Positions 1-64,000 of a stretch of 64,000 nucleotides of DNA are shown here, piece by piece. A model generated the notes under the pieces. It did no database searches, was not told where the DNA came from, and was given only the letters and a program-made list of their open reading frames with translations. Location of the stretch: the NCBI GenBank assembly GCA_937923625.1, contig CALDTV010000016.1, positions 1-64,000 on the forward strand. Direction: 5' to 3'. The stretch's first letter is position 1. Each line of letters opens with the position of its first letter. Made by a program: the position numbers and the translations under genes. The DNA is from an uncultured Alphaproteobacteria bacterium (GTDB lineage: Bacteria; Pseudomonadota; Alphaproteobacteria; Micavibrionales; Micavibrionaceae).

Positions 1-150
1 TTCACAGTCCTGACATTGATCATCAGTATTCTCATCTTCATGATCTATACAATCAACACAACTCACATCAGGCGAAGCAGCAAATACGTTACTCGCATAG
101 CCGCCAGTAACGAACGCAATAAGTGCCAAAATGAGAATTAAGTGTTTCAT
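1..150 (-). CDS. small secreted Cys-rich protein, partial
   Basis: An open frame begins at the ATG at 148-150 and runs off the left edge after 50 codons. Residues 1-25 form a Sec-type signal peptide: a short basic start, then a Leu/Ile/Ala-rich core ending near FAAS. The visible mature part is acidic and has paired cysteines (SCVDC and later CQDC), which suggests metal binding or disulphides. It is the last visible gene of the minus-strand metal-related run that starts at 2857 and follows the glutaredoxin-MauE gene by about 40 bases. I recognise no family, and the C-terminus is outside the window. Confidence 0.6.
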   Translation of the reverse strand, partial: MKHLILILALIAFVTGGYASNVFAASPDVSCVDCIDHEDENTDDQCQDCE

Positions 151-190
151 TAAAGTAATCTTATCATAAAAATATGACCTGTTGTCAATT

Positions 191-925
191 TTAAAAATTT
201 AAAAGCATCCAAATAGCCATTGCCACCATCATTATGTTTTCGGTTAAGGATATAAAACCAAGTGGCACATTACTATCACCACCTACACAGGCACATTTTA
301 GCTCGCGCTTATCAATATACACAGCTTTAATAACAGATACTGCCCCAATAGCCCCAATGAACAAGGCCGCAGGTGCAGCAACTGGTGTAAGTAAACCTGC
401 AATCATGGCAACGCCTGCCAGCATCTCTACGAATGGATAGATGTAGGCGTATCGCACCCAGCGCATAGCAAGTAGGTCGTACGTTATAAATTGGTTAGAG
501 AATGAGTCTAAATCTCGTAATTTTTGGATGGCCAAAACGCACATGCTAATTGCAATGAACAATTCCGTTACTCTCATGAAGGACAAGCCTCCAGTAATAG
601 CCCAATTTGTTGTAAGTGCCATCAAGAAGGTCGTTGCAAAAATGGCTATAATAGGCTGATAGGTTGTTCCATCCTGCTTCAAAGTTTTCACATCAAAATA
701 GTTTAGAAGATCATCATGGCCGCCAATACGCTTACCATCAATAAAAGTTTGTGGTGTGGTTTCAACATTATGCTCTGTTTTAAATGCGTCTGCTTCCTCG
801 CGGGTTTTAAGGTGATGGTCTTCCACCTCATACCCTTGTCTTTCAAGAAGATCTTTTGATTTGATGCCATATGGACAGATATGTTGATCTGTTACCATAC
901 GATATAATTTAGCTGTCTTAGTCAT
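191..925 (-). CDS. glutaredoxin - MauE/DoxX-like membrane fusion protein
   Basis: This 244-residue protein has two parts. Residues 1-80 are a glutaredoxin fold with the active-site segment CPYG (Cys17), the cis-Pro segment TTPQTF (57-61) and the GSH-binding GGHDDL (68-73). The second active-site cysteine is replaced by Gly, so it should work as a monothiol glutaredoxin. Residues 90-244 contain four hydrophobic segments and a CAC pair (211-213), as in MauE/DoxX-type quinone-linked membrane proteins that help form disulphides. A good ribosome site (AGAGGAA) precedes the ATG. It follows MerT/MerP-like genes in one run, so a role in thiol or metal handling at the inner membrane is inferred. The domain calls are fairly sure; the function is not. 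Confidence 0.8.
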   Translation of the reverse strand: MTKTAKLYRMVTDQHICPYGIKSKDLLERQGYEVEDHHLKTREEADAFKTEHNVETTPQTFIDGKRIGGHDDLLNYFDVKTLKQDGTTYQPIIAIFATTFLMALTTNWAITGGLSFMRVTELFIAISMCVLAIQKLRDLDSFSNQFITYDLLAMRWVRYAYIYPFVEMLAGVAMIAGLLTPVAAPAALFIGAIGAVSVIKAVYIDKRELKCACVGGDSNVPLGFISLTENIMMVAMAIWMLLNF

Positions 926-995
926 TTCTATTCCTCTTATTTATTTCTAATGAAAGACAGGCCGAACAGTTCCCCATACGGCCTGCTTAATTCAG

Positions 996-1391
996 TTATC
1001 CGTAGAATATATCTGCCGCTAGGAAGGCAAAGAAAAAGCCTACCAGATAAACGATAATCGAGAATATCAATATCGCCCAGCTAACTTTTCTAAGTCTCAT
1101 ACACGCCTTTGCTTTCAACGGGTCGGCAGGACAAGGCGCATTTCTGGCTCGCCACTGCATAAAGGTTGAAAGAGCAAGCATCACACCTGCAAACGCAAAG
1201 ACATAAGCCTTATATTCAGACAAGGCTGTAATCCAAGGTACAGCTCCAACAAAGCCTGCCAATGCCGCGCCCATGCCCAGTGTTACCAATAAAGCAGGAA
1301 GCGCACAGCAAATTAGCGTTCCCATACTGGTAAACAGGCTTAGGGTTGGCATGACAGTATGTTGCCAAAGTGAGTTTGGATTATTCGACAC
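996..1391 (-). CDS. MerT-like mercuric/heavy-metal transport protein
   Basis: With a GTG start at 1391 this is a 131-residue inner-membrane protein with three to four hydrophobic segments. The vicinal cysteines CC at 28-29 sit in the first membrane segment, and a second cysteine pair (87 and 97) lies in a loop. This is the MerT layout, in which the first pair takes metal from MerP and the second passes it to the cytosol. The GTG start overlaps the end of the MerP-like gene by 11 bases and has GGAAGG eight bases upstream; a longer frame from 1451 would overlap far more. No merA or merR is visible, so the metal (Hg, Cu or other) is uncertain. Confidence 0.75.
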   Translation of the reverse strand: MSNNPNSLWQHTVMPTLSLFTSMGTLICCALPALLVTLGMGAALAGFVGAVPWITALSEYKAYVFAFAGVMLALSTFMQWRARNAPCPADPLKAKACMRLRKVSWAILIFSIIVYLVGFFFAFLAADIFYG

Positions 1392-1719
1392 GGTGAATAC
1401 CTTCCACGTTATAGCCTGCATCAGTGATAATTTGGGTAAGTTCTTCATCACTTAAGGTGCGTCCATCATTGAAATTAACGGTAACTACTTTGCTATCAAG
1501 ATTAACGTCGATTGCTTTGACTTCTTCTTTTTTGCCAAATGTTTTTTCTAAGGCTTGCGCACAGAAATCACAGACAAGACCATTTACACTCACATGAGCA
1601 TCGCCTGATTTTACGGCTTGCTCTGTTTTAGTTTTGTGTCCTCCCTCATGGTGTTCTGCATAAACAGGGGTTGCACCAATAAGGATTAAAGCAGTTAATA
1701 ATAAAGTTAGTTTTTTCAT
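1381..1719 (-). CDS. MerP-like periplasmic heavy-metal-binding protein
   Basis: I start this 112-residue protein at the ATG at 1719, which has AAGGA seven bases upstream and opens directly with a signal peptide (MKKLTLLL...VYA). The mature part has a His-rich stretch (EHHEGGH, 22-28) and an HMA ferredoxin-like domain from about 41 to 112 with the metal site GLVCDFC (Cys50, Cys53). MerP-type proteins bind a metal ion in the periplasm and hand it to MerT, whose gene overlaps the 3' end here. The CxxC is preceded by Gly-Leu-Val rather than the usual Gly-Met-Thr. Confidence 0.8.
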   Translation of the reverse strand: MKKLTLLLTALILIGATPVYAEHHEGGHKTKTEQAVKSGDAHVSVNGLVCDFCAQALEKTFGKKEEVKAIDVNLDSKVVTVNFNDGRTLSDEELTQIITDAGYNVEGIHRVE

Positions 1720-1779
1720 GATATTTTCCTTTTTCATGTTTGAATTTTTGCCTCCGCACCATTGCGGAAACAATTTGTT

Positions 1780-2424
1780 TTAGTATCTAAATACATAGTT
1801 AAAGAGGACTTCCCCGCGAGTATTCATACCTGCTTCAAGCAGATGAACATCTTTGAAAAGCCTGACAAGTGAAGTGACAGTGAAATTGTCTTTTGCCTCT
1901 GGCGTATGCTCAACTTGAAGCATGAGCCATGTATGCAAATCGCCGTAATCACCAATATAAGGCGCGACACCTACACGAGCGGATTGAGTATAAAAATCAT
2001 CAATCTTGCCTGCTTCGGTATATCGATTCTCATAAGAAGTGAAAAAGCGTCTGTCTTCCCAGTCTAAAGCTAGACCAGTAAAAACAGCAGGTTCAATTTT
2101 ACCATCAAAATCACCTGCATCACTATAGGCAACCCCCACACCAGACTTGAGATAAGCATTGGCTTGAGAGTCTTTCTTATTCCAGCGTTTCAACAGATTA
2201 TTCATTTGAACTGCGTTAAGAACCATTTCTTTATCACGCCAGTTTTCAAACTTATAACCGATTGAGGTTTTCGCTGTCGGTGAATAATGAACATGAGCGG
2301 TGTTTTTATCACCGTCATTATTCAACATAACTGTCCAACCCTCTGAATAAGATACAGGTCTGGCTGATACAGGTGGGGTAAAAATCACCAACCCCATTAG
2401 TGTTAAAATGATATATTTCATCAT
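1780..2424 (-). CDS. putative outer-membrane beta-barrel protein, unknown function
   Basis: A 214-residue protein with a signal peptide (to about residue 21, ending VSA-R). The rest alternates polar and aromatic residues in a beta-strand pattern and ends in ...VLFNYVFRY, an aromatic C-terminus typical of outer-membrane barrels. The ribosome site AAGGAGAAA supports the ATG at 2424. It lies between the small His/Met/Cys-rich protein and the MerP-like gene in the same operon, so a part in metal sensing or outer-membrane passage is plausible. I do not recognise the family. Confidence 0.6.
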   Translation of the reverse strand: MMKYIILTLMGLVIFTPPVSARPVSYSEGWTVMLNNDGDKNTAHVHYSPTAKTSIGYKFENWRDKEMVLNAVQMNNLLKRWNKKDSQANAYLKSGVGVAYSDAGDFDGKIEPAVFTGLALDWEDRRFFTSYENRYTEAGKIDDFYTQSARVGVAPYIGDYGDLHTWLMLQVEHTPEAKDNFTVTSLVRLFKDVHLLEAGMNTRGEVLFNYVFRY

Positions 2425-2497
2425 TTTCTCCTTAAAATTTAATTGTGATAGTCGTGCTTAATGCACAACTGGTCGCCAAAAAGGCACAATTAGAGTC

Positions 2498-2857
2498 TTA
2501 GGAGATAAATTTCGGTGGTGGATTTGATGGAGAGCCTTCGTATGAGGCCATATCTTCTTTTGATAAGGTGTATTTTTCTGAACCAAGAAATACTTCTGGC
2601 ACAGCACTTAAATCAGACAATACTGGTGTTTGGGTAATAGATACGTGCAAACACAAGCAGACGCCTTCACAATGGTTGTTAGGGTCTTGTTTCTCTGATT
2701 TATTCTCTTCATGACAAGGCTTGTCGCCCATATCAGATTTTTGAGACATTTCGGTCATTTCCATGTCTTTCATCATACAAGGCTTTGCCCAAGCTGATAC
2801 GACAACCGTATTAGCCAGAAACATAGCCATCAATAAGACAATAGAAAATCGTTTCAT
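2498..2857 (-). CDS. secreted Met/His/Cys-rich small protein (metal-cluster lead gene)
   Basis: 119 residues from the ATG at 2857. A signal peptide (MKRFSIVLL...) is followed by a Met/Asp/Glu/Lys-rich stretch with CMMKDMEM and CHEENKSEKQ and then CEGVCLCLH, all possible soft-metal ligands. An earlier in-frame ATG at 2866 overlaps the -10 box of a near-consensus promoter (2865-2893), so the 2857 start fits better, probably on a leaderless mRNA. It is the first gene of the minus-strand operon that continues to the MerT/MerP and glutaredoxin-MauE genes. It resembles small periplasmic proteins found with copper or mercury loci, but I cannot name the family. Confidence 0.6.
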   Translation of the reverse strand: MKRFSIVLLMAMFLANTVVVSAWAKPCMMKDMEMTEMSQKSDMGDKPCHEENKSEKQDPNNHCEGVCLCLHVSITQTPVLSDLSAVPEVFLGSEKYTLSKEDMASYEGSPSNPPPKFIS

Positions 2858-2864
2858 GTTAATC

Positions 2865-2893
2865 ATTATAACCTAATTCGGAGAAAATGTCAT
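2865..2893 (-). promoter_or_regulatory. sigma70 promoter of the metal operon
   Basis: On the minus strand ATGACA (2888-2893), a 17-base spacer and TATAAT (2865-2870). The expected start of transcription falls at or within a base or two of the ATG at 2857, so the first mRNA would be leaderless. Confidence 0.7.
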
Positions 2894-2925
2894 TTTCGTT
2901 ACGTAATATCTTAAAAAACTAAAAT

Positions 2926-4233
2926 TTAGTCTTCTAATTTTTTTGCTAATCTTTTTGTACCTTTTTTATTAAATTCTAACTTTGACCCATCTGAGCCAAC
3001 TTCTAACTTCGCAGAAGCTAGCAGCAAATCTTTCATATCAATGCTCTCGTCAGGCCTTACATCGGAGTAATTAAATAAATTATTACATACGGCCTCTACC
3101 CAAACAGGCGGCGGCTCATTAGATTGAGTTTTCCTCATATGCATAATCGTTTCTATAGCCCATGACGATCTATTTATATCTAATGAGTAGTTCTCTAAAT
3201 CTCGATACGTTTTGAGATCGTCATTATAATTTTTAGTAAGGAATTTAAAAAGAAATATAGTGAAGCCGAACGCTGCCATTGAGTTTAAGAATGATTTTAA
3301 TGCAACAATTAATAGCGTACTTAGTGTTATTTGCACCACTTCATCTGAGGTATCAATAATATCTATTAAAGTTTGTAATTCACCAAAAGCAACTAATGAC
3401 AGCCACCCAAAGAAAACGATTGCTACAAAGACCAACCCTGCAATTAAAAGCCTACTAAGGAAAGCTGATTGAGGAACTAAAGTCTCTTTTATTCTGGTAG
3501 AAATATCTGAGTTTATCTTTTCTCTAAGCCCTCTTTGAACATGCATATGATCGCGATCATCAAGCGCTTTACGTTTTTTCTCTAAATCAGCTTTTTCATT
3601 TTCTAGTTTTTGCTCTGTTAGCTTGTGAAATAATTCAGTTTCTTTTTCTTGCTCTTCAAACTTCTTATTTAGCTTTGAAACTCTTTGATCAAATTTTTTA
3701 TCTAATTCTTGCCTGTGGTTATCTACGCTACTGAGCATTTGGTGGTGAAGTTTAGAAAGTTCACTCACCTCAGACGTTAGAATTTCAATAACACCACTAC
3801 TCTCGTTTTTTAAGACGTCTAGTGTCGCGGAATTCGTCAAAGGAGAAATTAGTTGATCTAATTTAATTATTTCATCCATTTCTGGGGCAGGAAATGCATT
3901 ATTAGGATGATAAGTAACTATAATTTCATCATAAAAAGATGAAGATTGTCTGTTTCTTGCCATAGTAGGGCTGTCATTTGATAAAGATACGCCTCTAAAA
4001 AAATCTAATTGTATTGATTGATTAGAAGTATTTAAGTTGACTCTATTAATACTATAGCTAGGAGTTTTTACTTTATTCAGGGCTTTAAGGGAATCATCCG
4101 AAAGTGAAACTGTTTTATTTCCTATATAAAACTGGGAAGATTTTAAACCTAACTCCTTGTCTAAAGAAGTTACGAATTTTATTAAGTCTTTATCATATAT
4201 TCTACCAATTTTAACAATTTTTTGAGTGGCCAT
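2926..4233 (-). CDS. coiled-coil protein with two membrane segments, unknown
   Basis: 435 residues. The N-terminal 140 residues look globular, a long charged coiled coil covers about 145-245 (repeated Glu/Lys/Leu heptads), two membrane segments lie near 255-280 and 300-330, and a soluble Lys-rich tail follows. There is no signal peptide. AGGAAAAG precedes the ATG. It is 70 bases downstream of the relaxase on the same strand and probably belongs to the mob transcript. The layout (coiled coil plus two membrane helices) is seen in membrane-anchored accessory proteins of mobile elements and defence systems, but I cannot assign a family or function. Confidence 0.5.
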   Translation of the reverse strand: MATQKIVKIGRIYDKDLIKFVTSLDKELGLKSSQFYIGNKTVSLSDDSLKALNKVKTPSYSINRVNLNTSNQSIQLDFFRGVSLSNDSPTMARNRQSSSFYDEIIVTYHPNNAFPAPEMDEIIKLDQLISPLTNSATLDVLKNESSGVIEILTSEVSELSKLHHQMLSSVDNHRQELDKKFDQRVSKLNKKFEEQEKETELFHKLTEQKLENEKADLEKKRKALDDRDHMHVQRGLREKINSDISTRIKETLVPQSAFLSRLLIAGLVFVAIVFFGWLSLVAFGELQTLIDIIDTSDEVVQITLSTLLIVALKSFLNSMAAFGFTIFLFKFLTKNYNDDLKTYRDLENYSLDINRSSWAIETIMHMRKTQSNEPPPVWVEAVCNNLFNYSDVRPDESIDMKDLLLASAKLEVGSDGSKLEFNKKGTKRLAKKLED

Positions 4234-4303
4234 TATTTTGCTTTTCCTATCTGTAACTAAGATTACAGATTAAGGCTTAAAAGAAATAATTCAACACGTA
4301 AGC

Positions 4304-6115
4304 TTACAATTTGATAAATTCATTTGATTTATCCGTAGATTTCTCTTTTTTCTTATGGACAGTCTCAATATTTAAACTTTTTTGGATATCTTCTTTATTA
4401 CCTAGCTTAGGTTTATGATTTTTCGCAATGGAGTACAGAGCGTCGCTATATATGATTAAGCTAGCAGTATCATCAAGCAATTTTTCTAATTTTTGAATCT
4501 TCTCTATTGGTTGCTGTTCCTTTTTAAAATCCTCTTTAACCATATAAATACCTTTATATGACTTTAGGAAATTTTGTGTAATTTGTTTTTGAGCTTCAAT
4601 TTTCTTTTCCCATCCACTCTCATGAACTATTTGACTATGTTCTTTTAAACTATCTGAACTAATCTCTTTAGACCAATAATCAGCCATATATTCTGACTTA
4701 TCTCTTAAAGATTTATCAAAAGCTGAAACATTCATATCAAAGGTCTCTTCGTTGTCTAACTTCAAACTTACTCGTGAAATTTCTAATATATGTTGAATTT
4801 CAGCTTTCTCTTTTGCCGTTACTTTTTTGCTGTTACGCATTTCCTTCAATTTAGTCTCTACAACGCTAATTTTTTCATTGAGCGTATAGTAATCAGAAAA
4901 TAAATTAGTGGCTTTTGGATTGTTCTTATGAGATCTAAAGCGTCTAGAAGATTCAAGCATTTTTTCTGACTTCTCACGCTGCTTTTCAAGAAAATTTGGA
5001 CGATCTTTTGCAATAGTGGCTGTTTGTACAACACCATGCTCATTGAGTTTCTGAGCATATTCAGACCTGAGAATAAAATTATCATGTAAACCTGTTGGAT
5101 ATTTGACCTTATGATCAATAAAATTCCTACGATGAACTATTACGTGGAAATGTAAGTTTTTATTTTCTTCATGCATAGCAAAGAGACATTTAAAACCTCT
5201 CAAATATAAATTATCTCTTAAATGCTCTTGAGTTGCTTTAAACGCATCATGCTTATCTGGCTTATCACCACCAACAGATAAGACAATATGTTCAAAATCT
5301 TTAGGTAAATATTTCTGTGCTTGTGAAAAAGAAGGGCTTTCAACCAAAAAATTTGTATCATCTAAAGCTTGCTTATCATGCTCTTGGCTTTTGTAAGGGA
5401 CAATACCCCATTGTTCTTTAGTCAAACATGGCTTTACGTCATCTTTAAAAACAGTTTTATACTTTTGACGCGCATCCTTCTCTAGCTTTAGAACAAGCTT
5501 TTCTTGACCATCTATACGGTGAATAGTGGCTTTACTATGATTTTCTAAACTAACTGTTGTTCCACGCTCCCATATTTTTTTACGTACATGTCCAGTGCGA
5601 ATAGCAGTTAGTTGATTAATTTCGTTCTGAGTAATATCTCCGGATTGTTCTTTAATTTTTAGAACTTGCACATCTTCATGAAATTTACGAAGAGTCAGAT
5701 ATCGTTCGGGGTGTTTTCTTTCAAATTTCTTAGAAGGAAATTCTTCTTCCCACTCTTTAAAAGTTAATTCTATTTCTTTTGAAGATAACTTTTTACCCGT
5801 GTAATCATATAAATCTGTGAAAGGTATATTATTAACCTTATGCTTCTCTGTTTGATGTGTAATGTACATGACAGCATTCTTAAGTGCATTTAAGCCCGTA
5901 CCTTGAGAAACCCTTTTATATACAGCTTCTTGCTTATAATTAGTCTTAAGCCCCAAACATAATTGTTTTAAATATGTCGGGCTAGTGAAGCGATTACGGA
6001 TATAATCTTTACCGTTATTATTATAGGTAGATTCCTCTCTTTGTCTGATTTTACGAACAATTTTTAAGTGATCATAATCTTGATTTGGCAAAATAAAAGA
6101 GTTGGATACATACAT
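4304..6115 (-). CDS. relaxase / mobilization protein (MobA-like)
   Basis: A 603-residue protein. The relaxase signature is a His triad: HIVLSVGG near 276-283, then H315 and LHFHVIVH with H322 and H324, the metal-binding HxH of motif III. This family nicks the origin of transfer and carries the strand into the recipient cell. The C-terminal half (from about 370) is Lys/Glu-rich and largely helical. Its ATG lies immediately after the stop of the MobC-like gene, whose last codons supply GGAGG, so the two are translationally coupled. The catalytic Tyr is not obvious; Y84 or an N-terminal Tyr are candidates. The family is clear, the exact MOB class is not. Confidence 0.8.
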   Translation of the reverse strand: MYVSNSFILPNQDYDHLKIVRKIRQREESTYNNNGKDYIRNRFTSPTYLKQLCLGLKTNYKQEAVYKRVSQGTGLNALKNAVMYITHQTEKHKVNNIPFTDLYDYTGKKLSSKEIELTFKEWEEEFPSKKFERKHPERYLTLRKFHEDVQVLKIKEQSGDITQNEINQLTAIRTGHVRKKIWERGTTVSLENHSKATIHRIDGQEKLVLKLEKDARQKYKTVFKDDVKPCLTKEQWGIVPYKSQEHDKQALDDTNFLVESPSFSQAQKYLPKDFEHIVLSVGGDKPDKHDAFKATQEHLRDNLYLRGFKCLFAMHEENKNLHFHVIVHRRNFIDHKVKYPTGLHDNFILRSEYAQKLNEHGVVQTATIAKDRPNFLEKQREKSEKMLESSRRFRSHKNNPKATNLFSDYYTLNEKISVVETKLKEMRNSKKVTAKEKAEIQHILEISRVSLKLDNEETFDMNVSAFDKSLRDKSEYMADYWSKEISSDSLKEHSQIVHESGWEKKIEAQKQITQNFLKSYKGIYMVKEDFKKEQQPIEKIQKLEKLLDDTASLIIYSDALYSIAKNHKPKLGNKEDIQKSLNIETVHKKKEKSTDKSNEFIKL

Positions 6116-6562
6116 CTAAACCTCCATCATCTCTTCTATTTTATTATTTACCCCTTTAAACTCCTCTACTACTTCATTCAAAGTAAGTTCTATATTTTTA
6201 TTAGATTTAATAAGAAAATTAACATTATCAATTAATTGTTTTAGAATTACATCAGTTGATAATTTCGGATTTTTTTTAATATCTTCTAATTGGCCTTCAA
6301 TAATTGATACAATATTTTTATATTTGTTCATCTTGATAGAAATTTCGCGTACATCTTCAAAGCAGTTTAATAGTTGACCAATGCCGCTTATGTTCTTCAT
6401 AAGGCCAGCTTCTGTCATACCTCTATCTACTAAAAAAGCACCTAATTTAGGTTTTCCAGTTTTGGTTACATAGCCAGCTTTACAAGCATTTTTTTCTAGT
6501 GTGGGAAGCTGTTCAAACCTTAGATCTATTGTTTTTTGAACGCGTTTTTTCTCTTTAGCCAT
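6116..6562 (-). CDS. MobC-like relaxosome accessory protein
   Basis: With the ATG at 6562 this is a 148-residue, basic and helical protein that starts MAKEKKRVQKTIDLRF, like the ribbon-helix-helix start of MobC-type nick-accessory proteins. A helical coiled-coil region follows (about 80-148). It should bind oriT DNA and help the relaxase coded directly downstream. In-frame ATGs at 6580 and 6568 overlap or nearly overlap the promoter -10 box, so I prefer 6562, where transcription is also expected to start. Confidence 0.65.
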   Translation of the reverse strand: MAKEKKRVQKTIDLRFEQLPTLEKNACKAGYVTKTGKPKLGAFLVDRGMTEAGLMKNISGIGQLLNCFEDVREISIKMNKYKNIVSIIEGQLEDIKKNPKLSTDVILKQLIDNVNFLIKSNKNIELTLNEVVEEFKGVNNKIEEMMEV

Positions 6563-6568
6563 AAACAT

Positions 6569-6597
6569 ATTATCGCACATAGTTCGTATTATGTCAA
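6569..6597 (-). promoter_or_regulatory. consensus promoter of the mob operon
   Basis: Perfect TTGACA (6592-6597), a 17-base spacer and GATAAT (6569-6574) on the minus strand. Six bases separate the -10 box from the ATG at 6562, which predicts a leaderless mobC mRNA. Confidence 0.75.
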
Positions 6598-6805
6598 ATG
6601 TGATGGTTTTAGCATTCCTGTTATTTGAAGATTCTTGAATGACTAATTTTATGATGAAATAGATTAGGATTTACGAATCTCATATTACTAAAAACCACGC
6701 CATAAATCATGTGGAAATTTGTTTATTATAATATTGTCACGATTAAATATTTTTATTTTTCCTTAAAACTTATCTCATAAAATATTTATTTACCCAACAT
6801 CAAGA

Positions 6806-7129
6806 ATGAGTATAGAAATGACGATAGAACAAACCACATATACCAATTTAAGAGAAAATCTTGCGCCCCATTTAAGAAAAATATTAAAAAATAATATTGT
6901 ACTAGAGATTATCTGGCGCAAACATGAACCATCTGTGGTGATGTCAAAGAAACACTATGATCAGCTCATAAAAAATAATTCACTAGTAAGGTATGTTAAT
7001 TCTGATAACCCTCTTGATGGACATGGACAGGTTAAAACATCTCCATCTAAGGCTTCACATGGACAGAAAATTACAGAAAAAACACCACATAGTTTAATTT
7101 CAGACTCCCAACATGATTTATTCCAATAA
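6806..7129 (+). CDS. Phd/YefM-like antitoxin, apparently orphan
   Basis: 107 residues. Residues 11-55 follow the Phd/YefM pattern: a TYTNLRENL start, a central helix, then hydrophobic ...EIIWRKHEPSVVMS and KKHYDQLI. This family folds a DNA-binding N-terminal domain that represses its own operon, while a disordered C-terminus neutralises a RelE/YoeB- or Doc-type toxin. Here the C-terminal half (60-107) is Ser/His/Lys-rich and low in structure. No toxin gene lies directly downstream; the next features are a small RNA and a membrane protein. No strong ribosome site is visible before the ATG. Confidence 0.6.
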   Translation: MSIEMTIEQTTYTNLRENLAPHLRKILKNNIVLEIIWRKHEPSVVMSKKHYDQLIKNNSLVRYVNSDNPLDGHGQVKTSPSKASHGQKITEKTPHSLISDSQHDLFQ

Positions 7130-7154
7130 TACTGTTCTTAAATACAGATATTGT

Positions 7155-7183
7155 TTGACGCTTCCTATTTCATTTCATACCCT
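7155..7183 (+). promoter_or_regulatory. putative promoter of the structured RNA
   Basis: TTGACG (7155-7160), 17 bases, TACCCT (7178-7183). The start of transcription would be near 7190, exactly at the first hairpin of the RNA. Confidence 0.5.
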
Positions 7184-7189
7184 ATTTGT

Positions 7190-7386
7190 AAGTTTCTAAT
7201 TTTAGAAACCTGAGGTGTAGTAACCTCCCAACAGCGGCCATTAGCATCTGGTCGTTATTTAGATGCTGCTTTCTCGCTTGTCGAGGAGGCAGCGAAATAA
7301 AACACGGTGAAAGCTGGAATACGCTGCACCGTCTGTTGGCGGTTACTAACTCCTCGGCTCCAGAGCAAATGCTCGGAGCCGTTTTT
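7190..7386 (+). ncRNA. structured small RNA with four-way junction and terminator
   Basis: No protein frame fits here, but the sequence folds strongly. A 5' hairpin (7192-7209) is followed by a long closing stem that pairs 7219-7234 with 7333-7347, one asymmetric bulge aside, and is extended by 7212-7215 with 7352-7355. Inside it are three hairpins: 7243-7249/7261-7267, 7268-7276/7282-7290 and 7304-7309/7327-7332. Together they make a cloverleaf-like junction. An intrinsic terminator ends it. It contains none of the conserved motifs I know for 6S, SRP, RNase P, tmRNA or common riboswitches. A regulator of the mobile element or of the small gene that starts 34 bases later is possible. Confidence 0.55.
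7355..7386 (+). terminator. intrinsic terminator of the structured RNA
   Basis: CGGCTCC (7355-7361) pairs with GGAGCCG (7375-7381) and GAGC with GCTC inside it (loop AAAT), followed by five T. Confidence 0.85.
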
Positions 7387-7420
7387 AGTTAAAATTTAAG
7401 GAGTTAGGTTTTGTTACAAT

Positions 7421-7678
7421 ATGACAGATCAAGAAATCGGAAAGCTCATATGGGTTTTAATATTTATCGGGATAATAGGCTTTCTTACTTATAAGGGGAT
7501 ACCAGTGATACTCATACCAGTCTTATGGGGCTTCGTGACACTGCTCGTTGCATGGCTCTTATATCGAAGAGATAAGAAAAAGGCCTCTAAGCGTCCTCCA
7601 TTGCCTTGTGAGGGGCATAAAGGCACTTGGTCTAACCCTGACTACTTCACAAAAGAAGAATTAGAAAACAAGGATTAA
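7421..7678 (+). CDS. small membrane protein, unknown
   Basis: 85 residues with two hydrophobic segments (about 8-24 and 27-46) followed by a basic stretch (RRDKKKASKR) and a soluble tail. By the positive-inside rule both termini should be cytoplasmic. AAGGAG lies 17 bases before the ATG, which is far, and TACAAT directly abuts the ATG. Three bases separate its stop from the next gene, so the two are probably co-transcribed. No family recognised. Confidence 0.55.
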   Translation: MTDQEIGKLIWVLIFIGIIGFLTYKGIPVILIPVLWGFVTLLVAWLLYRRDKKKASKRPPLPCEGHKGTWSNPDYFTKEELENKD

Positions 7679-7680
7679 TT

Positions 7681-8085
7681 ATGGAGAATTTTGATAGAGC
7701 ACAAATAGAAAAAATACTAATTAAACCTAAAGGTGAGGCTTATCGTAAATATGGTCACCACTGGAATTTAATAATAGACGATGTATTTCTTATGCATATT
7801 GGGACAAAGGCTGTTAAAGGAAGTTTGTCTTCCGATGTTTTAGATTACTTTTTACAAAATCTTGAAAAATTATTTGGTCAAGATCATGAATGCAGAATGA
7901 ATGTATCGAAAGATAACCTTCCGTGCCTTGGTAACGGCAAAATTAGGGATTTTGAATATCTGACTAAGGTGCTCACTGCTTTAAAAAAAGGCACGGAAGG
8001 TAATAAAGGACAAAGTAGTATTGATTATAAATTAAAAGATGCTGATAATATCTCTATAATCCTCAGACTAAGGGAGTATTGCTAG
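7681..8085 (+). CDS. hypothetical protein
   Basis: 134 residues, soluble, without signal peptide. It follows the small membrane protein by two bases, which indicates an operon. The sequence has mixed helix/strand character (GHHWNLIIDDVFLMHIG, LDYFLQNLEKLFG) with no motif I can name. Because it lies inside the mobile island it may be accessory cargo, such as part of a defence or maintenance pair with the membrane protein. That is only position-based inference. Confidence 0.5.
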   Translation: MENFDRAQIEKILIKPKGEAYRKYGHHWNLIIDDVFLMHIGTKAVKGSLSSDVLDYFLQNLEKLFGQDHECRMNVSKDNLPCLGNGKIRDFEYLTKVLTALKKGTEGNKGQSSIDYKLKDADNISIILRLREYC

Positions 8086-8123
8086 AAAATTAACTTCCAT
8101 ACAGATATTGTACTTTTTATTTC

Positions 8124-8405
8124 TTAGCCCTTACCTTTATAAATTTCTTGGCTTCTCTTAAGATCCTGCTTGAATATTTCTAATCTGTACTCATATTCAC
8201 CATTTTTCTTTAACTCATTAATAAGGCAATCGTTATCTTCTAACCATCGAGAAAACCTTTCTCCGTGAATTAGAATGCTAGTGTTACTTCTTTTTATGCA
8301 AGCCCACATATTATTATCTAAAGCTATTTTCACCATGTTCCTAATATCTACCTCTGTAAACGCAGGATAGTTTTCTGCTATTTGTTTTATTCTATACCAA
8401 GACAT
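8124..8405 (-). CDS. excisionase / AlpA-like DNA-binding protein
   Basis: 93 residues. The layout (Tyr-Arg-Ile-Lys-Gln-Ile-Ala near the start, then NYPAFTEVDIRNMV, then ...ILIHGERFSRWLE) matches small winged-helix excisionase-type proteins carried by integrated elements, which direct the integrase towards excision. AAGGAG stands nine bases before the ATG. It is on the same strand as the integrase (11984-13087) but separated from it by the helicase gene. The fold assignment rests on pattern only. Confidence 0.6.
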   Translation of the reverse strand: MSWYRIKQIAENYPAFTEVDIRNMVKIALDNNMWACIKRSNTSILIHGERFSRWLEDNDCLINELKKNGEYEYRLEIFKQDLKRSQEIYKGKG

Positions 8406-8916
8406 ACTCTTTACTCCTTATAATTAACCTCAATGTGTCTGAATTAATTATAACATAAATATTAAGCGTAAAATCCCGCAAGGAGTTGATATAAAACAAC
8501 AAAAATATAAAATATTAAAAATTTTGATTATTTATGGTTGGCTGTAAGAAACCATATTTATTATAAACGTAATAAAACTGTTATAAATCATAAACATAGA
8601 TAACTTTAAAAATAATGTGACATTTGAGCAACAGTTTGAAGAAAAAATAAAAATATTTTTTACGTTAATCGATAGAAATATAAATAGTTAAAATTTTTGA
8701 TTTGTTATATTTATATTTCATTAAATTCATGATTGAAGAGCATTGCATCATTCATATTTTTTACGATACTGGATAGATAATTCGACTAAAACGCGGGTCT
8801 GCTTTCAGCCTTAGCAGACGTTAGAAATTTAATTAGATGAGCGTATGTACCATATAGGCTCTCATAATGGAGATTATAGAAAGTTATTTCTGTATTTTGA
8901 TTTTATCGCACGAATT
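8406..8916. other. AT-rich intergenic stretch, no gene found
   Basis: About 510 bases of very AT-rich DNA between the excisionase-like gene and the helicase gene. I find no credible open frame. The only clear structure is a 7-bp hairpin, GTCTGCT (8797-8803) with AGCAGAC (8813-8819), without a T-run on either side. It may contain the origin of transfer or control sites, but no nick motif can be fixed by eye. Confidence 0.5.
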
Positions 8917-11694
8917 TTAGTGTTTATTAGAACTGATTATCTCAGATAGTATCTGATTTAGCTTATCTTTTTCATTACTTCCCTTGGTTAAAAATCGTTC
9001 TAAAGGCAATTCCATTTTTTTGAGTATAGAGTTTTTAATTTTATCTCTTTTTAACTGTTTTTTATTTAAGGCATGAGTGCTGTAACCATCCACTTCGATA
9101 GCAAGAATAGGTAGTTTATCAAGTTTGTTGTAAATTAAAAAATCAACATGACTGGATCTTTCAGTAAATAATTTTTCTTCTTCGGTAAGTAATATATTGT
9201 CTTTTACTAATAGTTTAAGAGGGTAATCTCTTTCGTATTTAAAAGAAGCATATTCACTGCAATTTAAAAGATCATCTAATAATGTAGCCATTAAATCTTC
9301 AGATAAGTATAAAGAATTTCTTTTTACCTGAACTCTGAATTTATTAAGAGCACTGGAAAATTCACTATATAAGCAATCAAAAATAGAAACTATTTTGCTT
9401 TCCGTGATTTCAGGTGATGTTGACTGATATTCTATATGTCGGATTAGATCACCTACGTTAGTTCCTTGCTGCTTTATCATGTTTTGCGACATGACTACTA
9501 CAAAGCGATTTTTAGCTCTAGAGACAGTGACATTAAGAAGCTTTGGATCGTCCACAAAACGCGTGATTTTATTGGCGGTCGCGCTAAATATAATAGTATC
9601 TTTTTCTCTTCCCTGAAACTTATGCACTGTATCGGATTCAATACCAATTCCTTTCCATTTCTCATGAGCTTTATTCGCCTGAGATCTATATGGAGAAATT
9701 ATACCGATGTTCTCTGCTGAGACGTTTTGCATTTCTTTTGGTAATATTTCTTCTTCAATAACCTGCAGCTCTCTCTCATTTATAAAACCACTGCCTGATG
9801 GCGCTTCTCCTGCATGATTGCCTTTGGCAGTCTTTATAATACTGAATGGATTGCCTTTACTTTCTGTCATGGTGATTAATTTACCACCATAGAATTTTTG
9901 ATTGCAGTAATCGATAATTTGCGGATGGCAGCGGTAATGTTCTCTCAATAGTGTTTTAGGAATATCTTTAAAAATCTTATCTAGCGATGAAAGAAGGTTT
10001 TCACTCTCGTAATTGTAACAAGGGTCTATGTTGTATTGCTGAGCAAGATCATCTAATTGCTCTATTTCTGCAGATATATGAGGTAACTGCTTTAAATCAC
10101 CAACGACAATAATATTCTGTGCGCAAGCCATAGTTAAAAAACCAGTGAGAAGGTTAACTTGAGAGGCTTCATCTACAATTACATAGTCAAATAATTCAAG
10201 ATTTGGTTTGTTGTTAATAATAGAGTCAGTTGTGCTCATGACTACTGGAAAGCGTTTAATAAAATCGTTAAAACTGCCTCTTTTATATGATAATTTATTA
10301 AATTTATTTTCTTTTGTTTTACTAAATTTGGTGAATATAAAATCTTTAAAAATAAATTTAGAATATTTAGTTTTTTTCTCTAATAATTCTTCAAATTTTC
10401 TTTTTTCTAGTTTTTTTTCTAAAGAGTTTATATCTTTTTGTAGTTCAACGGTTCGTTTAGCGTAATATTCGCTCATAAGTTCGTGAAATATTTTTTTATT
10501 AGGATCGCTGAAGCCTTTAAAGTTATAGATACCATATTTTACAAGCCATAGAAGCTTTGTTAGAGGGGTTAAACTCTTATCTTTTGTACAGTGCTCAAAT
10601 TCAGCAATAAATTTTAATAACTTAGGCGTTCCCCACTTGTTAGAAAAAGAATATTGACTAATGTTATACGGAGAGCCTTTAAAGTTCTCTTTAAAGTATT
10701 GTGCCTCAAGGCTGATCTGACGTAAGAAGGTTTGCTTTTTCGCTAAACTATTTTTAGCTTGTAGTAGAATAGTAATATTCTTATCAATACTGACTAATCT
10801 ATCTTTAATAGTCTTTCTGTTTTTTTCTGATAATTCCCATTGTGAAATATCAGGTATGATGTTCTCTTGTTCAAAAAATTGATCTGCTGCTTCGCTACTT
10901 CCTAGTTTTGCGGCGATAAAGTGTAGTTTCTCTTTTTCAAGCTTCTCATAGACGTTGCTAACGGCTGAGTTATTTCCTGCAACAACAGCAACAGTTTTAT
11001 TTTGCATCATAAGATTGGCAATAATATTAAGAATAGTCTGTGTTTTTCCTGTACCAGGAGGTCCTTCAATAAGGCTGATTTTGTTTTTGAGTGCCTTACT
11101 AACGGCTGAGCGTTGGGATATGTTTGTCCCAAAGGGGAATATTTCAGGTTCATTCTCTAACGAGGGTTCTGCCGTAACACCATTGATAAAATTATTTAAT
11201 ACACTATCCGGTGAGATTTGTTTGAGTTTCTGTTGATAGTATTGATCTAAATGGACTGGCCCTGTATTTCCATCTTTATCTTTTGTGCTTTTTACTAGAT
11301 TTGCGATAGAGGTGTAGTAATTTATAAGATCTTTAGATTTGGGATCATGCGCCAAATTTTTCTTAATTATAAGATCTTCGTACTTTTCGAGTGTCTTTTT
11401 TCGTTTACTAAACAAGCAGACGTAATTTTCAAATCTGATAGCGTCATCAAAGCTTTTCGAACCTGAAGAATATATAGTGGTAATTATATTGCGATTGAGA
11501 TCTATATTTTCAGGTTTATCTAGATATTTTACATTTTCAGAATTGTATCGGTATTCTTTTCCATTCGTAAATTTTACTTTTGTTTTTGTGCCGTGAAAGC
11601 TCAGATCAGTAACTGAATCAGTTTTATCTTTCCATTCTCCTTGAGTATTTATCAGAATAAGAGATTTTTTGTTATCCATGTGAAACTGCAACAT
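8917..11694 (-). CDS. SF1 (Upf1/Dna2-like) helicase with C-terminal nuclease domain
   Basis: 925 residues. Helicase motifs appear in order: Walker A GPPGTGKT (211-218), DEAS (508-511), GDLKQLP (532-538), YRCHP (587-591), HKFQGRE (691-697) and VTVSRAKNR (722-730). A long helical insert lies between motifs I and II (about 290-480). The C-terminus (from about 845) has D851 and IEVDG (E867, D869), as in the restriction-endonuclease-like domain of DUF2726/MTES_1575 type. Such helicase-nuclease proteins are often carried on mobile elements, and several act in phage defence; that role is inferred. The ATG at 11679 is an alternative start. The base composition is very AT-rich, as expected for acquired cargo. 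Confidence 0.8.
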   Translation of the reverse strand: MLQFHMDNKKSLILINTQGEWKDKTDSVTDLSFHGTKTKVKFTNGKEYRYNSENVKYLDKPENIDLNRNIITTIYSSGSKSFDDAIRFENYVCLFSKRKKTLEKYEDLIIKKNLAHDPKSKDLINYYTSIANLVKSTKDKDGNTGPVHLDQYYQQKLKQISPDSVLNNFINGVTAEPSLENEPEIFPFGTNISQRSAVSKALKNKISLIEGPPGTGKTQTILNIIANLMMQNKTVAVVAGNNSAVSNVYEKLEKEKLHFIAAKLGSSEAADQFFEQENIIPDISQWELSEKNRKTIKDRLVSIDKNITILLQAKNSLAKKQTFLRQISLEAQYFKENFKGSPYNISQYSFSNKWGTPKLLKFIAEFEHCTKDKSLTPLTKLLWLVKYGIYNFKGFSDPNKKIFHELMSEYYAKRTVELQKDINSLEKKLEKRKFEELLEKKTKYSKFIFKDFIFTKFSKTKENKFNKLSYKRGSFNDFIKRFPVVMSTTDSIINNKPNLELFDYVIVDEASQVNLLTGFLTMACAQNIIVVGDLKQLPHISAEIEQLDDLAQQYNIDPCYNYESENLLSSLDKIFKDIPKTLLREHYRCHPQIIDYCNQKFYGGKLITMTESKGNPFSIIKTAKGNHAGEAPSGSGFINERELQVIEEEILPKEMQNVSAENIGIISPYRSQANKAHEKWKGIGIESDTVHKFQGREKDTIIFSATANKITRFVDDPKLLNVTVSRAKNRFVVVMSQNMIKQQGTNVGDLIRHIEYQSTSPEITESKIVSIFDCLYSEFSSALNKFRVQVKRNSLYLSEDLMATLLDDLLNCSEYASFKYERDYPLKLLVKDNILLTEEEKLFTERSSHVDFLIYNKLDKLPILAIEVDGYSTHALNKKQLKRDKIKNSILKKMELPLERFLTKGSNEKDKLNQILSEIISSNKH

Positions 11695-11983
11695 CCAAAT
11701 TAAGTTTTATTTTCTCTATAAGGAAATTACGCTGTTTCTCCCCTTAAAACAATGACTTGATACACACCTAAAAATTTTAGGCTACGTGTCCAATATATCC
11801 TAACGACATACAACGATGGCCGAGGTTTAAAAACCACCTTCGGATAGCTTATTCTGGTGTGCCAACCCTGAATAATGGAAGTTATAGAAGGTATACATCA
11901 TACTGAAATTGCGGGCATTTAGGAAAATGAGTAAGGTCCCTTTTGGTCGTAAGCGGACATTGGTTCACTGCTTACAATATATT

Positions 11984-13087
11984 TTAAATTTCACCTGACT
12001 CATCACTGGAAAATATTTTATCGTTCATATTCTTTACGACGCTCGATGTATGGCTTTCACTTAAGTGAGCATAACGTTTAACCATCGCTAATGTTTTATG
12101 GCCTAAGACCTCTGCAATTTCAGCTAATGTTGCCCCATTCATTGCGAGGTAAGAGGCCGCGCTATGGCGTAAATCATGAAAACGAAAATCTTTAATTTTG
12201 GCTTTGCGTAACGCCGTTTCCCAAGATTTCTTTATCTCATATGGCTTATCAGGATTATTTAGCGATTTAAAAACCAAGTCATTTTCACCAAACTCAACAG
12301 GCCGCAAATTTTTCAAATACTCCAATGCCTGATTATGAAGAAATAACGCCCTAGATTCTTTGTTTTTAGTCTTGAGTAGATAAATAGTATTTCTTTCAAA
12401 ATCGACCTGATTCCATTTTAAATTCAAAATTTCACTACGCCTCGCCCCTGTGCTTAAAGCAAGAACAACTATTGTAAGTAGATATGGGTTATTAGAGGGC
12501 TTACATGCGTCTAATAAAGCTATTCGCTCTTTATCTGATAAGAACCGTTTACGTCCCTCTGGCTCTATTAATTTGGATATATTGGACATAGGATTCACCA
12601 TTATCCAATCCCATTCCTTTACAGCCGTATTTAACGCTGTTTGCATGGCAACCCAATATCTATTGATTGTACCGCTTGATAAGCTTTGCTTACCCTTTTG
12701 AGACGTTTTTCTTACCCTAGATTTATTCTGTAAGTTTTGACGTGCTCTAATAAAAATATCCTTGTTAAGATCAGAGAGATAATAATAGCCAATCTCTTCT
12801 CTCCACCAACTCAGTAATCCTGATACGTCCTTAGCCCTCTTGGGGTTATTCTGCTCTAAAATGGATAGGTAACGATCTATGACATCAGTAATAGTATATT
12901 TCTTAGAGATAGCTTGTTTAAGATGCCGTCCTTCACGAATATCAGTTTCAGTTTTCTGTATCCACTTCTTAGCATCTGATTTTCGATTGAATGTAGCCGA
13001 CTGGGAAGGTGCGCCTTTTATCCTTACCCTTGCACGGTAAGTTGTATCATTTTTATTATCACCAATGCGCTCTTCAATAGTACCCAT
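11984..13087 (-). CDS. tyrosine recombinase / phage-type integrase
   Basis: 367 residues. An N-terminal arm-binding and core-binding part (1-180) is followed by the catalytic domain with the expected residues: R216 in TGARRSE, H304-x-x-R307 in FHDLRHSA, H330 in VLGHK and the nucleophile Y339 in RYAHL. It is about 85 bases from the 3' end of tRNA-Trp, the standard place for an integrase that uses that tRNA end as its attachment site. There is no Shine-Dalgarno; TATCAT (13094-13099) lies six bases before the ATG, so the mRNA may be leaderless. Confidence 0.9.
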   Translation of the reverse strand: MGTIEERIGDNKNDTTYRARVRIKGAPSQSATFNRKSDAKKWIQKTETDIREGRHLKQAISKKYTITDVIDRYLSILEQNNPKRAKDVSGLLSWWREEIGYYYLSDLNKDIFIRARQNLQNKSRVRKTSQKGKQSLSSGTINRYWVAMQTALNTAVKEWDWIMVNPMSNISKLIEPEGRKRFLSDKERIALLDACKPSNNPYLLTIVVLALSTGARRSEILNLKWNQVDFERNTIYLLKTKNKESRALFLHNQALEYLKNLRPVEFGENDLVFKSLNNPDKPYEIKKSWETALRKAKIKDFRFHDLRHSAASYLAMNGATLAEIAEVLGHKTLAMVKRYAHLSESHTSSVVKNMNDKIFSSDESGEI

Positions 13088-13130
13088 TCATTAATGATAA
13101 GCGAATTTAAAAAATAAAACTAGGAAAAAG

Positions 13131-13148
13131 TGTCCCATATTTGTCCCA
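13131..13148. repeat. TGTCCCA direct repeats, candidate integrase arm sites
   Basis: TGTCCCA occurs at 13131-13137 and again at 13142-13148. The 11-base step puts both on the same face of the helix, between the integrase start and the tRNA end. Confidence 0.4.
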
Positions 13149-13172
13149 AGGGAGGGGTCAATCCTCTGAAAA

Positions 13173-13248
13173 TGGCAGGGGCAGAAGGATTTGAACCCTC
13201 GGCCTACGGTTTTGGAGACCGTCGCTCTACCAACTGAGCTATACCCCT
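13173..13248 (-). tRNA. tRNA-Trp (CCA)
   Basis: A full cloverleaf on the minus strand. The acceptor arm AGGGGTA pairs with TGCCCCT, there is a D-loop with AGTTGGT, the anticodon loop CTCCAAA gives anticodon CCA, the T-loop is TTCAAAT, the discriminator is G and CCA is encoded. Its 3' end points at the integrase gene, so it is the likely attachment site of the island to the left. The left-hand copy of the tRNA end was not found in the window. Confidence 0.95.
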
Positions 13249-13347
13249 ACATTTGAAAGTGTTTTAGCCAAAAACGTGGCGCAATGCCACAAAAAAATAT
13301 CTAAAAAACTTATGACTTTAAGCGCATCTTCCGCTAACGTGCCGTCC

Positions 13348-14601
13348 ATGACAAAGATAGCTATTATTGGATCGGGCATTTCTGGCATGGGCGCGGCGTA
13401 TGGGCTTCATGAAATGGGGCATGAAATTACCCTTTATGAGAAAAATGATCGGCTTGGCGGCCACAGCCGCACCATAAATATCAAGGAGCAAGACACCAAA
13501 ATTCCTGTTGATACAGGATTTATAGTCTTCAATTATCGTAATTATCCGCATCTGACCGCACTTTTTGATCATCTTGGCGTGGCTGTTGAAAAGAGTGATA
13601 TGTCGTTTGGCGTAGATATTGATACAGGATGGCTTCAATATTCTTCAAAAAATGTTTTTCGCAGACCACAAAATATTCTACGGGCCCGTTATTGGAAGAT
13701 GTTGTTTGATGTTATCAAGTTTAATAAACAGGCCGCGCGTTATTTAAACAAAAGCACTGATGTGACCATTCGCCAATGTTTGGATGAATTGGGCATGGGA
13801 AAATGGTTTCGTGATTATTACCTTCAAGCCATGGGAGCCGCAATCTGGAGCTGCCCCATTTCAAAAATAGAAGACTTCCCCGCAAAAACATTTGTGCGTT
13901 TCTTTCAAAATCATGGCTTGCTAACCATAACCGACCAACCACAATGGTACACCGTGAGCGGCGGCAGCGTAGAATACATCAAAAAACTAACAGCAAATTT
14001 TAAACAAAAAGTGAAGCTTTCATGCGGGGTTCAAAAAGTGGAACGTCAGGAAGATAACGTCACAATCACAACCGAAGATGGACAAATACAAAAATTTGAT
14101 CAAGTTGTTTTTGCCTGCCATGCCGACCAAGCTTTTAGAATGATAGACAACCCTACAGACCAAGAAAAAGAAATTATTGGCGCCTTTACCTATCAAGATA
14201 ATAAAGTTGTCACGCACCGTGATTTAAACTTCATGCCATCTGATCAATCTTGTTGGGCAAGTTGGGTTTATTTGTCCAACAAACAGGAAGATCAAAATGA
14301 TAGTGTATCATTAAGCTATTGGATGAATAATCTACAAAATTTCAAAACAGAAACACCTGTGATTATCACGCTCAATCCTGAAACAATGCCTGAAGAAGGT
14401 TTGATTGATGATATTCATCATTTTGATCACCCTGTTTTTGACCGTGCCGCCATTGATGCGCAAGAAAAAATTGATAGCCTACAGGGGAAAAATAATTGTT
14501 GGTTTGCTGGTGCTTATCAGCGTTACGGCTTTCATGAAGACGGCCTTTTGAGCGCAGCAAACGTTCTAACAAAAATGGGTGTTGATATCCCGTGGAAGTA
14601 A
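13348..14601 (+). CDS. FAD-dependent oxidoreductase (COG2907-like amine oxidase family)
   Basis: 417 residues from the ATG at 13348, chosen because the dinucleotide-binding motif IAIIGSGISGMGAA starts at once, followed by the second nucleotide-binding segment YEKNDRLGGHSRT. This family of predicted NAD/FAD-binding proteins typically lies with DUF1365 and a Cfa-like methyltransferase, as here, and is linked to modification of membrane fatty acids; in Rhodobacter such genes belong to the singlet-oxygen (RpoE-ChrR) response. The exact reaction is not known to me. The next gene overlaps its 3' end by 10 bases, so it heads a tightly packed operon. Confidence 0.8.
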   Translation: MTKIAIIGSGISGMGAAYGLHEMGHEITLYEKNDRLGGHSRTINIKEQDTKIPVDTGFIVFNYRNYPHLTALFDHLGVAVEKSDMSFGVDIDTGWLQYSSKNVFRRPQNILRARYWKMLFDVIKFNKQAARYLNKSTDVTIRQCLDELGMGKWFRDYYLQAMGAAIWSCPISKIEDFPAKTFVRFFQNHGLLTITDQPQWYTVSGGSVEYIKKLTANFKQKVKLSCGVQKVERQEDNVTITTEDGQIQKFDQVVFACHADQAFRMIDNPTDQEKEIIGAFTYQDNKVVTHRDLNFMPSDQSCWASWVYLSNKQEDQNDSVSLSYWMNNLQNFKTETPVIITLNPETMPEEGLIDDIHHFDHPVFDRAAIDAQEKIDSLQGKNNCWFAGAYQRYGFHEDGLLSAANVLTKMGVDIPWK

Positions 14602-15395
14602 ATCAATTATTCAAGCCGCAAATAATTTTTGGCCGCGTGATGCATAAGCGTTTTTTTCCAAAAGTAAACGCGTTTAACTATGGCATTTATTACTTAAGTC
14701 TTCCCCTATCAAAAATTAATAACACAATAGAAAATAGATATTTCAAATTAAACCGTTGGGGGTTTTTGAGTTTTTATAATAAGGATCACGGTGATCGCAA
14801 TGGCGGCGACCTTAAAGAATGGGCACATGATATCTTAGGACAACATGACATCAAAAATATCGACGGGGAAATCGTTCTTGTTACTATGCCCCGTGTCTTT
14901 GGATATGTTTTTAACCCTGTTAGCTTTTGGTATTGCCATGATAAAGATCAAAAATTACGGGCTGTTATTTGTGAAGTAAATAATACATTTGGACAAACAC
15001 ATAGTTATATTTGCGCCCATGATGACGGCAAAGAAATAACGGGTGACGATGTCATGACAGGGCAAAAAGTTTTTCATGTCTCACCCTTTTTACAGCGTGA
15101 AGGACATTATAAATTTCGGTTTAGCCAAACACCAAAAAAATTTGCGGCATGGATAGATTATTATGACGCCCAAAATCAGAAAAAGCTTATCACTGCCCTA
15201 AGCGGTCATTATCAAGATTTAGATATTTCTGCCGCCAGCAAAGCCTTTTGGCGCCACCCGTTAATTACCATAAAATCTATTTTCTTAATTCATTGGCAGG
15301 CTGTGAAGCTTTTTGCTAAAAAATGCCAATATGTGCCAAAGCCCGTTCAAAATAATGATAGAACGTCACGGGCAAAAACTTATAAGGACAAGTAA
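14592..15395 (+). CDS. DUF1365 family protein
   Basis: 267 residues from a GTG at 14592 that overlaps the end of the oxidoreductase gene. The family signature is near the start (IIFGRVMHKRFFPKVNAF...YYLSLPLS) and in the middle (FGYVFNPVSFWYCHD). The function of DUF1365 is unresolved, but it almost always lies between the COG2907 oxidoreductase and a cyclopropane-synthase-like methyltransferase, and the same order is seen here. A later ATG (MHKRF) is a possible alternative start but would cut conserved residues. Confidence 0.85.
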   Translation: MEVNQLFKPQIIFGRVMHKRFFPKVNAFNYGIYYLSLPLSKINNTIENRYFKLNRWGFLSFYNKDHGDRNGGDLKEWAHDILGQHDIKNIDGEIVLVTMPRVFGYVFNPVSFWYCHDKDQKLRAVICEVNNTFGQTHSYICAHDDGKEITGDDVMTGQKVFHVSPFLQREGHYKFRFSQTPKKFAAWIDYYDAQNQKKLITALSGHYQDLDISAASKAFWRHPLITIKSIFLIHWQAVKLFAKKCQYVPKPVQNNDRTSRAKTYKDK

Positions 15396-15400
15396 TATCT

Positions 15401-16564
15401 ATGTTAAACCAGTTTATTTTCAAGCGTATATTGAAGCGTTTAGAGGACCTTAAAATCGGCTCTTTAAAAATCACAGATCCAGAAAATAAAGTCTATGAAT
15501 TTTCAGGCGATATTGATGGACCCCATGCAGATATCCGTTTGAATAGTTGGGGTGTTATTAAAAACCTAGCCGCGAAAGGTGACATTGGTTTTGCCGAAGA
15601 TTATAGCGCCGGTAAATGGGAAACAGATGACCTGATCGCATTATTAACAGTAAGCATGCAAAATAGAGCTATTCTTGATCCATTTTTTAACGCAGATATT
15701 TTACGCCGTACGATGGAACAGCTTTCATATTTTTTTAAAAGAAATTCCGTCCAAGGTTCAAAGAAAAATATTTACGCTCATTATGATTTAGGCAATGATT
15801 TTTACGAATTATGGCTTGATAAAACCATGACATATTCCTCTGCCATTTTTGATCACGGCGATGAGTGTTTAAGTATCGCCCAGAACAGAAAATATGATCG
15901 CATTATCGATAGTTTAGAAGCGGAAACTGGTTCGCTTCTTGAAATTGGATGTGGCTGGGGGGGCTTTGCTGACCAAGCGCTTAAACGTCAAAAAGATTTA
16001 GAGATAAAAGGCATAACATTATCCCAAGAACAACATGATTTTGCCAATGAGCGTTTAAAAAATACCGCTTCTATTGTTTTAGAAGATTACCGCCATCAAG
16101 AAGGTAAATTTGATCACATTGTCTCAATTGAAATGTTTGAAGCAGTCGGTGAAAAATATTGGCCTACTTATTTTAATAAAATTAAATCTCTTTTAAATGA
16201 TAATGGCAAAGCCGTGGTGCAGACCATTACGATTGAAGATAAAAGTTTTGATAGATACAAAAAAGGGACTGATTTTTTACGCACTTATATCTTCCCCGGT
16301 GGGATGCTGCCGAGCCCTTCTCGCTTTAATCATGAAGTTAAAAAAGCAGGAATGATTCCCGCTAAATCATTTGAGTTTGGGCAAGATTATGCTCACACAT
16401 TGGCGCTTTGGCTGCAAAATTTTGATGATGTTTATAATAAAGTCATTCAAATGGGATTTGATGATAAGTTTGTTCGGCTTTGGCGTTTTTATCTTGCGGG
16501 ATGTTCCGCTGCTTTTAAAACAGGCTTTACCAATGTACGGCAAGTCGAAATTATACACGGTTGA
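15401..16564 (+). CDS. cyclopropane-fatty-acyl-phospholipid synthase-like methyltransferase
   Basis: 387 residues, the usual length of the family. The SAM-binding motif LLEIGCGWGG follows the family segment YAHYDLGNDFYELWLD...MTYSSA; SIEMFEAVGEKYW and FPGGMLPSP are further family blocks. These enzymes move a methyl or methylene group from SAM to the double bond of acyl chains in membrane phospholipids. Because of its partners it may make a methylated or furan-type fatty acid rather than the plain cyclopropane product; that is inferred. Five bases separate it from DUF1365. Confidence 0.9.
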   Translation: MLNQFIFKRILKRLEDLKIGSLKITDPENKVYEFSGDIDGPHADIRLNSWGVIKNLAAKGDIGFAEDYSAGKWETDDLIALLTVSMQNRAILDPFFNADILRRTMEQLSYFFKRNSVQGSKKNIYAHYDLGNDFYELWLDKTMTYSSAIFDHGDECLSIAQNRKYDRIIDSLEAETGSLLEIGCGWGGFADQALKRQKDLEIKGITLSQEQHDFANERLKNTASIVLEDYRHQEGKFDHIVSIEMFEAVGEKYWPTYFNKIKSLLNDNGKAVVQTITIEDKSFDRYKKGTDFLRTYIFPGGMLPSPSRFNHEVKKAGMIPAKSFEFGQDYAHTLALWLQNFDDVYNKVIQMGFDDKFVRLWRFYLAGCSAAFKTGFTNVRQVEIIHG

Positions 16565-16567
16565 GTT

Positions 16568-17437
16568 TTGAAAAATTTTATAAAAATATTGTCTATAAGT
16601 ACCGCCTTATTCATTTCTGGCTGCACTCAATTGGGTATTGGCCTTGCGAATATACCAGCGAAATTTAGCGCGATAGAGATAAAAAAAGATATCGCATATG
16701 GGGATCATTCATCACAAAAACTAGATATTTATATTCCGCAGAACACACAAAACACTTCTCTTCCTGTTATCGTCTTTTTCTATGGCGGTCGCTGGAAGGA
16801 GGGTAAAAAAGATATCTATGCTTTTGTCGGTAAAGCATTTAATGACAAAAATTATGTTGTTGCCATAGCAGACTATCAAAAATATCCAAATATTAAATTC
16901 CCCGTTTTTGTAGAAGACGGCGCGAAAGCAATTGCTTGGGTTCATAGTAATATAAAGGATTATGGCGGAAATCCTGATCAAATTTTTGTAAGCGGTCATT
17001 CATCTGGCGCACATATTGGCGCTTTAGTCACCGCAGATGAGAGTTACTTAAGAGCAGAAAACAAAGAGCCCTCAATTATCAAAGCCTTTGCAGGTCTTGC
17101 GGGCCCCTATGATTTCATTCCACAAGCAGATGATTTAAAAGACATGTTTGGCCCACCTGAGAATTATCCAAAAATGACGGTAACAACATATATTGATGGT
17201 AAAGAGCCCCCTATGCTGCTTCTTTGGGGGGCAAAAGATAATACGGTATGGGAACGTAACCTCAAACTTTTAAGCGAACAGATCATTAAGAAGAAAGGTC
17301 AGGTTGAAACAAAAATATATCCTAACCTTGATCATGTTGGTATTGTTTCAAGCTTGACGTGGTTCTTTCGCCGCAAAGCCCCTGTGTTAGACGACATAGA
17401 TCGTTTTTTTAAAAAACATTTAAAGAAGGAAAAATAG
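16568..17437 (+). CDS. lipoprotein alpha/beta-hydrolase (esterase)
   Basis: 289 residues. The start codon is TTG, three bases after the stop of the methyltransferase gene, so translation is probably coupled. A lipobox (FISGC, Cys about 19) marks it as a lipoprotein. The hydrolase core has the oxyanion segment VFFYGGRW (usually HGGG), the nucleophile elbow GHSSGAH, and later Asp (LLLWGAKDNTV) and His (LDHVG) positions. It resembles carboxylesterases of the BD-FAE/kynurenine-formamidase type. Inside this operon it may act on modified lipids at the periplasmic face. Confidence 0.75.
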   Translation: MKNFIKILSISTALFISGCTQLGIGLANIPAKFSAIEIKKDIAYGDHSSQKLDIYIPQNTQNTSLPVIVFFYGGRWKEGKKDIYAFVGKAFNDKNYVVAIADYQKYPNIKFPVFVEDGAKAIAWVHSNIKDYGGNPDQIFVSGHSSGAHIGALVTADESYLRAENKEPSIIKAFAGLAGPYDFIPQADDLKDMFGPPENYPKMTVTTYIDGKEPPMLLLWGAKDNTVWERNLKLLSEQIIKKKGQVETKIYPNLDHVGIVSSLTWFFRRKAPVLDDIDRFFKKHLKKEK

Positions 17438-17440
17438 AGC

Positions 17441-17845
17441 ATGCAATTTCTTATCGCTTATTTGGCAACTATTGTTGTTTTCTTGGTCATTGATTACATC
17501 TGGCTGGGCTTTGTCATGAAAGATTATTTTCAAACCCAACTTGGCCACCTCATGGCCGATGAAGTAAATTTTTCTATTGCTGCCTTATTTTACATTTTCT
17601 ACACCGCTGGCGTCGTATATCTATGCGTCTTACCAGCGCTAAATGATGGGAATTGGACAAAGGCTCTTTTAAACGGCGCCATTATCGGCTTTTTGTCTTA
17701 CGGCGCGTATGATGCCACAAATGCATCAACACTGCGTGATTGGCCTATCATGTTAAGTGTTATCGACGTAACGTGGGGTACGACTCTAACAGCGCTTTCT
17801 GCAACTGCGGGTTATTTTGCCGTGACGCTAATTGGTGAGCATTAA
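17441..17845 (+). CDS. DUF2177 family membrane protein
   Basis: 134 residues with four membrane segments and the family features WLGFVMKDYF near the start and YGAYDATNASTLRDWP in the third quarter. Members often end the same lipid-modification operon, and three bases separate it from the esterase gene. The molecular function is unknown. Confidence 0.85.
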   Translation: MQFLIAYLATIVVFLVIDYIWLGFVMKDYFQTQLGHLMADEVNFSIAALFYIFYTAGVVYLCVLPALNDGNWTKALLNGAIIGFLSYGAYDATNASTLRDWPIMLSVIDVTWGTTLTALSATAGYFAVTLIGEH

Positions 17846-17889
17846 AATAAATCACGGCATATGCACAACAAAAGCGGTGATGCTTTATT
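17844..17889. terminator. probable bidirectional terminator
   Basis: Between two convergent genes, AAATAAA with ATCAC on the left can pair with GTGAT and TTTATTT on the right. It would end both the lipid operon and yaaA. The stem is interrupted, so confidence is moderate. Confidence 0.45.
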
Positions 17890-18658
17890 TACTTTCACGC
17901 AGGAAAACAAATTTATTATCATCTGATAATGATTTTTCAAACCCGTAGCCATCTTCTTTAAATTTCTTTAAACCCGCAGGCGTTTTAATGCGGTTTTGAA
18001 TCATATAGCGCGCCATCGCGCCACGTGCGCGCTTTGCAAACAAGCCAATAGTTTTTGGCGCACCATTTTTCACTTCTTTAAAGTCACAAGTGATAAAATT
18101 ACCCGTTAAATTTTTCGGCTGTACGGATTTAATATATTCATTCGATGCCAAGCATATAATACTTTGGTCTTTATGATTTTTAACTGCTTTATTACAAGCC
18201 TTGGTAATTACCTCACCCCAAAAATCATAAAGATCTTCCCCGCGATCATTTTTTAATTTTGTGCCCATCTCTAAACGATAGGCCTGCATTAAATCCAGCG
18301 GACGTAACAACCCATAGAGCCCTGATAAAATGCCCAAATGTTTTTGCGCATATTTTAAATCATCTGCCTTTAGACTATCAGCATCTAACCCCACATAGGT
18401 ATCACCCTTAAAGGCCAACACAGCAGGCTTTGCATTATCATTCGTAAATGGCGTCTCAAACCGTTGATAACGGTCATAATTAAGCGCTCCTAATTTATCC
18501 GAGAGCTTCATTAATTTTTGAATCTGCCCCGTTGAATATCCTTTTAAAATATCAACTAACTCTTCAGTCTGCGCCAAAAATTGCGGCTGTGTTGTTCCGC
18601 CTTGCTTTACTTTTGTTTCAAAGTCCAATTTTTTTGCTGGGGAAATGAGTGCGAGCAT
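17885..18658 (-). CDS. yaaA: YaaA family peroxide-stress protein
   Basis: 257 residues, the typical length. It opens with the family start MLALISPAKKLDF, then LSDKLGALNYDRYQ, ILSGLYGLLRPLDLMQAYRLEMG and ARGAMARYM. In E. coli YaaA lowers free iron during hydrogen-peroxide stress and binds DNA. AAGGT stands before the ATG. It is a single gene, convergent with the lipid operon. Confidence 0.92.
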   Translation of the reverse strand: MLALISPAKKLDFETKVKQGGTTQPQFLAQTEELVDILKGYSTGQIQKLMKLSDKLGALNYDRYQRFETPFTNDNAKPAVLAFKGDTYVGLDADSLKADDLKYAQKHLGILSGLYGLLRPLDLMQAYRLEMGTKLKNDRGEDLYDFWGEVITKACNKAVKNHKDQSIICLASNEYIKSVQPKNLTGNFITCDFKEVKNGAPKTIGLFAKRARGAMARYMIQNRIKTPAGLKKFKEDGYGFEKSLSDDNKFVFLRESK

Positions 18659-18714
18659 ATTTTTTCAACCTTTTTTAAGCTGTTCAACCTAAATAATAGT
18701 TAAACCATTTAGCC

Positions 18715-19236
18715 TCAAAGGCCAAGTGCTGCTCGATATTCTACCGGATGGCTTTTAGGGCCTAAAATAAGGCTATGCTCTAATCTTACTCCCTTCAAAT
18801 CACATTCATCCAGATCAGCACCACGATTTTTTATAAGATCTGCTAAACTACTATTAAAATGATACGGCAGTTTGCGATGTATATCGCTATTATTACTCGT
18901 TTGGTTACCAGTTAATCTGTCCGATAAGAAAAGAGAATTAGCATTCACCCCTTTAGCAATTTCAAACTTACTCAATCTTTGTCGAAATTGTGATAAACGT
19001 GACTTAAAAGCTCTCTCGTTTTTTGCACCACTTAGCCGCGTTATTTGTTCAATAGAAAAACGTGTCGGGTCATGATGAGCAGAGGCGATAAACGCCGCAG
19101 CAATATAGGCATTACCTAAATTGCCAACACGATCACTTAATAATAAAGATCGTGTACCGACATGAAGCATTCTAGTTTTGAAGTCTACATGGACACATCC
19201 ATATCGCGCATTATCAAAATCTTGCTGAACAATCAC
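18715..19236 (-). CDS. hypothetical protein
   Basis: I start it at the GTG at 19236, giving 173 residues, because AAAGGTGG stands six bases upstream and because the longer frame's TTG at 19284 lies inside the spacer of a consensus promoter. The protein is basic, without signal peptide or membrane segment. A run near 75-120 (FSIEQITRLSGAKNERAFKS) looks like a helix-turn-helix, followed by RLSQFRQRLSKFE. A DNA-binding or regulatory role is possible. No family recognised. Confidence 0.55.
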   Translation of the reverse strand: MIVQQDFDNARYGCVHVDFKTRMLHVGTRSLLLSDRVGNLGNAYIAAAFIASAHHDPTRFSIEQITRLSGAKNERAFKSRLSQFRQRLSKFEIAKGVNANSLFLSDRLTGNQTSNNSDIHRKLPYHFNSSLADLIKNRGADLDECDLKGVRLEHSLILGPKSHPVEYRAALGL

Positions 19237-19267
19237 ACTTAACCACCTTTTAAAATTAGAGTGGAAA

Positions 19268-19296
19268 TCTATATATATTGCCAATAATTATGTCAA
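19268..19296 (-). promoter_or_regulatory. consensus promoter
   Basis: TTGACA (19291-19296), a 17-base spacer, TATAGA (19268-19273) on the minus strand, giving a leader of about 25 bases before the GTG at 19236. Confidence 0.7.
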
Positions 19297-19311
19297 TTTA
19301 AATTATGATAT

Positions 19312-19521
19312 TTAGCATGTTTCTCTGTTTAATTTTTCATGTTTTGCCTTACGGCCAGAAACGCGTTTGCGCCACATCCGGAAACTACTTGGCTTCATAT
19401 GACGGCGCATAATGTCGATGACTTCTTTTTCCATTAAACCCGTTTGCGCCTGAATAGCATCAAAAGATGTTTCATCACACCATGCCATTTCAATAATTTC
19501 ACTTATTTTTGCTTCGTCCAT
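19312..19521 (-). CDS. DUF2805 / TIGR03643 family protein
   Basis: 69 residues with the family pattern ISEIIEMAWCDETSFDAI...GLMEKEVIDIMRRHMKPSSFRMWRKRVSGR. The function is unknown; the sequence looks like a small helix-turn-helix. TATAAA (19527-19532) is only five bases before the ATG and no good ribosome site is present, so the message may be leaderless. Confidence 0.85.
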   Translation of the reverse strand: MDEAKISEIIEMAWCDETSFDAIQAQTGLMEKEVIDIMRRHMKPSSFRMWRKRVSGRKAKHEKLNRETC

Positions 19522-19587
19522 GGCATTTTATACCCCAAAGGCCTGCGTAATCATAAGATAAAAACATCTATTTACTGCAACAAAAGC

Positions 19588-19617
19588 TTGCCTTTTCAGG
19601 GGTAATCCCGCTATATC
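19588..19617 (+). promoter_or_regulatory. putative promoter of rpmI-rplT
   Basis: TTGCCT (19588-19593), an 18-base spacer and TATATC (19612-19617), leaving a leader of roughly 80 bases before rpmI. infC is not upstream here. Confidence 0.45.
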
Positions 19618-19702
19618 TCTCCACTGTAAGCGTTTTTTGGCGAAATTTGGCTGCCTCGAAAACGCAAAATATAAAATAACCTTTATTTATCAAGGAGATA
19701 AA

Positions 19703-20026
19703 ATGCCGAAAATGAAATCTAAAAGCTCTGCCAAGAAGCGTTTCGCTGTCACTGGTAAGGGTAAAGTCAAACGTGGGAGTGCTTTTACCTCTCACATGAT
19801 GATGAATAAATCAAAAAAAATGAAGCGTAAGGCGAACCGTACAAGCATCATGGAAAAATGTGATTCCATCATCGTGCTGTCAAACTGGCTTCCTTACAAG
19901 CGTAAGAAAAAGACCAATCCTACTGCTTACAACCCAGAGATGGATCCCGCCAATGCGGCCTATAAAGCCCCCTCTAAAGAAAAGAGCAAAGCAGATAAAA
20001 AAGCAAAAAAAGGAGGGACTAAATAA
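19703..20026 (+). CDS. rpmI: 50S ribosomal protein L35, C-terminally extended
   Basis: The ATG at 19703 has AAGGAG upstream and opens with the L35 signature [14 protein letters not shown] and TGKGKVKRG. The frame gives 107 residues against about 65 for most L35. The core seems to end near [10 protein letters not shown]; the extra ~37 residues are Pro/Ala then Lys-rich (...[12 protein letters not shown]). Part of the middle is also divergent ([17 protein letters not shown]). L35 is a late-assembly protein of the large subunit. The stop overlaps the rplT start (TAATG). Confidence 0.9.
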
Positions 20027-20391
20027 TGTCACGCGTTAAAGGAGGGCCGTCATCGCACGCCCGTCATGCAAAAGTAATTAAAAAAGCGAAAGGCTATTAT
20101 GGCCGCCGCAAAAACTGTTACCGTACAGCCGTCCAAGCTGTCGAAAAAGCAGGTCAATATGCCTATATTGGTCGTAAACAAAAGAAACGTAATTTCCGCG
20201 CTTTATGGATTCAACGTATCAATGCGGCGTCTCGTATGCATGGTATGACTTATTCTCGTTTTATGAACGGCATCAAGTTGGCCGGCATTGAGCTAGATCG
20301 TAAGGTTTTAGCCGATATTGCCGCACGGGATGAAACCGCTTTTGCCGCGATTGCAAAGCAAGTTCAAGGCGCGCTGGATAAAGCAGCCTAA
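20026..20391 (+). CDS. rplT: 50S ribosomal protein L20
   Basis: 121 residues with the full L20 pattern: [29 protein letters not shown], then [19 protein letters not shown] and [18 protein letters not shown]. It binds 23S rRNA early in assembly. The ATG overlaps the rpmI stop by one base, with AGGAGG upstream. Confidence 0.97.
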
Positions 20392-20413
20392 ACAAAAAGC
20401 AATAATATGATTT

Positions 20414-20444
20414 AAAAAAGCTCCGTCTATCGGGGCTTTTTTTT
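20414..20444 (+). terminator. intrinsic terminator after rplT
   Basis: AAAAAGCTCCG pairs with CGGGGCTTTTT around a TCTAT loop (one G-T pair), followed by a T-run. Confidence 0.9.
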
Positions 20445-20514
20445 ATTGACATACAAAATATATTAATTTACATATAAAAAGAATATTTTTAGCGTAATAA
20501 ATTGAGTGTGAATT

Positions 20515-20703
20515 ATGAGTGATACTTACCATCAAAGAGTTGGCAAAGGCGGATTTGGTAATACCTCCCCTAAAGATGACAGAGGCCTACCCCTAGCATT
20601 TTATCAATGCGTTAATGACCGCGGCCCCCAAAAAACGAAGCCAGTAAAAATTCAAAGAGTAAGAGTGCAAGCGCCGCAATACGGGCCTAAATTTAAAGGT
20701 TAA
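20515..20703 (+). CDS. small hypothetical protein
   Basis: 62 residues, basic, rich in Gly, Pro and Gln, without membrane segment. It appears to have its own promoter: TTGACA near 20446 followed 17 bases later by TACATA. Its stop overlaps the stop of the convergent lipoprotein gene. The composition (KGGFGNTSPKDDRG...) suggests a flexible protein. No family recognised, and the coding call is moderate. Confidence 0.45.
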   Translation: MSDTYHQRVGKGGFGNTSPKDDRGLPLAFYQCVNDRGPQKTKPVKIQRVRVQAPQYGPKFKG

Positions 20704-21071
20704 CGCTTATATTCGATTTCACCTTTTTCAAGAAATTGCATGCTTACCCAGCCAGACTCTGGCGCGCCGCCAAAATCAAAAAAGCACCATTCAAGGTCAA
20801 AATTACATTGCTGAATGAAACCGCCTTCATTTGGTTTTAAATAGGCAATCACTGAAAAGTCAGCCCCTGGGCCGCTACGCACATTTAACTTGCCGCGTGT
20901 GCTGTTATAATAAGCCATGTCATCGCTAAATTTTTCTTTCCATTCTTTATTATAAATAATGCCTGTTTCTTTATCTTGTTCAATCTCATAAACAGGGATC
21001 GTGCGGAAGGAACAAGCCGATAAAAACAAAGCAACAAAACAACATAAAGTAAGGGTGTAATTTTTCATCAT
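20700..21071 (-). CDS. lipoprotein with bacterial SH3 domain
   Basis: 123 residues. The signal peptide ends in a lipobox (FLSAC, Cys20). The mature part has an SH3b-like pattern: KLNVRSGPGADFSVIAYL, then CNFDLEWCFFDF and SGWVSMQFLE. SH3b proteins usually bind peptidoglycan or help envelope enzymes. Two Cys in the domain may form a disulphide. Confidence 0.8.
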   Translation of the reverse strand: MMKNYTLTLCCFVALFLSACSFRTIPVYEIEQDKETGIIYNKEWKEKFSDDMAYYNSTRGKLNVRSGPGADFSVIAYLKPNEGGFIQQCNFDLEWCFFDFGGAPESGWVSMQFLEKGEIEYKR

Positions 21072-21202
21072 CCTCTAAAATACCACAAATAAGGTCAAAA
21101 CAAGCAAATTTCTTGAAAAATGAGCCTTGAAACATACGCAAGTGGTCTTTAACAATATTGATGCAACAATAAATAGTAACAAATAAAGCAGAAAAGCCCG
21201 AT

Positions 21203-22288
21203 ATGAGTGCGAATATTGAAGATTTAAAATCCGAGCTAACCACAATGGTTGAAGCCGCCAATGACCTTGATAGCCTAGAGACCGTGCGCGTGAGCGCCTT
21301 GGGCAAAAAAGGTAAGATCACCGCGCAAATGAAAACTTTGGGCAAAATGGATCCAGAAGAGCGCAAAACAAAAGGTGCGGCCTTAAATCTGTTAAAAGAT
21401 GAAATCGCCGCCCTGATCGCCACCCAAGAAGCGGCCTTAAAAAAGCAAGCCTTAGAACAACGCCTTTCGACAGAAAAAATTGATGTCTCCTTGCCTGTTC
21501 GCCCCAAAGCAAAAGGTAAAATCCACCCCATTAGTCAAACAATGGAAGAGCTAAACGCCATTTTTGCTAGCATGGGTTTTACCATCGCCGAAGGGCCCGA
21601 CATTGAAGATGACTGGCATAATTTCACCGCACTTAATTTCCCCCCTGGCCACCCAGCGCGCGAAATGCACGATACGTTTTATCTGCCCGATGATCCAAAC
21701 GAACAAGGCGAAGCCGCAAAAAAATTACTCCGTACCCATACCTCAACGGTGCAAATCCGCGCGATGCAAGAGCAAGGCGTACCGATTAAAATTATTGTGA
21801 TGGGACGCACTTATCGTTCCGACTATGACATCACCCACACACCAATGTTTCACCAATGCGAAGCGCTTTATATTGATAAAAATATTCACATGGGACATTT
21901 AAAAGGTTGCGTGCTTGACTTTACGCGCGCCTATTTTGGGATTGATGATTTGCCTGTGCAATTCCGCCCAAGCTTCTTTCCTTTCACCGAGCCCAGCGCC
22001 GAAATGGATATCGGGTGTAGCCGCAAAGATGGCGGCCTTAAAATTGGCGCGGGAGACGATTGGTTAGAGATTGGTGGTTGCGGGATGGTACACCCAAACG
22101 TCATTAAAAATTGCGGCCTTGATCCTGATGAATATCAAGGCTTCGCCCTTGGGTTTGGAATTGAACGTATGGCAATGTTAAAATACGGCATCCCTGACCT
22201 TCGGACATTTTTTGAAAATGATATTCGCTGGTTGCAACATTACGGCTTTGATCCGCTTGATCGTCCCAACCGCGCCACAGGTAGCTAA
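21203..22288 (+). CDS. pheS: phenylalanyl-tRNA synthetase alpha subunit
   Basis: 361 residues. The N-terminal coiled coil (about 1-100) is followed by the class II catalytic core: [17 protein letters not shown], the motif 2 region [13 protein letters not shown]...[20 protein letters not shown], and motif 3 [18 protein letters not shown]. It pairs with PheT to charge tRNA-Phe. Unusually pheT does not follow directly; two other genes lie between. Confidence 0.97.
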
Positions 22289-22290
22289 TA

Positions 22291-22722
22291 GTGATCCGCC
22301 CCTTAACGCGGTTGGATTATGATCAATGGCTTCCCCTTTGGAAGGCCAATTGTTTAGATCAAATAGCGGATAATGTAACTGCCGAAACTTGGCGTCGCCT
22401 AACCAACAAAAACGAAAAAATTTTTGGTCTTGGTGCGTTTGATTGTGACGAAAACCTTGTTGGCATTCTTCATTATATACTACACCCCACCACAGGTTTC
22501 ATTGAGCCTGCCTGCTATATGCAGGATGTCTATGTTGATGAAAATGCCCGCCGCCAAGGGATCGCCAAACAGCTTATTTGGGAATTAAACGACATCGGGA
22601 AAACCCAAAATTGGGCGCGCATTTATTGGTTTGCGGAAAATAATAATGATGCCGTAAAAGCCTTATACAAAAATCTTGGTGTGGAAATGGATTTTTCGCT
22701 GTTTATGTTACCGATTAATTAA
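22291..22722 (+). CDS. GNAT family N-acetyltransferase
   Basis: 143 residues from a GTG three bases after the pheS stop. The fold pattern is typical: beta-strand start IRPLTRLDYDQW, then MQDVYVDENARRQGIAKQLI with the acetyl-CoA loop (R/Q-x-x-G-I-A), and a C-terminal ARIYWFAENNNDAVKALYKNLG. The substrate is unknown. It is probably co-transcribed with pheS. Its 3' end overlaps the convergent 483-residue gene by 8 bases. Confidence 0.85.
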   Translation: MIRPLTRLDYDQWLPLWKANCLDQIADNVTAETWRRLTNKNEKIFGLGAFDCDENLVGILHYILHPTTGFIEPACYMQDVYVDENARRQGIAKQLIWELNDIGKTQNWARIYWFAENNNDAVKALYKNLGVEMDFSLFMLPIN

Positions 22723-24166
22723 GAGCAAACGCCTGTTGTTGCTGAGTTTGATGGTAAGCTGGCTCTTGATAAGGTCCCGTATCTTGATACATGCTGCCAT
22801 CTGCAGCCATTTCATATGTTGAAGTGATTGCTATGGGGCCGCTTAAGCCACGCTCTACTTGCACACCAAAATCTTGCTGTGACATCACTGAATTATCAAA
22901 TGTTTGAACAGTTGCCATTTCAGCCGCTGTTAATCCATATTGATTAAACTGTGGCGTCATCGCAACAGGCTGACCACCGCCAACTTGATCAACAATAGCA
23001 GAAAAACCGCCCCTCTGATATTCACCTGTCAAAAATGCATTACCTGTTGCCGCATACTCAGCTTGTTGATCTGCTGTCATATCGCCGTTAAGCACGGCAC
23101 CTTCATGCGCGATAAATTGACCAGTTGCCTCATTAAATTCAATAAGATAATCACTTGATGGTACAACTTGCGGCATTTCAACAGCATCACCACCTATTGA
23201 TTCAACAGCGCCAGAAGAGCCACTTATAGCTGATGTCTCAACTGCAGTATCTGTTACGTTTGTATTGCCAGCAGCCTTAGTCTCTAAAGAAGGTCTCGAT
23301 GGTTTACCAGCAGGAACCTCCATAGCTTTTGGTGCGCTGGCAGAAGCATCCGCGTTTGCGTCAATCTTCTCGGCTATAATTGCTGCGTCCGCAGTAGAAG
23401 TATAGCCACCATTCGGAATTACCACGTCAATATCTCCAAAGGACGTGGCCGCAGGAGAATCAGAACTCGTATCGATATCTGGCGATGCATCCGGCATGAT
23501 TGCCGCTTTTGGTTGAGACGGCGCAGCGGCTAATTGTGGCGGAGCACTTTCGACGCCCGCAGCTGTTGCGGCGGCAACCGCGTCAACGGGTTGTTTGGCT
23601 CCACCATTTGCAAGTGCCTCTTCTATTTCAGCTAAATGCTGGGCTTCAAGAGCCGCCGCCCTAACGCGCTCAAGAGTTTCTGCACTTACTGGCGCTTTTT
23701 CTGCTACTTCTTCTGCCACTTGGGCCACAGTTTCTTGCGGCGGTGCATCAGCATCAGAGCGTGCTGGTGAAGCTTCGTTTCTTGCTATATCCGCCTCTGT
23801 GCGCATATCTTCGCCGTAAGCACCCGCATCAGCTTCTTGTTCTTTTGCAATTTCCCTCAATTTTTCAGCCATGCTTAACGGAGCAGCTGCTTCTTGATTA
23901 GGTATGTCAGCAGAGAGTTTAGCTTCTCTTAAGTGTTGAAGGCGAGTTTCAATTTCTGAATCAACATACATTTTAAATTTATCGACATCGTTCATATCTT
24001 TTGCAGACGCCCGAAACGTCTTGTGCGCATCCGTGAGAACATCACGAATTAAAACACGTTTATCAAATTCTGCGGCAGGGTCTATACCAGATTCCCCTAT
24101 AAGCGCAGTGAACCCAGGGTAGACCCTTTCGTTAAATTTACTTCCGTTTATGTCATCTTGGCTCAT
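22715..24166 (-). CDS. large Ala/Glu/Ser-rich protein, unknown
   Basis: 483 residues with no signal peptide or membrane segment. Residues 1-110 look helical (INGSKFNERVYPGFTALIG...). About 110-320 is low-complexity, Ala/Pro/Ser/Glu-rich and probably disordered. The last 160 residues are Gly/Gln-rich with moderate structure and end in a Gln tract. It has its own promoter and separates pheS from pheT on the opposite strand. Its make-up suggests a scaffold or surface-associated protein; no family recognised. Confidence 0.65.
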   Translation of the reverse strand: MSQDDINGSKFNERVYPGFTALIGESGIDPAAEFDKRVLIRDVLTDAHKTFRASAKDMNDVDKFKMYVDSEIETRLQHLREAKLSADIPNQEAAAPLSMAEKLREIAKEQEADAGAYGEDMRTEADIARNEASPARSDADAPPQETVAQVAEEVAEKAPVSAETLERVRAAALEAQHLAEIEEALANGGAKQPVDAVAAATAAGVESAPPQLAAAPSQPKAAIMPDASPDIDTSSDSPAATSFGDIDVVIPNGGYTSTADAAIIAEKIDANADASASAPKAMEVPAGKPSRPSLETKAAGNTNVTDTAVETSAISGSSGAVESIGGDAVEMPQVVPSSDYLIEFNEATGQFIAHEGAVLNGDMTADQQAEYAATGNAFLTGEYQRGGFSAIVDQVGGGQPVAMTPQFNQYGLTAAEMATVQTFDNSVMSQQDFGVQVERGLSGPIAITSTYEMAADGSMYQDTGPYQEPAYHQTQQQQAFALN

Positions 24167-24196
24167 AAGATTATATTTTCCCTAATTCTTGTTTAA

Positions 24197-24225
24197 ATTA
24201 TAGCAAATAAGTTAAAAGTAAGTAA
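24197..24225 (-). promoter_or_regulatory. promoter with extended -10
   Basis: TTACTT (24220-24225), 17 bases, TGC-TATAAT with TATAAT at 24197-24202; a leader of about 25 bases with AGGGAA precedes the ATG at 24166. Confidence 0.6.
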
Positions 24226-24368
24226 AATTTGGCTATTTTTTCGTTTAAAACCCTATATTTTACAACACTTACAGGTTATTAGGAAAATTTTCATAAAATT
24301 AGCATATTGATCCACTTAAATTCGGCGTAAAAAATTATACTCACATTCCTTAAGTCGTAAATTAACCG

Positions 24369-24397
24369 TTGGATTCAGCCCTTTTTTTGCTTACATT
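24369..24397 (+). promoter_or_regulatory. pheT promoter
   Basis: TTGGAT (24369-24374), 17 bases, TACATT (24392-24397). The leader is about 20 bases and contains AAAGGA. It explains how pheT is expressed apart from pheS. Confidence 0.6.
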
Positions 24398-24422
24398 GTG
24401 GGGCAAATTAAAAGGATAGATT

Positions 24423-26807
24423 ATGAAATTCACATTCAGTTGGTTAAAAGAGCATTTAGACACCGATGCGAGCCTGACCCAAATTACGGATAAATTAACC
24501 GCCTTAGGTCTAGAGCTTGAAGGCATCGAAGATCCAACAGAAAAATTTGCCCCTTTTAAAGTCGCTTATGTGGAAAAAGCCGAGCAGCACCCTGATGCGG
24601 ATCGCTTGCGGGTTTGTATTGTTGATACAGGCAGTGAAAAGGTTCAAGTCGTTTGCGGTGCGCCCAATGCACGTACAGGCATGAAAGCAATTTTTGCACC
24701 AGCGGGCGCGTACGTTCCTGGCACTGATCTTTTGCTGAAAAAAGGAAAAATTCGCGGAGAAGAATCTAACGGCATGTTGGTTTCTGAGCGTGAGATGGGT
24801 TTATCCGATGAGCATGATGGTATTATTGATCTACCAGATGATACAGCCATCGGTACGCCTTTCACTGACATATATGGCATGAATGATCCCGTGATTGATA
24901 TTGCGCTAACGCCTGATCGTGCGGATTGTGCGGGGGTACGCGGCATTGCGCGTGACCTTGCTGCCGCTGGCATGGGTACACTTAAACCACTGACGACGCC
25001 CGCTGTTAAAGGAAATGGAAAATCCCCCATCAATGTGCACATCAAGGCCAAGGAACAATGCCCTCTTTTTATGGGGCGCTTGATTAAGAATATTGAAAAT
25101 AAAAGCTCCCCTACATGGATGCAAAATCGATTAAAAGCGGTTGGCCTGCGCCCTATTTCGGCCTTGGTGGATATTACTAATTACGTTTCTCTTGACCTCT
25201 GTCGCCCTTTGCACGTTTATGATGCTGATTTATTAAAGGGGGATATCACCGTGCGTCTTTCAAAATCTGGCGAAAAATTCGATGCGCTGAATGATAAATC
25301 TTATACAACAGACAAGGGTATGACAGCCATCACCGATGAAAGTGGCCTTTTAGGGTTGGGGGGTATTGTTGGCGGTGTATCAACGGGCTGCACCGACACC
25401 ACCCAAAATGTATTTTTGGAATGTGCTTATTTTGATCCCTATGCGATTGCTAAAACAGGACGTGCCTTACAAATTGATTCTGACGCGCGTTATCGTTTCG
25501 AGCGTGGTGTTGATCCCGAATTTGTTTTTGATGCCACAGAAATTGCAACGCAAATGATCCTTGATATTTGTGGCGGTGAGGCTTCTGAGGTTGTGCAAGC
25601 TGGCGATGTTCCTGACTATGAAACATTCATTGATTTTGATCCTGCTTACACCAAAAAATTATCTGGTATGGATGTGCCCGAAGATAAACAATATGAGATT
25701 TTAAAAGATTTAGGCTTTCAATTACCCAATAACAACCAAGTGCTCTGCCCATCATGGCGCAATGACGTTCACGGTAAAGCCGATTTGGTTGAAGAAGTTA
25801 TTCGTGTGATTGGGTATGACAGCATTGAGCCTGTATCTGTTCGTTCCGAACATGCCGTTGCCCATGGTGGCGAAACGCCAAACATTACGCGCTCCCGTTT
25901 AGCACGCACAGCTTTGGCCGCGCGCGGCTTGTCTGAATGTGTGACATGGTCTTTCATGTCCAAAAATTTGGCAGCACATTTTGGTAGCAACGATAATGGC
26001 CTCACGATCACCAACCCAATTAGCAGTGATTGGGATCAAATGCGCCCCAGCATTTTACCCAATTTAATTACAGCCGCCGCCACCAATGCCGATAAAGGTA
26101 ATGGCGATACAATGTTATTCGAAGTTGGCCCCGTTTTTAAAAGCGCCAAAACCGATGGTCAGAATAACATTGCCACAGGCATTCGTTTTGGAAGCCAAGG
26201 AAATCGCCATTGGAGTGGCGCAGAAGCCAACCGCATCAATGATATTTACGATGCCAAAGCCGATGCCATTGCTGCCTTGGAAGCCGCAGGCGCACCAACG
26301 GGTAATTTACAAACAGCACGCGAAGCCAGTGAATATTTTCATCCAGGTCGCTCTGGTGTTTTAAAACTTGGAAAGAATATCATCGCACAATTTGGAGAAA
26401 TCCATCCTGGCGTTTTAGATGAAATGGGGATCAAATCTTCGGTGATGGGTTTTGAAGTTTTCTTAGATGCTATTCCGCAAAAGAAATCTAAAGGACCAGC
26501 TAAACCCCTCTTACAGCTCTCAGCATTCCAACCTGTAAACCGTGATTTTGCTTTTATCGTTGACGAAAATGTTGAGGTCGAAGCCATCACCCGCGCCACC
26601 ATCGGCGCAGAGCGGAATCTTATTTCTGAGGTGTCTGTCTTTGACGTATATAAAGGGAAGGGCGTAGATGAAGGCAAAAAGTCAATTGCCATTAACGTGA
26701 TGATCCAGCCCGTCAAACAAACCCTAACCGATAAAGAGATTGAGGGTATTTGTACCAAAATCATTGATGCCGTGAGCGCCAAAACAGGGGCGACATTAAG
26801 AGGATAA
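24423..26807 (+). CDS. pheT: phenylalanyl-tRNA synthetase beta subunit
   Basis: 794 residues, the normal size. The tRNA-binding OB domain is near 40-150 (FKVAYVEKAEQHPDADRLRVC), then B3/B4 with the editing site region, B5 (YDSIEPVSV), the class II-like core and the C-terminal anticodon-binding FDX-ACB domain (LSAFQPVNRDFAFIVD near 700). It makes an alpha2-beta2 enzyme with PheS. AAAGGA before the ATG is a clear ribosome site. Confidence 0.97.
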   Translation: MKFTFSWLKEHLDTDASLTQITDKLTALGLELEGIEDPTEKFAPFKVAYVEKAEQHPDADRLRVCIVDTGSEKVQVVCGAPNARTGMKAIFAPAGAYVPGTDLLLKKGKIRGEESNGMLVSEREMGLSDEHDGIIDLPDDTAIGTPFTDIYGMNDPVIDIALTPDRADCAGVRGIARDLAAAGMGTLKPLTTPAVKGNGKSPINVHIKAKEQCPLFMGRLIKNIENKSSPTWMQNRLKAVGLRPISALVDITNYVSLDLCRPLHVYDADLLKGDITVRLSKSGEKFDALNDKSYTTDKGMTAITDESGLLGLGGIVGGVSTGCTDTTQNVFLECAYFDPYAIAKTGRALQIDSDARYRFERGVDPEFVFDATEIATQMILDICGGEASEVVQAGDVPDYETFIDFDPAYTKKLSGMDVPEDKQYEILKDLGFQLPNNNQVLCPSWRNDVHGKADLVEEVIRVIGYDSIEPVSVRSEHAVAHGGETPNITRSRLARTALAARGLSECVTWSFMSKNLAAHFGSNDNGLTITNPISSDWDQMRPSILPNLITAAATNADKGNGDTMLFEVGPVFKSAKTDGQNNIATGIRFGSQGNRHWSGAEANRINDIYDAKADAIAALEAAGAPTGNLQTAREASEYFHPGRSGVLKLGKNIIAQFGEIHPGVLDEMGIKSSVMGFEVFLDAIPQKKSKGPAKPLLQLSAFQPVNRDFAFIVDENVEVEAITRATIGAERNLISEVSVFDVYKGKGVDEGKKSIAINVMIQPVKQTLTDKEIEGICTKIIDAVSAKTGATLRG

Positions 26808-26884
26808 AATAATTTACATATTGCTTGTAAATCCTATCTATTTATGATATTTGTGACCGTTATTTTTTAGTATCAGAGAACAAA

Positions 26885-27820
26885 ATGACATCGGCGGCGG
26901 CAGTACATCATTCAAAAACTATTGATCCAGCGAAAGATTTCGGAAAATTAGCCGATGCTTATGAGCTTGGACGTCCACTATATCCTTCGGGAAGTATACG
27001 CAGCATCGCGACAAATTTTAGGCAAGGCAGCGTGCTTCTTGATATGGGGGCTGGCAACGGCCGTACATTAAGGTCAATTTTTAATGTCACCGCCCCTGAT
27101 CATTTCTCTCACATTCATGCCGTTGAGCCATCTTTTGATATGAGAGGTTTAATGGAAAATTCTTTTGGTCACATTGGCCATTTGAACGTTCATAATGGCA
27201 CATTTGATAACATTCCCCTTACCGATCAAAGTGTCGAGAATATTGTTTGCGGTGCTTCAATCCATTGAGGAACAGCCACAGAGCAGAGCGCAAAACAAAC
27301 CCATGCAGAAATGGCACGCGTCTTAAAACCTGGCGGAAAACTTATTTTATTATCGGATCAATGGGACTGCGTAAGGGGTATTAGCGCGGAATTATATGAT
27401 TTACAAGAAAGATGCTTTGACATTTTTCAACACCGCCGAGGTTACACCACGCAACCACCACCAAAAACGAAACCAACGTTAAGAAGGTTATATAATCGAT
27501 TTCAAAATTTAGTAGCCTCGAAAGAACAGCGTCAATATAACCTCACGAAAGAAGGCATCATAAGTTTTTTAGATCATAACGGCCTGAATAACTTTTATGA
27601 ACGTGTTTGGGCAAGCGCTCACACCGAAGAGATGACATTAGAGCCTGAACAAATACGTCAAGAATTTGCGTCACAGATATATGTTTCAAACCTAACGCCG
27701 CAAGAACAAAAAGAATTACATGAATACCTCGATGCCCGCCTTACAAGGCATATGGACAGTGAGGGATTTATACCTTGCAGAAGAGCTTGCTTTTCTGTCG
27801 TTGGCACATTGGCACGATAA
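26885..27820 (+). pseudogene. class I SAM methyltransferase interrupted by an in-frame TGA
   Basis: Two parts in one frame: 26885-27265 (127 residues) and the continuation to 27820, separated only by TGA at 27266-27268. The first part holds the SAM site VLLDMGAGNGRTLRS and ends ...CGASIH; the second opens with GTATEQSAKQTHAEMARVLKPGGKLIL. In this family the residue after the His is normally Trp, so a TGG to TGA change explains the break. The whole product would be about 311 residues. tRNA-Trp here reads only UGG and TGA is a normal stop elsewhere (end of the Cfa-like gene), so this is a nonsense mutation, readthrough or a sequencing error. Confidence 0.8.
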
Positions 27821-27941
27821 TTTTCCAATGAAATGAAAGAGTGAAATGTGGTATTGCATATCACTGTCTGTTTTGAATAACGGCAAGGCTTTGCGGGAAA
27901 CATCGCACAAGCAAAAACCTCACCACTAAAAAAGCTTGAAG

Positions 27942-27951
27942 CCCCCCCCCC
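27942..27951. repeat. C10 homopolymer
   Basis: Ten C in a row in the gap between the broken methyltransferase and fadD. It is prone to slippage and to sequencing error; no gene reads through it. Confidence 0.9.
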
Positions 27952-28034
27952 TTAAAAAAGACGAACAAACTAAGTTCGGGATTCCGACTTATAAAATCAA
28001 TGGCTTACAGGATGTGCCTTAGGTCAACCCCTCC

Positions 28035-29765
28035 TTAACCGGGTTCAATTTTCGCCATTTCGGCAGCTTTCGCTTCGGTTGGCTCATCAGAGAGTTCTTC
28101 CGCGACAATGTCTTTACGGCTCAATTTGCCAATCATAGTTTTGGGAAGCTCTTTATCTCTGAACTCAATACGCTTTAGCATTTCCATCGAGGATAATTTA
28201 TCTTTCAAAAAGTTTTTCAAATCCTCCGCCGTCAGAGAGCGCCCTTCTTTACATTTGATCCATGCTTTCACAATTTCCCCGCGCTGCGCATCTGGTAAAC
28301 CAGCAACAATACATTCCTCAACACTCGGGTGTAGGTAAATGGCTTCTTCTACATTACGCGGATAGACATTGTAACCGTTGGTGATGATCATATCTTTAAT
28401 CCGATCCACGATGAAGAAATAGCCATCTTCATCCATGGTCGCAATATCACCTGTATGCAAGCGACCATCTGATTGTAATGTTTTCCTATTGTCCTCTGGG
28501 CGGTTCCAGTACCCTTTCATCACTTGTGGTCCACGGGCGCAAAGCTCCCCACGTTCGCCTTGTGCAACTTCTTTACCCGTATCGGGATCAATAATCTCAA
28601 TAATCGTCTGTTGAAACGGCAAGCCAATCGAGCCTGCTTTATTCTCTCCCTCACGCGGATTACAACATAAAACAGGCGAGCTTTCCGTTAAGCCATAGCC
28701 TTCAACCAAGACGGCCCCAGTTTTTGTTTCAAATTTTTTCTTCACCTCCACAGGCAATGGCGCCCCACCAGAAATGCAGTATTTCAAGGATGATAAATCA
28801 AACTTTGCGAGTTTCTTATTATTATTAATCCCATTAAAAATGGCTGGCACAGCAGGAAATACTGTTGGTTTTTTATCTTGAATTAATTTTAGCGTTGCCT
28901 CTAACTCAAACCTAGGGAGGGCAATTATTTCCATCGCTTGGCGTACCGCAATATTCATCACAGCGGTCATCGCAAAGACATGAAAAAACGGAATAACACC
29001 CAGCATCTTATCTTCTGCCTCACCACAACCCAGCCAATTGGCGGCTTGGACGGTATTTGCGACCAAGTTTGTGTGTGTCAACATCGCGCCCTTTGGCTCT
29101 CCCGTTGTGCCGCCAGTATATTGATACAGCGCCACATCTTCATCAGGGTTAATATCAACAGGCGCTACCTGTCCATCATTATCAATCATATCCTCATAGC
29201 GAAAAACACGGCGGTTACGATGCGGCACATCCGCAAGCTCTTTTCCTTTGAAAAGCTTAAATAAATAATTTTTTGGGAAGGGCAACATATCCGTAAAGCT
29301 GGCAACGACCAATTTCTCAAGCCGCGTGTCATGCAACATTTTTGACATTTTATCGTAAAGCATTGAAAGATCAGCGGTAATAATGATATCCGTTTCACTA
29401 TCCTCGATCATATTCGCTAATTCGCGCTCCGCATAAAGCGGATTATAATTCACCGCCGTGGCACCGATGCGCATCAAGGCATAATAAGCCACCACGAAAA
29501 GCGGACAGTTCGGCAAAAAAATGCCGACCTTCGTGCCCTTAACAACGCCTATATCTTGAAGACCTTTAGCAAAACGAACACTGGCGGAATGCATATCGCC
29601 CCATGTTTGTCTTGCCCCTAAAAAATCAAATGCTGGTGCAGCAGCATGTTTTTGTGCCGTTCGATCAAACATTTCATATACCGCTTCGCTGGGCATATCC
29701 TGATGCCAATCAACATCTTTGGGATATTTTAACAACCACGGATAATTTTCTTTTGCTTGAGTCAT
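28035..29765 (-). CDS. fadD: long-chain acyl-CoA synthetase
   Basis: 576 residues of the AMP-forming family. The P-loop YTGGTTGEPKGAMLTH, the adenine-binding segment EGYGLTESSP, the hinge/motif GRLHTGDIATMDEDGYFFIVDRIKDMI and the C-terminal lysine region LPKTMIGKLSRK are all present. It activates fatty acids to acyl-CoA for breakdown or lipid synthesis at the inner membrane. The ribosome site is AAGGT upstream of the ATG. It is a single transcription unit. Confidence 0.93.
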   Translation of the reverse strand: MTQAKENYPWLLKYPKDVDWHQDMPSEAVYEMFDRTAQKHAAAPAFDFLGARQTWGDMHSASVRFAKGLQDIGVVKGTKVGIFLPNCPLFVVAYYALMRIGATAVNYNPLYAERELANMIEDSETDIIITADLSMLYDKMSKMLHDTRLEKLVVASFTDMLPFPKNYLFKLFKGKELADVPHRNRRVFRYEDMIDNDGQVAPVDINPDEDVALYQYTGGTTGEPKGAMLTHTNLVANTVQAANWLGCGEAEDKMLGVIPFFHVFAMTAVMNIAVRQAMEIIALPRFELEATLKLIQDKKPTVFPAVPAIFNGINNNKKLAKFDLSSLKYCISGGAPLPVEVKKKFETKTGAVLVEGYGLTESSPVLCCNPREGENKAGSIGLPFQQTIIEIIDPDTGKEVAQGERGELCARGPQVMKGYWNRPEDNRKTLQSDGRLHTGDIATMDEDGYFFIVDRIKDMIITNGYNVYPRNVEEAIYLHPSVEECIVAGLPDAQRGEIVKAWIKCKEGRSLTAEDLKNFLKDKLSSMEMLKRIEFRDKELPKTMIGKLSRKDIVAEELSDEPTEAKAAEMAKIEPG

Positions 29766-29989
29766 TTTTTACAACCTTATAAATAGTTTCTATGTGACAA
29801 ATTATTCTTTTATAAGCAGTTTATGCCAATTTTGATGATTACAACAGCCTAGAAAAGGCGAAACAAAGCAAAAATAATTTATTTTTCTAAAAAATACGTC
29901 AAACAACTAGATTTTCTGAATTCGATTATGCTAGGGTCTAGCGCATACGTATGTACAAACCAACGTTTTTAATTTAGGGATTAAAAATC

Positions 29990-30535
29990 GTGATAAGCGA
30001 AACGCAAATTAAGGAACAACATGATCCAGACAGCTTGCCTGTCCGCTCAACTTTAAAGTGGTTTAACACCACAAAAGGGTTTGGATTTGCGATTCCTGCT
30101 GATGACCCCTGCGATGCCTTTGTACACATAACAACATTACAAGATGCAGGAATAAAGGAGCTCGGAGAAGGAGCGATCATTTCTTGTCATATTGTTAAAG
30201 GCCCTAAGGGCGCGCTTGTCACAAAGGTGGATTCCCTTATTGAAATAGGAAAAGAGCCTGCTCCCATTACATTTCGCGTTGATCCGACAGATGATGATGA
30301 AGTCATTGAAAGGATGGAAGGTACAGTTAAATGGTACAAACCCGACAAAGGATTTGGATTTATTATCCCCGAAGACGGAATGAAAGACGTTTTTGTCCAT
30401 AAAACTTGCCTAGAAAGAAACCACGTTGAGCTTCTTATTCCTGGGCAAAAAGTGAATATGGTTGTACGTACGGTATCCAAAGGCCGTGAAGTTATAGAGT
30501 TTGATTTCCCTGAAAAAGATACTGACGACGCTTAA
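29990..30535 (+). CDS. double cold-shock-domain protein
   Basis: 181 residues from a GTG with AGGGA upstream. Two CSDs: residues about 18-75 (LKWFNTTKGFGFAIP...DAFVHITTL) and 105-170 (GTVKWYKPDKGFGFIIP...DVFVHKTCL), both with the RNP1 and RNP2 nucleic-acid motifs. Alphaproteobacteria commonly carry such tandem-CSD proteins; they bind single-stranded RNA or DNA and act in cold or stationary-phase adaptation. The acidic linker (DPTDDDEVIERM) joins the domains. Confidence 0.9.
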   Translation: MISETQIKEQHDPDSLPVRSTLKWFNTTKGFGFAIPADDPCDAFVHITTLQDAGIKELGEGAIISCHIVKGPKGALVTKVDSLIEIGKEPAPITFRVDPTDDDEVIERMEGTVKWYKPDKGFGFIIPEDGMKDVFVHKTCLERNHVELLIPGQKVNMVVRTVSKGREVIEFDFPEKDTDDA

Positions 30536-30578
30536 GCAAGCGCGAAAGCTTAGAATTGAATTTCAATTTTATATAATA

Positions 30579-33500
30579 TTACTGTTTGTAAGGCCTTATA
30601 TTTAGCAAAATCCAACTTTTAAAGCGATGCGCACGCTGGCGCATCATTAAGGCGCATGGCGTCACAACCAAAGTCAGTAATGTTGAAAAAGTTAAGCCAA
30701 AAACAATAGCGGTCGATAATTGTACCCACCATTGCGTCGATGGCGCACCGTGAGAAACATCGCGATTAATAAAATCAATATTTAATTGCAACACCATTGG
30801 CATTAAGCCCAAAACAGTCGTAATGGTTGTCAATAAGACGGGACGCAAGCGTTGCGCACCTGTAAGCATAATAGCGTCATAGATCTCTAAACCTTTACGG
30901 CGATAATTATCATAGGTATCAATCAAAACAATATTATTATTGACGACAATCCCCGCAAGGGCAATCACACCAATTCCAGACATCACAATACCAAAGGGCT
31001 GCCCCGTGATTAACAAGCCCAACATAACCCCTATCGTCGACATCACCACAGCAAAGAGGATAAGAAACGCGCTGTAAAAACTGTTGAACTGCGTCACAAG
31101 GATGACCGCCATCGCAAAAAGAGCGATAACAAAAGCCTTTATTAAGAATTGCTGTGCTTCGCGTTGATCTTCGTCTTCGCCTGTAAATTCAATTATAACG
31201 CGTGGATCAATTTTTTCTCGATTTTCCGTCAACCATTCTTTAAAGGCAACGACCTTGTCATTGGTATTTACCCCTTCAACCAAATTTGCCTTAATCGTAA
31301 AAATGCGATGTTGGTCTTTTCGATTAATCGTTCCCACAGCAGGTTGCGGCACGCGCTCAACAAAATTACTGATCGGGATAGAGCCTTGATTAGTTTCAAT
31401 CCTAATTTGATCTAATTGGTCTAATGTGCGCTCTCCCTTAGAGTGGCGAATAACAATATCAACTTCATCCTCCGCGCCGTCAGGGCGAAAATCTGTTACT
31501 TTAAGGCCATTAGTAACCATGCGCACATAATCGCCAACGAGGGAGATATCAATGCCAAATTTTGACGCTTGCGCCCGATCAACTTTTAATTCCCATTCAA
31601 TACCCGGTAAAGGGCGGCTATCTTCCAGATCTATAATATCCGCATCAGACGCCAATTTTTCGCGGATCAGCTCAACCACTTTTGGTAAAGTTTCAGGGAA
31701 ACGACTACCGACTTCAATTTGAATATCTTTACCGCTTGGTGGCCCTTCTTCTTGCTTTTGGGTTTCCACAGAGATCCCCGCAATATTTTCTGTACGCTCC
31801 CGAATTTGTTGTAAAATATCTGTTGCCGAAGCGCGCTTATTCCAATCATCAAATTCAACCGTTATTTTACCAATCACATCCGCCGCAATATCATCATTGC
31901 CTTGCGCGTCTTGTTCACCACTTTCGGTATAAAAAACCTTAATGCCTTCAACATCCAGAATGCGGTTTTCGACTTCTCTAACCAAGCTGTCTTGCTCATA
32001 TACAGATAAATTTCCACGGGCATGAATAAGAACACTGGCGGCTTTTGGCTCTATAGATGGAAAAAATTCAACACCACGACCAAATTTGGCATAGCCAAAT
32101 TGTGCCGCAATTAATAATAACACTGCAGCAATCAAAATAAATTCTGGCATTTTTAATGTGGTTTTTAAAAAGCCAATATAGAATTTAATCGGCCCTTTTA
32201 ATCTATCTAAATCTTTTAATGTCTCTAATTTTAACGGTGTTTGACTATCATCATTTTTGGGAGACTTACCAATGAATGATCCCAAAACAGGGACAAACAC
32301 CAATGCCACCACCAAAGAGGAGCCCAAAACGGCAATCAAGGTGATCGGCATATATTGCATAAATTGCCCCACAATCCCTGGCCAAAACAATAAGGGCGCA
32401 AAGGCCGCAAGTGTTGTTGCGGTCGAAGCCGTAATAGGCCAAGCCATTGTTTGTGCCGCCTCTCTGTAAGCGTCTTTTTTATTTAGACCTTCCGAAATTT
32501 TACGATCCGCAAGCTCGACCACGACAATCGCGCCATCCACCAACATACCAACAGATAAAATAAGCCCAAAAAGCACCACAACATTAACGGTTAATCCCAT
32601 CAGGAAAATAATCATTACCCCCGACAAAAACGCAGCGGGGATAGCAATCCCTACCAATGCCGCAGTCCTAACACCCATGACGGCAATTAGCACAATCATA
32701 ACCAACAAAACCGCGCTTATCATATTATTTTGCAAATCACTTAAACGCGTTTTGATATCATCCGATTGATCTAACGTGTAAATTACTTTTAATCCTTGTG
32801 GCCAATATTGGCTTTCCTCTGCAACCACTTCACGCACGGCTTCAATCGTTTCAATGATATTTTCACCCGTACGTTTAACAACATTTAAGGCAACCGCACG
32901 CTCACCATTAATACGGGCAAAATTTTGTGCATCTTTAAATGTCTGGCGAATTTGTGCGACATCCCGCACCCGAATAACCGAGTCCCCTTCTGTTCGCAGT
33001 GGCATATCAAGGATATCAGACGCGCCTTCAAATAAACCAGGTACTTTAACCGCAAAGCTACCAACACCAGTATCTAAATTACCTGCCGCAACTAAACGGT
33101 TAGAACGGTTAAAGAACTGAAGAATATCGCCACCTTTTAAGCCATAACTTTCAAGCAAAATAGGATCAACAATAATTTCAACCAGCTCTTCACGGTCACC
33201 AGAAATTTTGGCGTCTAAAACCGTGCCAATAGCTTCAATTTTTTCTTGTAAATTTTGCGCAGCTTTTACCAAAGTCCGTTCAGGGATATCGCCTGACAAT
33301 GTCACAACAAGAACAGGGAACAAGCTAAAATTGACTTCACTGACGCTAGGGTCACGATCCAATGTGTCAGGAAGTTCGCCTTTGGCTTTATCAACTGCTG
33401 TTTGTACATCATCAAGCGCGGTGTCTTTATCAAACCCCGCTTGAAATTCTAATATAACAAAACCGCCCCCTGTATAGCCTGTGGATTTAATATCTTTCAC

Positions 33501-33734
33501 GCCTTCGATTGAGCTTAGTTCCTGCTCCATCGGCCGTAAGAGCAAACGTTCGGCATCATCAGGAGAAATCCCCTCCAATGACATTGAGATATAAATAATC
33601 GGCAAATTAATATCGGGGGAAGATTCTTTAGGGATATTCACATAGGAGTAAAAACCCGCAACCAGCAAAAACACCAGCAACGACAATACCGTTCTGTTAC
33701 GTTTAAGCGCGGCATCAATAACGGGCGCCATCAT
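30579..33734 (-). CDS. RND efflux transporter, inner-membrane pump
   Basis: 1051 residues, twelve membrane segments in the 1+5 / 1+5 arrangement with two large periplasmic loops. The proton-relay region is VVLFGLILSVGMLVDGAIVVVELADRK. It is of the AcrB/HAE1 superfamily, driving drugs or metabolites out with proton import and working with the membrane-fusion protein encoded just upstream. Their coding regions overlap by four bases (ATGA). No outer-membrane factor is next to it. Confidence 0.9.
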   Translation of the reverse strand: MMAPVIDAALKRNRTVLSLLVFLLVAGFYSYVNIPKESSPDINLPIIYISMSLEGISPDDAERLLLRPMEQELSSIEGVKDIKSTGYTGGGFVILEFQAGFDKDTALDDVQTAVDKAKGELPDTLDRDPSVSEVNFSLFPVLVVTLSGDIPERTLVKAAQNLQEKIEAIGTVLDAKISGDREELVEIIVDPILLESYGLKGGDILQFFNRSNRLVAAGNLDTGVGSFAVKVPGLFEGASDILDMPLRTEGDSVIRVRDVAQIRQTFKDAQNFARINGERAVALNVVKRTGENIIETIEAVREVVAEESQYWPQGLKVIYTLDQSDDIKTRLSDLQNNMISAVLLVMIVLIAVMGVRTAALVGIAIPAAFLSGVMIIFLMGLTVNVVVLFGLILSVGMLVDGAIVVVELADRKISEGLNKKDAYREAAQTMAWPITASTATTLAAFAPLLFWPGIVGQFMQYMPITLIAVLGSSLVVALVFVPVLGSFIGKSPKNDDSQTPLKLETLKDLDRLKGPIKFYIGFLKTTLKMPEFILIAAVLLLIAAQFGYAKFGRGVEFFPSIEPKAASVLIHARGNLSVYEQDSLVREVENRILDVEGIKVFYTESGEQDAQGNDDIAADVIGKITVEFDDWNKRASATDILQQIRERTENIAGISVETQKQEEGPPSGKDIQIEVGSRFPETLPKVVELIREKLASDADIIDLEDSRPLPGIEWELKVDRAQASKFGIDISLVGDYVRMVTNGLKVTDFRPDGAEDEVDIVIRHSKGERTLDQLDQIRIETNQGSIPISNFVERVPQPAVGTINRKDQHRIFTIKANLVEGVNTNDKVVAFKEWLTENREKIDPRVIIEFTGEDEDQREAQQFLIKAFVIALFAMAVILVTQFNSFYSAFLILFAVVMSTIGVMLGLLITGQPFGIVMSGIGVIALAGIVVNNNIVLIDTYDNYRRKGLEIYDAIMLTGAQRLRPVLLTTITTVLGLMPMVLQLNIDFINRDVSHGAPSTQWWVQLSTAIVFGLTFSTLLTLVVTPCALMMRQRAHRFKSWILLNIRPYKQ

Positions 33735-34843
33735 GGTGCAGTATTACCTTTATGCGTCAGCACAGGTTTAACAACCTGCCCAGGCACAACAAATTCTTGC
33801 CCCACTGTGATAATACGCACACTATCGGGTAAGCCACCAATCCACAGATGTGACGGCGTATCTTTTAATAGCGTAATGGGCATGAAGACAACTTGGTTGT
33901 CTTCATTCACAATTTTAACGCCTGTTGTACCATCATCTGACAAAGACAAAATAGAAGGCGATATTTTGTACGCTTTTGCTTGCTTAACAGGAATGAGAAT
34001 TTTCGCCGTTAGACCTTCTTTAATCATAAGATCATCATTCGCAACAGTCATTTCAATTTGGAATGTACGTGTTTCTTGATTGGCGCTTGGCGAAACAAAC
34101 GTAATATTTCCTCTCACCTTTTCACCATTTAATAAGGTCGCTGTCGCTTCTTCGCCTTCATTGACATGCCCAACAAGCTTTTCAGTCAAGAATCCGACAA
34201 TTTCAATAGGGTCTAAATCCACCACATCAAAAATTGCTGTCCCTTGGGATACAAAATCGCCCCGCTCAACCATCTGCATGGCAATAATGCCGTCAAACGG
34301 TGCTTTTATAATGATGTTGGATAGCTCCACACGGGCTTGTTTTAATTGCGAACGCGCTGTTTCTAATTCCGCGCGTGCTTGTGCCAAGCGCACTTGAGAG
34401 CCAAAACCTTTTGCAGCCAATTCTTTGGCGGCTTTATATTGTATGTCACGTTGATTTAAAAGTTGTTGCGCTTCATTTACTCTTGATTGACGATCCTTCG
34501 CTTCGATACGCGCTAGCACCTGTCCCGCTCTCACCTTATCGCCTTTTTTCACCAATAATTCAGAAATTTGGCCTTGAGTTTCTGCTTTTAAAGCAACATT
34601 ACGTGAGGCTTGCGTCCGTCCTGTCACTTCAGCCACATCATCCATATTTTGCGCCGTCATATCTTCAACACGGACTTCTTGAATCGTTTCTTCTTCCGAT
34701 ACAGTTTCTTGATTAGCTTCGCTAAGATCTTGTGTTGATTTATTTTTGTCCAAAACACCGCTCGCGACCCAAAGAACGGCCATCACAGCAATAATTAAAG
34801 CGATAAAGAAAGATTTTTTCATAATTTTTTTCTTAAAGAGCAT
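33731..34843 (-). CDS. RND efflux membrane-fusion (periplasmic adaptor) protein
   Basis: 370 residues. An N-terminal signal anchor (FFIALIIAVMAVLWVASG) is followed by the lipoyl-like half-motifs VALKAETQGQISELLVKKGDKVRAGQVLARIE and IIIKAPFDGIIAMQMVERGDFV, a helical hairpin between them, and a beta-barrel domain (PIEIVGFLTEKLVGHVNEGEEA). It connects the RND pump to an outer-membrane channel. The ATG at 34822 (MKKSFF) is an equally possible start. Confidence 0.88.
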   Translation of the reverse strand: MLFKKKIMKKSFFIALIIAVMAVLWVASGVLDKNKSTQDLSEANQETVSEEETIQEVRVEDMTAQNMDDVAEVTGRTQASRNVALKAETQGQISELLVKKGDKVRAGQVLARIEAKDRQSRVNEAQQLLNQRDIQYKAAKELAAKGFGSQVRLAQARAELETARSQLKQARVELSNIIIKAPFDGIIAMQMVERGDFVSQGTAIFDVVDLDPIEIVGFLTEKLVGHVNEGEEATATLLNGEKVRGNITFVSPSANQETRTFQIEMTVANDDLMIKEGLTAKILIPVKQAKAYKISPSILSLSDDGTTGVKIVNEDNQVVFMPITLLKDTPSHLWIGGLPDSVRIITVGQEFVVPGQVVKPVLTHKGNTAP

Positions 34844-34896
34844 TGAATTAGGCTTAAAGTCACCTCAATTAAGAGTAAAATTGCTCAAATGTACAC

Positions 34897-34924
34897 AAAA
34901 AAACCTCCCCGCAAGCGGAGAGGC
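34897..34924 (-). terminator. gcrA terminator
   Basis: On the minus strand CCTCTCCGC pairs with GCGGGGAGG, followed by seven T. Confidence 0.9.
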
Positions 34925-34953
34925 TTTTAGTTAGGAGAGAGAGATAAATTATG

Positions 34954-35433
34954 TCAGGCCGAAGCGGTCTTAACTTCTAAATCCTGCGGTGCGCCAGCAT
35001 CTGATGCAAAATCTTTCGCATTCAGCTCGCGTGAGCGTGATGTAATTTGATACGCAATTTGCGCGTGATCGTTACAATAAGGTAGGCCTTCAACCGTATC
35101 ACAGCCGCAAAAAGAAAAATCAGCTGTTTGTGGGTCGCCATTTGGCCAGCGGCACATTTTGTCGCGTAAATCTTCCATCTGCAATTCTTTCCCTTTAAAT
35201 ATTGGGATTTTCTTATTGCTACGGCGCGGCATAGGGGGACGCGCTTCGGATTTAACTTTTTTCGTGTTCTGCTGAATAGGCGAAACACGGCTTGATAATT
35301 TCAAGCGGTGCGCTTTACCAATAACGGCATTACGCGTGACACCTTCGCCTAATTCTTTAGCAATTTCGGCGGCAGTTTTACCTTCACCCCATAATTTTTT
35401 TAAAACCGTGACTCGATCATCCGTCCAACTCAT
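34954..35433 (-). CDS. gcrA: GcrA-family cell-cycle regulator
   Basis: 159 residues. The helix-turn-helix N-terminus MSWTDDRVTVLKKLWGEG...TAAEIAKELG...TRNAVIGKAHRLKL is the family hallmark, and the C-terminus has the Cys/His cluster CRWPNGDP, FSFCGC, PYCNDH that contacts sigma factor. GcrA activates genes at CcrM-methylated GANTC promoters and is found only in alphaproteobacteria, so it is the best taxonomic marker here. Two GANTC sites lie 100-115 bases upstream, suggesting self-control. AGGGGG precedes the ATG. Confidence 0.95.
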   Translation of the reverse strand: MSWTDDRVTVLKKLWGEGKTAAEIAKELGEGVTRNAVIGKAHRLKLSSRVSPIQQNTKKVKSEARPPMPRRSNKKIPIFKGKELQMEDLRDKMCRWPNGDPQTADFSFCGCDTVEGLPYCNDHAQIAYQITSRSRELNAKDFASDAGAPQDLEVKTASA

Positions 35434-35529
35434 TTGGAAATCCCCCTGCTACATAATCACAACAATGAAGCTGTAAAATATGTGCATAAAATATTATCTT
35501 GAAAACTGAATAAACCTTATCAACGAAGT

Positions 35530-35547
35530 GATTCTCTGACTAGAGTC
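35530..35547. promoter_or_regulatory. paired GANTC (CcrM methylation) sites upstream of gcrA
   Basis: GATTC at 35530-35534 and GAGTC at 35543-35547 in the era-gcrA gap. GANTC is the CcrM site whose methylation state GcrA reads. Confidence 0.5.
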
Positions 35548-35611
35548 ACGATAAATAAAAGCTTCTTTATTCACAAAAAAGATTTTTATTTTCTTTACAT
35601 TTAAATTTTAT

Positions 35612-36526
35612 TTATGCGTTCGGGTCTAAACCCCAAAGAGTATAACGTTCTTCGTCGCTCATCCAATCACTTTGGACTTTGACAAATAATTTCAAATGAA
35701 CACGGCAATCCATTATTTTTTCTAATTCTGCGCGTGATTGCGATCCAATTTTTTTAATCATCGAGCCACCCTTGCCCAAAATAATTTTTTTATGCGCTTC
35801 GCGGTCAATAAAAATTACTTGATCAATTTTAATACTATCATCCTCAAGGCTCTCCCATTTTTCTGTTTCAACCGTCAAATGGTATGGCAGCTCTTGGTGA
35901 AGCATTTTGAATAGTTTTTCACGCGTGACTTCTGCCGCCGCCAAACGCATTGGCATGTCTGTCATTTGATCAACAGGGAAATGCCATTTTTCTTGTGGCA
36001 TCTCTTTCACAAGATATGAAAGAAGGTCAGAAACCCCGTTTCCTTTCAAGGCGGAAAGCATAAAAGTTGCCTCAAAATTATACGCTTCATTCAGCTTGGA
36101 AGCCTTATCCAACAATAATTCCCGCTTAATTTTGTCAATTTTGTTTAAGATCAAAACGGCTTTTTTGCTACTATCCGCTAAGAGGCGATCCAAAATAATT
36201 TGTGTGGACGCGCCTATCTTTTTAGAGGCATCCACCAATAATAAAATAATCTCACTATCTGCCACGCCTTCCCAAGCGGAAGACACTATCGCACGTTCTA
36301 AATTATTTTTTTTATCTGCTTCAAAAATTCCCGGTGTGTCGACAAAGACAATCTGCGCATCGCCTTCAATCGCAATCCCCAATACCCTTGTACGGGTTGT
36401 TTGTGCTTTGGGGGAGACAATCGAAATTTTTTCTCCAATGATCTGATTAATTAATGTTGACTTACCGGCATTAGGTTCACCAATAACGGCAACAAAACCA
36501 AATTTTTGATTATCTGGTGTTTTCAT
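35612..36526 (-). CDS. era: GTPase Era
   Basis: 304 residues. The GTPase motifs are G1 GEPNAGKST, G2 TTRTRVLG, G3 DTPGIF and G4 NKID, followed by a C-terminal KH domain (IILGKGGSMIKKIGSQSR). Era binds the 3' end of 16S rRNA and helps mature the 30S subunit. Two bases separate it from the rnc stop, in the standard lepB-rnc-era order. Confidence 0.97.
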   Translation of the reverse strand: MKTPDNQKFGFVAVIGEPNAGKSTLINQIIGEKISIVSPKAQTTRTRVLGIAIEGDAQIVFVDTPGIFEADKKNNLERAIVSSAWEGVADSEIILLLVDASKKIGASTQIILDRLLADSSKKAVLILNKIDKIKRELLLDKASKLNEAYNFEATFMLSALKGNGVSDLLSYLVKEMPQEKWHFPVDQMTDMPMRLAAAEVTREKLFKMLHQELPYHLTVETEKWESLEDDSIKIDQVIFIDREAHKKIILGKGGSMIKKIGSQSRAELEKIMDCRVHLKLFVKVQSDWMSDEERYTLWGLDPNA

Positions 36527-36528
36527 GG

Positions 36529-37206
36529 TTATGATTTTTTCAAAAGTTGAAGCATTGTATCTGCTGCTATTTTTTCTGCCTGTCTGCGTGAAGTTCCTTC
36601 AGCCAATAACGGATCTTCCCCTTCAACCGTAATCCTGACAACAAATTTTGGCGCATGATCAGGGCCAATTTTATCGACTATCTCATAGTGCGGCAAATCC
36701 AAGCCGCGTGCCTGTACCCATTCTTGTAATTCTGTTTTGGGATCTTGCGGCGCGTTTTTAAGTGTCTTGATATTCTCATCACCCCATAATTTGAGCACCA
36801 CCTTATGCACCGCATCATATCCCCCATCGACATATATCGCGCCTAAAAGCGATTCAACAACATCAGCAATAATATTTTCATTTAAATGCCCACCTGATTG
36901 GCGTTCAGAATCAGAAAATAAAATAAAGTCCCCTATATTATGCGCTTGCCCTACTTTTGCGCAGGTTGTCCCTTGCACCAAGGCCGTATGGCGCTTTGCC
37001 AACCCCCCCTCATTTTCATCGCGAAACTCTAAAAACAATGCATCGGCGATAACCAAGCCCAGAACGCGATCTCCCAAAAATTCCAACCGTTGGTAGTTGA
37101 AATCATCATTCGTGCTGGAATGAGTGAGCGCCCGCTCCATCCAATGCTTATCTTTAAAGCTATAGCCAATGATTTTTTCTAGCTTGCTGAAATCTGGTGA
37201 TGTCAT
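36529..37206 (-). CDS. rnc: ribonuclease III
   Basis: 225 residues. The catalytic signature is RLEFLGDRVLGLVIAD, with a second acidic site at IADVVESLLGAIYVDGG, followed by a double-stranded-RNA-binding domain (PKTELQEWVQARG...RRQAEKIAADTMLQLL). It cuts rRNA precursors and other duplex RNA, and might act on the folded RNA at 7190-7386. Confidence 0.97.
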   Translation of the reverse strand: MTSPDFSKLEKIIGYSFKDKHWMERALTHSSTNDDFNYQRLEFLGDRVLGLVIADALFLEFRDENEGGLAKRHTALVQGTTCAKVGQAHNIGDFILFSDSERQSGGHLNENIIADVVESLLGAIYVDGGYDAVHKVVLKLWGDENIKTLKNAPQDPKTELQEWVQARGLDLPHYEIVDKIGPDHAPKFVVRITVEGEDPLLAEGTSRRQAEKIAADTMLQLLKKS

Positions 37207-37218
37207 TTTTAACTCTGT

Positions 37219-38037
37219 CTATTCAACATCTTGGGGGCGTGTTGGGCCAATTTTATCCAAAAGTCGTCTATAACGAATATTTGTAAACCAGCTGATAGGA
37301 TTAAAGAGCGTTGCGTCCTCATCAATAGAAAAGAACAAAATATCGGCTCGCCCAACAAAATTTTCAAAGGGTACATACCCCACCAGACTTTGAACGCGAC
37401 TATCTTGGGAGTTATCACGATTATCTCCCATCATAAAGTAATGCCCTTCGGGCACCGTGAATTTTTCCGTATCATCCAATGGGCCTGTATCACTTTCTTC
37501 ATAAATACGGTGCATAACGCCCCCTGGTAATGTTTCGATATATTCCATTAAACGCGTTCTGGCAAAAACGGGGTTATCGGAATCTTCCACCAACCCCACA
37601 GGCTCCCGTGCCACTTGCTCACCATTAATATAAAGCCGCCCTGAAATCATCTGCACAGTTTCACCCGGCATCGCAACAATACGTTTGATGTAATCAATCG
37701 ATGGATTTGTTGGCAATTTAAAAACCGCGACATCACCGCGTTTTGGTGTTTTGGCAGACATACGCCCGCCAAAATCTGCCAGCCCAAAAGGGAAAGAATA
37801 TTTGCTATAGCCATAAGCGGGTTTGCTAACAAAAAGGTAATCCCCCACCAATAATGTTGGCTTCATCGAACCAGAAGGAATATTAAAAGGCTCATATAAA
37901 AATGTACGGATAATAAGCGCCAGCAACACTGCAATAATCGCTGTTTTGGCGAACTCACTAATCTCATTTTTATCAACCAAAGGTGGCTTATTGGTGGTTT
38001 GAGGGTTTTGGTCAGGATTGGCTTTTAACTTTGGCAC
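37219..38037 (-). CDS. lepB: signal peptidase I
   Basis: 272 residues with one N-terminal membrane segment (AKTAIIAVLLALIIRTFLY). The catalytic Ser is in PSGSMKPTLLVGDYLFV and the Lys in GDVAVFKLP...IDYIKRIVAMPGE; the conserved GDNRDNSQDSR box is present. It removes signal peptides of exported proteins in the inner membrane. It belongs to the acpS-lepB-rnc-era block, 12 bases before rnc. Confidence 0.96.
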   Translation of the reverse strand: MPKLKANPDQNPQTTNKPPLVDKNEISEFAKTAIIAVLLALIIRTFLYEPFNIPSGSMKPTLLVGDYLFVSKPAYGYSKYSFPFGLADFGGRMSAKTPKRGDVAVFKLPTNPSIDYIKRIVAMPGETVQMISGRLYINGEQVAREPVGLVEDSDNPVFARTRLMEYIETLPGGVMHRIYEESDTGPLDDTEKFTVPEGHYFMMGDNRDNSQDSRVQSLVGYVPFENFVGRADILFFSIDEDATLFNPISWFTNIRYRRLLDKIGPTRPQDVE

Positions 38038-38108
38038 AATATGAGCTTTCTTGATTATTTAAGGCTTTACTTCTATCGCATCATAACGTGAAAAACCAGT
38101 CTTGATGC

Positions 38109-38510
38109 TTAAAGGGTTTCAATAATGACTTGCGCCTGTGCATAAGGCGACTCGTCTGTCAGACTAAGGTGAATAAAGGCTTGCGCGTTGTCTGGCGTCA
38201 CATTTTGTAACCGCGCCAACGCGCCACCATGCAAGGTTAATGAAGGTTTTCCCAAGGCATCATTGGTAATTTCAATGTCCCGCATATAAATACCATCGAC
38301 AAACCCCGTTCCCAAGGCCTTAGCACAGGCTTCTTTAGCGGCAAAACGGGTGGCTAAGGCTAAGATATGCGTGCCATTAGCGCGGCGCTTTTCAATGGTC
38401 ATAATTTCTTTTGCTGTAAAATAACGCTCTTGAAAGCGCTCACCATGCTTTTGCATGATTTTTTCCAAACGCCTTATATCAACAAGATCAATCCCTGTGC
38501 CTAATATCAT
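38109..38510 (-). CDS. acpS: holo-acyl-carrier-protein synthase
   Basis: 133 residues. MILGTGIDLVDIRRLEKIM has the Mg-binding Asp, and RFAAKEACAKALGTGF the conserved Glu/Lys. The enzyme transfers phosphopantetheine from CoA to the Ser of acyl carrier protein (acpP, also in this window). Its ATG overlaps the stop of the DUF2062 gene by four bases. Confidence 0.95.
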   Translation of the reverse strand: MILGTGIDLVDIRRLEKIMQKHGERFQERYFTAKEIMTIEKRRANGTHILALATRFAAKEACAKALGTGFVDGIYMRDIEITNDALGKPSLTLHGGALARLQNVTPDNAQAFIHLSLTDESPYAQAQVIIETL

Positions 38511-39148
38511 TTCTTTACTCTTTCTTGGCTGCGCTCGCGCTTTTCTTTTTTGTCTTCCTTTTTTTCATGACGATGTTCTTTTATGTCATGAACTTTTTCA
38601 ACCAAGACATGTGCGGTTTTACCCACACGTCTTTGGGCTGCACGTGCCGCCCTTAAGAAATAGTAAAACGCATAATAAAAAATCGGGAATGTTGCAATCG
38701 CCATAATATAACCACCGACCAAAGTCGGCATAAATTTTGTCAGGCCAAAGCCGTTTTCATTCAGAAAAACCCATTCTCCTGCCAAAATCATAAATAGAGT
38801 TTCAATGCCCGTCACGCTTAAGAAGAAATCACCCACCAAATAAGCGATTGAAAATAACAGCGGAAACGTCCATGGATTACCAAATAAAGTACCAATCAAC
38901 CCACCGAAAAAATTGGCGCGGGTCATTTTGCAAAACAAAAAGCATTGTAGAATTTGAAACGGGAAAGTCGGCGTCCAAGAAACCGCACACCCCGACGCCA
39001 AGCCCAGCGCAATATGATGCGAACTATGGGGTAATCTTATCAGGCGATATTTAAGGTAAATAAGAGAACGTTTCAGGCCGCATTTTGGCCAAATGGCATA
39101 ACGAATTTTTTGAATCAAACTTAATTTGTCACGGCGTTTGAAAATCAT
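38507..39148 (-). CDS. DUF2062 family membrane protein
   Basis: 213 residues. The family motif SSHHIALGLASGCAVSWTPTFP is at about 45-65, followed by membrane segments (FFGGLIGTLFGNPWTFPLLF and more) and a strongly basic C-terminal tail (Lys/Glu/Arg-rich, about 175-213). Function unknown. Its place between relA/spoT and acpS replaces pdxJ/pyrE seen in many relatives. Confidence 0.85.
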   Translation of the reverse strand: MIFKRRDKLSLIQKIRYAIWPKCGLKRSLIYLKYRLIRLPHSSHHIALGLASGCAVSWTPTFPFQILQCFLFCKMTRANFFGGLIGTLFGNPWTFPLLFSIAYLVGDFFLSVTGIETLFMILAGEWVFLNENGFGLTKFMPTLVGGYIMAIATFPIFYYAFYYFLRAARAAQRRVGKTAHVLVEKVHDIKEHRHEKKEDKKEKRERSQERVKK

Positions 39149-39154
39149 AACGGC

Positions 39155-41323
39155 TTAGCGTCCCTTTGCACGATCAACGGAGGTGATCTCAGGCGTTGCC
39201 CGTAGGGCTGCAATAAGGTTGCTCAAATGTTTTGTGTCATCAACATAAACATCTACTAAAATATCCCAAAAATCCATTGAACGATTGGTGATTTTCAGAT
39301 TAACAATATTGCCGCCATTTTTACCAATCACCGTCGAAACCGTCCCTAATGCCCCAGGTATATTTAAAAAGGTAATATTTAAACGACCAACATGCGATTC
39401 TGGTGCATCTGCCCCCTCGCCCCACGAGACATCAATCCAGCGTTCCGGCGTATCAGCAAAAGTTTCAAGTGTTTCGCACTCAATTGTATGAATAGTGACC
39501 CCTTTTCCTGTCGTTACAATTCCCGCAATCCTATCCCCTGGTAACGGGTGACAACAACGCGCCATATGCACGGCCATCCCTGGAATAAGTCCCTTAATAG
39601 GCATCGGCTTATCAGATCCCGCTAATTTTGCCATCGCATAATCTTTAAACTCATGCACAGGGGGGCGCGCGACTTCTTTGTTGTGGGCGGGGAAAATTGT
39701 TTTAAAAATATCGCGAGAGGAAAAATGACCAGAACCAATATTGGCATATATGTCATCGACATCATCGACTTTCATTTTCTTTACAATGCCGCTGACTGCT
39801 TTTTCAGTAAATTCATATTCTTCTTGTGCAAAAACTTTCTTAAGCATTGCTTGCCCTAACGCGACATACTCATCACGCTGTTGCATGCGAATAAATCGTT
39901 TAATATGAGAGCGGGCTTTTCCCGTTGCAACAAATCGCTCCCATGCCGGTGAAGGTGTTTGTGTTTTTGATGTAATCACTTCTACTTGATCACCATTGGA
40001 GAGCTTCGTATTAAGCGGAGCAATACTACCATTAATTTTCGCGCCAACACATTTATCACCGACACCTGAATGAACGGCATAAGCAAAATCAACAGGGCAC
40101 GCACCATTTGGCAATTCTATTAAATCTCCCTTTGGAGAGAACACAAAAACTTTGTCCTGAAATAACTCAAGCTTTGTATTTTCTAAGAAATCTTCGGGGC
40201 GCGATTCTTGCTCTAAAATATCCAAAAGCTCACGCAGCCAACGATATTGTTTAATATCTTTTAAATCTGCTTTTTTATTTCCATCTTTATAAGCCCAATG
40301 TGCTGCAACACCTAAATCTGCTTCGCGATGCATCTCACTTGTTCGGATTTGTACTTCAATACGTTGATTTTCAGGGCCAATAATCGTGGTGTGTAAAGAA
40401 CGATAACCGTTTTGCTTTGGCGTCGATATATAATCCTTAAAACGCCCCGGAACCACAGGATAAGACGAGTGCAAGACCCCTAAAGCGTGATAACACTCGC
40501 CGATATCATCGACCACAATTCTAAACGCCATAATATCAGAGAGCTGCTCGAACGTCACATTCTTGCGCTGCATTTTTTTCCAGATCGAATAGCGTGTTTT
40601 TTCCCGTCCTGTAACCTCTGCTTTAATCTTTTCCTTTTCCATCAAATCTTCAAGATAAGTGATGATTTTTTTGACGATATCACCGCTTTCCTCCCGTAAG
40701 AAAGATAGGCGCTTGGTGATACTTTCTTTCGCTTCGGGGTTTAAATAGCCAAAGGATAAATCCGCAAGCTCTTCCTTGATTTGGTTCATGCCAATGCGCT
40801 CAGCCAAGGGCACAAAAATTTCTATTGTCTCACGTGAAATTCTGGCTGTTTTATCGGGTCTATCTTTAAAATGATAAAGCGTGCGCATATTGTGCAGGCG
40901 ATCCCCCAATTTAACCAACAACACACGGATATCTTCGGACATAGCCAAAAGTAGTTTTCTAAAGTTTTCCGCCTGCTTCCCTTCGAAAGTTTGGCTCTCA
41001 ATTTTCGTTAGCTTACTGACACCATTGACCAAATCCGCCACTTCCTTGGAGAATTTCGTTTCTAAATCTTTATAAGTAGCCGAGGTATCTTCAAGCGTGT
41101 CATGTAAAATCGCCGTAATGATTGTCGACAGATCCATACGCATATCAGCCAAAATCGACGCAACTTCAACAGGGTGGGTATAATAAGGCTCCCCCGAAAC
41201 ACGCGTTTGGCCCTCATGCATCTCTTTGGCATAGTTATAAGCTGATGCCAAAAGCGCATCATCTAAATCAGATGTATATAGCGCCATTTTTGTTGTTAAA
41301 TTTTGTAGTAAATTCACGGTCAT
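39155..41323 (-). CDS. relA/spoT: bifunctional (p)ppGpp synthetase/hydrolase (RSH)
   Basis: 722 residues. The HD hydrolase domain has YTHPVEVA and ILHDTLEDT; the synthetase has YRSLHTTI and RFKDYISTPKQNG; a TGS domain (VFVFSPKGDLIELPNGACPVDFAYAVH), a zinc-finger-like ARCCHPLPGD region and a C-terminal ACT domain follow. One bifunctional RSH is usual in alphaproteobacteria. It makes and removes the stringent-response alarmone. No strong ribosome site precedes the ATG; TTTAAT is five bases upstream. Confidence 0.95.
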   Translation of the reverse strand: MTVNLLQNLTTKMALYTSDLDDALLASAYNYAKEMHEGQTRVSGEPYYTHPVEVASILADMRMDLSTIITAILHDTLEDTSATYKDLETKFSKEVADLVNGVSKLTKIESQTFEGKQAENFRKLLLAMSEDIRVLLVKLGDRLHNMRTLYHFKDRPDKTARISRETIEIFVPLAERIGMNQIKEELADLSFGYLNPEAKESITKRLSFLREESGDIVKKIITYLEDLMEKEKIKAEVTGREKTRYSIWKKMQRKNVTFEQLSDIMAFRIVVDDIGECYHALGVLHSSYPVVPGRFKDYISTPKQNGYRSLHTTIIGPENQRIEVQIRTSEMHREADLGVAAHWAYKDGNKKADLKDIKQYRWLRELLDILEQESRPEDFLENTKLELFQDKVFVFSPKGDLIELPNGACPVDFAYAVHSGVGDKCVGAKINGSIAPLNTKLSNGDQVEVITSKTQTPSPAWERFVATGKARSHIKRFIRMQQRDEYVALGQAMLKKVFAQEEYEFTEKAVSGIVKKMKVDDVDDIYANIGSGHFSSRDIFKTIFPAHNKEVARPPVHEFKDYAMAKLAGSDKPMPIKGLIPGMAVHMARCCHPLPGDRIAGIVTTGKGVTIHTIECETLETFADTPERWIDVSWGEGADAPESHVGRLNITFLNIPGALGTVSTVIGKNGGNIVNLKITNRSMDFWDILVDVYVDDTKHLSNLIAALRATPEITSVDRAKGR

Positions 41324-41399
41324 AAGAAATTAAACACCAGCAGATTTCGTTGGGAAAAAGCAATGCCCATATTCTACATTATTTTACAAATAAAGCATT

Positions 41400-41423
41400 A
41401 AAAAAGGCCGCGATTACGGCCTT
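41400..41423 (-). terminator. rpoZ terminator
   Basis: On the minus strand AAGGCCG pairs with CGGCCTT around a short loop, followed by a T-run. Confidence 0.85.
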
Positions 41424-41480
41424 GATTATGAACGTTATCTTTTAAAAAACAAAAGATCGCTTTTATTAAATTGGCAACTG

Positions 41481-41870
41481 TTAAGCACCACCCGCTAGAT
41501 CAGCTAATCCCCCAGAAGGTTCTTCTTGGGCTTTGACTTCATCATCCGCAGGCTTTTGCTCTGCGCGCTCTTCCTCGCTCATGGTGCTCCATTCTTGCTC
41601 ACCATCCATCATATCAATGACATCTTCGCCATCATCATCCAACGCAATCACACGTTGGTTATTACGGATTAAATCTTCTTTCAATTCCGCTACATCAATT
41701 GTCTCATCGGCAATTTCACGAAGCGCTACAACAGGGTTTTTGTCGTTATCGCGATCAATCGTCAGCGCCGCACCAGAACCAATCTTACGCGCACGTTGAG
41801 AGGCCACCATCACCAATTCAAAACGGTTTAGAACTTTATCAATACAATCTTCAACGGTAACGCGTGCCAT
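41481..41870 (-). CDS. rpoZ: RNA polymerase omega subunit
   Basis: I start at the ATG at 41870 (129 residues), which has GAGGTG upstream and opens with the omega signature [21 protein letters not shown] and [12 protein letters not shown]. The C-terminal half is acidic and low-complexity ([19 protein letters not shown]), an extension common in alphaproteobacterial omega. It helps assemble RNA polymerase. It sits directly upstream of relA/spoT as usual, but a terminator separates the two. Confidence 0.95.
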
Positions 41871-41986
41871 TTTACACCTCATTTATGCGGTTATTATCTG
41901 AATTCTGGCTGTTTTATAAGCCTTAAGCGCAAATATTTCAAGGGCAGATACTTTATTTCTTAGCCGCACGATGGCATTGTTGCGCC

Positions 41987-42622
41987 ATGAGCCTTAAAAA
42001 CCCCGCCCCAAATTGCCAAATATGCCCCCGATTGGCGGACTTTCGGGCGGAATGCCGTATGAAATACCCTGATAAATTTAACAGCCCCGTGCCGTCTTTT
42101 GGGCCAATTGACGCAGAATTATTGATTGTCGGCCTTGCCCCAGGTTTAAAAGGCGCAAATTTCACGGGCAGACCTTTTACAGGGGATTTTGCAGGGGATT
42201 TACTCTACAGCACACTATCGAAATACAAATTTGCTAAAGGGACATATGATGCCCGCCCAGATGATGGTTTAGAGCTTCACAATTGTCGTATCACCAACGC
42301 TGTCCGTTGCCTGCCGCCAGAAAACAAACCAACGGGCGCAGAGATCAATAATTGCCGCCCCTTTTTAATCAGCCAGTTTGAAGAAATGCCAAATTTAAAA
42401 ATAATCCTCGCTCTCGGGCTGGTGGCGCATAAAACTGTGCTAAAAACCTGCAACGAAAAAATATCTGCCCATAAGTTCGTACATAACACGACACATCAAA
42501 TGCAAAATGGCTTAACCCTTATCGATAGCTACCATTGTTCCAAATACAACACCTCCACCAAACGCCTGACAGAGCAAATGTTTCATGATGTGTTTGAGAC
42601 AATTAAGGTTTCTTTAAAATAA
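41987..42622 (+). CDS. uracil-DNA glycosylase, family 4/5 (UdgB-like)
   Basis: 211 residues. Motif A is LLIVGLAPGLKGANFTGRPFTGD, as in family 5 (GLAPG...), and cysteines CQIC near residue 9-13 and later NAVRCLPPENK fit the 4Fe-4S cluster of these enzymes. The C-terminal HCS-like loop is SYHCSKYNT. It removes uracil (or deaminated bases) from DNA. There is no clear ribosome site before the ATG. It is divergent from rpoZ. Confidence 0.85.
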   Translation: MSLKNPAPNCQICPRLADFRAECRMKYPDKFNSPVPSFGPIDAELLIVGLAPGLKGANFTGRPFTGDFAGDLLYSTLSKYKFAKGTYDARPDDGLELHNCRITNAVRCLPPENKPTGAEINNCRPFLISQFEEMPNLKIILALGLVAHKTVLKTCNEKISAHKFVHNTTHQMQNGLTLIDSYHCSKYNTSTKRLTEQMFHDVFETIKVSLK

Positions 42623-42701
42623 AAACTTATAGTTTTTAAATATCATCTATCCACATGGCCGAGCTCTGCCCCCTCCCCTAATAGAGGAAAATATTTTTAT
42701 T

Positions 42702-44267
42702 TTAATCTTGCGGCTTGCTTTTTTCACGCTTGGTCAGCAATTTATTTAGCGCATGAATATAAGCGCGCGCCGATGCCACTAGCGTGTCTGCATCTGCGCC
42801 TTGCCCTGTGACGGTTTTGCCATCTTCTTCTAAACGAACTGTCACGCCAGCTTGGGCATCTGTTCCGCCTGTTACAGCGTGCACTTGATACAGCTGTAAC
42901 GTCGCACCATCATGTGGCACGATATCACGAATGGATTTGAAAATGGCATCAACCGGTCCATTCCCTTCAACCTTCGTGCATTTTTCAACACCTTCCAAAT
43001 CAAGACAAATTTCTGCCGTCTGTGGCCCTGTTGTACCTGCAACAATTTGCAACGATTTAAATTTAATTTTTTCATGATCACGCCCGACCTCATCATCAAT
43101 CAACGCGATAATATCATCATCAAAAATTTCTTTTTTGCGGTCTGCTAAATCTTTAAAGCGTTTAAAGAAATCTTGGAATGCATTATCGCCAATATCATAA
43201 CCAAGATCTTTAATTTTATCTTTTAAAGCATGACGACCAGAATGCTTGCCCAAAACCAACTCAGATTTTGTTAAACCAACAGATTCAGGCGTCATGATCT
43301 CATAAGTTTGGGCATTTTTTAACATACCATCTTGGTGAATTCCACTTTCATGGGCAAAGGCATTTGCGCCGACAATCGCTTTATTTGGTTGCACATTAAA
43401 GCCCACTGTGGTCGAAAGAGTTTTCGACATCTTCGTCAACATTTCAGTTTTAATATTATTATGAAACGGAGCTTTATCATTGCGCGTGCGGATCGCCATG
43501 ACAATTTCTTCGAGCGCGGTATTGCCTGCCCGTTCACCAATACCATTAATGGTACATTCAATCTGCCTTGCACCTGCCTGCACGCCTGCCAGCGAATTGG
43601 CAACCGCCAAACCCAAATCATTGTGGCAATGTACCGATAAAATCGCCTTATCAATATTTGGCACCCGATTCATCAACATGGTAATTTGCGCCGCATATTC
43701 TTCGGGAACAGAATAACCAACTGTATCAGGAATATTAATCGTGGTTGCGCCGCATTTAATGGCGGTTTCAACGCATTGACACAAAAAATCATCTTCGGTA
43801 CGGCTGCCATCTTCCGCCGACCATTCAACATCATCTGTAAAGCCGCGGGCAAAGGTCACGCTTTCTGCCACCGCATCTAACACCGCTTCAGGTGTCATTT
43901 GAAGTTTATATTTCATGTGTAATGGCGATGTTGAAATAAAGGTGTGAATACGGCGGCGCTTTGCGGGCTCTAATGCGCTGGCGCTGGCTTCAATATCTTT
44001 TTTGGTGGCGCGGGAAAGGCCACAGATAACCGCGTTATCCAACGCTTTGGCAATTTCATTCACCGCTTCCCAATCCCCCGCAGAAGCAATCGGAAAGCCC
44101 GCCTCAATGACATCGACCCCCATATCATCTAATAAACGGGCGATGCGTAATTTTTCATCCAAGTTCATTGAACAACCAGGAGACTGCTCGCCATCTCTTA
44201 AGGTTGTATCAAATATGATGACTCTGTTTTTTGGGTCTTGTGTTTTGTTTTCTTGTGTCTGTGACAT
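42702..44267 (-). CDS. leuA: 2-isopropylmalate synthase
   Basis: 521 residues, LeuA type 1 length. The metal and acyl site is FDTTLRDGEQSPGCSMN, HCHNDLGLAVANS has the HxH metal ligands, and HESGIHQDGMLKN follows; the C-terminal ~130 residues are the leucine-binding regulatory domain. It joins acetyl-CoA and 2-oxoisovalerate, the first step of leucine synthesis. AGAGGAA precedes the ATG, and a leucine-rich leader peptide lies upstream, so it seems controlled by attenuation. Confidence 0.96.
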   Translation of the reverse strand: MSQTQENKTQDPKNRVIIFDTTLRDGEQSPGCSMNLDEKLRIARLLDDMGVDVIEAGFPIASAGDWEAVNEIAKALDNAVICGLSRATKKDIEASASALEPAKRRRIHTFISTSPLHMKYKLQMTPEAVLDAVAESVTFARGFTDDVEWSAEDGSRTEDDFLCQCVETAIKCGATTINIPDTVGYSVPEEYAAQITMLMNRVPNIDKAILSVHCHNDLGLAVANSLAGVQAGARQIECTINGIGERAGNTALEEIVMAIRTRNDKAPFHNNIKTEMLTKMSKTLSTTVGFNVQPNKAIVGANAFAHESGIHQDGMLKNAQTYEIMTPESVGLTKSELVLGKHSGRHALKDKIKDLGYDIGDNAFQDFFKRFKDLADRKKEIFDDDIIALIDDEVGRDHEKIKFKSLQIVAGTTGPQTAEICLDLEGVEKCTKVEGNGPVDAIFKSIRDIVPHDGATLQLYQVHAVTGGTDAQAGVTVRLEEDGKTVTGQGADADTLVASARAYIHALNKLLTKREKSKPQD

Positions 44268-44294
44268 TATTTTTCCTCTTTTATCGCTTATTAC

Positions 44295-44379
44295 CGTTTA
44301 GGTACATAAACGTGGCTTGTTCTTAAAATGTTTTGATATTTTTTAAATCCCCTAAACGTAGGCACATGTGATCGTGCCT
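44295..44379 (-). promoter_or_regulatory. leuA leader RNA hairpins
   Basis: After the leader peptide, AGGCAC/GTGCCT (44360-44379) forms a hairpin and CGTTTAGG (44351-44358 on the minus strand) can pair with CCTAAACG (44295-44302). GCCTC inside the leader can pair with GAGGC just upstream of the first hairpin, giving competing folds. I see no T-run, so the stop may depend on Rho or the leader may hide the leuA ribosome site. Confidence 0.5.
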
Positions 44380-44388
44380 CATGCCCGT

Positions 44389-44448
44389 TCAGAGGGCGAT
44401 AAGGAGGAGGCTTAGCAGCAGATTATTTTTGCTATTCACTAATTGCAT
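44389..44448 (-). CDS. leuL: leu operon leader peptide
   Basis: A 19-codon frame, MQLVNSKNNLLLSLLLIAL, with eight Leu, six of them packed in residues 10-16 as CTG CTG CTA, Ser, CTC CTC CTT. It ends at TGA 120 bases upstream of leuA. A run of Leu codons ahead of leuA is the textbook arrangement for transcription attenuation: when charged tRNA-Leu is short, the ribosome stalls and the downstream RNA folds to permit leuA expression. The ATG has no ribosome site; the promoter places the transcription start on its A, so it should be leaderless. Confidence 0.85.
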   Translation of the reverse strand: MQLVNSKNNLLLSLLLIAL

Positions 44449-44454
44449 AGTTAT

Positions 44455-44484
44455 TTTGTAAAACTTTTTTGATTTAAGAGTCAA
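44455..44484 (-). promoter_or_regulatory. leuL-leuA promoter
   Basis: TTGACT (44479-44484), 18 bases, TACAAA (44455-44460). It begins right after the stop codon of the Trm112-like gene. Six bases separate the -10 box from the leader ATG. Confidence 0.6.
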
Positions 44485-44679
44485 TTATTTCTTTGCTTCG
44501 CCATCATCTAATTGCCGCGCTTCATCAACCAGCATAACGGGAATGCCATCACGAATAGGATAAGCCAGTCCCGCTTGGTCGGAAATAAGCTCTTGCGCGT
44601 CTTTATCAAAGCGCAGGGGCACTTTCGTTAATGGACAAACAAGTATTTCAAGAAGTTTGGGATCAATCTCTTGTGTCAT
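44485..44679 (-). CDS. Trm112-family zinc-ribbon-like protein
   Basis: 64 residues with the YcaR/Trm112 pattern: [37 protein letters not shown] and DEAR. Eukaryotic Trm112 activates methyltransferases; the bacterial small form has no settled function. Only one Cys of the usual zinc site is present. It lies 37 bases downstream of the prolyl-tRNA deacylase gene and may share its transcript. Confidence 0.88.
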
Positions 44680-44716
44680 GCTTTTTTAAAAAACCTCAAG
44701 GCGACGCCGCCTAAGG

Positions 44717-45268
44717 TTATCCTCCATCAGGTTTCGCGTTTGTTAAGTCGATAATATGCGCTTCATGCCCTGTACTTTCAATAAATTTTATCAAATCAGC
44801 AGGCTTTAAGCCTATCGTCATCGTATTGAGCAAAGGGTGATAATTAACAATATCAGTTTCCATCATGGATTTATCGAGGAAAATTTTTACTTGAGCCTCC
44901 GTATCATTCATAATCGAAAAAGGACAAACAGAGCCAGGGCGCACTCCTAAATACTGCCACAGGCGGTCAGCCGAACCAAAAGACAGCCTGTCCGAGCCAA
45001 TGAGTGACGGTAATTTTTTAATATCAATTTCCGTTGCGTTTTGAAGAACCACGAGGAAATTCTTTTTCTTTTTATCGCGCAAGAACAAATTTCGGCAATG
45101 TGTGCCTGAAATACCCGCATCAATTTTACGCGACTCCTCAACCGTATAAACCGCTTCATGGTGATGAAGCGTATATTCAACATTCATCTCATCAAGTTGC
45201 CTCATCAAATCTTCGGGAGATGTCGGCAAATCAAGCAGATCTTCCGATGTGTTTACGGCTTGTGTCAT
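44717..45268 (-). CDS. prdX: prolyl-tRNA editing deacylase (PrdX/ProXp family)
   Basis: 183 residues of the YbaK/aminoacyl-tRNA deacylase fold: LDEMNVEYTLHHHEAVYTVEES, GTHCRNLFLRDKKKKNFLVVL, and GVRPGSVCPFSIMND. This group hydrolyses Ala wrongly attached to tRNA-Pro. GGGAG precedes the ATG. It is divergent from the two small genes to the right. Confidence 0.88.
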   Translation of the reverse strand: MTQAVNTSEDLLDLPTSPEDLMRQLDEMNVEYTLHHHEAVYTVEESRKIDAGISGTHCRNLFLRDKKKKNFLVVLQNATEIDIKKLPSLIGSDRLSFGSADRLWQYLGVRPGSVCPFSIMNDTEAQVKIFLDKSMMETDIVNYHPLLNTMTIGLKPADLIKFIESTGHEAHIIDLTNAKPDGG

Positions 45269-45343
45269 ATTTTCTTAACTCCCTATATTTCAATGGTTTT
45301 ACACAGGAATGGGGATAAATAAAAGCCCTAAGACAGTGCAAAT

Positions 45344-45373
45344 TTGTGTCAGCAATGTGGCAAATGGTATTAT
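45344..45373 (+). promoter_or_regulatory. putative promoter
   Basis: TTGTGT (45344-45349), 18 bases, TATTAT (45368-45373), ending six bases before the GTG at 45380. The -35 match is weak. Confidence 0.4.
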
Positions 45374-45379
45374 AGTAGT

Positions 45380-45547
45380 GTGAAATTTGTTGATTTAAAC
45401 CAGATAGGCGGCCTTTTATTGGAACAGACTTTAGATCATGGGGGCGTCCCCATGGATGTAAATCAATTCACGGGGCTTCCCGAAATAAAAGCATCTGCTT
45501 TATCCGTCTCCGCAGCAAGTGTCCTGAATATAAAGTTTGGCTTATGA
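45380..45547 (+). CDS. small hypothetical protein
   Basis: 55 residues from the GTG at 45380. A longer frame from TTG at 45344 would begin in the promoter, so I reject it. The sequence runs VKFVDLNQIGG...DHGGVPMDVNQFTGLPEIKASALSVSAA. The stop overlaps the ATG of the next gene (ATGA), which supports both as real. No family recognised. It may be leaderless. Confidence 0.45.
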   Translation: MKFVDLNQIGGLLLEQTLDHGGVPMDVNQFTGLPEIKASALSVSAASVLNIKFGL

Positions 45548-45828
45548 TACAACTTGCCAGAAGCGGCGATGGCCGCCCCGTAATCGTTAGTAATCAACCT
45601 TTTCCATCGCACGTACAACGGGTTGAATATTATCGTGACCTCAAATTATGCATGCTTGTTTTTGAAGATGATGAGAATGGTGAACGCAGCGACCTTATGC
45701 CCTGTGAGATAGCAGATCATTCAGCACAATTAATACACCAAAGCCCTGATGCTATTATTATTGAAAAGAAAGACGGTTATAATAAGCCATTTGGATATAT
45801 CGCCCCATTGATACAAATTGGCCTTTAA
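45544..45828 (+). CDS. hypothetical protein
   Basis: 94 residues, soluble, coupled to the preceding gene by ATGA. It has a compact alpha/beta look (VQRVEYYRDLKLCMLVFEDDENGERSDLM) and an acidic middle. There are no motifs I can name. It ends 85 bases before tRNA-Gly. Confidence 0.5.
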   Translation: MIQLARSGDGRPVIVSNQPFPSHVQRVEYYRDLKLCMLVFEDDENGERSDLMPCEIADHSAQLIHQSPDAIIIEKKDGYNKPFGYIAPLIQIGL

Positions 45829-45850
45829 TAAAATTTCCTGCAATTTAGGC

Positions 45851-45878
45851 TTGATTTTCATCTATAAACCCCTATAAA
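45851..45878 (+). promoter_or_regulatory. tRNA-Gly promoter
   Basis: TTGATT (45851-45856), 16 bases, TATAAA (45873-45878), about 35 bases upstream of the tRNA. Confidence 0.5.
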
Positions 45879-45913
45879 TCATCAAATCTACTTAACGATC
45901 TTATCGTTATTGA

Positions 45914-45988
45914 GCGGGTGTAGCTCAGGGGTAGAGCGCAACCTTGCCAAGGTTGAAGCCGAGAGTTCGAATCTCTTCACCCGCTCCA
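45914..45988 (+). tRNA. tRNA-Gly (GCC)
   Basis: Cloverleaf with acceptor GCGGGTG/CACCCGC, anticodon loop TTGCCAA giving GCC, T-loop TTCGAAT, discriminator T and encoded CCA. A run of T follows and may end transcription. It borders the accessory surface locus on its right. Confidence 0.95.
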
Positions 45989-46051
45989 GTTTTTTTTAAG
46001 AGACTTTTCCGCACGTTTGGAAAAAAATTGCATTGTGCAGTGCTAAAAAAT

Positions 46052-47074
46052 TTAATTCTTTTGGCAATAAATATAAGATACATAATCTGGTATCATTTGG
46101 CGAGTTTGTAATGTTGTTTTAGGAGTAGGTGAAATTTCTCCAATAGGATAATCCTCAGTAGTTGCATTTCCAACATCTAAAGTTACGTCGTAATATGGCC
46201 GATTTATAGGGGTCCCACTTGCTGTAGCGCCCATTATAAAACGTGCGTCTCCTATTGGAAACACGATCCACCCCTCTGGACATGTATTTCTGTTGAATGC
46301 CATAACCGCGTTAGGGGGAAATTCAAACCCAACATTTTCTTGCCCTCTAAAAGTTAAATAATCATCGAAAAAAGCAGCAGAATTATAATCATTTTCAACT
46401 AATTTTTGTACAAAGGTCGTATTAGCATGATCGCAGTTTTCAGCATCACGTGATCCTGCATTACACGGAATTGATAAATCACCTTCTATTGTGTATCCAC
46501 CTTCGCGGCTTGGCCCATGGCTAATGACAACATAATGCACATTAGACGCAACAGTGATAGCGGGTGTTATTCCTTGAATATCGATAACACCCCCATCAGA
46601 AGTATATGGCGAAGGAGAGCCTGCCGTTGCTTGCCTTTCCGTCACAGCATAAGTAAAGCGATTTCCCCAGGCATCCGAAGCAAAGTCGTCAGGAATATTT
46701 AAGGTTCTGACAGGTACCGCCCCAATACGCACACGCTGCCCAGCTGTCGTGCTCATGCGCCGAAAAGTTCCAGCAAAAGTCCCAGTATTACACGTTGACG
46801 TCACTTCACGGTTATAGTTTGTGTTTGATGCTATTGGCTCACCTATCAAAGAGGCTGGACAAGGATAACGTGCATTTTGACTGAGGAACACGCCAAGCGA
46901 ATCCTTAACAACAGACAATCTATATTCCGTTGCAGAAATTTTATTTTTTTCTATAAAATTAAGTAATGAAGAACCCAAAAAACCAAGCATAATGCTACCA
47001 ATGGCAAGAAAAATAGCCATTTCGATTAAAGTAAAACCTGCCTGTTTTTTTTCTATTGAGTAAGCTTCCCTCAT
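46052..47074 (-). CDS. pseudopilin-like protein with tail-collar-like C-terminus
   Basis: 340 residues from the ATG at 47074 (a GTG at 47092 is possible). A prepilin leader ending QAG precedes FTLIEMAIFLAIGSIMLGFLG, the prepilin-peptidase site with Glu+5 and hydrophobic helix. The middle shares RIGAVPVRTLNIPDDFASDAWGNRFTYAVT with its neighbour. From about residue 255, VMAFNRNTCPEGW and RFIMGATASG and the ending IPDYVSYIYCQK resemble the phage tail-collar domain, normally a receptor-binding tip. A minor pilin acting as adhesin is inferred. It follows the paralogue directly. Confidence 0.65.
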   Translation of the reverse strand: MREAYSIEKKQAGFTLIEMAIFLAIGSIMLGFLGSSLLNFIEKNKISATEYRLSVVKDSLGVFLSQNARYPCPASLIGEPIASNTNYNREVTSTCNTGTFAGTFRRMSTTAGQRVRIGAVPVRTLNIPDDFASDAWGNRFTYAVTERQATAGSPSPYTSDGGVIDIQGITPAITVASNVHYVVISHGPSREGGYTIEGDLSIPCNAGSRDAENCDHANTTFVQKLVENDYNSAAFFDDYLTFRGQENVGFEFPPNAVMAFNRNTCPEGWIVFPIGDARFIMGATASGTPINRPYYDVTLDVGNATTEDYPIGEISPTPKTTLQTRQMIPDYVSYIYCQKN

Positions 47075-47078
47075 ATTT

Positions 47079-48071
47079 TTAGTCTTTTTCACAATAGGTA
47101 AGCGCTATATATGGCGGCACTATTTCAGCAGGCGTTTGTCCAGTATCACCCAGGTCATAAAGCCGGCTCACGCTAGAGCCAGTGGTCACATTATACTGCT
47201 CTTGTGTAACATTCGCGCCACTCGCTGTTCTTCCAATTATAAAACGCCCTTCTAAAGCTGGAGCAAGAGACCATCCAGCAGGACAAGTATTATCGTTAAA
47301 TGCGACAACTCCTCCGGAAGGAAAGTCATCATTATTGCGCTCTCGCGCTTTGAACACGAGAATATCATCATAAAAATTTGTATTTTGCGCATCAGAATTT
47401 AAAATCGTGCGTGTAAAAATACTATTTCCATCACAATTGGTTTCATCTAAAGCGGTGCCCGCACACGTCGCGACTAAAACACCAGCTTGTGTATAAGCCC
47501 CCATTGCTGTCGGGCCGTGACTAAATAAAACATAATGAGCGGAATTTGGTGGATTTATGACCTGCTGTCCAAGATTATTGGCACTATCAGTGATGGCGAT
47601 GGAACCAAGAGTGTTATTATAAAGGCCGTTTGTGGCCAAAACTTGGGTAACAGCATAGGTAAAACGGTTACCCCAACCATCTACTGCGAATTCATCCGGT
47701 AAATTTAAGCTCCGAACGGGAACTGTTCCAATGCGCACACGCGAAGCGGAACGCCCAACGACACTTATAGCACCACTAATTGTGGCGTTAGAGTTACAGT
47801 TAGTGGTGGTGACTTCGACATTAAATGCAGCCGCCCCAGGCGCCGCAGTGGGAGAGGCAGGGCAAGGCAACCTATTGTTAAGACTTAAAAAATTGTCCAT
47901 AGCCGTCTCAATCGCTGCCATTCTAGTTTCAGTTTGATTGATACGACTTTGCTTAAAAAAAGAGGTGAGCGCCCCTCCTAAAAGAGTGAGCAAGACACCT
48001 GCAATAATCATGACAATAGAGAGCTCTATCAGGGTAAATCCCTTGTGATCTTTAGCCGAAGAAATAATCAT
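47079..48071 (-). CDS. pseudopilin-like protein with tail-collar-like C-terminus (paralogue)
   Basis: 330 residues. The short leader MIISSAKDHKG ends at the prepilin cleavage site before FTLIELSIVMIIAGVLLTLLG. The central domain has a Cys-rich start (RLPCPASPTAAP, NCNSN) and RIGTVPVRSLNLPDEFAVDGWGNRFTYAVT. The C-terminus has VVAFNDNTCPAGW, GRFIIGRTASG and VPPYIALTYCEK, as in tail-collar proteins (compare PPYIALNY). AAGG precedes the ATG. It is paired with the next gene four bases downstream of its stop. No secretion-system genes are close by. Confidence 0.65.
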   Translation of the reverse strand: MIISSAKDHKGFTLIELSIVMIIAGVLLTLLGGALTSFFKQSRINQTETRMAAIETAMDNFLSLNNRLPCPASPTAAPGAAAFNVEVTTTNCNSNATISGAISVVGRSASRVRIGTVPVRSLNLPDEFAVDGWGNRFTYAVTQVLATNGLYNNTLGSIAITDSANNLGQQVINPPNSAHYVLFSHGPTAMGAYTQAGVLVATCAGTALDETNCDGNSIFTRTILNSDAQNTNFYDDILVFKARERNNDDFPSGGVVAFNDNTCPAGWSLAPALEGRFIIGRTASGANVTQEQYNVTTGSSVSRLYDLGDTGQTPAEIVPPYIALTYCEKD

Positions 48072-48222
48072 ATGAAGCCTTAAATGTGATTATGCATTTG
48101 TTTAAGCAAAGTTTTTCCTATTATACCCTATCAAATTTTAGTTAAATTTTTATAAATCTTTTCAATACAAATTTCTAATCCCCCCCTCAAAAATTTAATT
48201 TTCATAATTTTGTAATATTTGC

Positions 48223-48228
48223 TATAAT
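48223..48228 (+). promoter_or_regulatory. extended -10 element upstream of the third paralogue
   Basis: TGC-TATAAT within the 300-base gap between the divergent pseudopilin genes. Six bases later is an ATG that opens only a three-codon frame (48235), possibly chance. The -35 side is weak. C7 lies just before at 48180-48186. No other gene is seen in 48072-48300. Confidence 0.45.
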
Positions 48229-48322
48229 ATACTCATGAATTGTTAACTTATACTTAAGAGCTGTTTGCTAAAATACTTTAAGTGGGCATTTAAAATATTA
48301 AAAATTATGGGGGCAAGACATA

Positions 48323-49075
48323 CAATTACAACATTCTCACATAAAGTCTGAGGGCGGAACATCACTCATCGGTATGTCACTTGTAATCATGATGGTAGGC
48401 ATCATGATTTCTGGCGCATCTATTTTATATAAAAATTATGACTCTATTGTCAGCGCCCAAGAAACGATTGATAAAAATTTAGTCATAAGAAATGCGATAA
48501 AAGAATTTGTGAGCAGGAATGGGCGTTACCCATGCCCCGCTCCCCTAAATGCTCCTCCTGATTCTATCAGATACGGTCGCGAAGATAGCACACCTGCCGC
48601 TTCCCCACCTGATTGTGATTCACCAGCTTATTACAACGAAGCAGGTATAAGAGGTACCGGCCCCGTATTAGCCCCTCCCAGTTCCAGCCGTGGGATTTTT
48701 ATTACGCCGGGTCGCGCAACAACAGGCAATATTATTATTGGTACAATACCAACTAGATCCCTGAATATATCGGACGATAATATGTATGATGGTCATGGCA
48801 TGAGATACGTTTATGCGATTACAGCAAGAATGGCTTCGCCGGGTTACGATGTGTCACATGATATTGGCGGCATAGATATTCAAGATGAAAATGGGCAATC
48901 ATTATCAAGCACACCAGGGCATGTTGCTTATAGTTTTTTTAGCCCGGGCATCGATCGTCGTGGCGCTTATAATCACGAAGGCGTCGTTATTGAATCGTGT
49001 GACACCACAAAAGATGCTGGCGAAAATTGTGATAATGATAATGTCTTCAGCGCTGCACTTTTAAAAAGATACTAA
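48323..49075 (+). pseudogene. third pseudopilin-like paralogue without a normal start
   Basis: The first ATG in frame (48374) lies inside the prepilin motif: upstream codons read ...HIKSEGG then TSLIGMSLVIMMVGIMISG, which is the cleavage region. No ATG, GTG or TTG exists upstream before the stop at 48299. A different frame, ATG at 48307 with GGGGG, would give a leader (MGARHTITTFSHK) that joins this frame if one base near 48346 is skipped. So this is a frameshifted gene, a programmed +1 shift, or a gene with an unusual start. The body matches its paralogues (IGTIPTRSLNISDDN) but stops at residue ~233 of the ATG frame and lacks the collar domain. Confidence 0.55.
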
Positions 49076-49096
49076 AATTAAAATAAGGAAAGAAAA

Positions 49097-49585
49097 ATGA
49101 ATATAAAACAACAAAAAAAATTATTATTAAGCGCCAGTATTATTGCAATGAGCTTTTTAGGATCACCTAATAGTATAAAAGCACAAAGCAATGACCCTTT
49201 TGCGCATACCTTTTCTTATGAGGCGAGTGTAACACAATTTCATTGGCATACTGGGCCATGGAGAGAATGCGGGTTATCACAGGATCAAACAACAACTGTG
49301 GATGTCTGTTTTTCTTCTGAACAATTTAGAGAAGTAGAATGCCGAGACAATCGAAACCAAGCTGTAGCAGCAGGCCAATGCTCACACACACCACCCCCTA
49401 CAAATAATCAAGTATGTGAGTTACCACCATGCACCATATCTACAGGCAGCTGGAATTGCCCTCCTAGCTCGAGGGGAAGTAGCACAAGCGGCGGAGGTGG
49501 CAGCGATAGAGATACAGTAGATAGCGACGGTGATAATGTAAATGATACCGACGGCGCAGGCCCTTCAGGTGCCTTTGGTGGATAA
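49097..49585 (+). CDS. secreted protein with thrombospondin type-1-like domain
   Basis: 162 residues, AAGGAAAG before the ATG. The signal peptide runs to about residue 30. Residues 47-112 fit a TSP1 repeat: W50, GPWRECG (W55, C58), C71, FREVEC (C82), C95, C107 and C112, six cysteines with the R-x-V-x-C signature. After a Gly/Ser linker, DSDGDNVNDTDG (142-153) resembles the calcium-binding thrombospondin type-3 repeat. TSP1 is common in eukaryotic adhesion proteins and rare in bacteria. It likely acts outside the cell in adhesion. It lies next to the pseudopilin locus on the same strand as the propeller gene. Confidence 0.6.
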   Translation: MNIKQQKKLLLSASIIAMSFLGSPNSIKAQSNDPFAHTFSYEASVTQFHWHTGPWRECGLSQDQTTTVDVCFSSEQFREVECRDNRNQAVAAGQCSHTPPPTNNQVCELPPCTISTGSWNCPPSSRGSSTSGGGGSDRDTVDSDGDNVNDTDGAGPSGAFGG

Positions 49586-49594
49586 AGTAGCGCA

Positions 49595-50887
49595 ATGAAT
49601 AGAAGAGATTTTTTAAAATTATCAGCCTACATAACCGTCGCTTTAAAAGCGGGGCTAATAAACCCTACCTCCGCAATATCAAGTTCGCTTACAACACCTC
49701 CAAAATTAACGGGAAATATTTTTGCGGCATGCTACAACCCTAAAAAAGAAGGCGAATTTTCGCGTAAAACGCATCAATCGGTACTTTCACGTTTAAATCT
49801 GGAAACTGGTGTAGCTCAAATTGTTCCATTTGATTTGCTAAAAGCGCATGATGCGTTAAAAGTACAAAACAATGAATATTTGATTTTACCTAGCTCGCAA
49901 AAAAGTAATTTTTTATATGTTTCTGACTTCGATGGGCATAAACAAAAAATCCATCTTCCTGAGTACTGTGGCATCAATGGTCATGCCTTTTTTGATAAAA
50001 AAGAAAATACAATTATTGTCCCCACTGCAAACGGTGAAGAAAACGGCCGTGGAGAATTTTTTATTTTAGACGCAAAAAATTATAAAATTATTGATCACTA
50101 TGTAACAAATAATTTTTACCCTCATGACATCCAACTTTTAGATCAAAATACTTTAGCCGTATGCAATTATAATGTGGACCGAAACGGATATAATGATTCT
50201 GGATTTAGAGCGAGCCTTTTAAACAATCAAAGCATTCTCTCTTTGCATGACAGAAAAACACTTAAGTGGAAAAAAAATATTCCTGCTTATAATAATATAA
50301 AGATTAGCCACACAACAATAACCAATAATGGAGATCTATTTGCGATAGGAAATAGAGAATACCACGATGAAAGTATTTCAAGCTGGAGTAATGAATATAT
50401 TGAGGATAAATTCGAATCTTTCTTTAAAGAAAATCATTCAGAACTTCTTACGCAATGGCCAGATATCGTTAAACATACCCCCCTGCACCGTGTTGAAAAA
50501 AGCACTGGCGCCTATGGGCTACCAACTCTGCCTATGAAAATGGCAAACGGATCAAATAACCTGCAGATCATACCATTTAACCACTATCACCACAGACGCC
50601 CCCAATCAATATGCTATGTACCGCAAACGAACACGGTATGTATGGCTTTTCCAAATTCTGATAGTATTTTATTATATAATGCCACAACAAATAAATCTGC
50701 CTCTTTGAATGGTAAGGATTTAAATCTTAAAGAAATGCGGGGCATTACACCGATTGAAAACACGCCTTATTTGGCCATAGCAGGGATTAGACGAGGTTTT
50801 ACAATCATTGACACAACAACAAATAAAATTATTCAGCATTTTGATATTGGTATAGGCCGCATCATTCATATGCATCACGAAGTTTAA
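49595..50887 (+). CDS. Tat-exported DUF1513-like beta-propeller protein
   Basis: 430 residues. The start MNRRDFLKLS is a twin-arginine signal. The body repeats WD/kelch-like strands typical of DUF1513 propellers: FAACYNPKKEGEF, SRLNLETG, INGHAFFDKKENTIIVPTANGEENGRG, NNFYPHDIQLLDQNTLAVCNYN, and a C-terminal IAGIRRGFTIIDTTTNKIIQ. DUF1513 proteins often belong to iron-uptake loci; here the neighbours are the TSP-like secreted proteins, so it may be an extracytoplasmic binding partner. Only nine bases separate it from the TSP1 gene. Confidence 0.7.
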   Translation: MNRRDFLKLSAYITVALKAGLINPTSAISSSLTTPPKLTGNIFAACYNPKKEGEFSRKTHQSVLSRLNLETGVAQIVPFDLLKAHDALKVQNNEYLILPSSQKSNFLYVSDFDGHKQKIHLPEYCGINGHAFFDKKENTIIVPTANGEENGRGEFFILDAKNYKIIDHYVTNNFYPHDIQLLDQNTLAVCNYNVDRNGYNDSGFRASLLNNQSILSLHDRKTLKWKKNIPAYNNIKISHTTITNNGDLFAIGNREYHDESISSWSNEYIEDKFESFFKENHSELLTQWPDIVKHTPLHRVEKSTGAYGLPTLPMKMANGSNNLQIIPFNHYHHRRPQSICYVPQTNTVCMAFPNSDSILLYNATTNKSASLNGKDLNLKEMRGITPIENTPYLAIAGIRRGFTIIDTTTNKIIQHFDIGIGRIIHMHHEV

Positions 50888-50909
50888 CATTTTTCAGAAA
50901 GGTATTAAT

Positions 50910-51203
50910 ATGATAAAAAATAAAAAATTATTACTTGGAGCGTGCTTTTTAGCACTCACATTTTTTTATACAAACACTCCAGCCCATGCTTGTACGGAAA
51001 CTAGAAGCGTTCAATGCAAAGATCCAGACGGGAACAACGTCGATATTAGTAATTGCACTCCTAAACTTAGCATTCCATCTTCAACACGTTCATGTAGATC
51101 ATCATGCAGAGCAAGAAGTAGCTCTGAAAGAAGTAGCTCTGAAAGAAGTCGCTCTGATAGTCAAGATACAGATGGAGATAGCCATAATGACTGTTGCACT
51201 TAA
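50910..51203 (+). CDS. secreted Cys/Ser-rich protein with partial TSP1-like motif
   Basis: 97 residues, AAAGGT before the ATG. The signal peptide ends about AHA (26-27). CTETRSVQCKDPDGNNV...C matches the second half of a TSP1 repeat (R-x-V-x-C-x-D), with C28, C36, C49, C62 and C66. It then has a 15-base tandem repeat coding RSSSE (51114-51158) and ends DTDGDSHNDCC, a TSP3-like calcium motif. It looks like a shortened sister of the 49097-49585 protein. Confidence 0.55.
   Translation: MIKNKKLLLGACFLALTFFYTNTPAHACTETRSVQCKDPDGNNVDISNCTPKLSIPSSTRSCRSSCRARSSSERSSSERSRSDSQDTDGDSHNDCCT
51114..51158 (+). repeat. 15-bp in-frame tandem repeat
   Basis: Three units of AGAAGTAGCTCTGAA, the third with two changes, encoding RSSSE repeats inside the secreted protein. 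Confidence 0.85.
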
Positions 51204-51320
51204 TTTTTTTATATAATGAATTATATCAATCTAAACTATGCTTTTAAAAAAATAGTTGAATAAAAATTTATTATTTAGCATAAATTTAACAGTGTTGATA
51301 TTTCCGAATAAAATAGAATT

Positions 51321-52289
51321 ATGAATATAAAAATAGCTGCCAGCATTTTATTAATAGGGATCGTCTCTATTAGCGCCTTCGTATTTATAAAAAAGGCCTT
51401 CTTTCCACCGGCAAAAGAAACCCAGAAAATAGAATATTCTTTTAAAGCCACTGATTCCTCGCTCCCCTCAAATGATCCTTTCGAATTTATAAAAGATAAA
51501 ACTTTTTGGGATAAAGATCACAGTAAATACCGTATTTATTTTAACAATAACGGCACTGGAAAATTGCAGTTTTTTACTAATGCCTACGAAAATAGAACTG
51601 GTGATATCAAAAGCTTTAAATGGACAATAACAGATAAAATCATATGTTTTAATTTCACGAATGTGGCATCACAGAATTCTTGTCGTCTTTATGATATTTA
51701 TTATTCAACGGCCAAAACCAAGAAGGTTTACAATAATAGTTTGGTCTTACAAGACCCGTTCTATGGCGAAGAACATATCACGCTCGACCGTCAATATAGT
51801 GGCAACCAACTTATTAAACCTCAATATGCAAGGCAGATAAAATCCATATATTCACGTATGAAAATTATACAAAGAGCTATGTATAAAAGGGAACTTGATT
51901 TTAGTACACCTGGTTATCATGAAGATATGAGTATCAATTTAAAAAAATATTTAAATATGACGGCTAATCATATTTTTTCTTATATGAATAAAGATACGTT
52001 CATTCAAAAAAATGGATCTTATACGCAAATAGTTTCTCTTAAATCCAAAAACTTAAAAACAAACGGTAATTGGTGGGTTTTTGAAAAAATGTTTTTTTGC
52101 TATGGATTTGGGCACATACCATTGCAAGATAAGAAGAGTGCTATCTGCTTGACGACTTTACCTGCCAATATAATGTTAAAGCCTGAGAATGGTTTTGCTA
52201 TGCAAGACACCGACGGATATACGATTAAGGTTACTCAAGAAAATTTTATTAATTTGAATAATTATTTACAGCCAGAATTATTTGATTAA
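51321..52289 (+). CDS. membrane-anchored protein, unknown
   Basis: 322 residues. An N-terminal anchor (IAASILLIGIVSISAFVFI) is followed by a soluble, basic and aromatic-rich periplasmic domain with FEFIKDKTFWDKDHSKYRIYF and two Cys (CFNF, CRLY) that could form a disulphide. It is on the same strand as the secreted proteins and probably ends their locus. It ends three bases before the convergent mltG stop. No family recognised. Confidence 0.55.
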   Translation: MNIKIAASILLIGIVSISAFVFIKKAFFPPAKETQKIEYSFKATDSSLPSNDPFEFIKDKTFWDKDHSKYRIYFNNNGTGKLQFFTNAYENRTGDIKSFKWTITDKIICFNFTNVASQNSCRLYDIYYSTAKTKKVYNNSLVLQDPFYGEEHITLDRQYSGNQLIKPQYARQIKSIYSRMKIIQRAMYKRELDFSTPGYHEDMSINLKKYLNMTANHIFSYMNKDTFIQKNGSYTQIVSLKSKNLKTNGNWWVFEKMFFCYGFGHIPLQDKKSAICLTTLPANIMLKPENGFAMQDTDGYTIKVTQENFINLNNYLQPELFD

Positions 52290-52291
52290 AC

Positions 52292-53278
52292 TTAGCGCTC
52301 AGCCCGAACCTTACGCCACTTGGCGACGTTACGGTTATGTTCGGCTAGCGTTTTACCAAACATGTGTCCGCCTGTGCCATCGGCAACGAAGAAAATATAA
52401 TCATGCTTTTCTGGGTTAAGGGTCGCTTCAATAGCGGCGCGTCCGGGGTTTGCGATAGGTGTTGGCGTTAAACCAACATTTTTATAAGTGTTAAAAGGAG
52501 AATTAATTTTCAAATCTTTACGAAGCAAGCGGCGTCCCAATGGCCCCTTGCCTTCATTTTGAATTTTTCCTTTTGTGATTGCATAAATTACTGTTGGGTC
52601 AGTTTGCAACATCATGCCTTTATTCAAACGATTAATAAACACGCCAGCGACTCTGGCGCGCTCTTTTGCTATACCCGTTTCTTTTTCAACGATAGAGGCC
52701 AAAATAAGCGCTTCTTCTTTTGTTTTTAAAGGTAAACCACTTGCACGTTTTTGCCACGCATCATCCAGTGCTTTTTTCATCGCCAGCTGCATACGGTTTA
52801 AAATATCTTGACGGTTTTCTGTCGCAACAAAATGATAGGTATCGGGAAGCAAAGAGCCTTCGGCAGGGATGGCTTTAATTTCACCTTGTAAATCTGTACG
52901 CCCGTTTAATAATTTTACAATTTGGTAACTCGTATATCCCTCAGGGATTGTGATTTTACGATCAAACACTTCGCCCAATTCCATCATTTCAATCGCGTCG
53001 GCCATAGAGATATTTGCAGGGAATTTATACTCCCCTGCTTTTAGGCTGTCACGAAAACGTGCCACGATTTTGAATAGAAACGGTTGGGTAATGACGCCTT
53101 CTTTTTTCAACGTCTGTGCGATTGCGCTAACGCCTTGACCGCGTTCAATCAAAACTAATTTTTCTTCAGGCAATGCGCCATCATTTAAATAATGATGCAC
53201 ACCAAGCCCGCCAATCACAGCCGCGGCAGTCAAAAAAATTAAGCACAAAGATAAAAAGGTTAAGAGAAAATTTTTCAT
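52292..53278 (-). CDS. mltG: endolytic murein transglycosylase MltG (YceG)
   Basis: 328 residues with an N-terminal membrane anchor and LysM-like start (LVLIERGQGVSAIAQTLKKEGVI). The catalytic Glu is in ILASIVEKETGIAKERARVAGVFINRL, followed by MMLQTDPTVIYAI and NTYKNVGLTPTPIANPG. It cuts glycan strands during growth and is thought to end chain elongation. It follows fabF as in many proteobacteria, separated by 72 bases. Confidence 0.94.
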   Translation of the reverse strand: MKNFLLTFLSLCLIFLTAAAVIGGLGVHHYLNDGALPEEKLVLIERGQGVSAIAQTLKKEGVITQPFLFKIVARFRDSLKAGEYKFPANISMADAIEMMELGEVFDRKITIPEGYTSYQIVKLLNGRTDLQGEIKAIPAEGSLLPDTYHFVATENRQDILNRMQLAMKKALDDAWQKRASGLPLKTKEEALILASIVEKETGIAKERARVAGVFINRLNKGMMLQTDPTVIYAITKGKIQNEGKGPLGRRLLRKDLKINSPFNTYKNVGLTPTPIANPGRAAIEATLNPEKHDYIFFVADGTGGHMFGKTLAEHNRNVAKWRKVRAER

Positions 53279-53350
53279 GCCGCATTGTACCGCAGCATTT
53301 GAAAAAATACAGATTTTTAAAGATTATTCGCCAACAACTAAGCTTTTTGT

Positions 53351-54634
53351 TTAAACCGCACGAAGAATAAGCGACGCATTCGTTCCACCAAAACCAAACG
53401 AATTAGACAAGACTGTTGTCACTTTTTTCTCTTTGGCTACTTTTGGCACCAAGTCTAATCCTTGGCATGGCTCGGATATATTTTCTAAGTTTAATGTTGG
53501 CGGCAATTGCCCCGTTTCAATTGTCTTGGCAGAATATATCGCCTCGACCGCGCCAGCAGCACCCAGCAAATGACCAATCGCGGATTTAGTTGAAGACATG
53601 GAAAGTTTATCAAGCGCAGGCTCGAACAATCTTTTGACTGCGGTACATTCAATGCCATCACCAACAGGAGTCGATGTACCATGCGCATTAATATAATCAA
53701 CTTCTTCGGGATTAATTTCGGCGCGTTTTAATGCCGCTTTCATCGCGCGATAACCACCATCACCATTTTCGGCTGGTGAGGTGATATGATACGCATCGCC
53801 CGATAGACCATAGCCAATCACCTCGGCATAAATTTTTGCGCCGCGGGCTTTGGCGTGTTCATATTCTTCTAAAACAACAACGCCAGCCCCTTCGGCAATA
53901 ACAAAACCATCGCGCCCTTCATCAAACGGACGGGACGCCGCGGTTGGATCATCATTGTAAGAAGTGGAGAGCGCACGCGCCGCAGCAAAACCGCCAACAC
54001 CCAAAGGTGTCACGGCCGCTTCCGCGCCGCCAGCCACCATAACATCCGCATCACCAACCGCAATCATACGGGCGGAGTCACCAATAGCATGCGTGCCAGT
54101 TGCACAAGCTGTCACGACAGAATGATTAGGCCCTTTAAAGCCATGCTTTATAGAGATATGACCAGAGGCCAGATTAATCAGCATCGCCGGAATACAAAAT
54201 GGGGAGAGCTTTCGCGGGCCACGATCTTTTAATGTGATCGAGCTATTATACATTGTCTCTAAGCCGCCAATGCCAGAACCAACCAAAACACCTGTACGCT
54301 CGCGTTGTTCATCATTTGAAGGCACCCAACCAGAATCCGCAATAGCTTCATCGGCTGCGGCAATCCCATAAACAATAAATGGATCCATTTTGCGTTGGTC
54401 TTTTGCTGGCACAAATAAATCCGCGTTAAAAGCACCGTCAGAAGGATTTTCATCCTTTGTTTTGGGCACAACACCGGCAATATGAGAGGCAAAGTCGTTA
54501 ATATCGTATGGATCTTCAAAATGGTCGATTTTATTTAAACCACTTTTACCCGAAATGATTGCATCCCAGTTGTGATCAACACCACAGCCAAGCGGTGAGA
54601 TCATTCCCATTCCTGTAACGACAACTCTTTTCAT
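53351..54634 (-). CDS. fabF: beta-ketoacyl-ACP synthase II
   Basis: 427 residues from the ATG at 54634, the usual MKRVVVTGMGMISPLGCGV start; a longer frame begins at 54682. The active-site Cys is in VVTACATGTHAIGDS, the two His in NAHGTSTPVGD and AIGHLLGAAGAVE. It elongates acyl chains with malonyl-ACP, using AcpP encoded just upstream. A terminator between acpP and fabF suggests a second promoter. Confidence 0.96.
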   Translation of the reverse strand: MKRVVVTGMGMISPLGCGVDHNWDAIISGKSGLNKIDHFEDPYDINDFASHIAGVVPKTKDENPSDGAFNADLFVPAKDQRKMDPFIVYGIAAADEAIADSGWVPSNDEQRERTGVLVGSGIGGLETMYNSSITLKDRGPRKLSPFCIPAMLINLASGHISIKHGFKGPNHSVVTACATGTHAIGDSARMIAVGDADVMVAGGAEAAVTPLGVGGFAAARALSTSYNDDPTAASRPFDEGRDGFVIAEGAGVVVLEEYEHAKARGAKIYAEVIGYGLSGDAYHITSPAENGDGGYRAMKAALKRAEINPEEVDYINAHGTSTPVGDGIECTAVKRLFEPALDKLSMSSTKSAIGHLLGAAGAVEAIYSAKTIETGQLPPTLNLENISEPCQGLDLVPKVAKEKKVTTVLSNSFGFGGTNASLILRAV

Positions 54635-54776
54635 GTAAAAAGCCATTTCTGTTTTTCTGCCTGACAATTCTGATAAATACAAAACAGGTTCTTACCTATT
54701 TTTATCGTTCACGCCTCGTCAGGTGAAAAAGCGAAACGGCTTTTATATATATAATGACTGAATATGGAGTCAGTTA

Positions 54777-54803
54777 AAAACGCTGATTATTTATCAGCGT
54801 TTT
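54777..54803 (-). terminator. acpP terminator overlapping its stop codon
   Basis: AAAACGCTGAT pairs with ATCAGCGTTTT around a five-base loop that contains the acpP stop, followed by T residues on the minus strand. The last codons of acpP form the 5' arm. Confidence 0.8.
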
Positions 54804-55026
54804 CGTTAATAAAGTTAACAGCATCACCAACTGTCTGAATATTTTCAGCAGCGTCGTCTGGAATTTCAACTTTGAACTCTTCTTCAAAAGCCATAACCAG
54901 CTCAACTGTGTCCAATGAATCTGCGCCAAGATCATCAATAAAGCTTGCGCCTTCATTTACTTTGTCTTCATCAACACCTAAATGCTCAACAACAATTTTC
55001 TTTACGCGTTCTGCAACGTCACTCAT
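54787..55026 (-). CDS. acpP: acyl carrier protein
   Basis: 79 residues, acidic, with the phosphopantetheine-attachment motif [18 protein letters not shown] (Ser about 36-39). It carries growing acyl chains for FabD, FabG, FabF and others. AAGG stands upstream of the ATG. The modifying enzyme AcpS is encoded at 38109-38510. Confidence 0.98.
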
Positions 55027-55154
55027 GGGATTTTCCCTTACCTTTTAGTTAAAAATTAGATTCTCATCAAAACTCGGCGGACTTTACCAATCCAAGCAGT
55101 GATTGCAAGTTATTTCATTTAAGTAGCATTGCAATAAAGATTATCCTAGTTTTT

Positions 55155-55823
55155 TCAATGCCCTAACGCCTCTACAATGTGGATAAAACGATCGAAAACA
55201 TCGTTCGCACCAGCCTGTTTCAGCGTTTTTTGAGCTAATTTTGAATCGTGCGCCACACCTGTGAATCCCCACACTTCCATTCCTGCCGCTACGGCGGCTT
55301 TAACGCCCGTCACGCTATCTTCGATCACCAAGCATTTATCAGGTTTAGCGCCCATTTTCTCCGCCGCCATCAAGAATAAATCTGGCGCGGGTTTTGGTGT
55401 TGCCATGGCGCGTCCAGCAACAATTTTGTCTGCATCAAAATATTGTAACAAATCTAACGCAGTGAGTGATTCAATGACAATTTGCTTATTCGCATTAGAA
55501 CAAACAGTTAAGGGATAATGCAACGTCAGTTTCACCAATGTCTCCGCGACACCGTCAATCGGCAACATTAAAGACGATATTTTTTCCAACGCCAAATCAA
55601 CACAACGTTGCGAAGCACTATCAGGAATTGCCACCCCTTCTTTTTCAGAAACCATTTTGAAGAACTTATGATAATCAACACCAAGATAGTCATTCTCAAC
55701 CGATTTCATCGTGTGTGTCAGGTCACTATACTCATTCGCGACTTGCGCCATGATGCTGTGATTCATATCGTGGCTATTCACCAACGTACCGTCACAGTCA
55801 AAAATAATAAGATCATAAGACAT
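55155..55823 (-). CDS. HAD-superfamily phosphatase (phosphoglycolate-phosphatase-like)
   Basis: 222 residues from the ATG at 55823, which overlaps the end of the DUF3429 gene. The HAD motifs are LIIFDCDGTLVNS (motif I), VCSNANK (motif II), and KPAPDLFLMAAEKMG with VIEDSVTGVKAAVAAGMEV (III/IV). A helical cap follows motif I, so the substrate is a small phosphorylated metabolite such as phosphoglycolate or a sugar phosphate. It lies between fabG and acpP, an unusual place. Confidence 0.85.
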   Translation of the reverse strand: MSYDLIIFDCDGTLVNSHDMNHSIMAQVANEYSDLTHTMKSVENDYLGVDYHKFFKMVSEKEGVAIPDSASQRCVDLALEKISSLMLPIDGVAETLVKLTLHYPLTVCSNANKQIVIESLTALDLLQYFDADKIVAGRAMATPKPAPDLFLMAAEKMGAKPDKCLVIEDSVTGVKAAVAAGMEVWGFTGVAHDSKLAQKTLKQAGANDVFDRFIHIVEALGH

Positions 55824-56259
55824 AAGCACCGCCCGCTTGTATTAAAAGTAACACCATCACAATTGCCGTGATCTTCAACCGCAAGGTAATATATCCTTTA
55901 GGCCACAGATCATCTGCCGCGTAAATTTTATCCGCGCCATAAATAAGTGCAAATAAAAGAGCTAATAAACACAAGCAGAAGGTAACCATACCCGTATGAA
56001 CAAAAACAAAACTAAGCACCAAACAAAAAACAGTTGGCAGCATTGATATTATAAGCCGTCTATTATTTTGGCTTTGTATTGCCTGCGTCCAGTGAACGCC
56101 TGATAAAAAACTTAAAATCATGGCACTATAAAAAAATTGCGCTGTGGTGAAAGTGATAATATTTTCTTCACGCGGCAAGATCGGCAAAAACGTTCCAATG
56201 GCGAATAACGCAAAAGGCACAATGCCTAAATATCCTAAAATCTTAGGTAAAGAATGCAT
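55813..56259 (-). CDS. DUF3429 family membrane protein
   Basis: 148 residues with four to five membrane segments and the family pattern LPKILGYLGIVPFALFAIG...QFFYSAMILSFLSGVHW. Function unknown. It starts two bases after the fabG stop and overlaps the HAD gene, so it is in the fab transcript. Confidence 0.85.
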   Translation of the reverse strand: MHSLPKILGYLGIVPFALFAIGTFLPILPREENIITFTTAQFFYSAMILSFLSGVHWTQAIQSQNNRRLIISMLPTVFCLVLSFVFVHTGMVTFCLCLLALLFALIYGADKIYAADDLWPKGYITLRLKITAIVMVLLLIQAGGAYVL

Positions 56260-56261
56260 GT

Positions 56262-56999
56262 TTAAATCATCGCCATGCCGCCATTGACGTGGATTGTCGC
56301 GCCCGTCACATAGGCGGCTTCGTCACTGGCAAGATACGCAACTGCCGAGGCAATCTCTTCAGGGGTGCCCATCCGCGCCATCGGGATATTGGCGTTAATT
56401 TTTTCTTTTTGGCCATCGTCTAAGGCTTCGGTCATGGCCGTAGCGATGAAGCCAGGGGCGACACAATTAACGGTGATACCGCGCGAAGCGATTTCCATAC
56501 CCATCGCCTTTGTCCAGCCTGTCATCCCTGCCTTTGACGCCACGTAATTACACTGCCCTGGGTTACCTGTTGTTCCAACGACGGAAGATATGTTGATAAT
56601 GCGACCGTGACGGCGTTTCATCATGCCACGCTGCACCGCGCGGGCAAGTTGAAACGGCGCGGTTAAATTAACATCTAACACTTCTTGCCATTCATCATCC
56701 TTCATCCGCATGGAAAGATTGTCACGCGTCAGACCAGCGTTATTAACCAGAATATCAATCTGCCCCATCGCTTCATCGGCGTCTTTAATCAATGCGGCGA
56801 TACCATCCGCATTTGATAAGTCAGCAACAATCGCATGGGTATTTGATCCAAGTTCCGCTGCCAGTGCATCTAGTTTTTCCTTATTCCGCCCAGAAATAGC
56901 CACCGTTGCCCCCTGCGCGTGTAATGCCTTGGCAATTTCACCGCCAATACCGCCTGTCGCACCTGTGATGAGAGCTGTTTTTCCTGTTAAATCAAACAT
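56262..56999 (-). CDS. fabG: 3-oxoacyl-ACP reductase
   Basis: 245 residues, classic SDR: cofactor site ALITGATGGIGGEIA, NNAGLTRDN, and the catalytic SSVVGTTGNPGQCNYVASKAG (Ser, Tyr, Lys). The segment NYVASKAGMTGWTKAMGMEIASRGI is typical of FabG. It reduces 3-ketoacyl-ACP with NADPH. AAAGGA precedes the ATG. Confidence 0.95.
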   Translation of the reverse strand: MFDLTGKTALITGATGGIGGEIAKALHAQGATVAISGRNKEKLDALAAELGSNTHAIVADLSNADGIAALIKDADEAMGQIDILVNNAGLTRDNLSMRMKDDEWQEVLDVNLTAPFQLARAVQRGMMKRRHGRIINISSVVGTTGNPGQCNYVASKAGMTGWTKAMGMEIASRGITVNCVAPGFIATAMTEALDDGQKEKINANIPMARMGTPEEIASAVAYLASDEAAYVTGATIHVNGGMAMI

Positions 57000-57391
57000 G
57001 TGTCCTATTCCTTTGTCGTTATGCCGCCCTCTTCGCGTTTTTAATATTTAAGGGGCGGAGGGGCGCGTTTAAAGCTGAGCGAAGACTAAGCAAAACAGCC
57101 TAAAATGAAAAGCCTGATTTTTTCCAGATCACAACTTATTGATTTTATTAAACAAAACGCTTTCCTTCAGTTTGTTTGTTATTTTGAGGGGGGTGGGGGG
57201 GCTTCATGATTTTTTAAAAGTGATTTTTTGCGCATTGATAAAGATCAAAAGATCACGCCGCATATATTTTGATGGTGAAAAGATTTTACAAATAAAACCG
57301 ACCATTGCGATTTTTCCCACAAGGCGATGCTGCTTGATGCAGACAGTGAGGCAAGCATAACATTTCTGGCCTTAAAAAAGTATAAGAAAAT
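57000..57391. other. intergenic gap with G-rich tract, no gene found
   Basis: About 390 bases between fabG and the repeat-rich gene. The notable feature is the G-run G6-T-G7 at 57188-57201, prone to slippage or able to form a quadruplex on the plus strand. No credible frame or terminator was seen. Confidence 0.5.
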
Positions 57392-58924
57392 CTATCTGGG
57401 TTTTGGGGCGTCTATTTTTGCTTTGGGGAAGTTTGCGTTTAATGGTTTAACTTCAAACGTCATTGCCTCTACAACTTCCCTACGCGCACGCCTTAAAGTG
57501 CTTCTTATTTGATCGACTGAGTCAACGCCGAGCAAATCCCCTATTTGTCTATTCTTCCATGCAGGTTTCGAAAAATCACTTAGCACCAAAGATAAATAGT
57601 TTTTAGGTGCAAGTACCACAGCGGCAACACGTAAATGATATCGATCTGCCTCATCTACATTTAAGGCGTCTAAAGAAAATTGATCTTGAGATAACAAATC
57701 ACGTGCAAGAAAATCTGTCTCATCCATATGTTTACGATTATTAAAAATTGGATGTGTTAAAAATTCTGGATGTGTTTTTTCTAATGTTTTTTTGATTGCC
57801 CCTTTAGCACGCGTACCTGCGTCCCTAACGAATTTATTTGAAACACCAAAATCATCCATAATTTCTTCCACGGATTTTCTGGCTTCAGGCATATAAAGCC
57901 GCGCTAGTACATACGCCGATGTCATGGTTGCATTATCATTTTCAATTAAGGCGTCGTAGCACAACTTCACAACTGGAATGTCTAAAGGAATTAGGCTTTC
58001 ATCTATCAAGTCGATTCGCTTATTGGCGCGTATCACTAAATCAGACGCACGCGATAAATAAAGACTAAGTTGTTTTGCATCAGGCTCATGGGAGATAAAG
58101 TCAGCCATAGGATCTCGAATAGCGAAGGTCTCATCGCTATCATATTTGTTTGAAACACCGAGTAAAGATATCAACTCTTTTCTTGATAAGGCCTCATCAG
58201 GAGCAGCAAGATAACGATTGCAGAACCAAAAATGTTTATCCGCAGACAGTAACGTTGAAGAAATATAAAATAATTTTCTAATCTCGGGATTTTCTAAATC
58301 TATTTTTGTCCAATCCATTTTAGGCATTTTTCTAATAGGAACTGTTCTAGTTGCTTTGCGTTCTTTAACAATCCTATCAACCAATGGGTGTCCCACTAAC
58401 TCAGGATGGTGAATTGCGATTGCATCGCGCACAATTCTTTTTGCCGCTGCATAAACTTCATTTCGCCAAGTTGTGTGAGGGCGCTTTAATTGCCTTGCAA
58501 GTTGCGATCCTTTCTTTTTATCACGCGCAGCATATAGATCATGTGCGGCGAGACTGTATAATTGTTCATCCGTTAAATATCGTTCCGCTATATCAACAAT
58601 AATTGCTACAATGGGCAATTTATCGGCATGTGTTTTCTTAATATCAAAAAGTGGGCCATCATATTTCAATGCAAAACTATGTTTTCGCTTTGATCTGTAT
58701 TCTCTAAAAGGCATACCGAACACCTCACGAAAAGTGCGTTGGCATTTTGCAATTGCTTCTGGATATTGCGCGGCATCAACATCAAATTCAGCAAAAGATG
58801 GATCAAAGCCAGTTCCATTGAAATCGCTCATTAATAATCGAACAGAATTTATACCATATCCTGTCATGCCTGCCATTCTTGCGAAAAGCGGTCTGAGCTT
58901 CCTAACTGATGTGGATGTAACCAT
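57392..58924 (-). CDS. large protein with repeated helix-turn-helix-like segments, unknown
   Basis: 510 residues from the ATG at 58924; the TTG at 58933 lies in the promoter -10 region. No signal peptide or membrane segment. Four segments share the pattern L-x-[LF]-G-V-x...[VI]R..., each about 25-35 residues long: near 140-170 (ARQLKRPHTTWRNEVYAAAKRIVRD), 260-285 (ELISLLGVSNKYDSDETFAIRD), 370-395 (IMDDFGVSNKFVRDAGTRAK) and 470-495 (IGDLLGVDSVDQIRSTLRRAR). They look like helix-turn-helix units, so DNA binding is plausible. It splits the fabD-fabG pair. No family recognised. Confidence 0.6.
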   Translation of the reverse strand: MVTSTSVRKLRPLFARMAGMTGYGINSVRLLMSDFNGTGFDPSFAEFDVDAAQYPEAIAKCQRTFREVFGMPFREYRSKRKHSFALKYDGPLFDIKKTHADKLPIVAIIVDIAERYLTDEQLYSLAAHDLYAARDKKKGSQLARQLKRPHTTWRNEVYAAAKRIVRDAIAIHHPELVGHPLVDRIVKERKATRTVPIRKMPKMDWTKIDLENPEIRKLFYISSTLLSADKHFWFCNRYLAAPDEALSRKELISLLGVSNKYDSDETFAIRDPMADFISHEPDAKQLSLYLSRASDLVIRANKRIDLIDESLIPLDIPVVKLCYDALIENDNATMTSAYVLARLYMPEARKSVEEIMDDFGVSNKFVRDAGTRAKGAIKKTLEKTHPEFLTHPIFNNRKHMDETDFLARDLLSQDQFSLDALNVDEADRYHLRVAAVVLAPKNYLSLVLSDFSKPAWKNRQIGDLLGVDSVDQIRSTLRRARREVVEAMTFEVKPLNANFPKAKIDAPKPR

Positions 58925-58931
58925 ATCCCGC

Positions 58932-58960
58932 AATAAACATAATTCTATTCATTATGTCAA
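58932..58960 (-). promoter_or_regulatory. consensus -35 promoter, leaderless geometry
   Basis: TTGACA (58955-58960), 17 bases, TTTATT (58932-58937), then seven bases to the ATG at 58924. Confidence 0.6.
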
Positions 58961-58972
58961 TAAAATACGGTT

Positions 58973-59947
58973 TTAGCTCAATTTTTTAATTAATTCTTCT
59001 ACCTGCTCTGGCGTGCCGACGGACGTGCAAGCGATGTCTTTATTGATGCGCCGCGCTAGGCCAGAGAGGACTTTGCCTGCGCCAAGCTCGACCATTTCGG
59101 TGACGCCGTTCTCCCCCATCCACAAAACGGATTCGCGCCAGCGCACCATGCCCGTGATTTGATCCACCAATAAACGGCGGAGGTCATTCGGGTCACTCTG
59201 TCCTTGTGCGGTGACGTTGGCGACAACAGGCACAACAGGCGGGCGGAAAGTGGCATCCGCCAACGCATGCGCCATCTTCTGCGCCGCAGGTGCCATAAGA
59301 GCACAATGGAACGGAGCGCTCACGGGTAGAATAACCGCGCGTTTTGCGCCCGCTTCAGTGGCGAGGTCTACGGCAATTTGCACGGCGGCTTTGTGGCCAC
59401 TGACGACGACTTGACCAACGCTATTATCATTGGCGGCATCACAAACATTCTCTTCGCCCTGCTCTCCCCCTTGTTCACTGGCTTTTTGGCTGGCTTGGTT
59501 GGCAATATTTTGTACGTCGTCAAAATCTAATCCCAAAATCGCCGCCATGGAGCCAACACCAACAGGCACTGCTTTTTGCATGGCTTGCCCACGAATTTTC
59601 AACAAACGGGCCGTGTCCGCAATCTCCAGCGTTCCTGCCGCCGTAAGGGCTGAATACTCTCCCAATGAATGGCCTGCAACCATGGCGCAAGCATCGTCTA
59701 ACTTAATAGCGTTATCTTTTAAAACGTTCACCACCGCCATAGACACCGCCATCAAGGCTGGCTGTGTGTTTTCGGTTAGATTCAGCTCCGCGTCATCGCC
59801 TTCAAACATCAAGCCAGAAAGATTTTGCTCCAAAGCATCGTCTACTTCTTGAAATGTTTGTTTGGCAATGGGGAATGATTCGGACAAATCTTTGCCCATA
59901 CCAATAAATTGTGATCCCTGTCCGGGGAAAATAAAAGCGCGTGTCAT
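58973..59947 (-). CDS. fabD: malonyl-CoA:ACP transacylase
   Basis: 324 residues. GQGSQFIGMGKDL is at the start, the nucleophile Ser in VAGHSLGEYSALTAAG, and the His in SAPFHCALMAPA. An acidic Gly/Glu/Gln insert (ASEQGGEQGEENVCDAAND) is unusual but does not touch the active site. It loads malonyl onto AcpP for FabF. The nearest fab gene, fabG, is about 2 kb away. Confidence 0.95.
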   Translation of the reverse strand: MTRAFIFPGQGSQFIGMGKDLSESFPIAKQTFQEVDDALEQNLSGLMFEGDDAELNLTENTQPALMAVSMAVVNVLKDNAIKLDDACAMVAGHSLGEYSALTAAGTLEIADTARLLKIRGQAMQKAVPVGVGSMAAILGLDFDDVQNIANQASQKASEQGGEQGEENVCDAANDNSVGQVVVSGHKAAVQIAVDLATEAGAKRAVILPVSAPFHCALMAPAAQKMAHALADATFRPPVVPVVANVTAQGQSDPNDLRRLLVDQITGMVRWRESVLWMGENGVTEMVELGAGKVLSGLARRINKDIACTSVGTPEQVEELIKKLS

Positions 59948-60313
59948 AATATTTTTTCTGTTTTATGGCGCTAATACAGGCCAAAAAATCCCTACATTGT
60001 TAAAAATTACCGAAGAATGAAACGTAAATGCAATTAGGTCAAGAGCTTAGAGAAATAAGCAAAAAACGAAATAAAATGTTAAGAAAACATTAAAAAAGAG
60101 TAGATATATACGCATAACTGTGTATACTTATACGTATACTGACACTCCATAGAGTAAGCAAATAGTTTCAGGTTCAAACAGCAAGTATTTGTAATGTTGC
60201 AGCCAAAACTTTAGCTCTATTATTGGGAAAAATAAAAATAATACGTCAGATAATACTAGGGATAGAGGGCTCGTTACCAACTCATATAATAATAACAACA
60301 GGAGGTATTGATA
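59948..60313. other. intergenic stretch with palindromic element
   Basis: About 366 bases. It holds an 18-base imperfect palindrome GTATACTTATACGTATAC (60122-60139) that may be an operator, and AGGAGGT (60299-60305) that serves the next gene. A 21-codon frame at 60028-60093 resembles the first helix of an XRE protein but is too short to accept. Confidence 0.5.
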
Positions 60314-60634
60314 ATGAGCAAACAAGCTGTAAAGAAAACCGTCGTACGTAAAGTACTGGAGGATACAGGCTTTGCCTACACACTGACTTGTGAATCACAT
60401 GTAAACTCGGATTATGCCGATTACGCCAGTTCACAAGCCCTAAGCTCTTTCCAAAGAGCGTTAAGAGACCCAAATTTATCTTATGATGACCTTTGCGCGA
60501 TTTTGCGTAAAGCATCCAGCCGCGCCAGCTCTCGCCAATGTAAAACGCCTTGGTCGATGTTTATGGCAAACTACATTTCCAAGCATTGCAACGGCAACGT
60601 GCCAGCTAATGGCCGCAGCGAACAAGTACATTAA
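60314..60634 (+). CDS. hypothetical protein
   Basis: 106 residues. The ATG at 60314 has a perfect AGGAGGT nine bases upstream, among the best ribosome sites in the window, so it is well translated. The protein is basic, with Ser/Ala/Arg-rich helices (SSQALSSFQRALRDPNLSYDDLCAILRKASSRASSRQC) and two to three Cys. No family recognised. A clear terminator follows. Confidence 0.65.
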   Translation: MSKQAVKKTVVRKVLEDTGFAYTLTCESHVNSDYADYASSQALSSFQRALRDPNLSYDDLCAILRKASSRASSRQCKTPWSMFMANYISKHCNGNVPANGRSEQVH

Positions 60635-60680
60635 TTTTTATTTAGTATATTTTTTCATTTTAAAATTTCTCTCTCCTTTA

Positions 60681-60722
60681 AAATGCGTCTTAGGATTTAA
60701 CGATCTTAAGGCGTATTTTTTT
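60681..60722 (+). terminator. intrinsic terminator
   Basis: AATGCGTCTTAG pairs with CTTAAGGCGTATT (with G-T pairs), followed by seven T. Confidence 0.8.
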
Positions 60723-60862
60723 ATAAGAACCGCCTATCTTATAAAAATATTGATAGCGTAAATTTTCAAGTAAAATCAGGCTTATTGAGTAGTATCTTTT
60801 TTGATAAATTCTTCGTATTTAAGAACAGTTAGATTTTTCATTATGTTTTAAGAGAGGCAAGT

Positions 60863-61375
60863 ATGGGTGAAACTTTAGAAATGGAAATGGTGGGGTATCT
60901 ATTAAAGAGAAGAGAAAGAAGCGAAGTCCCTGCTGATGAAATAGTTATCTTTGAGACATTAAGTGCCATAAATGCCATATTAAAAGAACGCATCATGTTT
61001 TTCGAAACAAATAATTATAGAAGAAATGATGCCATATCACTTGTAGTTATCAGTGACACGGCATGGCAAAGCATAAGAATTCTATCTGATTTAAAAAATG
61101 ATGACTCAAAATGGTTTCTAGAAATATCTCCGAATGAAAATGATGATTTATTTGCAGACTATTTCCAATTACTCAAGGATATGAAATGGGTATTTTCTTT
61201 ACATAGCTATTTACGGCACCCCACAGCAACAAATAAGGGCTATCATCCGTATATTTTTAATGATCCTTGGCCAAAAGATAAGTCTAAAAAGCTTATAGAA
61301 ACGGCTAAAAGTATTCGTTCGATGGCTAATATTTATTTAAATTCAGTAAATACTGCTAGAGCTAGCAAGAACTGA
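60863..61375 (+). CDS. hypothetical protein
   Basis: 170 residues. AGAGAGG stands before the ATG. Mostly helical and acidic at the N-terminus (TLEMEMVGYLLKRRERSEVPADEI), with ISLVVISDTAWQSIRILSDLK in the middle. No membrane segment or recognised motif. It ends with TGA, like the Cfa-like gene, which supports the normal genetic code. Confidence 0.55.
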   Translation: MGETLEMEMVGYLLKRRERSEVPADEIVIFETLSAINAILKERIMFFETNNYRRNDAISLVVISDTAWQSIRILSDLKNDDSKWFLEISPNENDDLFADYFQLLKDMKWVFSLHSYLRHPTATNKGYHPYIFNDPWPKDKSKKLIETAKSIRSMANIYLNSVNTARASKN

Positions 61376-61431
61376 GGTCGTTCGTAAAAACAACCTTAGC
61401 CTTTAATTGTCGTAATAATTCCACATTCCCC

Positions 61432-61460
61432 TTGATTTATGCTGTTTTGCGCCCTATAAC
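61432..61460 (+). promoter_or_regulatory. rpsF-rpsR-rplI promoter
   Basis: TTGATT (61432-61437), 17 bases, TATAAC (61455-61460). The leader of about 65 bases can fold; whether it holds an S6:S18-binding element could not be decided by eye. Confidence 0.65.
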
Positions 61461-61532
61461 ACGGGCTACAAACTACCTCGCCCCTTAATGAAGGCCATGG
61501 GGGGCTAATATTTAACCCGAGAGGAGACTAAA

Positions 61533-61913
61533 ATGCCTTATTATGAAACCGTGTTTATCGCACGACAGGATTTGAGCACGGCTCAAGTTCAAGAACTAAC
61601 CGATAGCTATTCCAAAATTATCACCGATGCCGGTGGCAAAATTCACAAAGTTGAAAATTGGGGCTTACGCTCACTTGCTTACCGCATCAACAAAAACCGC
61701 CGCGGTCATTATGTATTGATCGAAAGCGAAACGGCTGCACCAGCGCTTCACGAAGTTGAACGTACCATGCGCCTGAACGAAGATATTCTTCGCTTTATGA
61801 GCATCCGTGAAGATGAGCTTTCAACTGGCCCATCCATCATCATGGATAAAACATCAAAAGACACTGGCGATTCACGCGGTGACAAAAAACCATATAAGAA
61901 GGAGGCTGCATAA
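61533..61913 (+). CDS. rpsF: 30S ribosomal protein S6
   Basis: 126 residues. [40 protein letters not shown] and [14 protein letters not shown] are the S6 blocks. It forms a dimer with S18 on the 30S platform. GAGAGGAG precedes the ATG, and its stop overlaps the rpsR start (TAATG). Confidence 0.97.
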
Positions 61914-62179
61914 TGTCTGCTGATATCCCAACAACTTCAAAACCATTCTTTCGCCGCAAAAAAAGCTGCCCATTCACGGGTGAAAAAGCGCAAACGATTG
62001 ATTGGAAAGATACAAAAACTTTAGGTCGCTTTGTTTCCGAACGCGGTAAAATGGTGCCAAGCCGTATTACTAATGTTTCACACAAGAAACAGCGTGAATT
62101 AGCAAAAGCAATCAAACGTGCCCGTTACATGGCGATGATGCCATATGTCAGCATTGAAGGCGAAAATAACGGACGTTAA
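61913..62179 (+). CDS. rpsR: 30S ribosomal protein S18
   Basis: 88 residues. [61 protein letters not shown] is the family block in pieces. It binds S6 and the 16S platform. Coupled to rpsF by a one-base overlap. Confidence 0.97.
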
Positions 62180-62235
62180 GAAACCTCTTCGCGTTTACGC
62201 ATATGAGGGCTCTTTAATTAAAAAGGAATTATAAA

Positions 62236-63000
62236 ATGTCTACACAAGTTATCTTACTCGAACGTATCGAAAAACTGGGCGCGATGGGCGATGTTGTCGC
62301 CGTTAAGCCAGGATACGCGAGAAACTTTTTACTACCGCAAAAGAAAGCTTTGCGCGCAAGTGAAGCAAACATTGCTTATTTTGAAACACAAAAAGCAACA
62401 TTAGAAAAAGCCAACGAAGAAAAGAAAAAAGCAGCCGAAAAGCACGCAAAATCTTTGAATGGTTTAAAAGTGATCCTAGTCCGCCAAGCGGGCGAAGGCG
62501 GTCAACTTTATGGGTCAGTCACAGCACGTGATATTGCGGATGCCATCAACGAAGTGGCAGAAAACAAGATCGAGCGTAACATGGTCGACCTAAACCAAAA
62601 CTATAAAGAGATCGGTTTGTTCGACGTTATTGTGACGCTTCACCCAGAAGTGAAAATTAACGTCACAATTAACATTGCACGTACAGAAGACGAAGCCGCC
62701 ATCCAAGCAAAAACAGGTAAAGCCCTTATCGCTGATGAAAATGACGCTTCCGAAGCAGCAAATGATTATGCGGCAGAAGCATCAAAAGAAGCCTTAATGG
62801 AAGAAGGCGCACTTGAGGCAGAAAAAGACGCGAAAGCCGAAGCCGAAGCCAAAGCGGCGGAAGATGAAGCAAAAGCCGCGGCGAAAGCGGAAGCCAAAGC
62901 CGCTAAAGCCGTTGAAGAAGCCCCAGAAGATGCAGATGCTGTTGAAGCAAGCGCCTCTGACGAAGCTGACGCGCCAGCAGAAGACAAAAAAGACGCTTAG
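62236..63000 (+). CDS. rplI: 50S ribosomal protein L9 with long acidic tail
   Basis: 254 residues. The L9 N-terminus (VILLERIEKLGAMGDVVAVKPGYARNFLLPQ) and the central helix (KANEEKKKAAEKHAKSLNGL) and C-domain (VTARDIADAI, LHPEVKINVTINI) are normal. Beyond about residue 155 lies a ~95-residue tail rich in Ala, Glu, Lys and Asp, very low complexity. L9 binds the L1-stalk base and keeps the reading frame. GGAAT is the ribosome site. Confidence 0.95.
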   Translation: MSTQVILLERIEKLGAMGDVVAVKPGYARNFLLPQKKALRASEANIAYFETQKATLEKANEEKKKAAEKHAKSLNGLKVILVRQAGEGGQLYGSVTARDIADAINEVAENKIERNMVDLNQNYKEIGLFDVIVTLHPEVKINVTINIARTEDEAAIQAKTGKALIADENDASEAANDYAAEASKEALMEEGALEAEKDAKAEAEAKAAEDEAKAAAKAEAKAAKAVEEAPEDADAVEASASDEADAPAEDKKDA

Positions 63001-63063
63001 TATTTAGCCCTCAGGTGCTTAAACGCGCTAGGGCTTATAGACTGAATGCCTTATAAAAAATTT

Positions 63064-63097
63064 AAAACCCGCCCTGCTCAACCAGCGGCGGGTTTCT
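63064..63097 (+). terminator. intrinsic terminator after rplI
   Basis: AAACCCGCC pairs with GGCGGGTTT with an inner CTG/CAG, followed by CTTATT. Confidence 0.85.
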
Positions 63098-63108
63098 TAT
63101 TAAATAGA

Positions 63109-63137
63109 TTGATTTATTATGAAAATAATAATATAAC
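63109..63137 (+). promoter_or_regulatory. promoter of the terminal gene, leaderless geometry
   Basis: TTGATT (63109-63114), 17 bases, TATAAC (63132-63137), five bases before the ATG at 63143. Confidence 0.65.
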
Positions 63138-63142
63138 ATTTT

Positions 63143-64000
63143 ATGATTAGAGCAATATTTAATGTGGTTGCCTTTGGGTATAGAAGCTTGTGGCAATGGA
63201 ACATGCCGTTAGACGATAGTGCGATTACAACTTTAGCAGACAGCAAAATAGGAGCTGCCTTATATAAAATTGCACAAAATGATAAAATTTCTTTCTTAAG
63301 ATCATCTCTTAAAAACGAAGTAAAAGGTTTTTACGAAGCCGATCAACATAAAATTATTTTACATATTGATTCAGGATTTGATACGAATGCCCATGAAGCA
63401 ATGCATAATCAGCATAAAAAATCTAATGTCCGAAAAAAAAACGCGTCAATAAAAGATAGAATACTTAAAAGATTATTGCATGAAGCTGAAGCTTACGCCG
63501 TACAGGGCCTAGTTACTTTAGAAGTGTATAAAGAATCTTACACTGACCCAATTAAAAAACCGAGAATAGATACCGCAATAGATACAATATCTAGCATTTA
63601 TCCAAATTTTAAGTCAGAGATAGAATTAGAACATGACAGCGAAAGTAAGAGGGAATTAGCGAATAAAATTTTTAAAGCATATTTGTTAAATGCAAACCCA
63701 AGATTCGATAAACATTTAAACCTTTACTCAAAATGGCCAACTATTGTCCCAGGATCCTTATCAATCGCATCAAACTCTGCTTTTGTTTCTGGCTGCGCCA
63801 TGGTAGCGGACGCGTTAGTCTCTGATGTTTTCAATCTAGGAATAAAGGGCCATGGCTTAATCATAGCGTTTTATACAGCACAAAATCTTTTGCAAATCCC
63901 AGAAAAAAGAAGGCAATCATCATTTAAAACAGTGTTTGACCAAACAGATATAGGAAACATTCCGACAATAAACGGTAATTATTTAGAAGATATAAAAGTA
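63143..64000 (+). CDS. putative HExxH metallopeptidase, partial
   Basis: An open frame of 286 codons from ATG 63143 to the window edge, too far right to be closed. HEAMH (84-88) is a zinc-protease motif, followed 26-28 residues later by HEAEAYA (Glu 114/116) as a possible third ligand; the spacing and context recall DUF6782-type putative metallopeptidases. Residues 205-250 are more hydrophobic (SLSIASNSAFVSGCAMVADALV) and may be a membrane or core segment. No ribosome site; transcription should start at the ATG. It stands outside the rpsF operon after its terminator. Confidence 0.6.
   Translation, partial: MIRAIFNVVAFGYRSLWQWNMPLDDSAITTLADSKIGAALYKIAQNDKISFLRSSLKNEVKGFYEADQHKIILHIDSGFDTNAHEAMHNQHKKSNVRKKNASIKDRILKRLLHEAEAYAVQGLVTLEVYKESYTDPIKKPRIDTAIDTISSIYPNFKSEIELEHDSESKRELANKIFKAYLLNANPRFDKHLNLYSKWPTIVPGSLSIASNSAFVSGCAMVADALVSDVFNLGIKGHGLIIAFYTAQNLLQIPEKRRQSSFKTVFDQTDIGNIPTINGNYLEDIKV

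Follow-up and report, generated by a model that had tools for sequence, protein, structure and literature searches.

TSP1 is usually regarded as an adhesion domain of animals and apicomplexans, and its appearance in small secreted proteins encoded beside bacterial pilin genes raises the question of whether the domain is genuine and, if so, what would carry it to another cell. The window, the whole 64,000-nucleotide stretch analysed here, belongs to a 2.05 Mb genome (G000) of the same family as the predator Micavibrio aeruginosavorus ARL-13. All three ORFs of the locus given in the preliminary description are present, at 49097–49585 (162 aa), 49595–50887 (430 aa), and 50910–51203 (97 aa), each on the forward strand.

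The TSP1 protein and its partial partner

The 162-aa protein begins with a Sec-type signal peptide recognised by eye (MNIKQQKKLLLSASIIAMSFLGSPNSIKA, approximately residues 1–30), followed by one TSP1 domain (residues 47–113; 49235–49435), a Gly/Ser stretch, and a single calcium-loop motif, DSDGDNVND (49520–49546). PF19030 (TSP1_ADAMTS) matches residues 50–112 over profile positions 1–55 of 55 with E = 7e-5 in a single-protein scan, where the score of 23.5 bits falls just under the cut-off of 23.8, and the same protein reaches 26 bits, above the cut-off, in the genome search. Its six cysteines (58, 71, 82, 95, 107, and 112), two tryptophans, and the Arg and Val of the RxVxC motif align in register with other TSP1 domains, and the Trp and Arg of the CWR layers are conserved. 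Scored with a bacterial TSP1 profile built without any window sequence, the protein obtains 41.3 bits, compared with at most 10.5 in 5000 composition shuffles, and a profile made from distant bacteria only returns 22.7 bits against a shuffle maximum of 12.1. Chance similarity to TSP1 is excluded by these profile and shuffle tests, and the six-cysteine TSP1-like repeat of the preliminary description is confirmed, at the level of sequence, as a genuine and complete TSP1 domain of ADAMTS/THSD7A type.

The same domain is more evident in relatives, with PF19030 matching congeners at 2.6e-11, 1.8e-10, and 1.5e-7, far over the cut-off, and orthologous domains scoring 39–45 bits (best 44.7). When a profile is restricted to Micavibrionaceae TSP1 domains, it matches the THSD7A TSP1 domain of PDB 8oxr over its full length at 1.5e-15. 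The profile search proposed earlier thus succeeds through PF19030 and fails through the classic TSP1 model, PF00090, which finds no match in the window protein in a single scan, none in a search of its own genome (where the control set is equally silent), and in congeners only matches of E = 0.025–0.027, under the cut-off. NCBIfam returned nothing informative for the TSP1 proteins, and a search for related loci with the window TSP1 protein as sole query found nothing. AlphaFold models of this protein and of the pilin-TSP1 fusion of a congener described below, computed from alignments of only 5 and 9 sequences, have pLDDT values of about 30–40 over TSP1, and because of this low confidence the fold assignment is drawn from the sequence.

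The 97-aa protein (50910–51203), which had been described as holding the C-terminal part of the same pattern, likewise carries a signal peptide, so that both proteins appear to be secreted as first proposed. The peptide is followed by a TSP1 segment that begins near the second cysteine, and then by a QDTDGDSHND loop. PF19030 positions 17–52, the C-terminal two-thirds of the domain, match it with E = 0.008, and the bacterial TSP1 profile does so at 1.1e-4 genome-wide, with 25.5 bits against a shuffle maximum of 13.8; the profile from distant bacteria only gives just 13.2 bits against 11.7. A resemblance to TSP3 had also been suggested for the pair, and here the result is negative: PF02412 lists no match for the window proteins at E up to 10, and each holds one DxDGDxxxD motif, so the thrombospondin label should be tied to TSP1 alone. 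The arrangement of a full TSP1 with an adjacent partial-TSP1-like, Asp-loop partner recurs in two congeners, by eye in G001 and by a weak profile match in G002, where TSP1 is part of a pilin fusion and two secreted proteins with Asp-rich loops follow it (E = 0.003–0.01). The G001 pair (L012, 10054–11504) lies away from pilins, and its DTDGDG partner shows a partial-TSP1-like cysteine pattern by eye and no match to the profile.

The rarity of bacterial TSP1 is borne out by sampling, with the domain found at E <= 1e-4 in 2 of 385 alphaproteobacteria and 1 of 398 genomes across the phylum; a dedicated profile finds it in 5 of the 193 nearest relatives. A weak match in G036 was discarded because it lies in the wrong frame and overlaps a tilS-like gene. 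The small alphaproteobacterium G177, of another family, has a secreted protein of 817 aa that contains about seven TSP1 repeats (L096, 5981–8434, reverse strand), and G444 has a protein with a single TSP1 (L097); both are pilin-free. In the window's own family, a short contig of G040 carries an open frame of 700 residues in which two TSP1-like repeats occur (L008, 358–2457, reverse strand), and G001 encodes stand-alone TSP1 proteins with no adjoining pilin, one of which, that of the L012 pair, ends in a helical-looking CxHFxxxG domain shared with a pilin fusion of another genus, G053.

Pilins at the locus and in relatives

The start of the TSP1 gene lies 21 bp past the end of a minor-pilin gene (48307–49075, forward strand), the product of which is the counterpart of the pilin half of pilin-TSP1 fusions in relatives and is 44% identical to the fusion of G002. 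This pilin gene is open for more than 230 codons and retains the family motifs, and its end so close upstream of TSP1 is as expected of an operon. Its leader is irregular, with no canonical start codon in the pilin frame before the prepilin site and no match to PF07963. The ATG at 48307 opens the leader MGARHTITTFSHK, after which the frame switches to SEGGTSLIG; this leader resembles that of G002, MITHISTTRLNEK, from a different frame, so the frame seems to be shifted near 48350. A sequencing or assembly error may account for this, as may decay of the gene or the use of an unusual start; the pilin domain itself is clear from comparison with relatives.

Two further minor type IV pilins precede it on the reverse strand (46052–47092 and 47079–48071), identified by PF07963 (N_methyl; 9.8e-7 and 1.1e-6), alignment, and the pilin tree, and sharing a phage-tail-collar-like C-terminal module; the second is divergent from the TSP1-linked pilin, and such a divergent pair, of a collar pilin and the counterpart of the TSP1-linked pilin, recurs in ARL-13 (L058). 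The collar-like module reads PSGAVMAFN..CP.GW..GR...G ... PPY.AL.YC.K, is shared by ARL-13 and other relatives, and has no match in Pfam. In relatives, many members of this pilin family (L072, L074, L078, L081, L084, and L060) extend into phage-tail-fibre-like VGIGTxxPxxxLHVxG segments, these extensions being 100–600 residues long and without Pfam matches.

The vicinity of pseudopilins, first reported as mere position, turns out to be a far stronger link, as relatives encode this minor pilin and TSP1 as one fused protein. In G002 (CALHAW010000038.1), at the same acpP-fabF-mltG-collar pilin locus, pilin and TSP1 form one 345-aa chain, matched by PF19030 at 2.3e-10, over the cut-off. In G053 (KLAP2), of another genus in the same family, pilin-TSP1 fusions form a tandem array of three, next to which lie a collar pilin and motA/motB-like genes; one of the fusions runs on into DTDGDG and the C-terminal CTHFFRKG... 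domain. The extra module is thus part of the pilin polypeptide in G002 and G053 and separate from it in the window, where two ORFs encode the two parts. ARL-13, G054, G042, G057, and G003 each have a vWA domain, marked by a DxSxS motif, on the equivalent pilin, and in G039 (one genus) that pilin has no module. In the congener G003, the vWA-pilin copy is found not at mltG but between YbaK-like and leuA genes, which flank the window locus too. The vWA assignment comes from a profile, which matches PDB 4rck at 5.6e-6 and PTMP1 at 9.5e-5, a phmmer search of PDB with the vWA pilins having returned nothing; a Foldseek search with the G002 fusion model gave mostly pilin matches, all non-significant (E >= 0.7).

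This pilin family occurs in 80 of 95 relatives, and a tree of the pilin domain separates the TSP1, vWA, and module-free pilins from the collar and fibre pilins with moderate support (79/99), the window pilin grouping with that of G002 (83/92). The tree and the distribution of modules are consistent with the C-terminal module having been exchanged on one and the same pilin. The machinery for such a pilus is encoded elsewhere in the genome, with contig C10 holding PilB with MshEN, PilC, two PilT-type ATPases, a TPR protein, and a secretin, adjoined by prepilin genes, which makes extending and retracting pili likely. PilY1 (PF05567) gave matches in 0 of 29 cases with positive controls equally silent, so this is no sign of a true absence.

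The Tat-signal protein between the two TSP1 genes (49595–50887; RRDFLK motif), the propeller of the preliminary description, appears not to share in this association. Its sole relative among 94 other genomes (G085, L116; 49% identity) stands in a different context and is followed by a homologue of the ORF at 51321–52289, so that 49595–50887 and this secreted partner are probably a separate, patchy two-gene cassette, and a part for the propeller in the adhesin is unlikely.

Proposed display on the pilus and competing explanations

Since relatives fuse TSP1 to the same pilin, these bacteria probably display TSP1 on pili to touch cells. With the TSP1 homology, the fusions, the alternation of vWA and TSP1 within one pilin clade, and the machinery genes in hand, we infer pilus display and, likewise, docking of the split form, a tip location, a ligand, and a role with prey. 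The reading we favour, with somewhat more belief than doubt, is that the TSP1 protein serves the tip of a type IV pilus as an interchangeable module and, in its split form, docks on the minor pilin. One minor pilin, usually divergent from a collar-type minor pilin, would bear a C-terminal module that varies with lineage between TSP1, vWA, and no module at all; for the window, the TSP1 module would be supplied by its own gene, 21 bp after that of the pilin, with its own Sec signal peptide. Exported to the periplasm, the TSP1 protein would dock on the minor pilin and travel to the pilus tip, where the partial-TSP1 partner with its calcium loop may join it. Driven by PilB/PilT/PilU motors, the genes of which lie elsewhere in the genome, the pilus would extend and retract, pressing the disulphide-stiffened TSP1 against a protein or glycan of another cell, plausibly bacterial prey, and drawing the cells together.

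The irregular pilin leader bears on two other explanations. The TSP1 and partial-TSP1 proteins may be free secreted or surface-matrix ligand binders, the pilin being an irrelevant remnant of a split ancestral fusion, which we consider possible if on the unlikely side. Both proteins have signal peptides of their own, the window pilin leader is apparently frameshifted, and no pilin lies near the TSP1 protein of G001 and its partner, near the second TSP1 protein of that genome, or near those of G177 and G444; against this, the pilin gene remains open for over 230 codons with the family motifs kept and ends 21 bp upstream as in an operon. The G001 proteins do imply that the module can also work off pili. 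The same apparently frameshifted leader, together with the unbroken fusion that G002 has at this locus, could instead point to the split as an assembly artefact or a recent mutation of an ordinary pilin-TSP1 fusion. This seems improbable, as a well-formed signal peptide like those of the G001 stand-alone proteins separates the end of the pilin from the domain, and no simple indel yields one.

Convergence of a short cysteine-rich repeat on the TSP1 pattern is a very remote prospect. Whilst the domain is short and its single-protein Pfam score lies slightly under the curated cut-off, shuffles of the same composition score far lower, orthologous domains attain 39–45 bits, and the family profile matches THSD7A over its full length with Trp, Arg, and all six Cys in register.

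Beyond the tip module itself, contact with prey or eukaryotic cells, conceived of in the preliminary description, is plausible in that it agrees both with the pilus setting and with membership of the Micavibrio family. A more specific proposal, which we regard as possible though unlikely, is that a predatory lineage makes contact with its prey through TSP1 and vWA as interchangeable modules of a retractable pilus, TSP1 being delivered in this species as a separate two-protein tip complex, of full and partial TSP1, docked on the pilin. TRAP-type apicomplexan invasion adhesins combine TSP1 with vWA.

Relation to known modular pilins

We know of no attachment receptor in Micavibrio, and a pilin adhesion module is a concrete, testable gene in this respect. 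That TSP1 occurs on a type IV pilin, and that relatives, a known predator among them, have vWA in its place, suggests a way in which epibiotic predators could switch prey recognition. The window domain shares a full-length match, six Cys, Trp, and Arg with the TSP1 domains of THSD7A/ADAMTS (PF19030; PDB 8oxr), but is bacterial, single, and set beside a pilin (fused to it in relatives), and by eye bears no C-mannosylation or O-fucosylation signature.

To our knowledge, neither CofB/CofJ nor TcpB/TcpF contains a TSP1 domain. In both systems a minor pilin bears a docked secreted protein (PMC8179133, PMC12075869), an arrangement equivalent to that proposed for the split form, where docking is inferred. 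The Kil/Tad tips of Myxococcus xanthus, also a predator, are similarly interchangeable minor-pilin tips with variable domains, and exchangeable pilus tips matter in its predation (PMC12075869); they differ in belonging to a Tad-type pilus and in carrying other modules, with no mention of thrombospondin in that paper. Among the open-licence papers searched, none was found that describes a pilin with TSP1, which suggests that, within this literature, TSP1 as a pilin module is apparently new, modular pilins as such being already known. The closest of these is PilB of Streptococcus sanguinis, a modular type IV pilin with vWA, and both vWA and lectin modules are known on pilins (PMC8179133). PilB and the proteins described here have in common an N-terminal pilin and a grafted eukaryote-like adhesion module, with relatives of the window pilin even using vWA; in contrast to PilB, the module here is TSP1, which in the window is secreted as a protein of its own. 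TSP1 thereby lengthens the list of modules known from modular pilins.
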